Shown here: piece by piece, positions 1 to 49,275 of the stretch
Numbering within the stretch: the first letter of the stretch is position 1
Layout: every line of letters starts with the position of its first letter
Assembly (NCBI GenBank): GCA_021738385.1
Contig: JAIPCF010000012.1
Coordinates: forward strand, 1 to 49,275
Length of the DNA: 49,275 nt
Source of the DNA: Sulfuritalea sp.
GTDB taxonomy: Bacteria; Pseudomonadota; Gammaproteobacteria; Burkholderiales; Rhodocyclaceae
Reading direction: 5' to 3'
Notes under the pieces: generated by a model
Database searches by the model: none
What the model saw: only the letters and a program-made list of their open reading frames with translations
What the model was told of the DNA's origin: nothing
Made by a program: the position numbers and the translations under genes

Positions 1-746
1 TGAGTGGCTTGCGCGTAGCGGTAAAGTGCGCCGGCTGCAGCCAGTGCCAGCTCTTCGTCGCGCACGCCAAACCCTGCCAGATCGCGCGTGCCAAAGTGTT
101 CTGCCAGAGCATGGGCAGCGGCGCGGGCGTCAAAGTGCCAGTCGGGCAGGTGCTGGCTGACGGCTTGATTCTCAGGTATGCCGCTGCGCAAACCATCGGG
201 CAAAAGCAACTCTGCCGGGCGCAGTCGTTCGAAGTGCGCGGGTAGTGCATCGACGGAAGTTTCAAGCAGGCGCAGATCGCCGTTGGCGAGGTTGAGCCAG
301 GCCAGGCCGGCGTGCTGACGGTGAATACTCAGCGCCAGCAGCAGGCTGTCGTGTTTGTCGTCCAGCAGGTTGGCGTCGGTCAGGGTTCCAGGCGTGACGA
401 TGCGGGTCACCGCTCGCTCCACCGGACCCTTGGAAAGCGAAGGGTCGCCGATCTGTTCGCAAATTGCCACCGATACGCCAAGCTTGACCAGCTTGGCCAG
501 GTAGCCGTCGGCAGCATGGTAAGGAATGCCGGCCATTGGAATTGGCTTGCCAGCCGACTGGCCGCGGGCGGTCAGCGTGATGTCGAGCAGGCGTGCGGCT
601 TGTTCGGCATCCTGGTAAAACAGCTCGTAGAAGTCCCCCATGCGGAAGAACAGCAGCTTGTCGGCGTGTTCTGCTTTGGCACGCAGCCATTGCTGCATGA
701 CGGGGGTGTGTGCCGCCGGATCGGCGGCAGGCCTTGCTGCCGGCAT
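1..746 (-). CDS. mutS: DNA mismatch repair protein MutS, N-terminal part (cut by window edge)
   Basis: MutS recognises base mismatches and recruits MutL. The minus-strand frame is open from the ATG at 746 down to base 1, giving about 248 residues of a protein usually near 850-880. The mismatch-reading motif GDFYELF appears about 40 residues in, followed by the DITLTAR and GIPYHA stretches of MutS domain I. A second in-frame ATG at 698 begins with [17 protein letters not shown], which resembles the start of many MutS proteins, so the first 16 residues are uncertain. The start lies 6 bp after the suhB stop on the same strand, suggesting co-transcription. The rest of the gene lies outside the window. 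Confidence 0.93.
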
Positions 747-752
747 CAGACC

Positions 753-1559
753 CTAGGCAGCCAGCGCCGCTGTTCGATGCGGCGCGATGAGTTTCAGCAG
801 TTGGGCAAAAATCTTCGGGTTGCCGCCGATGATGTTGCCGGTCTCCATGTAGTTTGATTCACCCGACAAATCTCCGACCAGTCCGCCAGCTTCGGTAATC
901 AGCAGGCTGCCTGCCGCCATGTCCCAGGGTGACAGCCCCAGTTCCCAGAATCCGTCCATGCGGCCGCAGGCGACCCAGGCGAGGTCCAGCGCTGCGGCGC
1001 CGGGACGACGCATGCCGGCGGTCTTTTGTGCAACATCGCGGAAAATCGCCAGATAGGCATCAATGTGATCGAACATGCGGTACGGAAAGCCGGTGCCGAT
1101 CAAGGCTTCACTCAGTTTCACGCGCTTGGCGACACGAATCCGTTTGTCATTGACGAAGGCTCCGCCGCCCTTGCTGGCGGTGAAGATTTCGTTGCGATTG
1201 GGATCATAGACCACAGCCTGAGTCATCACGCCCTTGTGGGCAAGGCCGATGGAAACAGCATACTGCGGCATGCCGTGAATGAAGTTGGTGGTGCCGTCAA
1301 GCGGATCTATGATCCACTGGAATTCACTGTCCTCGCTGGTTCCGGCCAGCCCCGACTCCTCTGCTAGAATTCCGTAGGACGGATAGGCATCGCGCAATAC
1401 GTCCAGAATAGCGGCTTCCGCAGCACGATCGACCTCGGTTACGTAGTCACTTTGCTGCTTGATGTCGATCCTGAGTTTGTCGACGTCCAGACTTGCGCGG
1501 TTGATGATCTGGCCGGCGCGGCGCGCGGCTTTGATGGCTATGTTCAGCGTGGGGTGCAT
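753..1559 (-). CDS. suhB: Inositol-1-monophosphatase family protein SuhB
   Basis: A 268-residue member of the Mg-dependent inositol monophosphatase family. In proteobacteria SuhB also acts in rRNA transcription antitermination. Metal-site motifs are visible: AEESG near residue 65, the core motif [13 protein letters not shown] near 83-95, and a C-terminal [17 protein letters not shown] segment. Length and start fit the family. It is divergent from trmJ, with only 63 bp between the start codons, so both promoters must lie in that short gap. suhB next to trmJ and isc genes is a common proteobacterial arrangement. mutS follows 6 bp downstream. Confidence 0.95.
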
Positions 1560-1622
1560 GGATTTTTACGGCGGGTAAAGCCAAAAGGGGCGCATTCAGC
1601 GCGCGAAGTCTGCGATTCTAAT

Positions 1623-2411
1623 ATGAACACCACGCCACTGCCCGCTACCGACCTACTTGATCGCATTCGCGTAGTCCTTTCGCACCCCAGCCATCCGGGA
1701 AATATTGGCGCTGCTGCGCGGGCGATGAAAACCATGGGCTTGTCGCGCTTGGTGCTGGTCAACCCCAAAGTATTTCCGGACGCCCAGGCGGATGCCATGG
1801 CAGCGGGAGCCACCGACTTGCTGGTGCAGGCCGAAGTGGTAGCGTCACTGGCTGAAGCCTTGAGCGGCACCACACTGGCGATGGCCATGACCGCGCGCCG
1901 AAGAGAGTTGGCGGTTCCGGCATTGTGGGCGCGCGACGGTGCGGCGGAACTGGCTACCCTGGCGGCATCCGGTGATGTCGCTGTGGTGTTCGGCAACGAG
2001 ACGTCAGGATTGTCGAATGAAGAACTCGCATTGTGTCGGCGCTGGGCGATGATTCCGGTGAATACCGATTTCAGCTCACTCAACCTGGCTGCAGCCGTAC
2101 AGGTGATGTGCTACGAGTTGCGACTGGCGGCCATTGATCCGGGCAAGCCACCCGCCATCTCGGGCGCCGGACTGCTGGCGAGCCATGATGAAGTCGAGCG
2201 GTTGATAGCGCATATTGAACGCGCGGCTTTGTCCAGCGAGTTTCTCGATCCCGCCAGCCCAAAACGCCTGATTGCTCGATTGCGGCGCATGTTCTCCCGC
2301 GCCGCACCGGAGAAAGAGGAGGTGAATATTTTGCGCGGTCTTTTCGCCGCACTGGAAAAAGCTGGATCCGCCCCAATCAAGAATAGGGCGGATCCTGGAA
2401 ATAAAACTTGA
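1623..2411 (+). CDS. trmJ: tRNA (cytidine/uridine-32-2'-O)-methyltransferase TrmJ
   Basis: A 262-residue SpoU/TrmD (SPOUT) methyltransferase that 2'-O-methylates position 32 of certain tRNAs. Family motifs seen are HPGNIGAAARAMKTMG near the N-terminus, the SAM-knot motif VVFGNETSGLSNEEL near the middle, and the FSSLNLAAAVQVMCYE segment. The ATG at 1623 was chosen because the frame upstream of it encodes sequence unlike TrmJ that overlaps the divergent suhB promoter and coding region. The last codons contain a perfect 10-bp inverted repeat. cysE follows after 51 bp. Neighbourhood with suhB and iscR matches other proteobacteria. Confidence 0.95.
   Translation: MNTTPLPATDLLDRIRVVLSHPSHPGNIGAAARAMKTMGLSRLVLVNPKVFPDAQADAMAAGATDLLVQAEVVASLAEALSGTTLAMAMTARRRELAVPALWARDGAAELATLAASGDVAVVFGNETSGLSNEELALCRRWAMIPVNTDFSSLNLAAAVQVMCYELRLAAIDPGKPPAISGAGLLASHDEVERLIAHIERAALSSEFLDPASPKRLIARLRRMFSRAAPEKEEVNILRGLFAALEKAGSAPIKNRADPGNKT
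2364..2395. terminator. Inverted repeat / hairpin at the 3' end of trmJ
   Basis: Perfect 10-bp arms GGATCCGCCC (2364-2373) and GGGCGGATCC (2386-2395) are separated by 12 bases. The structure lies inside the last codons of trmJ, and no T-run follows directly. It may be a weak or Rho-assisted terminator, or an mRNA-stabilising stem between trmJ and cysE. Function is inferred only from shape. Confidence 0.4.
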
Positions 2412-2462
2412 CCGCTTAGCTCAGGTTTTTTACCATTTAAGAAAATTCTAATAGACCAGCCC

Positions 2463-3215
2463 ATGTTCTCCCGTCTGCGTGAAGATATCTCCTGCGTTTT
2501 TGAACGCGATCCTGCGGCCCGATCCACCTGGGAGGTGCTGACCTGCTATCCAGGATTTCATGCCCTGACACTGCATCGCTTATCGCATGGCTTGTGGAAT
2601 GCACATTTGCGCTGGCTGGCGCGATTCGTTTCACATTTTGGCCGCTGGGTTACCGGCATCGAAATTCACCCGGGCGCAACCATTGGTCGCCGAGTATTCA
2701 TTGACCATGGGATGGGCGTGGTAATTGGAGAAACGGCGGTAATCGAGGATGAATGCACGCTCTACCATGGCGTCACCCTGGGCGGCACTTCGTGGAACAA
2801 GGGCAAGCGGCATCCGACCCTGGAAACTGGTGTGGTCATTGGAGCGGGGGCCAAGGTGCTGGGCCCGATCACGCTGGGGCGCGGTGCCAAGGTCGGGTCG
2901 AACGCCGTGGTTGTGAGAGATGTTCCTCCGGGTGCTACCGCCGTAGGTATCCCTGCAAGAATTGTGGAAGACCGAAGCGAGATCGACCGTGAAGTGAAAG
3001 CCGGGCAAATGGGCTTCTCGGCCTATGCAGTCACTCGTGCCGAGGACGACCCCTTGGCTCAGGCCATTCATGGTCTGCTCGATCATGCGGTGGAAACCGA
3101 CAGGCGAATTGAGGCGCTGCTGAAGACCATGCAACGCGCTGGTGTTTCCCTCGAAGACGACGTGGCTACAGCGGATAAGTTTGATCCAAACTATTTGTCA
3201 AAAATAGTAGACTGA
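2463..3215 (+). CDS. cysE: Serine O-acetyltransferase CysE
   Basis: A 250-residue enzyme making O-acetylserine from serine and acetyl-CoA, the first committed step of cysteine synthesis. It has the N-terminal helical domain ([19 protein letters not shown]) followed by left-handed beta-helix hexapeptide repeats with [29 protein letters not shown] and [18 protein letters not shown]. Length and order fit the short CysE form common beside isc genes. Cysteine is the sulfur source for the downstream cysteine desulfurases, so position just before iscR makes metabolic sense. No strong Shine-Dalgarno is visible before the ATG. The stop codon lies inside the first IscR site of the next promoter. Confidence 0.95.
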
Positions 3216-3257
3216 AATAGTCGGGATACTCTATACTTGACGCAAATGCTCAAGTAT
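3204..3257 (+). promoter_or_regulatory. Two tandem IscR type-1 binding sites in the isc promoter
   Basis: Two 25-bp stretches match the type-1 IscR consensus (ATASYYGAC-TRWWWYA-GTCRRSTAT). Site 1 is at 3204-3228, starting ATAGTAGACTGAAATAGTC, and agrees at about 21 of 25 positions by eye. Site 2 is at 3233-3257, with arms ATACTTGA and TCAAGTAT around 9 bases, also about 21 of 25. Tandem sites before iscR are the known autoregulatory layout in Escherichia coli, where [2Fe-2S]-IscR represses the isc operon. A TATACT hexamer at 3232-3237, within and beside site 2, could be the -10. Confidence 0.8.
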
Positions 3258-3303
3258 TGTCCTTGGAGCGTTTCCGAACCCAATTACCCGACGGAGAATT
3301 CTT

Positions 3304-3795
3304 ATGAGATTGACAACCAAAGGACGTTTTGCTGTAACCGCAATGATTGATTTGGCGCTGCGTCAGCACGCTGGCCCGGTCACTCTGGCTGGCATCAGCG
3401 AGCGTCAAAAAATATCCCTTTCCTACCTTGAGCAGTTGTTTGGCAAGCTGCGCCGCCGCGAACTGGTATCCAGCGTGCGCGGGCCGGGGGGCGGTTATTG
3501 CCTGGCCAAACCACTGGAAGCGGTTTCCGTGTCCGATATCATCCACGCGGTCGATGAGTCGCTTGATGCCACCAACTGCGGCGGCAAGGGAAACTGCGCT
3601 GAAGATCAGCGCCCCTGCATGACTCACGATCTGTGGACCAGCCTGAACGAAAAAATGTTTGACTATCTGAATTCAGTCAGTCTGGCTGAACTGGTGGCCA
3701 AGCAACGGGAAAAGACCGGCGTTGCTGCCGTGCTGCACGACGAGCGTCCGCAGCGTCGCTTGCGCCGTCAGGCCGAAGATCTGATCGCTGCCTGA
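3304..3795 (+). CDS. iscR: Fe-S cluster-sensing transcriptional regulator IscR
   Basis: A 163-residue Rrf2-family regulator. The winged helix-turn-helix spans roughly residues 1-80 ([19 protein letters not shown] and the SYLEQLF recognition region). The [2Fe-2S] ligands are the three cysteines of the [19 protein letters not shown] stretch (about residues 92-104), followed by a nearby histidine as in E. coli IscR. Holo-IscR normally represses its own operon. Two type-1 sites upstream support this. It is the first gene of iscR-desulfurase-iscS-iscU-iscA-hscB-hscA-fdx-iscX. Confidence 0.96.
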
Positions 3796-3821
3796 CCGCA
3801 TCCTGACCGTCGGCTTCTGCC

Positions 3822-4979
3822 ATGTTCGCCCCCGTCTATTTTGATCACAACGCCACCACGCCACTGGACCCTCGCGTGCTGGAAGGCATGTTGCCGTATT
3901 TTGCAACTCAATACGGCAACGCTTCCAGTCGTCACGAGTATGGCCGGGCAGCACGGCGTGCGATTGATGAGGCGCGGCAACGAGTGGCTTGTGCCGTGGG
4001 TGCCCATCCCACTGAGGTGGTATTTACCAGCGGCGGCTCGGAAGCCAACAACCTTTTCATCAAGGGTGCGGCGGCATATCTGAAACCCGGGGTGGTGGCC
4101 ATCTCGGCAATTGAGCATCCTTGTGTGCGTGAACCGGCTAAGCAGTTGATTCGAGAGGGCTGGAGGCTGCGCGAGATCGCCGTCGATGCGAATTGCCGTA
4201 TCGCCAGCGCCGACTTTTGTGCCGTGCTCGAAGAAAAGCCGGCGCTGATGTCGGTCATGCTGGCAAATAACGAAACGGGCGCAATTCAGGATGTTTCCAG
4301 TCTTGCGAGTCAAGCAAAGCCATCTCGGGCGTGGTTTCACACGGATGCGGTACAGGCGTTTGGCAAGTGCCCGCTGGATTTTCGGATGCTCAATGCTGCC
4401 GGTGTGCATGCCTTGACGGTTTCCGCGCACAAGCTGGGCGGACCCAAGGGTGCGGGTGCACTGGTAGTCGATAAACGCATCGAGTTGCAGCCGCTGATCG
4501 CCGGGGGTGGTCATGAACGAGGTCTTCGTTCTGGCACCGAGAATGTCGCAGCGATTGTCGGCTTTGGTCTGGCGGCGGAATTGGCGGCGGCTCGGCTTGA
4601 CGTGCGACAGACTCAACTTGCAAGTCTGCGTGCGGAGCTTGAGGCGGGTGTAGTGGCGCAAGGCGCAACAGTTTTTGCTGACATCAATGTGCGGTTGCCC
4701 AATACCAGCTATTTCGCGTTCCCCGGAATCGATGGCGAAACCCTGGTGGGCAAGCTTGATCGTGCCGGCTTTGCCGTGGCGGCGGGGGCGGCATGCTCCA
4801 GCGCCAACCCCGAGCCGTCGCATGTGCTCCTGGCTATGGGAATTGAATCTTCGCTTGCGCGTGCAGCGGTGCGGGTGAGCTTTGGCATGGAAAATACGAC
4901 ACAACAAGTGCGCGATTTCCTTGCTGCTTTGAATGACACAATCGTCCAACTAAAAGGCCTGACGGCCGTGACAAGCTGA
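3822..4979 (+). CDS. NifS/IscS-like cysteine desulfurase (second paralogue)
   Basis: A 385-residue PLP-dependent aminotransferase class V protein converting cysteine to alanine plus enzyme-bound persulfide. Visible are [12 protein letters not shown] at the start, [10 protein letters not shown], the PLP-lysine motif [25 protein letters not shown], and the active-site cysteine loop [13 protein letters not shown]. All key residues are present, so it looks active. It sits 26 bp after iscR and 16 bp before canonical iscS, so the operon encodes two desulfurases in tandem. The loop differs from the IscS loop ([14 protein letters not shown]), suggesting different partners. No NifU or other specific acceptor gene is visible nearby. 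Confidence 0.9.
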
Positions 4980-4995
4980 ACTGGAGAAATACGTA

Positions 4996-6219
4996 ATGCA
5001 AGCTGAATTGAAACTGCCGGTGTATCTTGACTATTCCGCAACCACGCCGGTTGATCCGCGCGTGGCGGCGAAGATGATTCCCTGGCTGACCGAACATTTC
5101 GGCAACCCTGCTTCACGCTCCCACGCCTATGGTTGGGAAGCAGAGAAAGCCGTCGAAGAAGCGCGCGAAGAAGTCGCGGCGCTGGTGGGTGCCGACGCCA
5201 AGGAAATCATCTGGACCTCGGGCGCCACTGAGTCAAACAACTTGGCGATCAAGGGTGCGGCGCATTTCTACGCCGGAACCAAAGGCAAGCACATCATTAC
5301 CTTGAGCACCGAACACAAGGCGGTGCTGGATACCGTCAAGGAGCTGGAGCGACAAGGTTTCGAGGCGACATATATCGTTCCCCAGGAAAATGGCCTGATC
5401 ACCGTCGAGCAGTTTAAGGCGGCGTTGCGGCCAGACACCGTTGTGGCTTCAGTGATGGCGGTGAATAACGAAATCGGCGTGATTCAGCCGATCGCTGAGA
5501 TCGGCGAGATCTGCCGCGAGAAAGGCGTGATTTTCCATGTCGACGCCGCACAGGCGACTGGCAAGATGCCCATCGACCTCTCCAAGCTGAAGGTCGATCT
5601 GATGTCCTTCTGCGCGCACAAGACCTACGGCCCCAAAGGAATTGGCGCCTTGTATGTGAGGCGCAAGCCACGGGTACGACTGGAAGCACAAATACATGGC
5701 GGCGGGCATGAGCGCGGCATGCGCTCCGGCACCCTGGCGACTCATCAGATCATTGGCATGGGCGAGTGTTTCCGTTTGGCGCGTGAGGAAATGGCGGTCG
5801 AGAACGAGCGTATTCGCATGCTGCGCGATCGCTTGCTCAAGGGGTTGATGGACATTGAAGAGACTTACATCAACGGCGACATCGAACAGCGTGTGCCGCA
5901 TAACCTCAACGTCAGTTTCAATTTTGTTGAAGGTGAGTCGCTGATCATGGCGGTCAAGGATATCGCGGTCTCGAGCGGTTCGGCGTGTACCTCGGCCAGC
6001 CTGGAGCCCTCCTACGTGTTGCGTTCGCTGGGGCGTTCGGACGAATTGGCGCATAGCTCGATTCGCTTTACTCTCGGCCGCTTTACAACGGAAGAGGAAA
6101 TCGATTTCACCATCAAACTGTTGCACGACAAACTGGGCAAGCTGCGCGAGCTTTCTCCATTGTGGGAAATGTATAAAGAGGGTGTTGATCTCAGCACCGT
6201 GCAGTGGGCGGCACATTGA
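4996..6219 (+). CDS. iscS: Cysteine desulfurase IscS
   Basis: A 407-residue canonical IscS providing sulfur to IscU for Fe-S assembly and to other acceptors such as FdhD and tRNA thiolation. Motifs are [15 protein letters not shown], the PLP lysine in [22 protein letters not shown], and the catalytic cysteine loop [21 protein letters not shown]. The C-terminus ends with an [13 protein letters not shown] stretch typical of IscS that contacts IscU. It is preceded by a paralogous desulfurase and followed, after 110 bp with a GC-rich hairpin, by iscU. Confidence 0.96.
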
Positions 6220-6276
6220 TGCGTGCCGCACCGATGTGCCGCCCTTTGGGCAAATTGAACTAACCACCTCTCCCGG

Positions 6277-6297
6277 CCCCCGCCTTGAGGGCGGGGG
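6277..6297. repeat. GC-rich hairpin (REP-like) between iscS and iscU
   Basis: CCCCCGCC (6277-6284), a 5-base loop TTGAG, and GGCGGGGG (6290-6297) form a perfect 8-bp stem in the 110-bp iscS-iscU gap. No T-run follows, so simple termination is unlikely. Such stems can stabilise upstream mRNA or mark processing points, which could set different levels of IscS and IscU. The flanking bases resemble GC-rich extragenic palindromes, but this is a single copy here. Confidence 0.5.
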
Positions 6298-6329
6298 TGA
6301 CTAGTTGGAAACACTTAAGGAGTTGCATC

Positions 6330-6713
6330 ATGGCATACAGCGAAAAAGTACTGGATCACTACGAAAACCCGCGCAACGTGGGTTCCTTCGGCAAAGATGA
6401 TGACGGCGTTGCAACCGGCATGGTGGGCGCCCCTGCGTGTGGCGACGTCATGAAGCTGCAAATCAAGGTGGGCAAGGACGGGGTGATAGAAGATGCCAAG
6501 TTCAAGACCTATGGTTGCGGTTCGGCAATTGCTTCGTCGTCGCTGGTGACCGAGTGGGTCAAGGGCAAGACGCTGGATCAGGCCCTGGACATCAAGAACA
6601 CCCAGATCGCAGAAGAGCTCGCCTTGCCGCCGGTGAAAATTCACTGCTCGATTCTTGCCGAGGATGCAATCAAGGCCGCAGTGGCCGACTACAAAAAGAA
6701 ACAGGGAGCCTGA
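6330..6713 (+). CDS. iscU: Fe-S cluster scaffold protein IscU
   Basis: A 127-residue scaffold on which [2Fe-2S] clusters are built from iron and IscS-derived sulfur. The three ligand cysteines are visible at C37 ([10 protein letters not shown], with the neighbouring D39), C63 (TYGCGSA) and C106 (KIHCSILA). The LPPVK motif recognised by HscA is at residues 99-103. The ATG at 6330 follows AAGGAG with good spacing and gives the standard [18 protein letters not shown] start. iscA follows after 2 bp. Confidence 0.97.
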
Positions 6714-6715
6714 TC

Positions 6716-7039
6716 ATGCCCGTGACACTTTCCGAACCGGCTGCGAAGCACGTCGCCAACTTCATTGCCAAGAGAGGCAAGGGCGTTGGTATCCGCCTGG
6801 GAGTCAAGACTTCGGGCTGTTCCGGAATGGCCTACAAGCTGGAGTTCGCAGATGCGCCACAGCCGGAAGATCTAATCTTCGAGAGTCACGGCGTCAAGGT
6901 ATTGGTTGATCCCAAGAGCCTTCCTTACCTTGAGGGTACGGAACTCGATTACACACGGGAAGGACTGAACGAGGGCTTCAAGTTCAACAATCCGAACGTC
7001 AAGGATGCTTGCGGATGTGGTGAGTCGTTCAATACCTGA
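6716..7039 (+). CDS. iscA: A-type Fe-S carrier IscA
   Basis: A 107-residue A-type carrier that delivers iron or clusters, mainly [4Fe-4S], to target proteins. The three conserved cysteines are C35 (TSGCSGMAY) and C99/C101 (ACGCGESF). The ATG at 6716 lies 2 bp after the iscU stop. It is part of the isc operon; hscB starts 7 bp after its stop. Confidence 0.95.
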
Positions 7040-7046
7040 TTGCCAG

Positions 7047-7589
7047 ATGACTACATTTGATCTGGATTTCGCTGCCGACTATTTCACGCTGTTTGGATTG
7101 CCGCGGGTGCAGTCTTTGGATTTGGATAGTCTGTCGAATAGCTATCGCGCGGTTCAGGCCCAGGTGCATCCTGACAAACATGCCCATGCGGGTGCTGCCG
7201 ATAGACGATTGGCGATGCAATGGGCTACCAGAATCAACGAGGCTTTCCAGACACTCAAGTCACCGGGCAAGCGTGCGCGCTACCTGTTGCAGTTACTGGG
7301 CCATGATCCGCAGATCGAGAACAACACGGCGATGCCTGCTGAATTTCTGATGAGCCAGATGGAATTGCGCGAATCGGTATTGGATGCTCGCGCCGCGGCT
7401 GATGAAGAGGCATTGGATGACGTGCGCTCGCGATTGCTGAGTTTGATTAAACAGGAATACGAGCGCCTGGCGGATTTGATCGACGTTACAAAAGACTATG
7501 CCGCCGCCGCCGATCTGGCGCGACAACTGATGTTTCAGGAAAAATTGCTCAACGAAATTGATGACGCGCTAGAAGCCGTCACAGCTTAA
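7047..7589 (+). CDS. hscB: Co-chaperone HscB (J-domain)
   Basis: A 180-residue J-type co-chaperone that brings IscU to HscA and stimulates its ATPase. The J-domain HPD motif is seen in QVHPDKHA (about residues 40-47), followed by the [19 protein letters not shown] helix. The C-terminal helical part binds IscU. The ATG at 7047 gives the usual DYFTLFGLP start. Translation is probably coupled to iscA (7-bp gap) and hscA (10-bp gap). Confidence 0.93.
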
Positions 7590-7599
7590 AAAGACACCT

Positions 7600-9468
7600 A
7601 TGGCACTTCTTCAGATTGCGGAACCGGGAGAGTCCGCAGCACCGCACGAGCATCGCCTTGCAGTCGGCATCGACCTTGGCACCACCAATTCGCTGGTCGC
7701 GACAGTCAGGAGCGGCATGAGTGTCGTGCTCAACGATGCGCGTGGACGCTCGCTGCTGCCCTCAGTGGTTAGCTACGCTGCCGACGGGAGCGTGGATGTC
7801 GGCTACAGCGCCGAAGCCAAACAGTCCATTGACCCCAAAAATACCATTGTTTCGGTCAAACGTTTCATGGGTCGTGGGCGGCGTGATATTGCGCATATCG
7901 AAGCCCTGCCTTATGACTTCATTGATGCGGATGGCATGGTTAAGCTCAGGACTGCTGCCGGCATCAAGAGTCCGGTTGAGATTTCCGCCGAAATTCTCAA
8001 GACCATACGCAATCGAGCAGAAGCCTCGCTGGGTGGCGAGCTGACCGGTGCGGTCATCACCGTGCCAGCCTACTTCGACGATTCTCAGCGTCAGGCGACC
8101 AAGGATGCGGCACGGCTGGCTGGCCTGAATGTGCTGCGCCTGTTGAACGAACCCACCGCCGCCGCTATCGCCTATGGTCTTGACAATTCAAGTGAAGGCA
8201 TCTACGCAGTGTTCGATCTCGGTGGTGGAACTTTTGATATTTCGATTCTTCGCCTGTCAAAGGGGGTCTTCGAGGTCATGGCGACCGGTGGCGACTCGGC
8301 GCTGGGCGGTGACGACTTCGACCATCGCATATTCTGCTGGATCATTGAACAGGCGAAACTTGCGCCGCTGTCGTTGCGTGATGCACGCTTGCTGCAAATG
8401 CGCGCTCGCGAAGCCAAGGAGCAACTTTCACAGCATGGTGAAGTGCCTATCACGGTAAAGCTTGGCAGCGGCGAGTATGTCGATCTGGTCCTGACCACCG
8501 AAGTATTTACCGAGATAACCCGGACGCTGGTGCAAAAAACTCTGGCGCCAAGCAAAAAAGCTTTGCGCGATGCCGGTCTGTCAGCCACGGATGTGCGTGG
8601 CGTAGTGATGGTGGGAGGCTCGACGCGCATGCCACAGATCCAGCATGCCGTGGCAGAGATGTTCAAGCAGGAACCGCTTAACAATCTCGACCCGGAAAAG
8701 GTCGTTGCACTGGGAGCGGCGATCCAGGCCAATCTGCTGGCGGGTAATCGCGCACCCGGTGATGACTGGCTGTTGTTGGATGTGATTCCTCTGTCACTCG
8801 GCCTTGAAACCATGGGTGGTCTGGTTGAAAAAATTGTGCCGCGCAACTCGACAATACCGATTGCGCGCGCGCAGGAATTCACCACATTCAAGGATGGACA
8901 GACGGCGATGGTGATTCATGTGGTACAGGGTGAAAGAGATCTTGTGGCGGACTGCCGCAGTCTGGCGCGTTTTGAATTGCACGGCATCCCGCCCATGGTG
9001 GCCGGAGCGGCGCGGATTCGAGTCACGTTTCAGGTGGATGCAGACGGACTGCTCTCAGTTACCGCGCGCGAGCAGATTTCCGGTCACGAGGCACGTATCG
9101 AAGTCAAGCCGTCTTACGGTTTGAGCGATGACGAAATCGCTGGCATGCTCAAGGACAGTTTCAATCATGCGGGTGATGATTCCTTCCGGCGAGCCCTGCG
9201 CGAAGCGCAAGTTGAAGCCCAGCGCTTGATTGAAGCGACATTGTCGGCGCTGCAGGCTGACGCCGATTTGTTGTCAACGATGGAGCGCGCTCACATCGAC
9301 AATGTGATTGCACAATTGCAGGCTGTGATACAGGGTGAAGATCGACGTGCTATCGATGAAGCCATGCAAAAATTGAGTGCTGCGACCAATGAGTTTGCAG
9401 CGCGGCGTATGAACCAGAGCGTGAAGCGTGCGCTCGCAGGACGAAATGTGGACCAGCTCTCCCTATGA
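7600..9468 (+). CDS. hscA: Fe-S assembly chaperone HscA (Hsp70 family)
   Basis: A 622-residue specialised Hsp70 that binds the LPPVK loop of IscU and drives cluster transfer. The nucleotide-binding domain shows [57 protein letters not shown] and [13 protein letters not shown] substrate-binding domain follows with [14 protein letters not shown] and the [10 protein letters not shown] region. Length is typical (about 620). Its TGA overlaps the fdx ATG by 4 bases (ATGA), so the two are translationally coupled. Confidence 0.97.
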
Positions 9469-9812
9469 CGCAAATTATTGTTTTACCTCATGTTGAACTG
9501 TGTCCGGAAGGTGCGGTCATCGACGCGGTGCCAGGCACATCCATTTGCGATGTCTTGCTCGGCAACGGCATAGAAATTGAACATGCTTGCGAAAAGTCGT
9601 GTGCGTGTACTACATGTCATGTGGTGGTGCGCGAAGGTTTCAATTCGCTTGAGGCAGCAGAGGATATCGAGGAAGATTTGCTCGACAAGGCGTGGGGCCT
9701 TGAGCCAAACTCACGCCTGTCCTGCCAAGCGTTGGTCAGTCAGGTGCCGTTGGTAATCGAGATTCCAAAATACACCATCAATATGGTCAAGGAAGGACAT
9801 TCCAAGAAATGA
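9465..9812 (+). CDS. fdx: Isc-type [2Fe-2S] ferredoxin
   Basis: A 115-residue adrenodoxin-like ferredoxin that supplies electrons for cluster assembly. Ligands are C42, C48, C51 and C87 within [15 protein letters not shown] and LSCQAL. An additional C46 lies in the loop, as in other Isc ferredoxins. It overlaps hscA upstream and iscX downstream, each by an ATGA, marking a tightly coupled operon tail. Confidence 0.95.
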
Positions 9813-10003
9813 AATGGACCGATAGTCTCGATATCGCCATCGAGCTTTCAGAAGCTCACCCAGAGGTCGATCCGGCTCGAATCAATTTTGTCGATCTGAT
9901 GCGCTGGGTCATGGAACTGCCGGGGTTCGAGGAAAACGAGAGTCATTGCGGCGAAAGGAAACTTGAAGCAATACAGCAAGCCTGGATCGACGAACTCGAG
10001 TGA
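9809..10003 (+). CDS. iscX: Fe-S assembly protein IscX
   Basis: A 64-residue acidic protein that binds IscS and modulates desulfurase activity, possibly as an iron-dependent regulator. The IscX signature is seen in DIAIELSEAHPEVDP, the INFVDLMRWVMELPGF stretch and the C-terminal AIQQAWIDELE. The start overlaps the fdx stop (ATGA). This is the last gene of the canonical isc operon. Confidence 0.95.
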   Translation: MKWTDSLDIAIELSEAHPEVDPARINFVDLMRWVMELPGFEENESHCGERKLEAIQQAWIDELE

Positions 10004-10009
10004 TTGCCC

Positions 10010-10810
10010 ATGCTGGTAGATACCCACTGTCATCTTGATGCGGCGGAGTTCGATGCAGATCGTACCGCGGTCGCCGGTGCGGCGAAAACGGCGGGCGTGG
10101 GACTGATCGTGGTACCTGCTGTCGAGCGCGCCAATTTTGGTGCCGTCGCCTCGGTTTGCCGCGACTTCCCGACTTGCCGTGCCGCGTATGGCATTCATCC
10201 GATGTTTGTTGGGCAAGCCAGGGAGGGTGATTTAGATGCCTTGGCTGAAATAATTCAACGCGAACATCCGCTGGCCGTAGGCGAAGTCGGGCTCGATCAT
10301 TTTGCCGAACCCCGCGACGAGGCTCTGCAGGAGTTCTATTTCAGTATCCAATTGAAGATGGCCCGAGAGGCGAACCTGCCGGTTCTGCTGCATTGTCGTA
10401 GCGCCATGGATCAGGTACTCAAGCAACTGCGGCGAAATCCGGTGAGCGGCGGTATCGCACATGCCTTCAATGGCAGCCGGCAGCAGGCAGATGAGTTTAT
10501 CAAGCTGGGGTTCAAGCTGGGCTTTGGCGGCGCGATGACTTTTCCACGGGCTCACCGGATTCGTGAACTTGCTGCGACACTACCGCTTGATGCTATTGTG
10601 CTCGAAACCGACGCACCCGATATTCCGCCCGAGTGGATCAGCATCAAGCGCGGGACGGAAAGTAAAGTCGGCGCTCGCAATACGCCGGACCAGTTGCCGC
10701 GCATTGCTCAGGTTCTTGCCGATTTGCGCAGTATGGCAGTTGAAGAGCTTGCCGAGGTCACCACGGCAAACGCAGTTTCAGTACTTCCCGGGCTTGCACG
10801 AATTCACTAG
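10010..10810 (+). CDS. tatD: TatD-family metal-dependent hydrolase
   Basis: A 266-residue TIM-barrel TatD DNase family protein. Metal ligands appear as DTHCHLD near the start, [22 protein letters not shown] and LETDAPD. Start choice: an in-frame TTG at 10004 lies directly after the iscX stop, but the ATG at 10010 gives a normal [10 protein letters not shown] start and is preferred. It is probably read through from the isc operon. Family members are 3'-5' exonucleases or D-aminoacyl-tRNA/peptide hydrolases; the exact substrate cannot be told. Confidence 0.85.
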
Positions 10811-10859
10811 CGCCGGCCCGCAACACTTTTTCTCAACCCTACATCATCAGGAGCCAGTC

Positions 10860-11363
10860 ATGAGTACAACCGTAACAATGCGCGGCAACCCCGTTAAAGT
10901 CGATGGCGATCTTCCAGCCATCGGTGCGCAAGCCCCGGATTTCAATCTGACCAGCGCCACGTTGGCCGACGTTTCACTAAAGGACTTTGCCGGAAAACGC
11001 AAGGTAATGAACATCTACCCGAGCATCGATACACCCACCTGTGCCACGTCTACCCGCAAGTTCAACGAATCCGCTGGAAATATGGAAAACACGGTCGTGC
11101 TCTGCGTTTCTGCCGATCTGCCCTTCGCCGCCAAGCGTTTTTGCGAACTGGAAGGCCTGAAAAACGTCGGCCATTTGTCGACCTTCCGTCATCCCGAGTT
11201 TCTCAAGGACTGGGGTGTCGCACTTGCCGAAGGCCCGATGGTCGGCTTGACGGCTCGTGCCGTGGTTGTGCTTGATGAAAACGACAAGGTCATTCACAGC
11301 GAAATGGTGCCGGAAATCGGCCAGGAGCCGAACTACGAGGCGGCATTGAAATCTCTAGGTTAA
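10860..11363 (+). CDS. tpx: Thiol peroxidase Tpx
   Basis: A 167-residue atypical 2-Cys peroxiredoxin reducing hydrogen peroxide and lipid peroxides with thioredoxin. The peroxidatic cysteine is C61 ([14 protein letters not shown]) and the resolving cysteine C95 ([12 protein letters not shown]), the spacing expected for Tpx. The ATG at 10860 follows AGGAG at 7-8 bases. A 77% matching copy of a dispersed repeat and a bidirectional terminator lie downstream. Confidence 0.96.
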
Positions 11364-11376
11364 AAGAGAATAGAAA

Positions 11377-11438
11377 CGCCGTTACCTGCCCGCGAAGCGG
11401 AACCCCGGTACGCAGAGCGCGCCAGCGCCGACTTTTCA
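11377..11438 (+). repeat. Dispersed extragenic repeat, copy 1
   Basis: This stretch in the tpx-typA gap aligns by eye with 26283-26342 at about 43 of 56 positions with one single-base gap. Shared blocks include CGCCGT, CGCAGAGC and CGCCGA-TTT-CAG. It contains GCCAGCGCCGACTTTT at 11421-11436, a core also present (14 bases) at 16261-16274 and, inverted, at 34900-34913. It is non-coding here, so similarity is not due to protein conservation. Confidence 0.6.
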
Positions 11439-11440
11439 GT

Positions 11441-11468
11441 AAAAACGGGAGCCAAGGCTCCCGTTTTT
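11441..11468. terminator. Bidirectional Rho-independent terminator between tpx and typA
   Basis: AAAAACGGGAGCC, a 2-base AA centre, and GGCTCCCGTTTTT form a perfect stem with an A-run on one side and a T-run on the other. It can therefore stop transcription both from tpx (plus) and from typA (minus). It starts two bases from the typA stop codon. Confidence 0.92.
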
Positions 11469-11469
11469 A

Positions 11470-13287
<1,818 letters not shown>

Positions 13288-13377
13288 AGTAGTTATTGGC
13301 GTTGTTGCGGTGCGGAAAAACCGCATATTCTATCACGCGGCTGTTTCCGTTCCGATTGAATTTTCAGGGGATTTTTT

Positions 13378-14115
13378 ATGCTTGGCATCATCGGTGGTAG
13401 TGGTTTGACTCAGTTGGCAATCCTCGACGTATCGCACCGCGAGGTGGTTCGTACGCCCTATGGTGAACCCTCCGGACCGCTTACTTTTGGCCGTATCGGC
13501 TGCAAAGACGTAGTTTTTGTCGCGCGTCACGGTCATGGGCATACCATTCCGCCGCATCTGGTGAACTACAGGGCAAATATTCATGCTTTGGAAAGCTCGG
13601 GAGTGACGCAAATAATTTCGGTAGCCTCGGTCGGCGGCATTCGCAAAGACCTTGGGCCTGGATCTTTGGTGGCGCCCCATCAGATCGTCGATTACACGTG
13701 GGGGCGCGAGATGACTTTTCAGTCTGGCGGAGATGGTCCGGTGGTGCATATCGATTTCACCGAACCCTACGATGAAACGGTGCGCAAGCTTTTGCTCGAT
13801 GTCTCGCAAAAGGTGGGTGAGGAAGTGGCGGATGGCGCAGTATATGCCACGACTCAAGGCCCCCGACTGGAGACTGCGGCGGAAATCGATCGATTGCAGC
13901 GAGATGGCGCTGATATCGTCGGCATGACCGGAATGCCTGAGGCCGGTCTGGCGCGCGAACTCAATGTGCCATATGCGGCGCTGTGCGTGGTTTCAAACTG
14001 GGCGGCAGGGCGTGGCGATTCCAGTCATGGCATCAAGTTTGACACCCTTGAGGCCGCGCTGCATCTGGCCATGGCGAGGGTTCGCCGCGTCATCGAGGGG
14101 GTATGCGAAGCGTGA
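13378..14115 (+). CDS. mtnP: S-methyl-5'-thioinosine / thioadenosine phosphorylase
   Basis: A 245-residue purine nucleoside phosphorylase (MTAP family) splitting methylthio-nucleosides with phosphate in polyamine by-product salvage. Motifs include [12 protein letters not shown] at the start, [32 protein letters not shown] and VGMTGMPEA. The C-terminal [13 protein letters not shown] segment replaces the DYDCW-type base-binding loop of adenosine-specific enzymes. That favours the thioinosine-specific (MTIP) subtype known from some proteobacteria; this is inference. Its last 13 bases overlap def. Confidence 0.85.
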
Positions 14116-14633
14116 TTCGCGAGGTTCTTCGCATGGGTGATCAGCGCTTGCTGCGCGTGGCTCAGCCGGTCAGCGAGTTTGGCACACCAAGTCTGGCCGA
14201 GTTACTTAAGGACATGCGCGACACCATGGCGCATCTTGACGGTGCCGGACTGGCGGCTCCACAGATCGGTGTCGATCTTCGCGTTGTGATTTTTGGCGGC
14301 AAGTCGAATCCACGCTATCCAGATGCGCCGGCGGTGCCCGACACGGTCTTGATCAATCCGGAGCTGGCGCCGCTATCCGACGAGGAAGAATCTGGCTGGG
14401 AGGGCTGCCTCTCGGTGCCAGGTTTGCGCGGCTGGGTGCCACGCTGGATCCAGTTGCGCTACAGCGGTATGGACGAAACCGGCCGACAATTCGAACGTAT
14501 CGTGGACGGATTTCATGCTCGAGTGGTGCAGCATGAATGCGACCATCTGGATGGCGTGTTATACCCGATGCGGGTGCGCGACTTTCGACGCTTTGGATTT
14601 GTTGATGAGCTGTCCGACGTTGAAATGCCCTAA
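14103..14633 (+). CDS. def: Peptide deformylase
   Basis: A 176-residue metalloenzyme removing the formyl group from nascent proteins. The three family motifs are complete: [18 protein letters not shown] and QHECDHLDG, carrying the cysteine and two histidine metal ligands and the catalytic glutamate. The ATG at 14103 is used although it overlaps the previous gene by 13 bp, because the resulting [19 protein letters not shown] start is typical of the family. Possible second deformylase of the genome; a def-fmt pair is not seen here. Confidence 0.93.
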
Positions 14634-14678
14634 ACGCATTGCTACAGAAGTACGTCTTCTTTGCCACACGGTGCTGAG

Positions 14679-16145
14679 CTAAGTTGCTTCCTGCTCTGGT
14701 GCCGGCTCCACTCGATTGCGTCCGCCGTTCTTGGCGGCATACAGGGCCGCATCTGCACGGTTTACAGTCAGATCGGGAGACTCGGCACCGCCATATTCGC
14801 TGATGCCGATGCTGATGGTCACGGGAACCTGCCGACCATCCGCGCGAATGGGTGTTTCCGCCAATTTCTGACGCAGATTTTCTGCGATGCGGTATGCCTC
14901 GGCGTGATCGCAGTTTCTCAGTACCAGCAGGAACTCCTCACCGCCCCAGCGCACTGCGATATCTGACTTTCGCAGACCTCCCGTCAAATGGCCGGCTACG
15001 GCGCTCAGTACCTGATCGCCGACCACGTGTCCGTGTCTATCGTTGATTTCCTTGAAATGGTCTATGTCGGCGAGCAGCATGGCAATCGGCTGCGGGGTAC
15101 GGCGGTACTCGGCGATCAGTTTGTCAATCAGGATGGTGAATGCGTGGCGATTGAGCAGGCCGGTAAGTTTGTCGGTCGCGGCCATTTCCTCTATGCCGCG
15201 CTGGTAGCGAGACAGCACTCTATGTGTCAGGAACAGCACAATTAATGTCACGGCAAGACTGATAGCCAGATTGAAATACAGCGTCCGTCGGATGCCGGCG
15301 AGTGCCACGTCCTCGTTCTGCTCGACGAACAGATACCACTTGAGTTCGGGTAGGTAGTTTACGTGCAGGATATGGTTGGCGCCATTGGCCGCGAACTGGA
15401 AAGAACCGGTCTTTTTCTGAAGAATGTGGTCAACCAGCGGGCCCAGTCCAGGGGCACTGCGCAAGTCCTGCGCGCGGCCGGTCTGGTTGCCAAAGACAAC
15501 AACCTGACCTCGGGCGTCGACAAAGTAAATAGTGCGTTGGAAGCGTTGCTGATAGTCGGTGATCAGACGGCGCACTGCATCCACTGTGAGCCCTATGCCT
15601 GTGGCACCGATGTAGTTCCCGGAGAAATCATAGACGCGATAATTGATGAAAATGGTCAAGGCGTCGGCGTTCGCCAGATCCGGGTCAACATTGGTTTCAT
15701 ATTCCTGCTTCATGTCGCGCACGCGGAAGTACCATGCGTCGCGTGGGTCACTGGTGGATACACGCTTGAGAATTCCCGCGCTTGTGTAATAGATGGCGCT
15801 CTTGTCGGAAACGAAAAAGCTGCTGAAGGCTCCGTAGCGCTGTTTCACTTCGCGCAAATAGCGCGCTATTTCATCGACGTTGCTTTCGCCCTTGAGCACC
15901 CAGTCGCGCACAAAGGTGTCCTGTGCCATGGTTGATGAAATCAGCACCGGCCGCACCAGGTCCTTTTGGATTTCCGAGTAGATGTTGCTCGCTGTAAGCG
16001 GCAAGTCCTGACCGACAATGGCATCGCGAATGGCCTGCTTCGAAACGAAATAGCCGAATAGCGTGGTCGCAAAGAACCCGGCCAGTAGCAGCAGACTCAA
16101 GATCAGCAACAGGCGGCGGCGGTCAAATATTCGGGCTTCGTTCAT
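14679..16145 (-). CDS. Membrane-bound diguanylate cyclase with periplasmic Cache-like sensor
   Basis: A 488-residue GGDEF protein making cyclic di-GMP. A transmembrane helix lies at about 11-33 (LLLILSLLLLAGFFATTLF) and another near 290-312, with an extracytoplasmic Cache-like sensor between them. The GGDEF domain is C-terminal (about 325-480). It has the active-site motif GGEEF, and an inhibitory I-site RKSD five residues before it, so product feedback is expected. Convergent with def. The preceding 177 bp on this strand hold the promoter and a copy of the dispersed repeat core. The sensed ligand is unknown. Confidence 0.9.
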   Translation of the reverse strand: MNEARIFDRRRLLLILSLLLLAGFFATTLFGYFVSKQAIRDAIVGQDLPLTASNIYSEIQKDLVRPVLISSTMAQDTFVRDWVLKGESNVDEIARYLREVKQRYGAFSSFFVSDKSAIYYTSAGILKRVSTSDPRDAWYFRVRDMKQEYETNVDPDLANADALTIFINYRVYDFSGNYIGATGIGLTVDAVRRLITDYQQRFQRTIYFVDARGQVVVFGNQTGRAQDLRSAPGLGPLVDHILQKKTGSFQFAANGANHILHVNYLPELKWYLFVEQNEDVALAGIRRTLYFNLAISLAVTLIVLFLTHRVLSRYQRGIEEMAATDKLTGLLNRHAFTILIDKLIAEYRRTPQPIAMLLADIDHFKEINDRHGHVVGDQVLSAVAGHLTGGLRKSDIAVRWGGEEFLLVLRNCDHAEAYRIAENLRQKLAETPIRADGRQVPVTISIGISEYGGAESPDLTVNRADAALYAAKNGGRNRVEPAPEQEAT

Positions 16146-16322
16146 GGCCTGAACATTTTATGGCATACAAGCTCGGGTACTTGGCCTATTTTCTTCGCAA
16201 GGAATGGTGCCGACATCAGTCCCGGAGCAACCACGCACATGTCCGATTTCGCCGCTTCGTCAGCGCCGACTTTTTGCCGGAATGGTCCAGGTCTTTTCAG
16301 ACCGTGGCACCGCCTGCGGGGT
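16146..16322. repeat. Intergenic region with dispersed repeat core (copy 3)
   Basis: The gap between the thioesterase stop and the diguanylate cyclase start (both minus strand) contains CAGCGCCGACTTTT at 16261-16274, identical to the core at 11423-11436. A related CCGATTT lies 23 bases upstream, a spacing close to the 27-bp units at 26331-26405. A small stem, GGTCT-tttc-AGACC, sits at about 16289-16302. The cyclase promoter must be here, but no clear -35/-10 pair was recognised. Confidence 0.45.
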
Positions 16323-16724
16323 TCAAGTCGCTTTGGCGAGTTTGGCTTTGAGCCTCTGTGCAGTCTTCTCGACGCCGACGACGAACCGATTGTGTTTGCC
16401 ACGTGCGACCTCTTCCACTGAATCGCGAGCGGTAAATTCGAAGGTCACGGCTGGGCCATTGACTTCGGTAAGCGTGACCGTGACATCCACCCACATACCC
16501 ATCAGCGTGGCGCCGACGTGATCCAGTTCGACGCGGGTGCCGACCGAATCCTTGCCGGATTCGATATGCTCAAGCAGCAGGTCACGGCACGCCATTTCGA
16601 TGTCATAGAGCAGATTTGGCGTGGAATAGACGCGGCAGTCGTCACCCATGAAGCTGATGGTTTTTTCACGATCGATCTCGACGTGGCGGGTTGCGGTCAG
16701 TCCGGGTTTAAGTGTTTCACTCAT
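16323..16724 (-). CDS. Acyl-CoA thioesterase, fluoroacetyl-CoA thioesterase (FlK)-like hotdog fold
   Basis: A 133-residue hotdog protein of the FlK family. The FlK catalytic triad Thr-Glu-His is conserved in spacing: T35 (YSTPNLL), E43 (IEMAC) and H69 (ELDHVGATLMG), with 8 and 26 residues between them as in FlK. An ATG at 16724 follows GAGGATAT. It lies 74 bp after the acyl-CoA ligase-like gene on the same strand. By context its substrate may be a CoA ester of the phenylacetate route (for example phenylglyoxylyl-CoA or a dead-end aryl-CoA), but this is inference; only the fold and triad are seen. Confidence 0.8.
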   Translation of the reverse strand: MSETLKPGLTATRHVEIDREKTISFMGDDCRVYSTPNLLYDIEMACRDLLLEHIESGKDSVGTRVELDHVGATLMGMWVDVTVTLTEVNGPAVTFEFTARDSVEEVARGKHNRFVVGVEKTAQRLKAKLAKAT

Positions 16725-16798
16725 GATATATCCTCGATTGTTAGGGTGACTTGTGCCAACAAAAAAGTGTGTAACTGGAGAATTATGGCCGGGGCTTG

Positions 16799-18901
16799 CT
16801 ACTGCTTTTTCCTGAGGGCGTCGGCGTAAATGCGTGCTTCAATATAGCGCACCAGGGCCTTGGTGCCACGTGCACAGTTGCGGAATACACAAACTCCCTG
16901 ATCCATCAGTTTTGCGCTCATGGCATCGTAGAGATGCCCGCCGTCAACGATGCCGACAATCGGCTTTTCATTGCGGTCCACTAGCGGAGGCATCAGGTGT
17001 ACTGTGCTTTTCGGGTCCGTGATATCAAATCCAGGTCGTAACTTGCTCGCCTCCAGAGCGCGAACAGAAGGAGCTGTAGGGTCGAGCCCAACCACAACCG
17101 CATCGATTTCGGCATCCTGAAGAAAAGCCTCGGAAATTTGCAAATGGGCTTCGTCATCTGCACCGGGATTGATGTCGATCGGGTTTCTGACTTCGACCAG
17201 AGCGCTGAGTTTTTTCGCGGCCAAAATTTCTTCAATCTTGGTCACGGTTTCAGAACTCAAGGATCCCATTTCCATGGCGAAGTTGTCAGCCTCGATAAAG
17301 TCCGCCATGCCAACAGCCTCGAACCCTGCGCCGCTTATCGCGCCCAGACGATTTCCGCCGACCACTTTATTGTGTAAGGCTCCAGCCATGTAGAACAAGT
17401 CGTCAAAGCTATTGAAGTCGTCAGCGATGATCGCGCCCGCCTGGCGCACGACTGAATCAAACAAGATCGGGCCGCCGGCAATTGACGCAGTATGTCCCAT
17501 GACGCCGCCCATGCCGGGAACAGTCTTGCCTGATTTGTACACCACAACCTGCTTTCCATTGAGAACCGCCTTGCGGACTGCCTTGGCGAAATCAAGGCCA
17601 TCGCCGTCCTTGAAGCCTTCGATGTAGATGCCGATTGTCTCGATTTCCGGAAGGTCAGCGAAATAGCTGAGCATATCGCCGTGAGTCAGATCGGTCTGGT
17701 TGCCAAGTGCAAGCATGTAGCGAGGGTCAAGCCAGGGGTTCTGGCTCAACCGGGTGATCATGAATGCACCGCTTTGGCTCAACATGACCGAGTTTCTCTC
17801 GGGCTTTTTCTGTGGCTTGGGTAGTCGCTCGAGCGGGATGAACCATGAGTCGTAGGCGCCAGGATGGGAAACCACGCCCAGGCAATTCGCGCCCAGAAAA
17901 ATGGGGCCGCCACCGGGATTGCCATGGGCGGCGTTGATGCGGCCGGCCAACGCGGCAGCCGGTTCCCGGCTGGCCTTGGTTTCTCCCAAACTTCCGGGAA
18001 TCAGCATCACCGATTCAACCGAGTCAGTTTCGATAATCTCGTCGACCAGGTCGTAGACCGCACTTGCGGCAACTGCGACGATCAGCAGATCGAGTTTGTG
18101 ATCCAGCGCCTTCAGACTTTCTGCGCACTTGACACCATCGATTTCCGTCTCGCCAGCACGAATGATGGTCATGCGATCCTTGCTGTAGCCACTACCCAGC
18201 AGATTTTTCAGAATGATCCTGCCGAAGTTCATATTACTCGCCGAAACGCCAATTATGCCAATGGACGCAGGGTGGATCAGCTTGTCAATTTTGTGGATGG
18301 GGCGGGACAGGCGTTGTGTCTTGGGTTGGACAATCTCACAACGAGCAGTCTGAACCGACAGGCCGCCAGCGATACGGGCAGGATTCAACTCCAGGCTTTG
18401 TAATACGAAAGCCGCATTCAAGGTGTTTTGCGATTGACTTTCACCCAAGGCCAGAACTTGCTCGAAGCAGGATTTGAGCTGCGGATCCGGGAGCGGCAGG
18501 CCGTCGCGTTTGGCAATGGCTGTAAGCTTTTGATACACCAGAGTGCGTTTGAACAGGGCAAAAAAATTGTCGGCGCTGGTCAGGGCGGTAGCGGCGTAGA
18601 CGGAAGCGCGATCTTTTCCGAAATTGCTTTCGTCAAGTTCGGCATCCACTCCACCCATGCCGGCACTGATCACCATGCCAAACTCGCGGGTATTGTTCAA
18701 ACTGATGCGAATATCGACAGCAAACTTGCCTTCTGCTGCTGCCTTCTCCTGTGCAAGTTCCATCCCCATACTGACCAGCAGAGTGCTCAGTTCAGACGAA
18801 TTCAAGACATTGCGCCCATTCGTGGCGGCCTGCTTGAATAGATCCTCTGCTTTGGATGCCAGCGCTGCAGCGCTGGTTTTTTCCTGTGACGTGCTCTGCA
18901 T
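16799..18901 (-). CDS. NDP-forming acyl-CoA ligase-like protein with partial ATP-grasp domain
   Basis: A 700-residue protein of the acetyl-CoA synthetase (ADP-forming)/succinyl-CoA ligase superfamily. Residues about 35-195 resemble the C-terminal half of an ATP-grasp_5 domain (EFGMVISAGMGGVDAELDE, then LELNPARIAGG). Residues about 210-340 are a CoA-binding Rossmann domain (SIGIIGVSASN, IPGSLGET, GANCLGVVS). Residues about 370-690 are ligase-CoA domains (MLSQSGAF, then GVMGHTASIAGG with H470 as the candidate phospho-histidine). The N-terminal half of ATP-grasp is not evident, which is odd. The ATG at 18901 was chosen because codons further upstream run antisense into paaX. An FNR-type box and an inverted repeat precede it. 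Substrate unknown. Confidence 0.8.
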   Translation of the reverse strand: MQSTSQEKTSAAALASKAEDLFKQAATNGRNVLNSSELSTLLVSMGMELAQEKAAAEGKFAVDIRISLNNTREFGMVISAGMGGVDAELDESNFGKDRASVYAATALTSADNFFALFKRTLVYQKLTAIAKRDGLPLPDPQLKSCFEQVLALGESQSQNTLNAAFVLQSLELNPARIAGGLSVQTARCEIVQPKTQRLSRPIHKIDKLIHPASIGIIGVSASNMNFGRIILKNLLGSGYSKDRMTIIRAGETEIDGVKCAESLKALDHKLDLLIVAVAASAVYDLVDEIIETDSVESVMLIPGSLGETKASREPAAALAGRINAAHGNPGGGPIFLGANCLGVVSHPGAYDSWFIPLERLPKPQKKPERNSVMLSQSGAFMITRLSQNPWLDPRYMLALGNQTDLTHGDMLSYFADLPEIETIGIYIEGFKDGDGLDFAKAVRKAVLNGKQVVVYKSGKTVPGMGGVMGHTASIAGGPILFDSVVRQAGAIIADDFNSFDDLFYMAGALHNKVVGGNRLGAISGAGFEAVGMADFIEADNFAMEMGSLSSETVTKIEEILAAKKLSALVEVRNPIDINPGADDEAHLQISEAFLQDAEIDAVVVGLDPTAPSVRALEASKLRPGFDITDPKSTVHLMPPLVDRNEKPIVGIVDGGHLYDAMSAKLMDQGVCVFRNCARGTKALVRYIEARIYADALRKKQ

Positions 18902-18959
18902 GGGGTGACTCCCGTTGATCGGCTCTGTCAGTTGGACGAGCTCGGGAGGAACTATAACA

Positions 18960-18997
18960 GATACAAATTCAGCTTGAAAATATATCAAATATGTATC
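18960..18997. promoter_or_regulatory. GATACA-N26-TGTATC inverted repeat, candidate PaaX operator upstream of the ligase gene
   Basis: GATACA (18960-18965) and TGTATC (18992-18997) form an inverted repeat with 26 bases between the arms. The same arms with 27 bases between occur before fdhD-pad on the other side of paaX. The repeat covers the expected -10/start region of the ligase promoter, as a repressor site would. The arms only partly resemble the 15-bp PaaX site known from E. coli. Confidence 0.45.
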
Positions 18998-19015
18998 GGT
19001 TGATATCCACCATAT

Positions 19016-19029
19016 TTGATCTCGATCAA
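19016..19029. promoter_or_regulatory. Perfect FNR/Anr-type box upstream of the ligase-thioesterase genes
   Basis: TTGATCTCGATCAA matches TTGAT-N4-ATCAA at all ten defined bases. Its centre (19022.5) would be -41.5 for a start near 18981 on the minus strand. A CATATT hexamer then falls at the -10 position (18993-18988). This is class II FNR activator geometry for the gene starting at 18901. It overlaps the paaX stop codon. Confidence 0.65.
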
Positions 19030-19973
19030 TATTTACTTGCGATTTGTGGTGTAGCCAATCCTCCAAAGCGCTCGTAAAAATATTCAGCGGCGGGCGGCAG
19101 CGGGCCATTTGCAGTCTCGCAAACCGAGAGCAGGTGCTTTTGGGCGTGCGGATAAGTGATGCTATAGAGTTCACGGCACAGCTGTCGGGCAACGCCGCCA
19201 CTCCAGTTGGTTGGGAGCAACTGTGATGGCAACTGCGGGTCATTCAGCAGTGCGCGTCGGAAAGCGTGCATCAAGAGGGTTTGAACCAGAAAACACTGCT
19301 CCGGATCGAGGTTGTGAGCGGTTCGCATGGTGCGCAGTGCCGGTCGGAACAGTTCGATGAAATCCAGGTATTTGGCAGAAAGTGCGTCAAGATTCCAGCA
19401 TTCATGCACCAGTTCCTGTAGCGGTTTGCTGCTGAGTGAGCTGATATTGGCAGCTTTCATTGCCACAACCTTGTCGTGTGCGCCTGTTTCCTGAAGGATA
19501 TCAAGCAGCGCATCCGTATCACCGGATGGGTGCGCCAGAATGCCGGTCGCCAGCGTGCCATAGCCGGCCCATGCCAGATCCTTGCGCAGCGAATCACGTG
19601 GTGCGCCGGTAAGTGAGGCGGGGATCATTACCAGCTGCCACTCGCCTGCCCAGACATCTTGTGGTTCGAAATAGATTCGTCGATAGGCATGTTCAAAGCG
19701 ACGGCGTCCAGAAGTGGTCAGGCTGTAAAAGCTCTTGCGCCCAAGTTGTTCTGATACAAGCCATTTTTCCTGTGACAGCCGATAAACGCTGGTACGAACC
19801 ATGCGCTCATTGAGTCCCAAAGGTTGCACCAGTCTAATGAAGCTGCCTAGCCAGACGGTACCGCCATGAGGTGCGATGAAGTCACCGTAGACGGTGATGA
19901 TCAGTGAATTTGCCCGGGTTGGATGTTGCTCCAGGAAGTCATTGATCCATTGAGTGATAAATCGGCTCTTCAC
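19026..19973 (-). CDS. paaX: PaaX-family phenylacetyl-CoA-responsive repressor
   Basis: A 315-residue regulator. An N-terminal winged helix (about 20-90, with NSLIITVYGDFIAPHGGTVW and the LNERMVRTSVYRL recognition region) precedes the PaaX effector and C-terminal domains (DVWAGEWQLVMIPAS and later helices). The start is GTG at 19973 after AGGA. PaaX proteins normally repress phenylacetate genes and are released by phenylacetyl-CoA. Here it lies between the ligase/thioesterase unit and the divergent fdhD-pad operon, so it probably controls anaerobic phenylacetate oxidation. No aerobic paa genes are in the window. Confidence 0.92.
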   Translation of the reverse strand: MKSRFITQWINDFLEQHPTRANSLIITVYGDFIAPHGGTVWLGSFIRLVQPLGLNERMVRTSVYRLSQEKWLVSEQLGRKSFYSLTTSGRRRFEHAYRRIYFEPQDVWAGEWQLVMIPASLTGAPRDSLRKDLAWAGYGTLATGILAHPSGDTDALLDILQETGAHDKVVAMKAANISSLSSKPLQELVHECWNLDALSAKYLDFIELFRPALRTMRTAHNLDPEQCFLVQTLLMHAFRRALLNDPQLPSQLLPTNWSGGVARQLCRELYSITYPHAQKHLLSVCETANGPLPPAAEYFYERFGGLATPQIASKY

Positions 19974-20103
19974 GGTATTCCTATACGTTGGGTCAGCGCC
20001 TTTCGGCAGTCGTTTCCTAACTCGATCCAGTGACGATGCTGAAGCATTCGGCGAGGAGCTTACTGCAGCTTTTGCCTGAAGAAGTATAAGGCAACTCTAA
20101 TGT

Positions 20104-20142
20104 GATACAGAAAAGTTGATTAATGCTCAGCTAAAGTGTATC
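20104..20142. promoter_or_regulatory. GATACA-N27-TGTATC inverted repeat, candidate PaaX operator of the pad operon
   Basis: GATACA (20104-20109) and TGTATC (20137-20142) lie in the 221-bp paaX-fdhD gap, centres 33 bp (about three helical turns) apart. Read outward, both arms agree with the E. coli PaaX 15-mer WWTRTGATTCGYGWT at about 10-11 positions. A half FNR site TTGAT lies between them at 20116-20120. A separate small palindrome, ATGCT-GA-AGCAT, is at 20036-20047. No unambiguous -35/-10 pair was found. Confidence 0.45.
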
Positions 20143-20194
20143 GTAATCGAAGTAGGGTCAAATTCGGCTACTGCGTAAACGGACGAGGCGGGCT

Positions 20195-21010
20195 ATGCGG
20201 CATGAAGCGGGTGTGGATATCGGGATACACAATAGCTACAGCGCATTCCGTTGGGCGGAGGGTGCCGCAACCTTGTCGAAAGAGATCGTGGCAGAAGAGG
20301 TTCCTGTTGCTTTGGTCTATAACGGCATATCCCACGCCGTGATGTTGGCCACACCGCAGCATCTGGAGGACTTTGCGCTGGGATTCAGCCTCAGCGAATG
20401 CATCGTTGGCCGGTCAGGCGAAATCCATGATTTGGAGGTCATCGAGCAGTCCAACGGGATCGAAGTGCACATGCAGCTTTCGGGCGAGCGTGCCCATGCG
20501 CTTAAATTGCATCGGCGTTCGCTGGCAGGGCGCACCGGGTGCGGCCTGTGCGGCACTGAAAGTCTCGACCAATTGGCTAAACGGGCAGCAACTGTCAGTT
20601 CGGCGGCGGTGTTGAGCGAAGGTGCATTGCCGCGCGCTTTGTCTGCATTGGTTGAAATGCAGTCCTTGTTTCATGTAACGGGCGCGGTTCACGCCGCGGC
20701 CTGGTGTGACATTAATGGTGGCGTCAAACTGCTACGCGAGGATGTCGGGCGCCACAATGCGCTCGACAAGATCATAGGATCGTTGATGACGCAGCGTATC
20801 GGATTCGAAAACGGCTTTGTTCTGATGACCAGTCGTGCCAGTTACGAAATTGTGCAGAAGGCGGCAGCCGTGGGTATTGCCGTAGTGGCGGCAGTGTCGG
20901 CGCCTACCGGTTTGGCGGTCAGAGTGGCGATTGAGTCCGGAGTCACTCTCATCGGATTTGTCAGAGGCGAGCGGCACTGCGTCTATTCGCATCCCGAACG
21001 CGTTCATTAA
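20195..21010 (+). CDS. fdhD: Formate dehydrogenase accessory sulfurtransferase FdhD
   Basis: A 271-residue FdhD homologue. In E. coli FdhD takes sulfur from IscS and sulfurates the molybdenum bis-MGD cofactor of formate dehydrogenase. The sulfur-relay cysteines are present as C116 and C119 in RTGCGLCGTESL. Other motifs are EDFALGFSLSECI, FHVTGAVHAAA and LREDVGRHNALDKI. It is the first gene of the pad operon, 27 bp before padB, and no formate dehydrogenase is nearby. It therefore probably matures PadB (inference). Confidence 0.93.
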   Translation: MRHEAGVDIGIHNSYSAFRWAEGAATLSKEIVAEEVPVALVYNGISHAVMLATPQHLEDFALGFSLSECIVGRSGEIHDLEVIEQSNGIEVHMQLSGERAHALKLHRRSLAGRTGCGLCGTESLDQLAKRAATVSSAAVLSEGALPRALSALVEMQSLFHVTGAVHAAAWCDINGGVKLLREDVGRHNALDKIIGSLMTQRIGFENGFVLMTSRASYEIVQKAAAVGIAVVAAVSAPTGLAVRVAIESGVTLIGFVRGERHCVYSHPERVH

Positions 21011-21037
21011 GCAAGGAAGCTGGTGAGGAAAATGACC

Positions 21038-23785
21038 ATGGAAGAAATTCAGTCGAAATCCGTCAAGCACGTGCCGACGTATTGCTATAACTGTGTTTCC
21101 GGTCCCGACTTCATGACGGTCAAGGTCGTCGATGGGGTTGCGACTGAGGTTGAGCCGAATTTTGCCGCTGAAGAAGTTCATCCGGCGCATGGAAAGCCGT
21201 GTGTCAAGGCTTATGGTCTGATACAAAAGACCTACAACCCCAATCGTATTTTGACGCCGATGAAGCGGACAAATCCGAAGAAGGGTCGCAATGAGGATCC
21301 GGGTTTTGTTCCAATATCCTGGGACGAGGCACTCGATACGATTGCAGAGAAACTCAAGGCGACCCGTGCCAAAGGCGTTCTGGACGAGACCGGTCTGCCG
21401 CGCGTGGCGGCGTCCTTCGGGCATGGCGGAACGCCTGCCATGTACATGGGAAGTTTCCCTGCTTTCCTGGCATCGTGGGGCCCAATTGATTTCAGTTTCG
21501 GTTCAGGTCAGGGCGTCAAGTGCGTCCATTCAGAGCACCTTTATGGTGAGTTCTGGCATCGCTCATTTACGGTCGCAGCGGATACCCCTTCAGCCCGTTA
21601 TGTAATTTCCCTGGGTGCCAACGTCGAGGTTTCCGGTGGCCCCTGTGCTGTGACGCGGCATGCCGATGCGCGTATTCGCGGTTATAAACGGGTTCAGGTC
21701 GAACCGCATCTTTCAGTGACGGGCGCATGTTCGGCAGAGTGGGTTCCTATTCGGCCGAAGACCGATCCTGCCTTCATGTTCGCCCTGATGCACGTGCTCC
21801 TGATTGAGCACAAAGAAGATGAGCTGGACGTTCCATTCTTGCGTGACAGAACTTCCTCGCCGTATCTGGTAGGTCCGGATGGCTTGTATCTGCGGGATGC
21901 GGAAAGCAGGAAGCCGCTGATCTGGGACTTGAATCAGGCGAAGGCCGTACCCCATGACACTGCCGGTGCGTTTCCAGCACTTTCCGGGCGCTTCCCCGTC
22001 AGCGGCGCCGTGAGTGTTGATGCGGATGATGCCTGCACCACCATGGGCGATGCCGAGGGGGTCACTGCATTCTCGAAACTCGTCGAGCATATTGAAAAGT
22101 ATTCACCGGAATGGGCATCGGGGATTTGCGATGTTCCAGCGGAGACGATTCGCCGTATAGCCAACGAATATCTTGAAGCGGCCAGCGTCGGCGAAACCAC
22201 AGTGATCGATGGCGTTACGCTGCCTCTAAGGCCGGTTGCGGTCGTATTAGGCAAATCAGTCAACAACGGCTGGGGCGCCTACGAATGCTGCTGGGCACGC
22301 ACCACGCTGGCGGTCCTGGTGGGGGCACTTGAAAATCCTGGTGGCACGGTGGGAACCACGGTGCGTCTGAATCGTCCCCATGACAATCGCCACACCAGCG
22401 TTGTGCCGGGCGAAGACGGCTTCATGGCACAGAAATTCAACCCGACCGACAAGGCCAGTTGGGTCGCCAAGCCCACCGGCCGTAACATGCACCGTACGCT
22501 GGTACCGATTGTGGGTAATACCGCATGGAGCCAGGCGCTCGGTCCGACGCAACTGGCTTGGATGTTCCAGCGTGAACAGCCCTCGCCGGATATGGCGAAG
22601 CCGACCTTGCCCGACGTCTGGTTCATCTATCGAACGAATCCGGCAATTTCGTTTTGGGATACGCCGACATTGGTCAAAACCATCTCGACCTTCCCGTTCA
22701 CGGTCGGGTTCGCCTATCTGCTGGATGAAACCAACTACATGGCTGATTTGTTGCTGCCCGAAGCGACGGATCTGGAGTCGGTACAGATGATCCGCGTTGG
22801 TGGTACCAAGTTCATGGAGCAGTTCTGGGACTCCAAAGGTGTGGCATTGCGTCAGCCCGTCGTCGCTGCTCAGGGTGACACGCGTGACTTCAGCTGGATC
22901 AGCACCGAGCTGGCCAAGCGTACCGGTTTGCTAGAGCCTTATAACGAAGCGATCAACCGTGGGGCCGCCGGCGTTTCGCCACTCAAGGGGGCGGACTACG
23001 ATTTCAGTCTGGATCCAACGAAGGAGCACGCACCGGAAGTTATCTGGGATGCCGTCTGTCGCGCTGCAACGACATCCTTGTCCAAAGGCAAGGAGACACA
23101 TGACCTGGAATGGTTCAAGGAGCACGGCTTCTACACCGTGCCGATGTCGCGACTGGAATGGTATCTGTCGCCGACCATGGAAAAGCAGGGTCTGCGCTAC
23201 GAACTTCCCTATCAGGAGCGGTTGCTACGCGTCGGCCGGGAACTCGGCAATCGTTTGCATGAACACAAAATGACATGGTGGGACGAGCAGCTATCCGAGT
23301 ACGCTGCACTGCCGGAATGGCACGATGTACCCGGGCGCTGGGACGCTGCGCTGGTGAATTCCGGGGCCAAGGTTGAGGACTATCCACTGTGGTTGCTGGC
23401 CACCAAGAGCATGCAGTACCACGCCGGCGGCAATGTAGGCATTGAGCTGATGAGGGAGGTCTCGATGAATATCCGTGGCCATTCCGGAGTCATCATCAAT
23501 GCAACAACTGCTGCACGCTACGGTATCGCCGATGGCGACAAGGTCGAAATTCGGTCACATATCGGTTCAACATTTGGTGCTGCGGTTCTCGCGCAGGGCG
23601 TGCGGCCCGATACCCTGGTTATCCTCGGACAGTTTGATCATTGGGCGCAAGCCTTTGCCAAGGATCTCGGCATGCCCAGCCTGAATACCATAGCGCCGAT
23701 GTCGATTGAGCTGACCGATGCGACCGGCTCGGGATCGGATATTGTCAAGGTGCAACTGCACAAAGTTGAAGGAGTGTCAGCATGA
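21038..23785 (+). CDS. padB: Phenylacetyl-CoA:acceptor oxidoreductase, molybdopterin catalytic subunit PadB
   Basis: A 915-residue DMSO-reductase-superfamily enzyme, the large subunit of the complex that oxidises phenylacetyl-CoA to phenylglyoxylate with quinone as acceptor. The N-terminal Fe-S segment is CYNCVSGPDF with a later GKPCVKAYG, so the third of the usual four cysteines is absent. Mo-cofactor segments include GHGGTPAMYMGSFPAF, GANVEVSGGP and the C-terminal molybdopterin-binding domain (VEIRSHIGS, VILGQFDHW). K-C-V-H near residue 160 is a candidate Mo-ligand region. No Tat signal is seen, so it should face the cytoplasm. ATG at 21038 has GAGGAA at good spacing; 21032 and a GTG at 21023 are possible. 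Overlaps padC by ATGA. Confidence 0.9.
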   Translation: MEEIQSKSVKHVPTYCYNCVSGPDFMTVKVVDGVATEVEPNFAAEEVHPAHGKPCVKAYGLIQKTYNPNRILTPMKRTNPKKGRNEDPGFVPISWDEALDTIAEKLKATRAKGVLDETGLPRVAASFGHGGTPAMYMGSFPAFLASWGPIDFSFGSGQGVKCVHSEHLYGEFWHRSFTVAADTPSARYVISLGANVEVSGGPCAVTRHADARIRGYKRVQVEPHLSVTGACSAEWVPIRPKTDPAFMFALMHVLLIEHKEDELDVPFLRDRTSSPYLVGPDGLYLRDAESRKPLIWDLNQAKAVPHDTAGAFPALSGRFPVSGAVSVDADDACTTMGDAEGVTAFSKLVEHIEKYSPEWASGICDVPAETIRRIANEYLEAASVGETTVIDGVTLPLRPVAVVLGKSVNNGWGAYECCWARTTLAVLVGALENPGGTVGTTVRLNRPHDNRHTSVVPGEDGFMAQKFNPTDKASWVAKPTGRNMHRTLVPIVGNTAWSQALGPTQLAWMFQREQPSPDMAKPTLPDVWFIYRTNPAISFWDTPTLVKTISTFPFTVGFAYLLDETNYMADLLLPEATDLESVQMIRVGGTKFMEQFWDSKGVALRQPVVAAQGDTRDFSWISTELAKRTGLLEPYNEAINRGAAGVSPLKGADYDFSLDPTKEHAPEVIWDAVCRAATTSLSKGKETHDLEWFKEHGFYTVPMSRLEWYLSPTMEKQGLRYELPYQERLLRVGRELGNRLHEHKMTWWDEQLSEYAALPEWHDVPGRWDAALVNSGAKVEDYPLWLLATKSMQYHAGGNVGIELMREVSMNIRGHSGVIINATTAARYGIADGDKVEIRSHIGSTFGAAVLAQGVRPDTLVILGQFDHWAQAFAKDLGMPSLNTIAPMSIELTDATGSGSDIVKVQLHKVEGVSA

Positions 23786-24429
23786 CACGCTATGTGATGA
23801 GCATTGATCTGCGTCGTTGTGTTGGCTGCCAAACCTGCACCGCTGCCTGCAAGCACGCCAATGCGACGCCCCCCGGGATTCAATGGAGGCGGGTGCTTGA
23901 TCTGGAGACGGGCGAGTTTCCGAATGTCAGCCGGACGTTTCTACCCATGGCCTGCATGCACTGCGCCAATCCACCCTGCGAAGAGGTTTGTCCGACCAAG
24001 GCGACGACCAAGCGCGCCGATGGCCTGGTGGCGATTGACTACGACCTGTGTATTGGTTGTGCCAACTGCGTAATGGCCTGTCCCTACGATGCGCGCTCGA
24101 TTGTTCATGCCGCGCACTACGCCTATGACGATGCGGCCATGCCCTCGGAGGCGGCGCGCTTCGATCCGGCGCGCGTTGCGGTGTCGATGAAATGCAGCTT
24201 CTGCAAGGATCGCATTGATGAAGCGTCAGTTACCGGGCGGATACCCGGTATCCATCCGGAAGTGACCCCGGCTTGCGTAAATTCATGTATTTCAGGTGCG
24301 ATGGAGTTTGGCGATATCGAGGATCCGGAAAGCAACGTCAGCCGGCTATTGGATGAAACGCAGCACTACCGCATGCACGAAGAGCTCGGCACCGAGCCCG
24401 GCGTGTATTACATATGGGATAAGTCATGA
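23782..24429 (+). CDS. padC: Phenylacetyl-CoA:acceptor oxidoreductase, Fe-S subunit PadC
   Basis: A 215-residue electron-transfer subunit of the DmsB/NrfC type with four [4Fe-4S] cysteine groups: CVGCQTCTAACKH, CMHCANPPCEEVCPTKA, CIGCANCVMACPY, and CSFCKDRI with the distant ACVNSC. It should pass electrons from PadB to PadD. No signal peptide is present, fitting a cytoplasmic complex. ATGA overlaps join it to padB and padD. Confidence 0.92.
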   Translation: MTRYVMSIDLRRCVGCQTCTAACKHANATPPGIQWRRVLDLETGEFPNVSRTFLPMACMHCANPPCEEVCPTKATTKRADGLVAIDYDLCIGCANCVMACPYDARSIVHAAHYAYDDAAMPSEAARFDPARVAVSMKCSFCKDRIDEASVTGRIPGIHPEVTPACVNSCISGAMEFGDIEDPESNVSRLLDETQHYRMHEELGTEPGVYYIWDKS

Positions 24430-25334
24430 AAAAACTGACCAAGAAATCAGCGGATCTGCTGTCTCCAAAACAGCAGCGAAACTGGGATTGGCGTGCAGCT
24501 GCAAATTTCATTGCCGGTGGCGCGGGGGGCAGCTTGCTGCTATGGACAGCGCTTGCCGGCTTTTCTTCCGGCGCGACGCGGATGGCGATTCTGCTTGGTC
24601 TGATGCTGATTGGCGCCGGGCTGACCTGCGTCTGGTTCGAGATCGGCCGGCCGTGGCGTGCGCTCAATGTTTACAAGCACGTTGCGACATCCTGGATGAC
24701 GCGCGAGGCCATGGTTGCTGCGGTACTTTTCCCGGTTGGGGGTTTGGCGCTGCTTACCGCTGCGCCATGGCTGGTCGTCGTGGTGGGCGCATTGGGCGCG
24801 GCCTTTCTGTATACCCAGGCTCGAATTCTGGCGGCCAACAAGGGCATACCGACCTGGCGCCATCCACGCAGCATTTCGCTAATGGTATCTACCGGCCTCG
24901 CGGAAGGCATCGGCTTCCTGATTTGTGTCGCGTCGCTTTCATCCCAGATGATAGGAACGTGGGGTCTTGTCGGTGCCATTGCATTGATCGCCGTTCGAGC
25001 ATATTTCTGGAAGTCCTATCTTGGAGGGCTGCATGCCGATGGCGCGCCCGATGGAGCTTTGAGCGTATTGAACGGGTTTGACGGGCGATTTTTGATGTTT
25101 GGCCACGTTCTGCCGGTTGTTGCTATCGTAGCGACGCTGGTTGGGATGCCGGCTCAGTCCGGTGTGTTGTTTGTTGCAGGAATCCTGATGGTTGCCGCTG
25201 GCTGGACGATGAAATTTACTTTGGTCCTGCGCGCTGCTTTTACGCAGGGACTGGCTCTAAGGCATTTACCGGTACGCGGCTGTGGTGTGGCCGGAGCTGC
25301 CGCCAAACCGGGCTGGACAATGACCGGCACCTAG
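24426..25334 (+). CDS. padD: Phenylacetyl-CoA:acceptor oxidoreductase, membrane anchor PadD
   Basis: A 302-residue DmsC/NrfD-like integral membrane protein with about eight hydrophobic segments (for example MAILLGLMLIGAGLTCVWF and AAPWLVVVVGALGAAFLY). It anchors PadBC and probably passes electrons to the quinone pool. The conserved DmsC-type stretch FEIGRPWRALNVYKH is visible. The start overlaps padC by ATGA. A 71-bp gap separates it from padE. Confidence 0.88.
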   Translation: MKKLTKKSADLLSPKQQRNWDWRAAANFIAGGAGGSLLLWTALAGFSSGATRMAILLGLMLIGAGLTCVWFEIGRPWRALNVYKHVATSWMTREAMVAAVLFPVGGLALLTAAPWLVVVVGALGAAFLYTQARILAANKGIPTWRHPRSISLMVSTGLAEGIGFLICVASLSSQMIGTWGLVGAIALIAVRAYFWKSYLGGLHADGAPDGALSVLNGFDGRFLMFGHVLPVVAIVATLVGMPAQSGVLFVAGILMVAAGWTMKFTLVLRAAFTQGLALRHLPVRGCGVAGAAAKPGWTMTGT

Positions 25335-25405
25335 ACCGGATAGTCAATTTCAGGGAATAACAACAAGATGGGGCAGTGCAGCCTCATCGGATCGAAGGAG
25401 GCAAG

Positions 25406-25978
25406 ATGTACGAAGTGCGCTTTCATGGCCGAGGCGGTCAGGGTGCCGTTACCGCGGCATCGATGCTCGCCGCTGCCCTGCTTGAAGAGGGTAAGTACGC
25501 GGTGTCTATCCCGTCTTTCGGATTCGAGCGACGCGGTGCGCCGGTGGTTTCTTTCCTTCGTTGCAGCGACAAGGTGATTCGTCAGTTGACCAACATTTAC
25601 ACGCCCGATTGCCTGATATGCGTCGACCCGACGCTGGCCAGGTCGGTTGATATTTTCAGCGGTCTCAAGCAGGGCGGCACTCTGGTGCAGGCAACACACA
25701 AGCCGCTGGCAGAGGTAATCATGGCCGATACAGTTGGTGTTGTGGGTTTGTGCAACGCTGTCAATATTGCGCTGGAAATATTCAAGCGTCCGATCACCAA
25801 TACCCTGATGCTGGGAGCGTTTGCGAAGACCACAGGAGTAGTATCTCTCGACGCGCTAAAGCGTTCGCTGGAACACTCCGACTTCCGCGATGCAGGACTC
25901 GCCCAGAACTTGCTTGCGCTTGAGCGCGGTTACGACGAAACGACAGTGCACACCATCGAGCGGAGGGTTGCAGCATGA
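25406..25978 (+). CDS. padE: Phenylglyoxylate dehydrogenase gamma subunit PadE
   Basis: A 190-residue 2-oxoacid:acceptor oxidoreductase gamma subunit. The family motif FHGRGGQGAVTAASMLAAA is at the N-terminus, followed by PSFGFERRGAPVVSF. It belongs to the NAD- and CoA-dependent enzyme that decarboxylates phenylglyoxylate to benzoyl-CoA. The ATG at 25406 follows AAGGAGG and gives a normal MYEVRFHGRGG start; ten extra upstream codons in frame are unlikely. It overlaps padF by ATGA. Confidence 0.92.
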   Translation: MYEVRFHGRGGQGAVTAASMLAAALLEEGKYAVSIPSFGFERRGAPVVSFLRCSDKVIRQLTNIYTPDCLICVDPTLARSVDIFSGLKQGGTLVQATHKPLAEVIMADTVGVVGLCNAVNIALEIFKRPITNTLMLGAFAKTTGVVSLDALKRSLEHSDFRDAGLAQNLLALERGYDETTVHTIERRVAA

Positions 25979-26274
25979 GTCGGCATACCAGTTATCCATT
26001 GTTTGATCTGGTCAAGGCCAATGTCCCGGATGACTTGTGTCCAGTTGCCACCGATGTCAGTCCCATGCTTCCGGGTGACTGGCGCAGCATGCGGCCGGTC
26101 GTTGATCGAGACAAGTGCGTCAAATGTGCTGTGTGCTGGTTGTACTGTCCGGTGCAATGCGTCGAGGAAAAGGCGGCGTGGTTCGACTTCAACATGGCGA
26201 CCTGCAAGGGCTGCGGAATTTGCGCCAACGAGTGCCCGCAGCGTGCAATCACCATGATTCCGGAGGCGACATGA
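25975..26274 (+). CDS. padF: Phenylglyoxylate dehydrogenase delta (ferredoxin) subunit PadF
   Basis: A 99-residue ferredoxin subunit with two [4Fe-4S] motifs, KCVKCAVCWLYCPVQCV and TCKGCGICANECPQRA, as in 2-oxoacid oxidoreductase delta subunits. It passes electrons from the TPP site towards the FAD subunit. It overlaps padE. Its TGA (26272-26274) lies inside an ATGA that starts a small repeat-peptide reading frame, where padG would be expected to start directly. Confidence 0.92.
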   Translation: MSRHTSYPLFDLVKANVPDDLCPVATDVSPMLPGDWRSMRPVVDRDKCVKCAVCWLYCPVQCVEEKAAWFDFNMATCKGCGICANECPQRAITMIPEAT

Positions 26275-26429
26275 GTGCCGGCCGCCGTCACTTGCCTGCG
26301 CCGCGCAATCCCAGGTGCGCAGAGCACACCATCGCCGAGTTTCAGCGCCGTGTTGCTAGCGCCGAGTTTCAACGCCGTATCACCATCGCCGAGTTTTTCA
26401 GCTGCATTCAGCTTCCGGAGGCATCATGA
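26271..26429 (+). CDS. Small repeat-peptide reading frame between padF and padG (52 aa)
   Basis: The frame starts at the ATG overlapping the padF stop and ends at the TGA overlapping the padG start, so both junctions are ATGA couplings. CGGAGG lies 4 bases before its ATG. The peptide is short, has no recognised domain, and contains a nine-residue repeat: IAEFQRRVA, SAEFQRRIT, IAEFF. It may have no function beyond keeping translation coupled across the insert. Whether the peptide is made or stable cannot be told. Confidence 0.4.
   Translation: MSAGRRHLPAPRNPRCAEHTIAEFQRRVASAEFQRRITIAEFFSCIQLPEAS
26331..26405 (+). repeat. 27-bp tandem repeat, 2.8 units
   Basis: Unit 1 (26331-26357) and unit 2 (26358-26384) agree at about 21 of 27 bases; a partial third (26385-26405) follows. 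Each begins with A-T/G-CGCCGAGTTT. The unit length is nine codons, so the reading frame repeats as AEFQRR. The same motif (CGCCGTGTT-N2-AGCGCCGA-TTT) is seen inverted near 34900-34923. Confidence 0.65.
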
Positions 26430-27685
26430 CGACAGCCACTCTTGAAACGCCAACTCAGGCCTCGCCAGCTAAACAAAAAGTCATTCTTTGTGAGGGCAAC
26501 GAAGCCGCGGCCCTGGCGGTTGCTTTGGCGCGCCCGGACATGGTGGCCGTGTATCCCATAACGCCTCAGTCCTCATTGGTCGAGCACGTCGCTGCGCTGA
26601 TTGCCGACGGCCGCATGGATGCCGACATCGTCGATGCCGAGGGCGAGCATTCGGTATTGTCCGTGCTGCAGGGCGGGGCGCTGGCCGGTGCGCGAACGTA
26701 TACCGCGACCTGCGGACCGGGTTTGGCATTCATGTTCGAGCCGTACTTTCGCACCTCCGGTATGCGGCTGCCCATCGTCATGTCCATCGTCACCCGCGAT
26801 GGCATTACGCCCCAATCGGTTTGGGGCGGTCATCAGGATGCAATGACGGTGCGCGAAGTCGGCTGGGTACAGGTGTATTGCGAAACCGTGCAGGAGGTGC
26901 TCGACACCACCGTCATGGCGTTCAAGATTGCAGAGCATCACGACGTGATGCTGCCGGTCAATGTCTGCCTCGATGGCAACTACCTTTCCTACGGCACCTC
27001 ACGCGTCGAACTGCCCGATCAGGCTGAAGTCGACGCGTTCATGGGCGTGAAGGATGTCAACTGGCACGTAGCGCTTGACCCGCACCGGCCTATGGCGGTG
27101 GATCCACTCACTGGTGGCACCACCGGCAAAGGACCGTCGACCTTTGTTCGTTATCGCAAAGGACAGTGCCGCGGAATGCAAAATTCGCTGCGCGTCATCG
27201 AGGAGGTGCATGAAGAATGGGCGCAACGCTTCGGTCGCAGTTTCGCCCCGTTGGTCGAGGAATACCGATTGGATGACGCGGACTACGCAATCATGACTCT
27301 GGGCAGTATGACCGGCGCCGCCAAGGACGCGATTGACGAAGCGCGAGATGCCGGCAAGCGAGTCGGACTGATCAAGATAAAAACTTTCAGTCCATTCCCT
27401 GTCGAGGCTTTGCTCAAATCCCTGAAGAAAATTCGAGCGCTGGGTGTGGTCGATCGTTCCGTAGGCTTCCGCTGGAATTGCGGGCCGATGTATCAGGAGA
27501 CCATGGGCGTGCTCTATCGTCACGTGACCGCAACCGGTTCCAGTCTGCCGTCAATGAGTTTCATCGGTGGTCTGGCCGGTGCCGACATCACCGTTGGACA
27601 TTTCCATCGCGTCATTGAAGCGACGGAAAGCTTGCTAACCAAGCCTGCGCCTATCGAGCCAGTCTGGCTTAACGAGCGCGATTAG
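26426..27685 (+). CDS. padG: Phenylglyoxylate dehydrogenase alpha subunit PadG
   Basis: A 419-residue pyruvate:ferredoxin-oxidoreductase-like alpha subunit (PFOR domains I and II). Motifs include VAVYPITPQSSLVEH, AEGEHSVLSVLQGGALAGA, TATCGPGLAFMFEPYF and SVWGGHQDAMTVREVGW. Together with PadI it forms the substrate/TPP site for phenylglyoxylate. The start overlaps the stop of the small insert-encoded frame, with CGGAGG 5 bases upstream. Confidence 0.93.
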   Translation: MTTATLETPTQASPAKQKVILCEGNEAAALAVALARPDMVAVYPITPQSSLVEHVAALIADGRMDADIVDAEGEHSVLSVLQGGALAGARTYTATCGPGLAFMFEPYFRTSGMRLPIVMSIVTRDGITPQSVWGGHQDAMTVREVGWVQVYCETVQEVLDTTVMAFKIAEHHDVMLPVNVCLDGNYLSYGTSRVELPDQAEVDAFMGVKDVNWHVALDPHRPMAVDPLTGGTTGKGPSTFVRYRKGQCRGMQNSLRVIEEVHEEWAQRFGRSFAPLVEEYRLDDADYAIMTLGSMTGAAKDAIDEARDAGKRVGLIKIKTFSPFPVEALLKSLKKIRALGVVDRSVGFRWNCGPMYQETMGVLYRHVTATGSSLPSMSFIGGLAGADITVGHFHRVIEATESLLTKPAPIEPVWLNERD

Positions 27686-27693
27686 GGGAAGTC

Positions 27694-28953
27694 ATGGAAC
27701 AGACAAAATACCTGGTAGTCGGCAGCAGCCATGCCGCACTCGAAGCCGTGACCGCGATTCGCATGCACGATACCGAAGGCAGTCTTACTTTGCTGACGCG
27801 CGATACTCACTTGCCCTACTCGCCAACCGTACTGCCCTACGTGGTTTCAGGCCGTTCGCCAGCGGATAGCATTTTCCTCCGCGATGAAGAGTTCTTTGAG
27901 GCAAATCGGGTGGCATACAAGCGTGGCTCGGCATTGAAAGCCCTGCATGCCGAACGCAATACGGCTGAACTGGCTGACGGGAGTGAGATTGCCTACGAAA
28001 AGATTCTGTTGGCAACCGGTGCAGCACCGGCGATCCCGCCGATTCCTGGCCTTGATCAGGTTACCTACCATGTGTTGCGCACGCTCGACGATGCGACCAA
28101 ACTGAACGCCGCGATCAAGCAGTCCAAACATGCGGTAGTACTGGGTGCGGGCTTGGTGGGCATGCACGCCGCCGAGAATCTGGTCAAAGCCGGAGCCTCG
28201 GTCACCATCGTGGAAATGGCCAAGCAATTGACCGACGGCTATTTCGATGCGACAGCGGCGCAGATGATCGAGAAGGCATTCACAGACAACGGCGCCACCA
28301 TCCTGACCGGCAGCCGCGTTGTGAAACTTGCACCATCGGCCATCGGTGCATTGTTGACGCTGGAGAACGGCACCACGCTCGAGGCTGATTTGCTACTCGT
28401 CGCCACCGGCGTCAAGCCGAACATGGACTATCTTGAAGGGCAAGGCGAAGGCGTTGAACATGAGCGCGGCATTCTTGTCAGCGACACCATGCAAACCAAT
28501 GTTGCCAATGTATGGGCAGCCGGCGACTGCGCGCAGGCCAAGGGTTTCTATACAGAAGACAAAGTAATGAACGCGATCTTGCCGGACGCGACCGAGCAGG
28601 GACGTATTGCCGGCATGGCGATGGCAGGTGACCCTGGGGTAAAGGCCTATCCCGGTGGTGTGCCGCTGAATACCTATCACTTCTTTGGCCGTCACGCGAT
28701 TTCGGTGGGGTCAAGCCGGGTGCCTGAAGGTGGCGAAGTCGTGACGCGCTTCGATGAAGTCAGCGGGCGGTATCTCAAGGCGATATTCAAGGATGACCGC
28801 CTGCTTGGTATCTATGGCGTCAATGAGTTTTTCGATGGTGGAGTCATGTGCCAACTGATTCTGCGGCGTGTTGATTTGTCGGCCGTCAAGGAGCGCTTCC
28901 TGGCGGACCCGCTGACAGTCGGCCGCGAATTAATGTCCAGAATCTGGCGCTAG
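27694..28953 (+). CDS. padH: Phenylglyoxylate dehydrogenase epsilon (FAD, NAD-reactive) subunit PadH
   Basis: A 419-residue pyridine nucleotide-disulfide oxidoreductase-like flavoprotein. An N-terminal FAD dinucleotide fold starts YLVVGSSHAALEAV; an NAD-binding fold reads VVLGAGLVGMHAAENL; the distal FAD motif is VWAAGDCAQ. No redox-active CxxxxC is seen, fitting an electron-transfer rather than disulfide role. In the known enzyme this subunit reduces NAD+ with electrons from the ferredoxin subunits. It lies 8 bp after padG. Confidence 0.92.
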   Translation: MEQTKYLVVGSSHAALEAVTAIRMHDTEGSLTLLTRDTHLPYSPTVLPYVVSGRSPADSIFLRDEEFFEANRVAYKRGSALKALHAERNTAELADGSEIAYEKILLATGAAPAIPPIPGLDQVTYHVLRTLDDATKLNAAIKQSKHAVVLGAGLVGMHAAENLVKAGASVTIVEMAKQLTDGYFDATAAQMIEKAFTDNGATILTGSRVVKLAPSAIGALLTLENGTTLEADLLLVATGVKPNMDYLEGQGEGVEHERGILVSDTMQTNVANVWAAGDCAQAKGFYTEDKVMNAILPDATEQGRIAGMAMAGDPGVKAYPGGVPLNTYHFFGRHAISVGSSRVPEGGEVVTRFDEVSGRYLKAIFKDDRLLGIYGVNEFFDGGVMCQLILRRVDLSAVKERFLADPLTVGRELMSRIWR

Positions 28954-28962
28954 GAGACGATT

Positions 28963-30303
28963 ATGGGAAAAAGTTACAACACCATTGCTTTCGATTCCGC
29001 CAAGTGTGACGGCTGTGGCGATTGCATGACCGCCTGCGCAACAACAAAAACGGGCACCGATGACAAAACGCGCTCGCGAATTCAGATAGTAGGTAGTGAA
29101 GCCGATGGGTTTGAGCTGGCGCTGTGTCGCCAGTGCGGCGACCCGAAGTGTGTCACCGTGTGCCCTGCAGGTGCGCTGACCAAGAACTTTGATAGCGGTG
29201 TCATCGACTGGAGCGACACGAAGTGCGTCGATTGTTTGCTGTGTACGGTGGGCTGCGCCTATGCCGGGATCGCTCTCGATGCCGGTACGGGACACGTTGC
29301 CAAGTGTGATACCTGCGAAGGCGCTCCTGCTTGTGTGCCGGCTTGTCCGCATGATGCGCTGACCTATATCACCACCTCGCGCATCTACAACGAGGTCGGC
29401 GACTGGGAAGATTTGTTTGCGCCGGGTCTGGCAGGGTGTCAGGGCTGCAACACCGAGTTGCTGATGCGCCATACCTTGCGCCGGGTAGGCCCTGAGACGG
29501 TTCTGGCCACGCCACCGGGCTGCGTGCCGGGTATGGGTTCGGTGGGTTTCAACGGCACCACCGGTACCAAGATTCCGGTTTTCCATCCGCTGCTAACCAA
29601 CACGGCTGCCATGCTGGCGGGAGTCAAACGCCAGTACAAGCGCGTCGGGCGCGATGTTACCGCGCTTGCGATAGCCGGAGACGGCGGTGCCTCGGATGTT
29701 GGCTTCCAGTCCTTGTCGGGTGCAGCGGAGCGCAACGAACAGATACTGTTCATGGTCGTCGATAACGAGGGTTACATGAACACCGGTATGCAGCGCTCGA
29801 GTTGCACGCCATATGGAGCCTGGACATCAACCACGCCTATCGGTCAGGGGACGGGCGGTATGCCCTCACAGGGCAAAACCCAGGACGCAAAAAATCTGCC
29901 GCTGATCATGGTTAACCATCGCTGCGAATATGTCGCGACGGCATCCACCGCTTACATGGAGGATTTGTACGACAAACTGGACAAGGCCATTGCCGCTTCC
30001 AAGCGCGGATTTGCCTATCTTCATGTGTACTCGCCTTGCACCACAGGCTGGCGCTTCCCTACAGATCAGAATATGGAGGTGGCACGCAAGGCGGTCGAAA
30101 CCAACTTCGTCATGTTGTGGGAGTACAACCCAACCGACGGCCTTCACTTTACCCATTCGGCTGACGAGCCCCTGCCAGTTACCGAGTATCTGAAGGCAAT
30201 GGGACGCTTCCGCCATTTGAGCCCGGATCAGATTTCACACATACAGGGTAAGGTCGTAGAGAATCTCGCATTCGTGAAGCAGATGGCGCATCGAGAAAAC
30301 TGA
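28963..30303 (+). CDS. padI: Phenylglyoxylate dehydrogenase beta (TPP and Fe-S) subunit PadI
   Basis: A 446-residue fusion. An N-terminal polyferredoxin part (about 1-135) has KCDGCGDCMTACA, CRQCGDPKCVTVCP, KCVDCLLCTVGC and CDTCEGAPACVPACP. The TPP-binding beta domain follows (GCQGCNTELLMRH, then GDGGASDVGFQSLSGA and VVDNEGYMNTGMQRS). It completes the enzyme converting phenylglyoxylate, CoA and NAD+ to benzoyl-CoA, CO2 and NADH. It starts 9 bp after padH. Confidence 0.93.
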   Translation: MGKSYNTIAFDSAKCDGCGDCMTACATTKTGTDDKTRSRIQIVGSEADGFELALCRQCGDPKCVTVCPAGALTKNFDSGVIDWSDTKCVDCLLCTVGCAYAGIALDAGTGHVAKCDTCEGAPACVPACPHDALTYITTSRIYNEVGDWEDLFAPGLAGCQGCNTELLMRHTLRRVGPETVLATPPGCVPGMGSVGFNGTTGTKIPVFHPLLTNTAAMLAGVKRQYKRVGRDVTALAIAGDGGASDVGFQSLSGAAERNEQILFMVVDNEGYMNTGMQRSSCTPYGAWTSTTPIGQGTGGMPSQGKTQDAKNLPLIMVNHRCEYVATASTAYMEDLYDKLDKAIAASKRGFAYLHVYSPCTTGWRFPTDQNMEVARKAVETNFVMLWEYNPTDGLHFTHSADEPLPVTEYLKAMGRFRHLSPDQISHIQGKVVENLAFVKQMAHREN

Positions 30304-30378
30304 GGTTTAATTGAGGAGCCTTGAGCCTGATACTCTTGGGCTCACGGGTAAAGGCAAAAGAACATTGAGGAAAGAAAA

Positions 30379-31698
30379 ATGAGCAAGCACGACATGTCGG
30401 GCGGTGAATTGGAGCCCATTGAGAAAGCCAGTCTGGACGAACTTCAAGCATTGCAACTACAGCGCATGAAATGGTCCTTGCAACATGCCTACGACAACGT
30501 GCCGCACTATAAGCAGAAGTTCGATGACGCCGGCGTGCATCCGAATGACCTGAGTCAATTGTCGGATCTCGCCAAGTTTCCGTATACGACAAAAAAGGAT
30601 TTGCGAGACACCTATCCTTTTGGCATGTTCGCAACGCCAATGCGCGACGTGGTGCGTATTCATGCATCTTCGGGCACCACGGGCAAGCCGACGGTAGTTG
30701 GCTATACCAAAAACGACATCGCAATGTGGGCCAACATGATGGCCCGGTCCTTGCGCGCTTGCGGGGGGACGCCTGACGACATCATCCTCAATTCCTATGG
30801 CTACGGTCTTTTCACGGGCGGGCTCGGAGCCCACTACGGTGGCGAGTGTTTGGGTGCGGCCGTGATTCCCATGTCAGGCGGGCAGACGGAAAAACAGGTG
30901 CAATTGATCCAGGATTTCAAGCCCACCATCATCATGGCGACCCCTTCCTACATGCTCACAATCGCCGATGAAATGGTCAAGCAGGGTTTGAAGGCGAACG
31001 AAACCAGTTTGCGAGTCGGTATTTTTGGTGCGGAGCCCTGGACCAACGAAATGCGTAAAGAGATTGAAGAGCGTTTGGGTCTCGATGCTGTCGATATCTA
31101 TGGCTTGTCAGAAGTGATGGGACCTGGCGTCGCCTGCGAATGTGTCGAGACCAAGGATGGCCCGCACATATGGGAGGATCACTTTTTCCCGGAGATCATC
31201 CACCCGGAAACCGGAGAAGTGCTCCCCGATGGTGAAATGGGCGAACTGGTCTTTACATCACTATCCAAGGAAGCGCTGCCAATCATTCGTTACCGTACGC
31301 GCGATCTGACGCGTTTGTTGCCAGGAACGGCGCGCAGTATGAGGCGGATGGAGAAGATCACCGGGCGTAGTGATGACATGTTGATTATTCGCGGTGTCAA
31401 TGTTTTCCCGACTCAGATTGAGGAAATCCTGCTGAAGAACCCAAATCTTTGCGCCCAGTATCAGTTGCAGGTATCCCGTGAGGGACACCTGGACAAGCTA
31501 GATGTCTATGTAGAGATCCGCAGCGATCTTTCAGAAAACATCGGTGAGATCAAGCGAAACGAAATAGGTGCCGAAATGCAGCGGCAAATCAAAGTGTTAG
31601 TCGGGGTTACCGCAGATGTTCATGTGGTCGAGACCGACAAGGTTGAAAGAACATTGGTAGGAAAGGCCCGCCGGGTAATTGATCGCAGGTCAAAATAG
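30379..31698 (+). CDS. padJ: Phenylacetate-CoA ligase (AMP-forming), PadJ/PaaK type
   Basis: A 439-residue adenylate-forming ligase activating phenylacetate to phenylacetyl-CoA, the entry step of this pathway. The ATP-binding loop SSGTTGKPTVVGYT is at about 97-110. Other motifs are YGYGLFTGGLGAHYG, DIYGLSEVMGPG, TRDLTRLLPG, and GRSDDMLIIRGVNVFPTQIE. It follows padI after 75 bp containing a weak TGAGCC/GGCTCA stem and GAGGAAAG. Its product is also the expected effector of PaaX. Confidence 0.94.
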   Translation: MSKHDMSGGELEPIEKASLDELQALQLQRMKWSLQHAYDNVPHYKQKFDDAGVHPNDLSQLSDLAKFPYTTKKDLRDTYPFGMFATPMRDVVRIHASSGTTGKPTVVGYTKNDIAMWANMMARSLRACGGTPDDIILNSYGYGLFTGGLGAHYGGECLGAAVIPMSGGQTEKQVQLIQDFKPTIIMATPSYMLTIADEMVKQGLKANETSLRVGIFGAEPWTNEMRKEIEERLGLDAVDIYGLSEVMGPGVACECVETKDGPHIWEDHFFPEIIHPETGEVLPDGEMGELVFTSLSKEALPIIRYRTRDLTRLLPGTARSMRRMEKITGRSDDMLIIRGVNVFPTQIEEILLKNPNLCAQYQLQVSREGHLDKLDVYVEIRSDLSENIGEIKRNEIGAEMQRQIKVLVGVTADVHVVETDKVERTLVGKARRVIDRRSK

Positions 31699-31911
31699 AC
31701 GGGCAATAGTGGAAATGGACTGCATTATTGACCATTTCTTCACACTTTATGATTTATAGTGCATTTTACAAGAGGCAGGATTTGCGGAAATGATCGTAGG
31801 ATAAGTGGGGGTATATTCGCAGGCTCGGGATTGACGTTGAACATGCTTCATCCATCGAGCCGATTGGTTTTTCTAAAGCAGTTCTTGTAGTCAAACAACG
31901 AGGAGGGTCGT
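31699..31911. promoter_or_regulatory. padJ-dctP intergenic region with TGCA boxes
   Basis: GAAATGG (31712-31718) and CCATTTC (31732-31738) form a stem that could end the pad transcript. TGCA occurs at 31721-31724, beside TTGACC (31728-31733), and at 31760-31763 within TATAGTGCA. The same TATAGTGCA string is in the proposed boxR promoter. A GGCTCG (31822) to CGAGCC (31856) inverted repeat lies further on. TTGACC to TATAGT spacing is 21 bp, too long for an ideal promoter, so the promoter itself is uncertain. Confidence 0.35.
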
Positions 31912-32943
31912 ATGAATAAACTACTGGCAAAAACGCTGGTTGCTGCATCAATCGCCGGGGCCGCGTTTGCGGTGCAGGCACAAGAAGTCACCCTGAAGGT
32001 CCATCACTTTTTGGGACCAACGTCAGTCATCCAGACTGGCATGTTCCAGCCTTGGTGTGACAAACTGGCCAAGCAGTCAGCGAATAAGCTCAAGTGCCAG
32101 ATCTATCCGGCAATGCAATTGGGTGGTAGCCCCCCACAATTGTTCGATCAAGCCAAGGATGGAATTGCCGACATAACCTGGATTGTTGGTGGCTACATGG
32201 GTAAGCGCTTTGAAAGATTGCAGGTCTTCGAACTGCCTTTCATGATGACCAATGCGGATGCGACCAGTCGCGCGGCTTGGGATTTCACGCAAACGTATGC
32301 CAAGGATATGTTCAAGGACGTCCATCTTCTCGCCGTTCACGTCCATGGCCCTGGTGTAATTTTCACCAACAAGCACAAGGTCGAAACTCAGGCAGACTTC
32401 AAGGGTCTGAAGGTACGTGGCCCTACGCCGACAATCATGAAAATGCTTGGGCAAATGGGCGCGACACCTGTTGGCATGCCGGTTCCGGCCGTTCCTGAAG
32501 CACTGTCCAAAGGTGTGATTGATGGCGCCGTGATTCCCTACCAGGTGGCGCCTGGCGTCAAGGTGAACGAGTTGGTCAAGTTTGCTGCAGAAACCGATCC
32601 CAAGTACAACGCTTTGTACACCACGGTATTCTTTGTAGTCATGAACAAGGCCAAGTACGACTCACTGTCACCCGACCTGAAGAAGGTGCTTGACGCCAAC
32701 TCGGGCCAGGAATTCTCGGCATTCATGGGTCGCACGCAAGAGGGTGACGACGTCAATGGCCGCAAGATAGTGGTCGACTCGGGTGTTGCCATCAACGTGA
32801 TCCCGGCTACGGAACTTGAAAAATGGAAGAAGGCTACTGACAACATCGATGATGCATGGGCGGCGTCCATGTCCAGCCAGGGGCTCGATGGCAAGAAGAT
32901 GCTGCAGACAGCGCGTGACCTAGTCAAGAAGTACACGAAGTAG
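31912..32943 (+). CDS. dctP: TRAP transporter solute-binding protein (DctP family)
   Basis: A 343-residue periplasmic binding protein. A signal peptide is clear (MNKLLAKTLVAASIAGAAFA, cut after VQA). The DctP fold is shown by TLKVHHFLGPTS, QIYPAMQLGG, the DFKGLKVRGPTPTIMKMLGQ ligand region with the conserved arginine, and PVPAVPEALSKGVIDGAV. It captures an organic acid for DctQM. Position between phenylacetate and benzoyl-CoA genes suggests an aromatic carboxylate, but the ligand is not readable from sequence. A strong terminator follows directly. Confidence 0.9.
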   Translation: MNKLLAKTLVAASIAGAAFAVQAQEVTLKVHHFLGPTSVIQTGMFQPWCDKLAKQSANKLKCQIYPAMQLGGSPPQLFDQAKDGIADITWIVGGYMGKRFERLQVFELPFMMTNADATSRAAWDFTQTYAKDMFKDVHLLAVHVHGPGVIFTNKHKVETQADFKGLKVRGPTPTIMKMLGQMGATPVGMPVPAVPEALSKGVIDGAVIPYQVAPGVKVNELVKFAAETDPKYNALYTTVFFVVMNKAKYDSLSPDLKKVLDANSGQEFSAFMGRTQEGDDVNGRKIVVDSGVAINVIPATELEKWKKATDNIDDAWAASMSSQGLDGKKMLQTARDLVKKYTK

Positions 32944-32960
32944 TTTTTGTTTAACATTGC

Positions 32961-32995
32961 CCGAGTGCCGGCCTTGCCGGCACTCGGTTTTTATT
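32961..32995 (+). terminator. Rho-independent terminator/attenuator between dctP and dctQ
   Basis: A perfect 12-bp stem, CCGAGTGCCGGC (32961-32972) and GCCGGCACTCGG (32976-32987), has a 3-base loop and is followed by TTTTTATT. Partial termination here would give much more binding protein than permease, as is common in transporter operons. Confidence 0.92.
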
Positions 32996-33051
32996 GACTG
33001 AGGCTTGTATCAGTCGTTCCCCTTCCAGTATCCCCAGCCGAGGAGTTATCG

Positions 33052-33576
33052 ATGGCCGACGCACTATTTGTTGATCGCCAACTGCGACCCAATGCCTTGG
33101 TCGGTCGGATTCTCTTTAAGGTCTGCCGATTTTTCGCTGTTTGCGCTGGCATTATTTTGATATTGATGGCGCTGATGTCATTGACCAGTATTGTCGGCCG
33201 CACATTTTTTCAGCATCCAATTCTTGGCGACTACGAACTGGTGCAGATCATGTCCGCGATTGCGGTCTCGATGAGCCTGCCTTTCTGTCAGACGTGTCGC
33301 GGCCATATCATTGTCGATTTTTTTTCTACTGGCTTGCCTGCAAAGGCGAACAAGATGCTGGACATTGTTGCAAGTCTTCTGCTTGCGACAGCTGCCTTTA
33401 TCTTAACGTGGCGAATTGGCGTCGGCTTCAATGACATGCTTACCAATCGGGATGCATCGATGCTGCTCGACATTCCGACCTGGTGGGGCTATTTGCCTAT
33501 GGTCCCATCGTTCTTCCTGCTCGGTTGCGCTGCGCTCTATACCGCCTGGGTCGATTTCTCGGGAGCTTCCGCATGA
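33052..33576 (+). CDS. dctQ: TRAP transporter small permease (DctQ family)
   Basis: A 174-residue membrane protein with four hydrophobic helices (for example FFAVCAGIILILMALMSL and MLDIVASLLLATAAFILTW). The DctQ-type segment RTFFQHPILGDYELVQ and the CRGHIIVDFF region are present. It forms the transport unit with DctM. Its stop overlaps the dctM start (ATGA). Confidence 0.88.
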   Translation: MADALFVDRQLRPNALVGRILFKVCRFFAVCAGIILILMALMSLTSIVGRTFFQHPILGDYELVQIMSAIAVSMSLPFCQTCRGHIIVDFFSTGLPAKANKMLDIVASLLLATAAFILTWRIGVGFNDMLTNRDASMLLDIPTWWGYLPMVPSFFLLGCAALYTAWVDFSGASA

Positions 33577-34889
33577 CCGGTATTGAACAAGGATTGCTAA
33601 TCGGGGGCTTGATGTTGCTGCTGCTGGCTCTGAGGGTGCACATCGGCATGGCCATGATGCTGGCCGGTTCCATAGGTTATGTCTGGCTTTCCGATTTCGA
33701 CACCTTGATGAATTACTTCAAGAGTGCAGCCTACGCCCGGTATTCGATTTACGATCTGTCGGTGGTGCCGCTCTTCCTGCTGATGGGTCAGTTCGCCACG
33801 CACGGCGGTCTTTCCAAGTCACTGTTCCGTGCCGGGAATGCGCTAATTGGTCACTGGCGTGGTGGCATGGCCATGGCTGCTGTTGGTGCAAGCGCCGGTT
33901 TCGGCGCCATTTGCGGATCTTCGCTGGCAACGGCGGCGACCATGGGGCAGGTGGCTCTGCCTGAACTGCGCCGCCACAAATACTCGGGGCGTCTTGCTAC
34001 TGCGGCCATTGCCGCGGGAGGCACGCTGGGTATTCTGATTCCACCTTCCGTGCCGCTGGTGATCTACGCCATCATCACGGAACAGAATATCGCCAAACTG
34101 TTTGTCGCCGCATTTATTCCAGGAATTATTGCCGCGCTTGGCTACATGGTGGTTATCGGCATCGTCGCTCGCGTTGATCCCAGTCAGGCTCCCGCAGGCG
34201 TGCGGCATCCGTTCAAGGAGCGACTATTTGCTCTGGCAGGAACCTGGCCGGTACTACTGATTTTTACCGCTGTAATTGGCGGTATCTACGGCGGTATCTT
34301 TACTCCCACGGAGGCAGCATCGATAGGGGTACTGGCAACCGCCTATGTCGCGTGGAAAACAGGCGGACTGAAAGGCCATGGCTTTCTGGAATGCATGTAC
34401 GGCGCAGCTCAGGCCACGGCGATGATCTTCTTCATCCTGCTCGGCGCCGACATAATGAACGTATTCCTCGCCTTGACTCAACTGCCGGCCGAACTGGCAA
34501 ATTGGGTCACCGGCATGGGTTTGTCGCCGTTGCTGGTATTGTTTACCATCATCATCATCTACCTGGTACTTGGCTGCATCATGGACAGTCTGTCGATGAT
34601 TCTGCTGACCATCCCGATTTTCTTTCCCATCATTATGGGTACCGATTTTTGGGGCCTCGATGAACAGTCCAAAGCAATCTGGTTCGGCATTCTGTCGCTG
34701 ATGGTGGTTGAAGTCGGCCTGATCACGCCGCCGGTTGGCTTGAACGTCTATGTCATCAGCAGCATGGCCAAGGACGTTCCGATGAAGGAAACCTTCAAGG
34801 GCATTGTCCCGTTTCTGGCATCAGACGTCTTGCGCATTGTCCTTTTGGTATTCTTCCCTTCGATAGCCTTGTTTGCCTTGAGTTTTTAG
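33573..34889 (+). CDS. dctM: TRAP transporter large permease (DctM family)
   Basis: A 438-residue sodium-coupled permease with about 12 transmembrane helices. Family motifs include SVVPLFLLMGQFATHGGLS, AICGSSLATAATMGQ, GGTLGILIPPSVPLVIYA, the TPTEAASIGV segment and GLITPPVGLNVYV. The ATG at 33573 (ATGA overlap with dctQ) was preferred to upstream in-frame codons inside dctQ. The operon ends here, facing boxA. Confidence 0.92.
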   Translation: MTGIEQGLLIGGLMLLLLALRVHIGMAMMLAGSIGYVWLSDFDTLMNYFKSAAYARYSIYDLSVVPLFLLMGQFATHGGLSKSLFRAGNALIGHWRGGMAMAAVGASAGFGAICGSSLATAATMGQVALPELRRHKYSGRLATAAIAAGGTLGILIPPSVPLVIYAIITEQNIAKLFVAAFIPGIIAALGYMVVIGIVARVDPSQAPAGVRHPFKERLFALAGTWPVLLIFTAVIGGIYGGIFTPTEAASIGVLATAYVAWKTGGLKGHGFLECMYGAAQATAMIFFILLGADIMNVFLALTQLPAELANWVTGMGLSPLLVLFTIIIIYLVLGCIMDSLSMILLTIPIFFPIIMGTDFWGLDEQSKAIWFGILSLMVVEVGLITPPVGLNVYVISSMAKDVPMKETFKGIVPFLASDVLRIVLLVFFPSIALFALSF

Positions 34890-34899
34890 GTCAATTCAA

Positions 34900-34960
34900 A
34901 AAAGTCGGCGCTGGTAACACGGCGACCGACCGGGATAGCAGGTATGTATGGGTTCGCGGT
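34900..34960 (-). repeat. Dispersed extragenic repeat, copy 4 (inverted)
   Basis: On the minus strand this begins, ten bases from the dctM stop, with the core CAGCGCCGACTTTT (34913-34900). It is preceded by CGCCGTGTTAC, matching the 26346-26370 region at about 21 of 24 bases, and by TACCTGC and CCCGGT blocks that are also in copy 1. The copy is diverged, with apparent deletions. Its outer limit is unclear. Confidence 0.45.
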
Positions 34961-34990
34961 GAGGCCGGCGGAGTCAGGATGTGACGCCGG

Positions 34991-35015
34991 GATAGCCCGT
35001 TTTTCGCGGGCTATC
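34991..35015. terminator. Hairpin between convergent dctM and boxA
   Basis: GATAGCCCG (34991-34999) and CGGGCTATC (35007-35015) form a perfect 9-bp stem with a T-rich 7-base loop. The following TTGTCTGAT is only weakly T-rich. It is placed to end the dctM and perhaps the box transcripts. Confidence 0.7.
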
Positions 35016-35050
35016 TTGTCTGATACAAACACGAGCGATGCGCGGGAGCT

Positions 35051-36310
35051 TCAGTAGGTCTCCACGTGGTAGCGACCGTGTTGCAGCAGCTCCATCTTGA
35101 GTTTTTTCCAGTCAAGTCCGTTCTCGTCGCAGATGTCGCTGAATGCCTCGTCTACGCCTTTCTCCATGCTTTTCAGTCCGCACAAGTAAAGATAAGTGTT
35201 TTCATCTCGTAGAAGCCCGGCGACATCCTTTCCTCGTGCGCGGATCAGATCCTGGACATACTGCCGGGGTTGATCCGGAACTCTTGAAAAAGCCAGGTTG
35301 ATATCGAGAAACTCTTTGGGCAACCGTGTCAGCGGGCCAAAGTAGGGCAGTTCTCCTGGAGTTCTGGCGCCGAAAAACAGCGTCAAATTTCCGTCCTCGC
35401 CCGTCGCAGACTTCCTCCGTCGTCGTTCGGTCATCGCTCTCATTGGGGCAGATCCGGTACCGGTGCAAATCATCAGCAACTTGCTGCCTGGATGATTCGG
35501 CATCAGGAAGCTGGTGCCGTAGGGACCAACAACCTGAACAGTATCGCCCTTCTTCAGGTCGCAAAGGAAGTTTGAAGCCACTCCGCGGACGGGGGCGCCG
35601 TCGTGATCCGCGGTGACTCTTTTTACCGTAAGTGACAAATTGTTGTAATGGGGTCGCTCGCCGTCGCGCGGGCTGGCTATTGAATACAGCCGGACATGAT
35701 GCGGTTTTCCGCTGGCATCGACTCCCGGCGCAAGAATACCAATGGTTTGCCCCTCAAGAACCGGAAAGGAAGCGTTTCCGAAATCGAGAACGATGTGGCG
35801 GATATCGCTTGAGGCGTCCTCCGCTGTCAGGCGAAAATTGCCGCTGACAGTGGCCACGGTAGGTCGTTGGATCGAGTAGAGATTGACGTAGGGGTGTGCG
35901 GCAGACCACGGAGGTGGAGCGACACCACCCTGTCCGGACGTAGCCGCGGCGGCAATTCGTTCTACGTCATCGGGGAAGGTAGTCGAAGTCTCCTCCGCGT
36001 CAGCGGTATGACCCTCCTCAAGAGCGAGCTGCACGGGCAGCTCGTCCCATAGCAGTTGGTCGGCGAGAGAATAGGCCTCGCTAGTATGGACATTACGCCA
36101 ACTGTCGATGGCCCCTGTCGGGCAGGGTGAAATGCAGTTGTAACAGAGTTTGCATTTCTCGACGTCGACCACATAGTTGCGTGAATCGTGGCTGATCGCA
36201 TTAACCGGACAGGTTTCTTCGCAGGTATTGCAGCGAATACAAATTTCGGGGTCGATCAAGTGCTGACGCAGGATCGCCACCGATGGTGCTCCATCGACAT
36301 TGGCAGCCAT
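35051..36310 (-). CDS. boxA: Benzoyl-CoA 2,3-epoxidase reductase component BoxA
   Basis: A 419-residue NADPH-dependent Fe-S flavoprotein that supplies electrons to BoxB. Two [4Fe-4S] motifs are at about 20-75 ([16 protein letters not shown] and [17 protein letters not shown]). The ferredoxin-NADP reductase part follows with [13 protein letters not shown] (FAD site), [10 protein letters not shown], and the [12 protein letters not shown] nucleotide-binding stretch, ending with GRYHVETY. It is the last gene of boxR-boxC-boxB-boxA. Confidence 0.95.
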
Positions 36311-36326
36311 ATTTACTTCCTTCGAC

Positions 36327-37751
36327 TCAGTTGAATCGGACGTACTCGAAGTCTATCGCTTGATTATTGATTCCTCGCGACGGAGGTGCAATCCAGTTCG
36401 CGTACTTGCCGGGTTGATCGACACGACCCATAAGGGAGCTGACAAAAGCCCGATCCTCAACCGAAGGCAGCCATTCGAGGTGATGGTGTGTCCATTCCGC
36501 TTCCGACACCACATTTCCGGTCGGGGATATTTTGGCCGCTGACAGGGGACCGATCTTGCGGTTGAAGGCTTTGTGGGGTGCTGACAGTTTGAACGGAATG
36601 CCAGCTTTCTGGATGATCTTGTTCCAGCGTTCAATGCCGGTTTTGGCGTCGACAACATAGTCATCACGCAGCTTTTCGTTGATCGCATTGAGATAGGGAG
36701 CCTGAATGGTTGCGAGCTTGCCATCGGCGATTTCGAGCACTGGATAATTCGCATCGCTAAGCAAGTGATCATCATCCTGCTTGGTTTCTTCGTATCGGCC
36801 CTTGAGTCCGGTGTTATAGAAGGTCGCGGCATTCGACGAAACGTCTGCGCCGAACAGGTCCATGGTTACGCTGAAATGGAAGTTGAGATAGCGTTGAATG
36901 GTTGGCAAGTCAATAACGCCGGCGGCGCGGATTTTCGCTACGTCGTCGGTCTTGAGCTGGTTCATGACATCGCAGGTGCGCTGGATGACGCGGCCGACGC
37001 CGGATTCTCCAACAAACATGTGATGCGCTTCTTCGGTCAGCATGAACTTGCAGGTGCGCGCCAAGGGATCAAAGCCGGACTCAGCCAGTGAGCAAAGCTG
37101 ATACTTGCCGTCACGGTCGGTGAAGTAGGTGAACATGAAGAAGGACAGCCAATCCGGTGTGCGTTCATTGAAGGCACCGAGGATGCGAGGATTGTCGGCG
37201 TCGCCAGAGCGGCGCTCGAGCAAGGCTTCGGCCTCTTCGCGTCCGTCGCGGCCGAAATAGGCGTGCAGCAGGTAGACCATGGCCCAGAGGTGGCGGCCTT
37301 CCTCAACGTTCACCTGAAACAGGTTGCGCATGTCGTAGAGCGAAGGGCAGGTTAGGCCCAGATGGCGCTGCTGCTCGACGGAGGCGGGCTCGGTGTCGCC
37401 CTGCGTCACGATCAGGCGGCGCAGGTTGCTGCGGTACTCACCAGGAACTTCCTGCCAGGCAGCCTCGCCCTTGTGGGCACCAAAATTCACCTTGCGGCCT
37501 TCCTCCGCCGGGTTGAGAAAGATTCCCCAGCGATAGTCGGGCATCTTGACGTAATCGAAGTGCGCCCAGCCACCGGGATCGACACTGACTGCGGTACGCA
37601 GATAAACGTCGAAATTCTGCGAGCCATCGGGGCCCATGTCCTGCCACCAGTTGATGAACTCGGGTTGCCAGTGCTCGAGGGCGCGTTGTAGCGTCTTGTT
37701 GTCCGAGAGTCCTACGTTGTTCGGTATTTTTTGGTTGTAATCGATGCTCAT
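36327..37751 (-). CDS. boxB: Benzoyl-CoA 2,3-epoxidase oxygenase component BoxB
   Basis: A 474-residue class I diiron monooxygenase forming 2,3-epoxybenzoyl-CoA from benzoyl-CoA and oxygen. Iron-binding ExxH motifs are visible in [11 protein letters not shown] (about 149-157) and [14 protein letters not shown] (about 239-251). Length is that of known BoxB (about 470-475). It lies 16 bp before boxA. It is the oxygen-requiring step of the aerobic CoA-dependent benzoate pathway. Confidence 0.96.
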
Positions 37752-37796
37752 TGCATTCTCCTGTTGGGTTGGGGGTGCATTTTTTGTGGGACCGCG

Positions 37797-39467
37797 TCAG
37801 ACGCGTTCCCAGTTGAACTTCGCTTTGTTGCCACTGCCGAATATTTTCAGCGCGCCGGTTTCGCCAACGGCGTTGGGTCTGATAAAAATCCAGTTCTGCC
37901 AGGCCGAGAGGCGGCCAAAAACGCGGGTTTCCATGGTTTCACCTGGGCCAAAACGAAGATTGGCCTCCATCGCAGTGAGTGCGTCTGGCGAGAGGCTGGC
38001 GCGTTCTTCGAGAACAATGCGGATCTCGTCTTCCCAATCCAGGTCGTCTGGCGTGCCTGTCACCAGACCAAGTTCTGACGCTTCCGCCGCGCCAAGCGTC
38101 TTGCCGATTGCATTTCTCGCGGCTGCAATCGGTCCTTCTTCGTCGTAAAACCGTGCAGCGATTCGGTAACGGCCGTTGATCATGGGATAACTGCCGAAGT
38201 TCATTTCGGACAGCGCGACCTTGGCCTCCTGCTCTGGGGTGTCGGGCAGGGATAGCATGTAGCTGCGGTCAGCAGCCAACAACAACTCGGCCAGGGTTCC
38301 TGCGAAACAAGTGCCTTGCTCAACCAGAGCAATCAGAGTGCGCGATGTGACATCGAGGCGTGCCAGAGTTCTGCGCAGCATGCCGATGACTTCACGGACG
38401 AACCAGTGCTGCTGATGCTTGACCATCGACGCATCCGCATCAAGTACGAATTGTGCGTCGCCCGTGGTCTTGAGTATCCAGGTACCAATTTCGAGATCAT
38501 TGGTGCGCAGCATCAAAATCGCATCATCAAGCTCTCGTGCCATTTTGAGCGGCCACCAGGCAGCACCGTCGGCAACAATGGCGTCGACGCTGTCAGCAAC
38601 CTTGGCTATGGGCGCCGAAACATTGATGGTGGCTTTCCTGGCCGTGCGATCAATGACGACATCCACGGTTTCATAGTGATAGCCGACATCATCAATAGTG
38701 CGCTTGACTGGAGTCAGCGCGATGCCTTGGGCATCCTTCGGGCGATCGCTCAATTCCGCGAGTTGCTCGGCGCGTTGTTGCACCTTTTCGGCAAACTGCT
38801 GGGGTTTGGCGTAGTCATCGATGAGGCGCCATTCCTTGGCGCGCTGTGCGCGTATGCCTTCGGTCAACGTGCAAAATATGTCGGCATGATCGCGGCGGAC
38901 CCGGCGCTTGTCGGTAACCCGGGTGAGTCCGCCTGTGCCTGGCAGTACGCCGAGCAGCGGAACTTCCGGAAGACTGACAGCGGAAGAACGATCGTCAATC
39001 AGAATGATCTCGTCGCAGGCCAGCGCCATTTCGTAGCCGCCACCTGCAGTGGTTCCATTACATGCGGCGATAAATTTCAGGCCTGAATGGCGGCTGGAGT
39101 CCTCAATGCCGTTGCGCGTCTCATTGGTGAATTTGCAGAAATTCACTTTCCAGGCATGCGTCGAGAGGCCCAGCATGAAGATGTTTGCGCCCGAGCAAAA
39201 AATACGTTCCTTTCCGCTGGTCATGACAACGCTTCTGACCTCGGGATGTTCAAATCGGATTCGTTGCAGAGCGTCATGAAATTCAATATCGACGCCGAGA
39301 TCGTAGGAATTGAGCTTGAGTTTGTAACCCGGCTTGATACCGCCGTCTTCGTTGATATCCAGGCTAAGCGTTGCCACCGGGCCGTCAAAAGTCAGGCGCC
39401 AGTGCTTGTACTGGTCAGGATGAGTGTCATACGTGATGGTCTGCGGGGGGGCTTCAGGATAAGTCAT
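37797..39467 (-). CDS. boxC: 2,3-epoxybenzoyl-CoA dihydrolase BoxC
   Basis: A 556-residue enoyl-CoA hydratase/isomerase-family ring-cleavage enzyme that opens epoxybenzoyl-CoA with two waters, giving 3,4-dehydroadipyl-CoA semialdehyde and formate. It contains crotonase motifs (RIFCSGANIFMLGLSTH, CNGTTAGGGYEMALACDE, PEVPLLGVLPGTGGL) in the N-terminal half and a second crotonase-like half. It is transcribed after boxR with a 27-bp gap, and boxB follows after 45 bp. Confidence 0.96.
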   Translation of the reverse strand: MTYPEAPPQTITYDTHPDQYKHWRLTFDGPVATLSLDINEDGGIKPGYKLKLNSYDLGVDIEFHDALQRIRFEHPEVRSVVMTSGKERIFCSGANIFMLGLSTHAWKVNFCKFTNETRNGIEDSSRHSGLKFIAACNGTTAGGGYEMALACDEIILIDDRSSAVSLPEVPLLGVLPGTGGLTRVTDKRRVRRDHADIFCTLTEGIRAQRAKEWRLIDDYAKPQQFAEKVQQRAEQLAELSDRPKDAQGIALTPVKRTIDDVGYHYETVDVVIDRTARKATINVSAPIAKVADSVDAIVADGAAWWPLKMARELDDAILMLRTNDLEIGTWILKTTGDAQFVLDADASMVKHQQHWFVREVIGMLRRTLARLDVTSRTLIALVEQGTCFAGTLAELLLAADRSYMLSLPDTPEQEAKVALSEMNFGSYPMINGRYRIAARFYDEEGPIAAARNAIGKTLGAAEASELGLVTGTPDDLDWEDEIRIVLEERASLSPDALTAMEANLRFGPGETMETRVFGRLSAWQNWIFIRPNAVGETGALKIFGSGNKAKFNWERV

Positions 39468-39494
39468 TCGCTTCTCCGTTATCTAAATTTATGA

Positions 39495-40391
39495 TTAGTT
39501 TCTGACAACTTGACGCAACTGCTTGAGGCATTCCTCCGGCTTTTGGCCGGTGGTATCCAGAGTGAAATCCGCTTTTGAATACAGCGGTTCGCGGGCTACA
39601 AGAATTCGGCGCATGTCTTCCATGGCTTCGGCATTGCCTTCCATGGGGCGGAAGTCTCCTTGCGCAACAACCCTGGCCATGTGCTCTTCGGGTGTTGCCT
39701 TTACCCAAACCGTGAAACAGTTCATCAGCAGCAGATTGAACGTTTCGGTTTCGGACACGATGCCGCCGCCGACGGTGATGACGGCCGATTCATTCTGGGT
39801 GATGAACTTTTCCAGGCAGCGTCGCTCAAGGCGACGATACCCCGGCTGGCCGTAAAGCTGAAAAACCTCGTTGAGGCTCATGCCGGCCTCGGCTTCAATT
39901 GCGCTATTCAATTCGACAAATGGTGTCGAAAGTTCTTTCGCCAGAACGCGACCCAATGTCGATTTGCCCGCACCGCGCAGGCCTACCAGCGCAACACGTT
40001 TTCTGCGCGCCGCATCTTCCTTGCCGAAATCGCGCATCAGACGCAGCAGGGCCTCTTCGAGTTTGGCTGGCGGAAGTTGTTCGAGGAAATGGAATATCAA
40101 GCGGTACTCGGGAGAACTGTGTTGCGGCTCAAGCAGTTCTATTAGGGAAATTCCCAGCGCATGTGCAACGTGGCGCAGCACTATGATGGAAGGATTGGTC
40201 TCGCCGCTTTCCACCTGCGCGAGGTATCGCTCCGAAACATCGGAATTCATAGCCAGCGCCTTGCGCGACATGCCGCGCCTCGCACGCGATTCGCGGACAC
40301 GAAAGCCCAATGCTTGAATGAACTCTGTGTCGGCAACCTCATCAACCAAACTTGCGCGATCGACTGCTTCGGTTTTCTCGCTTGATCCCAT
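39495..40391 (-). CDS. boxR: Benzoyl-CoA-sensing repressor BoxR/BzdR
   Basis: A 298-residue two-domain regulator. An XRE-type helix-turn-helix is at about 28-88 (LGFRVRESRARRGMSRKALA, SERYLAQVESGETNPS). A shikimate-kinase-like domain follows (about 130-295) with the P-loop GLRGAGKST at 137-145 and ITVGGGIVSE. BzdR and BoxR of Azoarcus share this build and bind benzoyl-CoA. The gene heads the box operon and diverges from bzdN, so it may control both. BoxR versus BzdR cannot be decided from sequence alone; the symbol follows its operon. Confidence 0.9.
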   Translation of the reverse strand: MGSSEKTEAVDRASLVDEVADTEFIQALGFRVRESRARRGMSRKALAMNSDVSERYLAQVESGETNPSIIVLRHVAHALGISLIELLEPQHSSPEYRLIFHFLEQLPPAKLEEALLRLMRDFGKEDAARRKRVALVGLRGAGKSTLGRVLAKELSTPFVELNSAIEAEAGMSLNEVFQLYGQPGYRRLERRCLEKFITQNESAVITVGGGIVSETETFNLLLMNCFTVWVKATPEEHMARVVAQGDFRPMEGNAEAMEDMRRILVAREPLYSKADFTLDTTGQKPEECLKQLRQVVRN

Positions 40392-40434
40392 ATTCTTGCT
40401 TACCCGTTGAGTTCAACTAAATGAGCGCTGTACT

Positions 40435-40471
40435 TTCGTGCACTATATTGCCTATCTTTGATACAGGTCAA
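40435..40471 (-). promoter_or_regulatory. Proposed boxR promoter with FNR-like and GTGCAC sites
   Basis: On the minus strand, TTGACC (40471-40466), an 18-bp spacer and TATAGT (40447-40442) form a sigma-70-like promoter. The palindrome GTGCAC (40438-40443) overlaps the -10 and start, as expected for a BoxR/BzdR (TGCA) operator. TTGAC-CTGT-ATCAA (40471-40458) matches the FNR box at 9 of 10 bases and covers the -35. Confidence 0.5.
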
Positions 40472-40568
40472 CATAATTCTTTTATATCTAATGTAAAAAT
40501 ACGATGTAAAGACTGTAACTTATTGAAAAAAAGTAATAAAAAAGTTTTGATGGAATGATGCGAAATAA

Positions 40569-40624
40569 TGCATAAGACTATTGACGGCAAGGTTTTTTTT
40601 GATAATAATTCGTCCAGCACTGCA
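40569..40624 (+). promoter_or_regulatory. Proposed bzdN promoter flanked by TGCA boxes
   Basis: TTGACG (40581-40586) and TAATAA (40603-40608) are 16 bp apart, giving a start near 40615 and a leader of about 100 bases. TGCA tetramers lie just upstream (40569-40572) and just downstream of the start (40621-40624). BzdR operators in Azoarcus are built from TGCA repeats across the bzdN promoter. No complete FNR box was found at -41.5; only a TTGAT half at 40599-40603. Confidence 0.45.
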
Positions 40625-40716
40625 GTATGGTTCATTACTGGAACAATAGTTCCGAGTCTAACGGATAACGCGTCCTGAACGCCAAGGTGTGACGGATCGC
40701 TACTAAGGAGGCACTA

Positions 40717-41856
40717 ATGGCTGATGGTTTGTTCGACCAGTTTCAAAACTGGTATGAGAAGCGCCACGACTACGCACGTGACTGGAAAGCACGCACAGGT
40801 GGTCAGGTTGTGGCAACGATGTGCACTTACACGGCGGAAGAGCTGCTGATCGCCGCCGGAATGCTTCCGGTTCGTGTGCTTGGTGCTCATGAACCGCAGA
40901 ACGTAACCGAGCCGCACATTTTCGGCATGTTCTGTCCCTTCTGCCGCGATTCGCTGGCACAGGGTTTGTTGGAGCGTTTTGACTACGCCGAGGGCGTGAC
41001 ATTGACCCAATCCTGCATTCAGTATCGGCAGACCTTCAGTTCCTGGCGCAGCAATGTTCCTACCGTGCAGTGGGACTATTTTGTACCGATGCCCAACGAA
41101 GTGCAGTCACCGCATGCGCGCAAGGCGCATTACGCGGAAATTCAGGCTTTTCGTGTATTCCTGCAGGCACTGACTGGCAAGGAATTGACTGACGAGATGC
41201 TCAGAGAAGCGCTCGCAGTGGTTGATGAAAACCGCCGCCTGTTGCGCGAACTGTTCGAGTATCGCAAGGAGGCCAATCCGAAGGTTACCGGTTGTGAGGC
41301 TCTGTACGCTTCCATTACGGCTCAGTTTGTAGACAAGCGTGAGCACAACGAGATGCTGAAGAAAGTGTTGGCTGCTCTGCCGACCCGTCAGTTGAATCGC
41401 CCCGAAGGTGTGCGTTTCATGACCATCGGCTCGGAAAACGATGACCTTGCCTTTATGGCCATGGTCGAGTCGGTCGGTTCCACGATTGTGATTGACGACC
41501 AGTGTTCCGGTACCCGCTACTTCTGGAATCAGTCGAAGCCGGAAGATGATGTAATCAAGGCGATTGCCGATCGATACTGTGACCGTCCGGCCTGTCCGAC
41601 CAAAGACTACCCGGTTCACACTCGCTATGATCATGTTCTGGGCCTGGCAAAAGAGTTCAATGCTCGTGCCGCGATTTTCCTGCAGCAAAAGTTCTGCGAT
41701 CCGCACGAGGGTGATTATCCGGATCTGAAAAAGCATCTTGAGGACAACGGTATTCCAACGCTGTTCCTGGAATTCGACATTACCAACCCCATCGGCCCCT
41801 TCCGCATCCGTATCGAGGCTTTCCTCGAGACGATGAGCGACGAAGAGCTGTTCTAA
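40717..41856 (+). CDS. bzdN: Benzoyl-CoA reductase subunit BzdN (BcrC-like)
   Basis: A 379-residue subunit of the ATP-dependent class I benzoyl-CoA reductase, related to 2-hydroxyacyl-CoA dehydratase subunits. With BzdO it carries the [4Fe-4S] clusters and substrate site. Conserved cysteines lie in [41 protein letters not shown] and [14 protein letters not shown]. The length is near that of Azoarcus BzdN. It is the first gene of bzdNOPQMSTUV. Confidence 0.95.
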
Positions 41857-41873
41857 CCAGACGGGAGAGCAAG

Positions 41874-43184
41874 ATGACCGCACCAAACAAATATCCGACC
41901 GAATCCCTCAAGCTGTGGGGCAAGGCGAAGCAGCTGCGCGAGCAGTACTACAAGAACTACGCCGATGCCAAGGACAAAGGCGGCTTGCGCTGGTCCGGTT
42001 CAGCCTGGGCGCTGGACGCCCTGCCGGCCGGTCTTGGCGATGACGTCTATTCGCTGACTGGCGAGCCCTACGCGGCGGCTGTCGCTCACGATCCCAAGTT
42101 TGCCAAGGAATGCATGGATGCCGCCGAGTCGGTGGGCTTTGCTCGTGACCTGTGCTCCTACATGCGTATTTACTGGGGTGGTATGCACCTCGACAAGTAC
42201 CTCTATGGTGGCAAGTTTCCCAAGGCCGACTTCATTTTCCAGACACAGATCTGCTGCTCGCATTCGAAGTGGTACCAGCACGTTGCCAAGGAAGAGCAGA
42301 TTCCCCAGTTTTATGTGGACGTCGGTGTCGGTCCCTACAAGGACATGAACGAGGCGCGTCTCGATTACGTCACCAATCAGTTGCACGATGGCATCGAGTT
42401 CCTCGAGAAATCGACCGGTCGCACTTTCGACGACGAGAAGTTCCTCAAGGCCGTCAAGAATGAGATGCGCTCTACCAGTCGCTGGGCTGATATTTGTGCA
42501 CTGAACAAGGCCAAGCCGGCACCGCTCGACGAGAAGACCATGTACTCACTCTACGTGCTGGCCACGTTGTCGAAGTCGTCGCAGTGGTGTGCCGACTTCT
42601 ACGACGAGCTTTACGAAGAAGTCAAAGATCGCGTCGCCCGTGGCATCGCGGCAGTGCCCAATGAAACCTGCCGCATGATGTCCGACACGCAGCCACCCTG
42701 GTCCTTCCTGAAGATCTTCCGCTACCTTGAAACCTACGGTGCGGTGTCGATCGGCTCGCTCTACACCTTTGCCCTCGAAGGAATCTGGGAAGACAAGCCC
42801 GATGGCAGTTGGGGCGGTCGTTCCTTGCCTTGGGAAAAGGGTATCGAGATGAATACCCGTGATCAAATTCTGCGCCTCTACGCTGACTGGAATCTTTCCA
42901 AGCCGCAGTGGCAGCACTTCTTCGATCCGCGCCTGAAGACCGCGATGATGCTGCGCATCGTCAAGGAATGGGGTGTCGACGGTGTAATGCTGCACCTCAA
43001 CCGCGGCTGCGAAGGTTTGTCGCTCGGCATCATGGAAAACCGTGGTGGTATCGCCAAGGCCGGTGTGCCGATCATGACCTTCGAAGGCAACATGGGCGAC
43101 GAACGCGAGTTTGACGAGACGCGAACGCAGGCCAGGGTAGATGCTTTCATGGAACAGCTCGGTTTGCGCCGTCAAGCTGCCTAA
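41874..43184 (+). CDS. bzdO: Benzoyl-CoA reductase subunit BzdO (BcrB-like)
   Basis: A 436-residue subunit of class I benzoyl-CoA reductase of the 2-hydroxyacyl-CoA dehydratase subunit family. Cysteine-containing conserved parts include [39 protein letters not shown] and NETCRMMSD. It pairs with BzdN to form the ring-reducing half. It starts 17 bp after bzdN with GGGAG upstream. Confidence 0.95.
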
Positions 43185-43216
43185 TTTGTTGAAGATACAT
43201 ACAGGAGGAATCTAGG

Positions 43217-44026
43217 ATGATTACCGCTGGAATTGATATGGGCTCGCGCAGCGTCAAAGTAGTGCTGCTGGAAGAGCTTGACGTAAATGGTGCGCCACAG
43301 TTGAAATATGGTGTAAAGAAGGCGTACATCATGATGCCTGGCGACATGGATCAGGACGTGGCAGCCGAGAAGGCCTACGATGAGGCCCTGGCTGAGGCTG
43401 GGCTGAAGCGCGAGGATGTGTCGGCAGTGTTCGCCACCGGTGCTGGGCGCAAGCAGGTTGCTTTTGCGAAGGAAGGTGTTACCGAAATGACAGCTGGTGC
43501 CAAGGGTGCGGTTTTCATGTACCCGGCGGCGCGTACCGTGGTCGATGTTGGCGCTGAGGAAGGTCGCGGTATGAAGACCGACGCCGAAGGCAAGGCGATC
43601 GATTTTGCCGGTAACGAGAAGTGTGCTGCGGGAGCAGGTTCTTTTGCCGAGGCCATGTCGCGGGCGCTACAGATGTCGCTCAAGGAGTTTGGTGAGGCCA
43701 GCTTGCAGTCCGACAAGTCCATTCCGATGAACGCGCAGTGCACGGTGTTTGCCGAGTCCGAAGTGGTCTCGCTGATTCACTCCTCGACCCCCAAGAACGA
43801 CATTGCCAAGGCCGTGCTGGATGCGGTCGCCAGCCGCGTCTGCGCCATGGTGCGTCGGGTTGGTATTGAAGGTGAAGTGGTGCTGATCGGCGGCATGGTG
43901 CATAACGCCGGCTTCGTCAGCTCGCTGAAGAATGCGATGGGCGTCGATACGATTTCCCTGCCGGACATGCCAGAGTACATCAGCGCACTGGGCTGCGCGA
44001 TGATCGCCGCCGAGCGTCAGCACTGA
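43217..44026 (+). CDS. bzdP: Benzoyl-CoA reductase ATPase subunit BzdP
   Basis: A 269-residue ASKHA-fold ATPase of the 2-hydroxyacyl-CoA dehydratase activator type. ATP hydrolysis drives low-potential electrons into BzdNO. Motifs are TAGIDMGSRSVKVVLLEE (phosphate 1), the cluster cysteines in NEKCAAGAGSF and NAQCTVFAESEV, and VLIGGMVHNAGF. The cysteines bind one [4Fe-4S] shared between the two ATPase subunits. It is followed by an 83-bp gap before bzdQ. Confidence 0.94.
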   Translation: MITAGIDMGSRSVKVVLLEELDVNGAPQLKYGVKKAYIMMPGDMDQDVAAEKAYDEALAEAGLKREDVSAVFATGAGRKQVAFAKEGVTEMTAGAKGAVFMYPAARTVVDVGAEEGRGMKTDAEGKAIDFAGNEKCAAGAGSFAEAMSRALQMSLKEFGEASLQSDKSIPMNAQCTVFAESEVVSLIHSSTPKNDIAKAVLDAVASRVCAMVRRVGIEGEVVLIGGMVHNAGFVSSLKNAMGVDTISLPDMPEYISALGCAMIAAERQH

Positions 44027-44109
44027 TGAGTCCGCTGCGTAGCAGGCGGGCCAGCAAAAGACACTGACCTCGCCGCTACGGATGAACCCTTAAGAAAGAG
44101 GAGTGAAAA

Positions 44110-45024
44110 ATGAACACTGAAACAACTGCACCAACCGCCCCGGAAAAGAAGGAATTTTGGCGCTGGCAGGAAAACGTCTGGTTTGACGAAACGAAAGACT
44201 GGAAGACCGCCAAAATCGTGACCTGCGGCATCGACGTCGGCTCCGTATCGTCCCAGGCAGTACTGGTTGTCGACGGCGAACTATATGGCTTCAATAGCAT
44301 GCGTACCGGCAATAATTCGCCGGACTCGGCCACCAACGCGCTGGCCGGCATCATGGATAAGTGCGGCATGAAGCAGGAAGATATCCATTTTGTGGTGGGA
44401 ACCGGCTACGGCCGAGTCAATGTGCCTTTCGCGGACAAGGCCATTACCGAGATCGCCTGCCATGCTCGTGGTGCCAATTACATGGGCGGCAATGGTGTGC
44501 GTACCATTCTCGACATGGGCGGCCAGGACTGCAAAGCCATCCATTGTGACGAGAAAGGAAAAGTCACCAACTTCCTGATGAACGACAAGTGCGCTGCTGG
44601 CACCGGTCGCGGCATGGAGGTGATCTCCGATTTGATGCAAATCCCGATCGCCGAACTCGGACCGCGTTCATTCGACATCGATAGCGATGTCGAGGCCGTG
44701 TCGTCGGTTTGCGTCGTGTTTGCCAAGTCCGAGGCTCTCGGTCTGCTCAAGGCCGGCTACACCAAGAACAAGGTGATCGCTGCTTATTGTCAGGCGATGG
44801 CTGAGCGGGTGGTTTCGCTGCTCGAACGTATTGGTGTTGAGGAAGGCTTCTTCATTACTGGTGGCATCGCCAAGAACCCGGGTGTCGTCAAGCGCATCGA
44901 GAAGTTGCTCGGCATCAAGGCGATGGAAACCAAAGTGGATAGCCAGATCGCCGGTGCCCTCGGTGCCGCGTTGTTTGGCTATACCTTGGCATCGAAGAAA
45001 GCCGCCGCTGCAGCTGCTGCCTGA
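44110..45024 (+). CDS. bzdQ: Benzoyl-CoA reductase ATPase subunit BzdQ
   Basis: A 304-residue ASKHA ATPase, partner of BzdP. It has VTCGIDVGSVSSQAVLVVDG, DMGGQDCKAIHCDEKG, the bridging-cluster cysteines in NDKCAAGTGRGMEV and VCVVFAKSEALG, and FFITGGIAKNPGVV. An N-terminal extension of about 35 residues is absent from BzdP. The C-terminus ends in an alanine run. Confidence 0.94.
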   Translation: MNTETTAPTAPEKKEFWRWQENVWFDETKDWKTAKIVTCGIDVGSVSSQAVLVVDGELYGFNSMRTGNNSPDSATNALAGIMDKCGMKQEDIHFVVGTGYGRVNVPFADKAITEIACHARGANYMGGNGVRTILDMGGQDCKAIHCDEKGKVTNFLMNDKCAAGTGRGMEVISDLMQIPIAELGPRSFDIDSDVEAVSSVCVVFAKSEALGLLKAGYTKNKVIAAYCQAMAERVVSLLERIGVEEGFFITGGIAKNPGVVKRIEKLLGIKAMETKVDSQIAGALGAALFGYTLASKKAAAAAAA

Positions 45025-45088
45025 TAGCATCGCATGGTAGCCGGTCTGTTGCCGGCCACCTTGCGAACTTGACCAGAAAGGGAATGAC

Positions 45089-45373
45089 ATGATCGCCAAT
45101 TACGGATACAAGGACGGCTCGGGTGAGTATTACATCAGCATCGATACCGACAAGTGCATCGACTGCGCGGCCGAGCGTGCCTGCCTGACCGCGTGTCCGA
45201 AGCAGATGTTCGAGATCATCGAAGATGACTACGATGATCAGGTCGCCTGGATCAAGAAGCCGAATTGCCGCACCCTTGCCTATGACTGTGCCGATTGCAA
45301 GCCGTCTTCTGGCTATACCAGCCTGCCTTGCATCACCGCCTGCACACCAGGTGCGATCAAGCATTCATGGTGA
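45089..45373 (+). CDS. bzdM: Ferredoxin BzdM, electron donor of benzoyl-CoA reductase
   Basis: A 94-residue 2[4Fe-4S] ferredoxin with unusual spacing: CIDCAAERACLTACP near residue 23, and a second group spread over NCRTLAYDCADCK and PCITACTPGA with an insert between. Such inserts are known in ferredoxins serving benzoyl-CoA reductases. It should carry low-potential electrons to BzdNOPQ. The next frame begins at or just after its stop. Confidence 0.9.
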   Translation: MIANYGYKDGSGEYYISIDTDKCIDCAAERACLTACPKQMFEIIEDDYDDQVAWIKKPNCRTLAYDCADCKPSSGYTSLPCITACTPGAIKHSW

Positions 45374-45378
45374 GCGCG

Positions 45379-45681
45379 ATGATACCCAAGGCGCAGCCCC
45401 CGAAGTTTGTCATTCCGATCGCTCAGCATAAGGAGGTCAGCGTCGAAGATGTCCTGATCAAGGATGGCTGGGTAAGGCAGACCACCATCGGGGAACCACG
45501 CCTGACCGAGATCGTTCAGAACTATAAGGCGATGGGCTTCGAGGTCCATGTCGAGGAGTTCAAGACGGAAGGCGCCGATTGCACCACCTGTTTTGACGCG
45601 GGTCAGGAAATGGGTTTCATGTACGGCACGGTCTATGTGCGAAAGCGCGGCGAGCCGGCGGGTGAAGACGAACTGTTTTAA
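45379..45681 (+). CDS. bzdS: Conserved bzd-operon protein of unknown function (BzdS position)
   Basis: A 100-residue protein with no domain recognised. A CTTCFDAG stretch (CxxC) near residue 68 could bind metal or act in redox, followed by MGFMYGTVYVRKRGE. Start is uncertain: ATG at 45379 follows GGTGAG, while ATG at 45367 or GTG at 45370 would overlap the bzdM stop. The symbol is given by position in bzdNOPQMSTUV, not by known function. Confidence 0.65.
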   Translation: MIPKAQPPKFVIPIAQHKEVSVEDVLIKDGWVRQTTIGEPRLTEIVQNYKAMGFEVHVEEFKTEGADCTTCFDAGQEMGFMYGTVYVRKRGEPAGEDELF

Positions 45682-45731
45682 GAATTGCGGCGCGGTAAAA
45701 GGCGGCGCGAACCAATTAAAGGAGAGTTGGA

Positions 45732-46184
45732 ATGGCTGAACAGAAACGAGTATTGCGTGTGCTGAAGCAAAGCGATCTGGATGCAGTAGTCGCGATCGAT
45801 GCACTCACCACCGGAGAGCCGCGCCGCGAATACTACGAGCGCAAATTCGCCGGTATCCTCAACAAAAACGCCAACATCAATACCTCGATCGTTTGCGAAG
45901 TCGACGGCAAGGTCGTTGGTTTCATGATGGGCTACCTGTTTTTCGGCGAGTTCGGCATTACCGACGCGACGTCGACCATCGATACGATGGGTGTGAATCC
46001 AGAGTATCAGAAGCACGGCATTGCCGCCGAAATGCTGGATCAGTTCATGATGAACATGAAGGCTGCCGGAGTGAAGAAGGTCTATACCCTGGTGAATTGG
46101 GATGACTTCGCATTGGAGAAGTTCTTCTCACGCAACAAGTTTGTTCCCTCGAAGCGTATCAATCTCGAGTGCGTTCTTCCCTGA
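45732..46184 (+). CDS. bzdT: GNAT-family acetyltransferase (BzdT position)
   Basis: A 150-residue GCN5-related N-acetyltransferase. The acetyl-CoA binding segment MGVNPEYQKHGIAAEMLDQF (Q/R-x-x-G-x-A type) is clear, and EREYYERKFAG-like and KKVYTLVNWDD regions fit the fold. GGAGAG precedes the ATG at good spacing. Its target is unknown; enzyme acetylation in the benzoyl-CoA pathway is one option (inference). Confidence 0.82.
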   Translation: MAEQKRVLRVLKQSDLDAVVAIDALTTGEPRREYYERKFAGILNKNANINTSIVCEVDGKVVGFMMGYLFFGEFGITDATSTIDTMGVNPEYQKHGIAAEMLDQFMMNMKAAGVKKVYTLVNWDDFALEKFFSRNKFVPSKRINLECVLP

Positions 46185-46210
46185 GACAGTGACATTGAGG
46201 CAAACAGGTC

Positions 46211-46846
46211 ATGTGGATCGATACCCATTGTCATACGAAATATTCGTACGACAACTGGCTCGAACCACTTGATCTGATCCGGCGCGCAAAGGCACTCGGA
46301 CTTGATGGTGTTTGCATCACCGAGCATTACTCCTATGAGGCGTCGGAGCCTGTCGAAAAGATTGGCAGGGAAGAGGGCTTGTTGATACTCCGAGGTGTGG
46401 AGATCGCCACTGATCGTGGCCACATGCTGGCTTACGGAGTAGAAGACGACGGCTGGAACTGCTGGGGGCGCGATAGCTATCTGCCGATGGGCGAGGTGAT
46501 CGAACGGATCAACGAACTTGGCGGCATCTGCGTTCCAGCGCACCCGTTCAGGGATGTCGGGCTCGCCAGTCTGCTCGAAGGTTTGCTGGATTTGCAGGGA
46601 ATTGCAGCGGTCGAGACGCACAACGGCAATAACAACGACGGCGACAATGATCTGGCGATCACGGCGTCGGCACACATGAAACTGCCGTCGCTTGGCGGCA
46701 GCGACTGCCACAAAACAGTCGCCGTGGGTCGCTGCGCAACAGAGTTTTCAGAGTCCGTGCATGACATGGCAAGTTTTATCGCTGCCATAAAGTCTGGCGC
46801 TTGCCGTGGGGCTTATTACGCGCCATATGCGGCGGCTCAGGGGTAA
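46211..46846 (+). CDS. bzdU: PHP-domain metal-dependent hydrolase (BzdU position)
   Basis: A 211-residue PHP (polymerase and histidinol phosphatase) domain protein. Metal-ligand motifs are DTHCHTKYSYDN at the start, ITEHYSYE, RGVEIATDRGHMLAYG, CVPAHPFRD, VETHNGNNND and GGSDCHK near the end. All expected metal ligands appear present, so it should be an active phosphoesterase or similar hydrolase. The substrate is unknown. It lies 26 bp after bzdT. Confidence 0.82.
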   Translation: MWIDTHCHTKYSYDNWLEPLDLIRRAKALGLDGVCITEHYSYEASEPVEKIGREEGLLILRGVEIATDRGHMLAYGVEDDGWNCWGRDSYLPMGEVIERINELGGICVPAHPFRDVGLASLLEGLLDLQGIAAVETHNGNNNDGDNDLAITASAHMKLPSLGGSDCHKTVAVGRCATEFSESVHDMASFIAAIKSGACRGAYYAPYAAAQG

Positions 46847-46921
46847 GCGGGACAGCGCGGAATCACAGTGCCGAGCACGCATTCTTAAAGAGCAAGCAGA
46901 TCTTGTATCAAGGAGGAAGCA

Positions 46922-49275
46922 ATGCAAGCCGTACAGACGTCCGAGATCAAGTGGTACAAGAGTCGGCAGGCGCCCGAAGCGGTTGCCGCAGGCGCCATGG
47001 TTCGCCTGAGCATCGACGGCAAGGACGTCGATGCCCCAGAGGGTGTTTCATTGCTCTCGGCAGCGAGTGCGGCCGGAATCTATATTCCCGCGCTTTGTGC
47101 TCATCCCGATCTGCCGCCCAGTTCGCAGCGCGGAGGTGGCGACAGCGGCTGCAATCTTTGCGTGGTCGAAATTGCCGGCACCACCGGCATGCGTACCTCT
47201 TGTTCCATCCCGGTCGAAGCGGGAATGGTTGTCACCACCACTTCTCCGGCAATCGACAAGTTGCGCAAGGAGCGCATCGCCAAGACGCTGGGCACGCATC
47301 CCCATGTATGTCTGACCTGCCCGCAGCGGGAAGGCTGTAGCCGCACCACGTGTTCCTTCGGCAATCCGGTCGAGCAGCGTTGCTGTTCCATCTTTGGCAA
47401 CTGCGAATTACGCAAGGTTTCCGACTACGTCGGCATTCCGCCGACGACTCCCAATTACAAGCATGTTCAATTGCCTGTCATCAAGGACGAGCCTTTTTAC
47501 GACCGTGACTACAACCTGTGCATTGACTGCCGTCGCTGCCTGGTGGCCTGCAATGAGGTTCGCGGAGTAGGCTGCCTTGAAGTCAAGAATACCGATGGGC
47601 GCACTTGGGTCGGCACGATTGCACCAACCTTGCTCGAATCCGGCTGCAAGTTTTGTAGTGCCTGTGTCACCGTCTGCCCCACCGGTGCGCTTAAGGATCG
47701 TACGCTGGACCCGGCGCATCTGGAAGAAACGCAAGTGCCGTGCAAGGCAACGTGTCCGGCCGGTATCGACGTGCCGCGCTATGTGCAACTGGTCGGTCTG
47801 GGCATGTACAGCGAAGCGGTGGCGGTGGTTCGTGAAAAGTTGCCCTTCCCCGGCATACTCGGCCGCGCCTGTTTCAGTCCGTGTGAGTCGGCTTGCCGGC
47901 GCAAGGATCTTGACGATCCGCTATCGATCCGCAGCCTGAAGCGTATCGCTGCCGACAACGATACCGGTTTGTGGCGCAAGTATTCCTACCAGTTGCCGTC
48001 TTCGGGCAAGAAGACAGCGGTGGTCGGTGCAGGGCCCGGCGGGCTGACGGCCGCCTACTATCTGGCGAAGAAGGGACACGGGGTTACCGTGTTCGATGCC
48101 ATGCCGGCGGCAGGTGGCATGGCGCGCTACGGCATTCCTTCCTACCGCGTGCCGTTGGACGTGATTGATCAGGAAGTGTCCGAAGTGGAAAAGCTCGGTG
48201 TCGAGTTCCGCTTCAATACCCGCATCGAAAACATCGACGACTTGCTGTCACAGGGATTCGACTCGGTTTTCCTTGCCATTGGCGCCCAAAGCGGCGACCC
48301 TCTCGGCGTCCCCGGCGATCGCCTGCCGAACGTCATCGACAGCCCGACCTTCCTGCACGCGGCAACAACGGGAAAAGTCGGCTCTGGTGATACGGCAACG
48401 AGTGACGCAGCGATCGTGATCGGCAAGCGCGTAGCAGTGATTGGTGGCGGCAACGTTGCCACCGATAACGCTCGTTCCGCCAAGCGTTTCGGCGCCGAAG
48501 TTGTTGATATGGTTTATCGCCGCACCCGCGAGGAAATGCCGGCGCGCGACGATGAGGTGCAGGGTTGTATTGACGAGCAGGTCAATTTCCGCTTTTTGCT
48601 GGCGCCGAAGAAGATTGAACTCAACGACACCGGCAGTTCGCGCCTGAGAATCACCTACGTCAAAATGGAACTTGGCGAACCCGATGCTTCCGGTCGGCGC
48701 CGGCCGATGGAAGTGGCCGGCAGCGAGTTCACCGAAGATGTCGATCTGGTCATATCCGCCATCGGTCAGCGTCCCGAGGAAATTACCGGCTACGGTGTAC
48801 AGATCGCAAAGAACAATCGCATCCAGGTTCGCGAGGACAGCATGCTCACCAGCCGTCCCGGCGTCTTCGCCGGCGGCGATTGCGTGCTCGGCCCATCAAC
48901 GCTGATCGAATCCGTGGCCCAAGGCCGAAAAGCGGCAGCAGCGATGGATGCTTTCCTTGGCGGTGACGGCAACATTGAAGAGAAGCTGCTGCCGGATTGG
49001 GACACCGATCCCTACATCGGCCGCGAAGAGGGTTTCAACAGCACGAAACGTTTTCATCCGATCTTCATCGATCCCGCCAAGCGCAACAACTGGGACGAAG
49101 TCGAACTCGGGTTTGACGAAGCCACAGCGCGTGCCGAGGCCTTGCGCTGTCTGAAATGCAATCTTGCGCCGAAGATCGAAGACATGGTTCTGCCGCCGGA
49201 GTCCTGGCTGGAGCTGAATGCCGAGAACGTTGCTGGTGTGCAGATCGAGTCAGGGGTGTACCAGTTGCTCGACGG
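46922..49275 (+). CDS. bzdV: BzdV, multi-cluster NAD(P)H:acceptor oxidoreductase (GltD-like), cut by window edge
   Basis: At least 784 residues, open at the window end. An N-terminal NuoG/HoxU-like [2Fe-2S] part is at about 25-100 (PEGVSLLSAASAAGIYIP, GCNLCVVEIAG). NuoG-like CLTCPQREGCSRTTC follows, then two [4Fe-4S] motifs (LCIDCRRCLVACNEV, GCKFCSACVTVCPTGA). From about 280 it is GltD-like: CKATCPAGIDVPRYV, VVGAGPGGLTAAYYL (FAD), VIGGGNVATDNARSA (NAD(P)) and FAGGDCVLGPSTLIESVAQG. In Azoarcus the homologue is proposed to help reduce the ferredoxin used by benzoyl-CoA reductase. AAGGAGGAAG precedes the ATG. Confidence 0.88.
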   Translation, partial: MQAVQTSEIKWYKSRQAPEAVAAGAMVRLSIDGKDVDAPEGVSLLSAASAAGIYIPALCAHPDLPPSSQRGGGDSGCNLCVVEIAGTTGMRTSCSIPVEAGMVVTTTSPAIDKLRKERIAKTLGTHPHVCLTCPQREGCSRTTCSFGNPVEQRCCSIFGNCELRKVSDYVGIPPTTPNYKHVQLPVIKDEPFYDRDYNLCIDCRRCLVACNEVRGVGCLEVKNTDGRTWVGTIAPTLLESGCKFCSACVTVCPTGALKDRTLDPAHLEETQVPCKATCPAGIDVPRYVQLVGLGMYSEAVAVVREKLPFPGILGRACFSPCESACRRKDLDDPLSIRSLKRIAADNDTGLWRKYSYQLPSSGKKTAVVGAGPGGLTAAYYLAKKGHGVTVFDAMPAAGGMARYGIPSYRVPLDVIDQEVSEVEKLGVEFRFNTRIENIDDLLSQGFDSVFLAIGAQSGDPLGVPGDRLPNVIDSPTFLHAATTGKVGSGDTATSDAAIVIGKRVAVIGGGNVATDNARSAKRFGAEVVDMVYRRTREEMPARDDEVQGCIDEQVNFRFLLAPKKIELNDTGSSRLRITYVKMELGEPDASGRRRPMEVAGSEFTEDVDLVISAIGQRPEEITGYGVQIAKNNRIQVREDSMLTSRPGVFAGGDCVLGPSTLIESVAQGRKAAAAMDAFLGGDGNIEEKLLPDWDTDPYIGREEGFNSTKRFHPIFIDPAKRNNWDEVELGFDEATARAEALRCLKCNLAPKIEDMVLPPESWLELNAENVAGVQIESGVYQLLD

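Follow-up and report, generated by a model that had tools for sequence, protein, structure and literature searches.

A candidate bridging mini-ORF at the coupled padF/padG junction of Sulfuritalea sp. and its relatives

The pad operon of Sulfuritalea sp. raises the question of what separates padF from padG and how translation might pass from one gene to the other. The window analysed here is a stretch of 49,275 nucleotides (contig JAIPCF010000012.1, assembly GCA_021738385.1) from a 3.34-Mb draft genome whose nearest relatives are Sulfuritalea-type; the pad gene names were taken from an earlier note on this DNA, and the identity of the enzyme is putative. In the window, the junctions B/C, C/D and E/F are all -4 overlaps at a plain ATGA, as that note had stated, and padF and padG lie 151 bp apart, which corresponds to an insert of 155 bp relative to an ATGA overlap (Table 1). 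The note had attributed this spacer to a small non-autonomous element that landed on the junction and duplicated it. The main feature, which it missed, is an open mini-ORF that runs in frame through the whole insert.

Table 1. Features of the padF/padG junction and of the related repeats in the window
Feature	Position	Strand	Remarks
Other 62-bp repeat copy	11377..11439	+	Flanked by a gene end and a terminator-like hairpin
padF	25975..26274	+	Stop overlaps the mini-ORF start at ATGA 26271-26274
First junction block	26258..26274	+	GGAGG Shine-Dalgarno 26262-26266, plus ATGA
Bridging mini-ORF	26271..26429	+	52 codons plus stop; from padF stop to padG start without interruption; from translation
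62-bp repeat copy in insert	26284..26345	+	Alignment with 11377-11439
24-bp word copy	26346..26369	+	3 mismatches
24-bp word copy	26373..26396	+	3 mismatches
Second junction block	26413..26429	+	GGAGG 26417-26421; ATGA 26426-26429 overlaps padG start
padG	26426..27685	+	

The duplicated end of padF

The blocks at the two ends of the insert, TTCCGGAGGCGACATGA on the padF side and TTCCGGAGGCATCATGA on the padG side, are identical at 15 of 17 positions with a spacing of 155, and a Shine-Dalgarno is kept by both the padF-side and the padG-side neighbours of the insert, as the note had described. When the window was taken alone, its own pair of end blocks scored 18 over 29 nt, with a p of ~0.04 in a comparison with no more than 25 other GGAGG starts, and this match exceeds only modestly what two independent Shine-Dalgarno/ATGA signals give. 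The duplication is convincing only through the relatives. In L072, L073, L076, L083 and L078, the 3' end of the insert copies the padF end past the Shine-Dalgarno (20-22 of 29 positions; control mean 11, n = 25). No control start reached the score of the true pair in 6 of the 24 rows with an occupied junction (L072 with 22/29, L073 with 21, L076, L083 and L078 with 20, and L068 with 18), and in 10 of the 24 the ungapped similarity of the end blocks was not significant. The claim of a junction duplication thus stands in that the padF end was copied, most clearly in the relatives. A query with padF-padG found no match in a plasmid collection.

Occupancy of the junction and frame of the inserts

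Loci were obtained by searching 61 genomes (30 of the same genus and the own one among them) and from 80 named loci, and the junction count was limited to loci with a padG identity of at least 75%, those of lower identity being left out. The 75 junctions collected in this way represent 52 distinct padG sequences. Half of these (26/52) show the bare ATGA overlap, three of them in the Sulfuritalea-type genus, and two more have 6 extra bases. The remaining 24 junctions are occupied, 23 in the genus and one in Azoarcus taiwanensis, so that within the genus 23 of 26 distinct junctions carry an insert, of 53-245 bp. Outside the genus the check on relatives suggested by the note gave the expected result, a direct ATGA overlap without insert.

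On the padG tree, which gives the history of one gene with gene exchange possible, the three empty genus rows fall within the occupied clade. Placing them in one group with the outgroups was rejected (p-AU 0.0007), while uniting the three as a single clade was not firmly rejected (p-AU 0.055), and occupancy changed at least 5 times across the 52 rows. The simplest reading of this tree would be one gain, up to three exact losses and a separate gain in Azoarcus. In two distant relatives (L133 and L141), unrelated inserts lie between padF and padG, which are also open and end at ATGA; L134 and L131, loci related to these two, are without an insert.

In all 24 occupied rows the length of the insert is 2 mod 3 and an open mini-ORF leads from ATGA or GTGA at padF to the ATGA of padG, coding for 18 to 82 residues in the genus. 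The bridging frame contains no stop in 793 codons, compared with 27 and 15 in the other forward frames (769 codons each) and with 24, 15 and 4 in the reverse frames. The mini-ORF frame is also stop-poor through composition, as one reverse frame has just 4 stops, and, since the rows share descent, 24 of 24 does not amount to 24 independent trials. For the same reason changes were counted on the tree, and at least 18 changes of length state were found among the 26 genus rows.

An internal control is provided by the other junctions of the operon in 25 genus loci. Inserts were present at B/C in 4/23, at C/D in 2/24, at E/F in 1/25 and at F/G in 22/25, and all 29 of these inserts at ATGA junctions are 2 mod 3. 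By contrast, the uncoupled padD/padE spacer, with 24 values above 12 bp, is split 10/10/4 between the length classes. Counted by distinct lengths, 12/12 at F/G and 3/12 at D/E are 2 mod 3 (Fisher p 0.0003). At H/I, inserts occur in 2/24 rows and both are 2 mod 3, although this junction is not of the ATGA type. The frame rule with its internal D/E control is the strongest evidence in this analysis, and the split at D/E set against the rule at the ATGA junctions argues that continuous translation across the insert is what selection keeps.

Could the rule be an accident of shared descent and element length, with no selection involved? The rows are indeed related, and the cassettes described below are nearly fixed in length (116 bp in several). 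However, many different F/G lengths obey the rule, which the D/E spacer of the same genomes does not, and we consider such an accident very improbable. We regard it as just as improbable that the product of the mini-ORF is a small functional protein belonging to the enzyme and that its frame is kept for the sake of the peptide. The open frame in 24/24 rows would fit this idea, but the products, of 18 to 82 residues, have unrelated interiors, the 24-bp word and the copied end of padF account for the residues they share, and three members of the genus have no mini-ORF.

A scan for comparable spacers was run with our own gene finder, a simple hexamer score. Across the whole of the single-contig genome G002, 119 spacers of 20-300 bp were found. 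Both signals were present in 18 of them, and among these 18 there were 12 in frame and 6 without an internal stop; at least one of these 6 is probably an ordinary gene that the gene finder missed. The same scan in the window returned a single spacer of this kind, which was out of frame; a score below 15 for either gene excluded a pair, so that the padF/padG pair of the window was removed.

Repeats inside the insert and at other coupled junctions

The note had recognised repeat DNA inside the insert, homologous to the region at 11377, and this was confirmed, as the score of the alignment was reached by 0 of 1000 shuffles. In the own genome, at least 50 and at least 44 matches to the two repeat stretches were obtained, self included (scores were computed for 40 of 235 and for 40 of 399 candidates). 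When 19 copies of the 62-bp repeat were viewed, in a biased sample of loci chosen by similarity to the window repeats, 13 lay in predicted genes. The repeat resembles the 24-bp word with ~38 extra internal bases (window 11377-11439 and own-genome loci L022-L039).

The inner repeat of the insert is largely this 24-bp word, CGCCGTnnCGCCAGCGCCGACTTT. The window holds five further copies with up to 3 mismatches, on both strands (4194, 10664, 16250, 34901 and 48374). With up to 2 mismatches the word was present in 31/31 genus genomes, in 24-602 copies, compared with 0 or 1 per strand for the reversed control, and 21 of the 24 occupied inserts hold a copy at up to 4 mismatches, L087, L146 and L143 being without. 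Beyond the genus it is scarce (7/274 genomes of the class and 11/150 of the order, the own genome counted in each). G334, of a sister genus in the same family, has 157 copies, and among the copies listed 23/26 start with T and not C.

In 400 kb of G002, the 64 copies with up to 3 mismatches formed a mismatch spectrum separate from the background; 44 were in predicted genes, 19 between genes and 1 at an edge. Flanking repeats at these copies were absent in 16 and measured 5 bp in 32, 6 bp in 9, 7 bp in 5 and 8 bp in 2, with longer ones in 0; the values of a control scaled to 64 were none 22.7, 5 bp 25.7, 6 bp 10.6, 7 bp 3.6, 8 bp 1.1 and longer ~0.4. None of the 64 copies sampled was thus flanked by a direct repeat at least 9 bp long. 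At four genic sites, two in the pad operon (21 and 23 rows) and two in core genes (30 rows each), the word is present or absent with equal length, the sole exception being L087 at one pad site. Because it is mostly genic and comes without length change or flanking duplications, the word reads as uptake-sequence-like and not transposon-like.

These results bear directly on the element proposed in the note. That a small non-autonomous transposable element hit the junction, creating a target duplication of 17 bp, would agree with the repeat DNA in the interior, the similar end blocks and the many repeat matches elsewhere in the genome. Yet the sampled word copies have no long flanking repeats, the word arises in genes without length change, and the junction unit ATGA-word-GGAGG is nearly confined to padF/padG: it was found at 11 distinct places in the 31 genomes, 8 of them padF/padG, and by our own gene calls none of the other 3 is in a spacer between coupled genes. 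We therefore hold an insertion of this kind to be very unlikely. Taken as a whole, the earlier interpretation was right about the copied padF end, the bare overlap in outgroups and the two Shine-Dalgarnos, and it is not supported as regards the small mobile element.

Word numbers differ between genomes. In 319 kb of G025 the mismatch spectrum is shifted toward more mismatches. All copies in 62 kb of G016 have at least 4. No new word dialect was seen in the 319 kb of the word-poor G025, and in the 62 kb of G016 no 12-mer reached the cut-off. Other over-represented 12-mers were GCAGATTTCGCA in G002 and GTGAAACGTGAA in G025, with 9 copies each (stretches L181-L200 and L291-L306). The competence protein family ComEC is present in 30/31 genomes and is not informative on word number, because word-poor genomes have it too. 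Of the 26 genomes with the junction, the three in which it is empty rank lowest in word total (24, 148 and 233). Per megabase, G016 and G025 are still lowest and G028 is sixth of 26 (shared phylogeny uncorrected), and the link between word number and empty junction is weaker on this scale.

A possible but doubtful reading goes further: the word would be a true uptake-type watermark, outside the established families and read by a trans-acting factor, and the mini-ORF would persist as a host for the word where the frame must hold and be lost by exact deletion after the word system has decayed. The low word totals at empty junctions and the decayed look of the sampled G025 copies can be cited for it. 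Among the best-ranked literature matches there was no report of an uptake word for the genus or for its relatives, which does not imply that it is absent from print.

Other inserts recur at coupled junctions. A cassette with the initial sequence ATGAGCAGCGGAGGGGGACCC (ATGAGCAGAGG in one case) occupies an ATGA in 8 distinct loci, of which 6 belong to pad operons and 2 do not, and is open and in frame in 8/8. It starts with ATGAGCAG, has its own mini-ORF and a terminal Shine-Dalgarno-ATGA, and is located exactly at the ATGA at F/G in L084:4834, L087:4888 and L093:4834, at B/C in L074:2397, L076:2313 and L083:2311, and in L203 and L205. The search for it gave 14 matches in 10/31 genus genomes, and 5 of the remaining 6 are a related repeat away from ATGA junctions. 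By eye the sixth, L208, looks like a further, ninth case with GTG as its start. Inverted copies of the bases that immediately precede the target ATG scored a mean of 8.9 within the 8 copies versus 7.2 in 50 mismatched pairings, which is suggestive only of a cassette that may contain an inverted target copy. A second type of insert, starting with ATGAGCGCC and 113 or 116 bp long, is found at C/D in L080:2988 and L087:2936, with a related form at B/C in L073 and at E/F in L081; it is open and in frame in all four, across three ATGA junctions of the pad operon.

The insert of the window might then descend from a dedicated cassette of the MIRU kind that moves into ATGA sites and brings a mini-ORF and a Shine-Dalgarno along. 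The ATGAGCAGCGGAGGGGGACCC cassette would be an example, as it occurs at padF/padG in three relatives and, over all its exact ATGA loci, keeps the frame without exception. Nevertheless, the window insert does not contain it and the own genome gave no match to it, and the inserts of some relatives end in a padF copy and not in the cassette end. A descent of this type appears unlikely to us.

Proposed origin and comparison with known systems

The reading that we favour, and consider probable from the comparison of sequences, is that the spacer forms a mini-ORF bridging two translationally coupled genes, derived from an old duplication of the padF end and kept in frame. Judging from the relatives, the 3' end of padF with its Shine-Dalgarno and stop/start overlap would have been duplicated early in the Sulfuritalea-type genus, and the DNA between both copies would later have come to hold the 24-bp word and, in some species, other repeats. 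Having finished padF, ribosomes may reinitiate at the ATG that overlaps its stop, read through 18 to 82 codons, terminate at the second ATGA and begin again on padG. The length changes that survive add or remove whole codons and are free of stops; others would presumably not be kept because they would break the chain of translation from padF through the mini-ORF to padG. Since padG still has a Shine-Dalgarno of its own, it may be translated without any need for coupling. The paired end copies could also permit exact deletion, leaving the bare ATGA of the three nested species.

Short repeats in operon spacers are familiar from the REP/ERIC type. The insert is like them a short repeat in an operon spacer; unlike them, the word shows no palindrome by eye and is mostly within genes. 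A closer parallel is the mycobacterial MIRU. Supply et al. reportedly described in 1997 a MIRU ORF placed at a start codon or coupled junction with a -4 overlap, expression being spared. In the parts of a 2025 review that deal with them, MIRUs appear mobile and are said to insert at start codons, with an ORF coupled by a -4 overlap (PMC12548453), so that the behaviour, which the note had called little-described, is on that account already attributed to them. Like a MIRU, the padF/padG insert sits at a stop/start (ATGA) coupling site and its ORF overlaps both neighbours, in each of the occupied rows. Unlike a MIRU, its ATGA-word-GGAGG unit is not dispersed over many junctions, whereas the ATGAGCAG cassette, which is separate from the window insert, does recur at junctions. 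It also differs in that its end is a copy of the end of the upstream gene itself, and in that it belongs to another phylum, where unrelated repeats share the behaviour. The insert would thus work like a MIRU in its behaviour, and we do not class it as one because it is not a dispersed unit; a bridging insert is, in kind, not new.

The word was likened to the DUS of Neisseriaceae and the USS of Pasteurellaceae from its sequence pattern, its uptake role being putative. Like these, it is lineage-specific, with hundreds of copies in most genus genomes, and it arises in genes without length change. The form in the sister genus of G334, which differs by one letter in most of the copies listed, may be a dialect of it. 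It is longer, with 22 fixed positions in 24 bp, than the uptake words given as 10-mers in the part of PMC3630211 that concerns them, and 44/64 copies are genic, whereas most neisserial DUS are intergenic according to the relevant passage of PMC2397512.

The padF/padG junction therefore offers a natural experiment on translational coupling, in which a dozen insert lengths fall into a single frame class and an uncoupled junction of the same operon serves as the control. It suggests that MIRU-like behaviour extends beyond mycobacteria and may involve unrelated repeats, and it brings to light a candidate word of the uptake type in an environmental genus.
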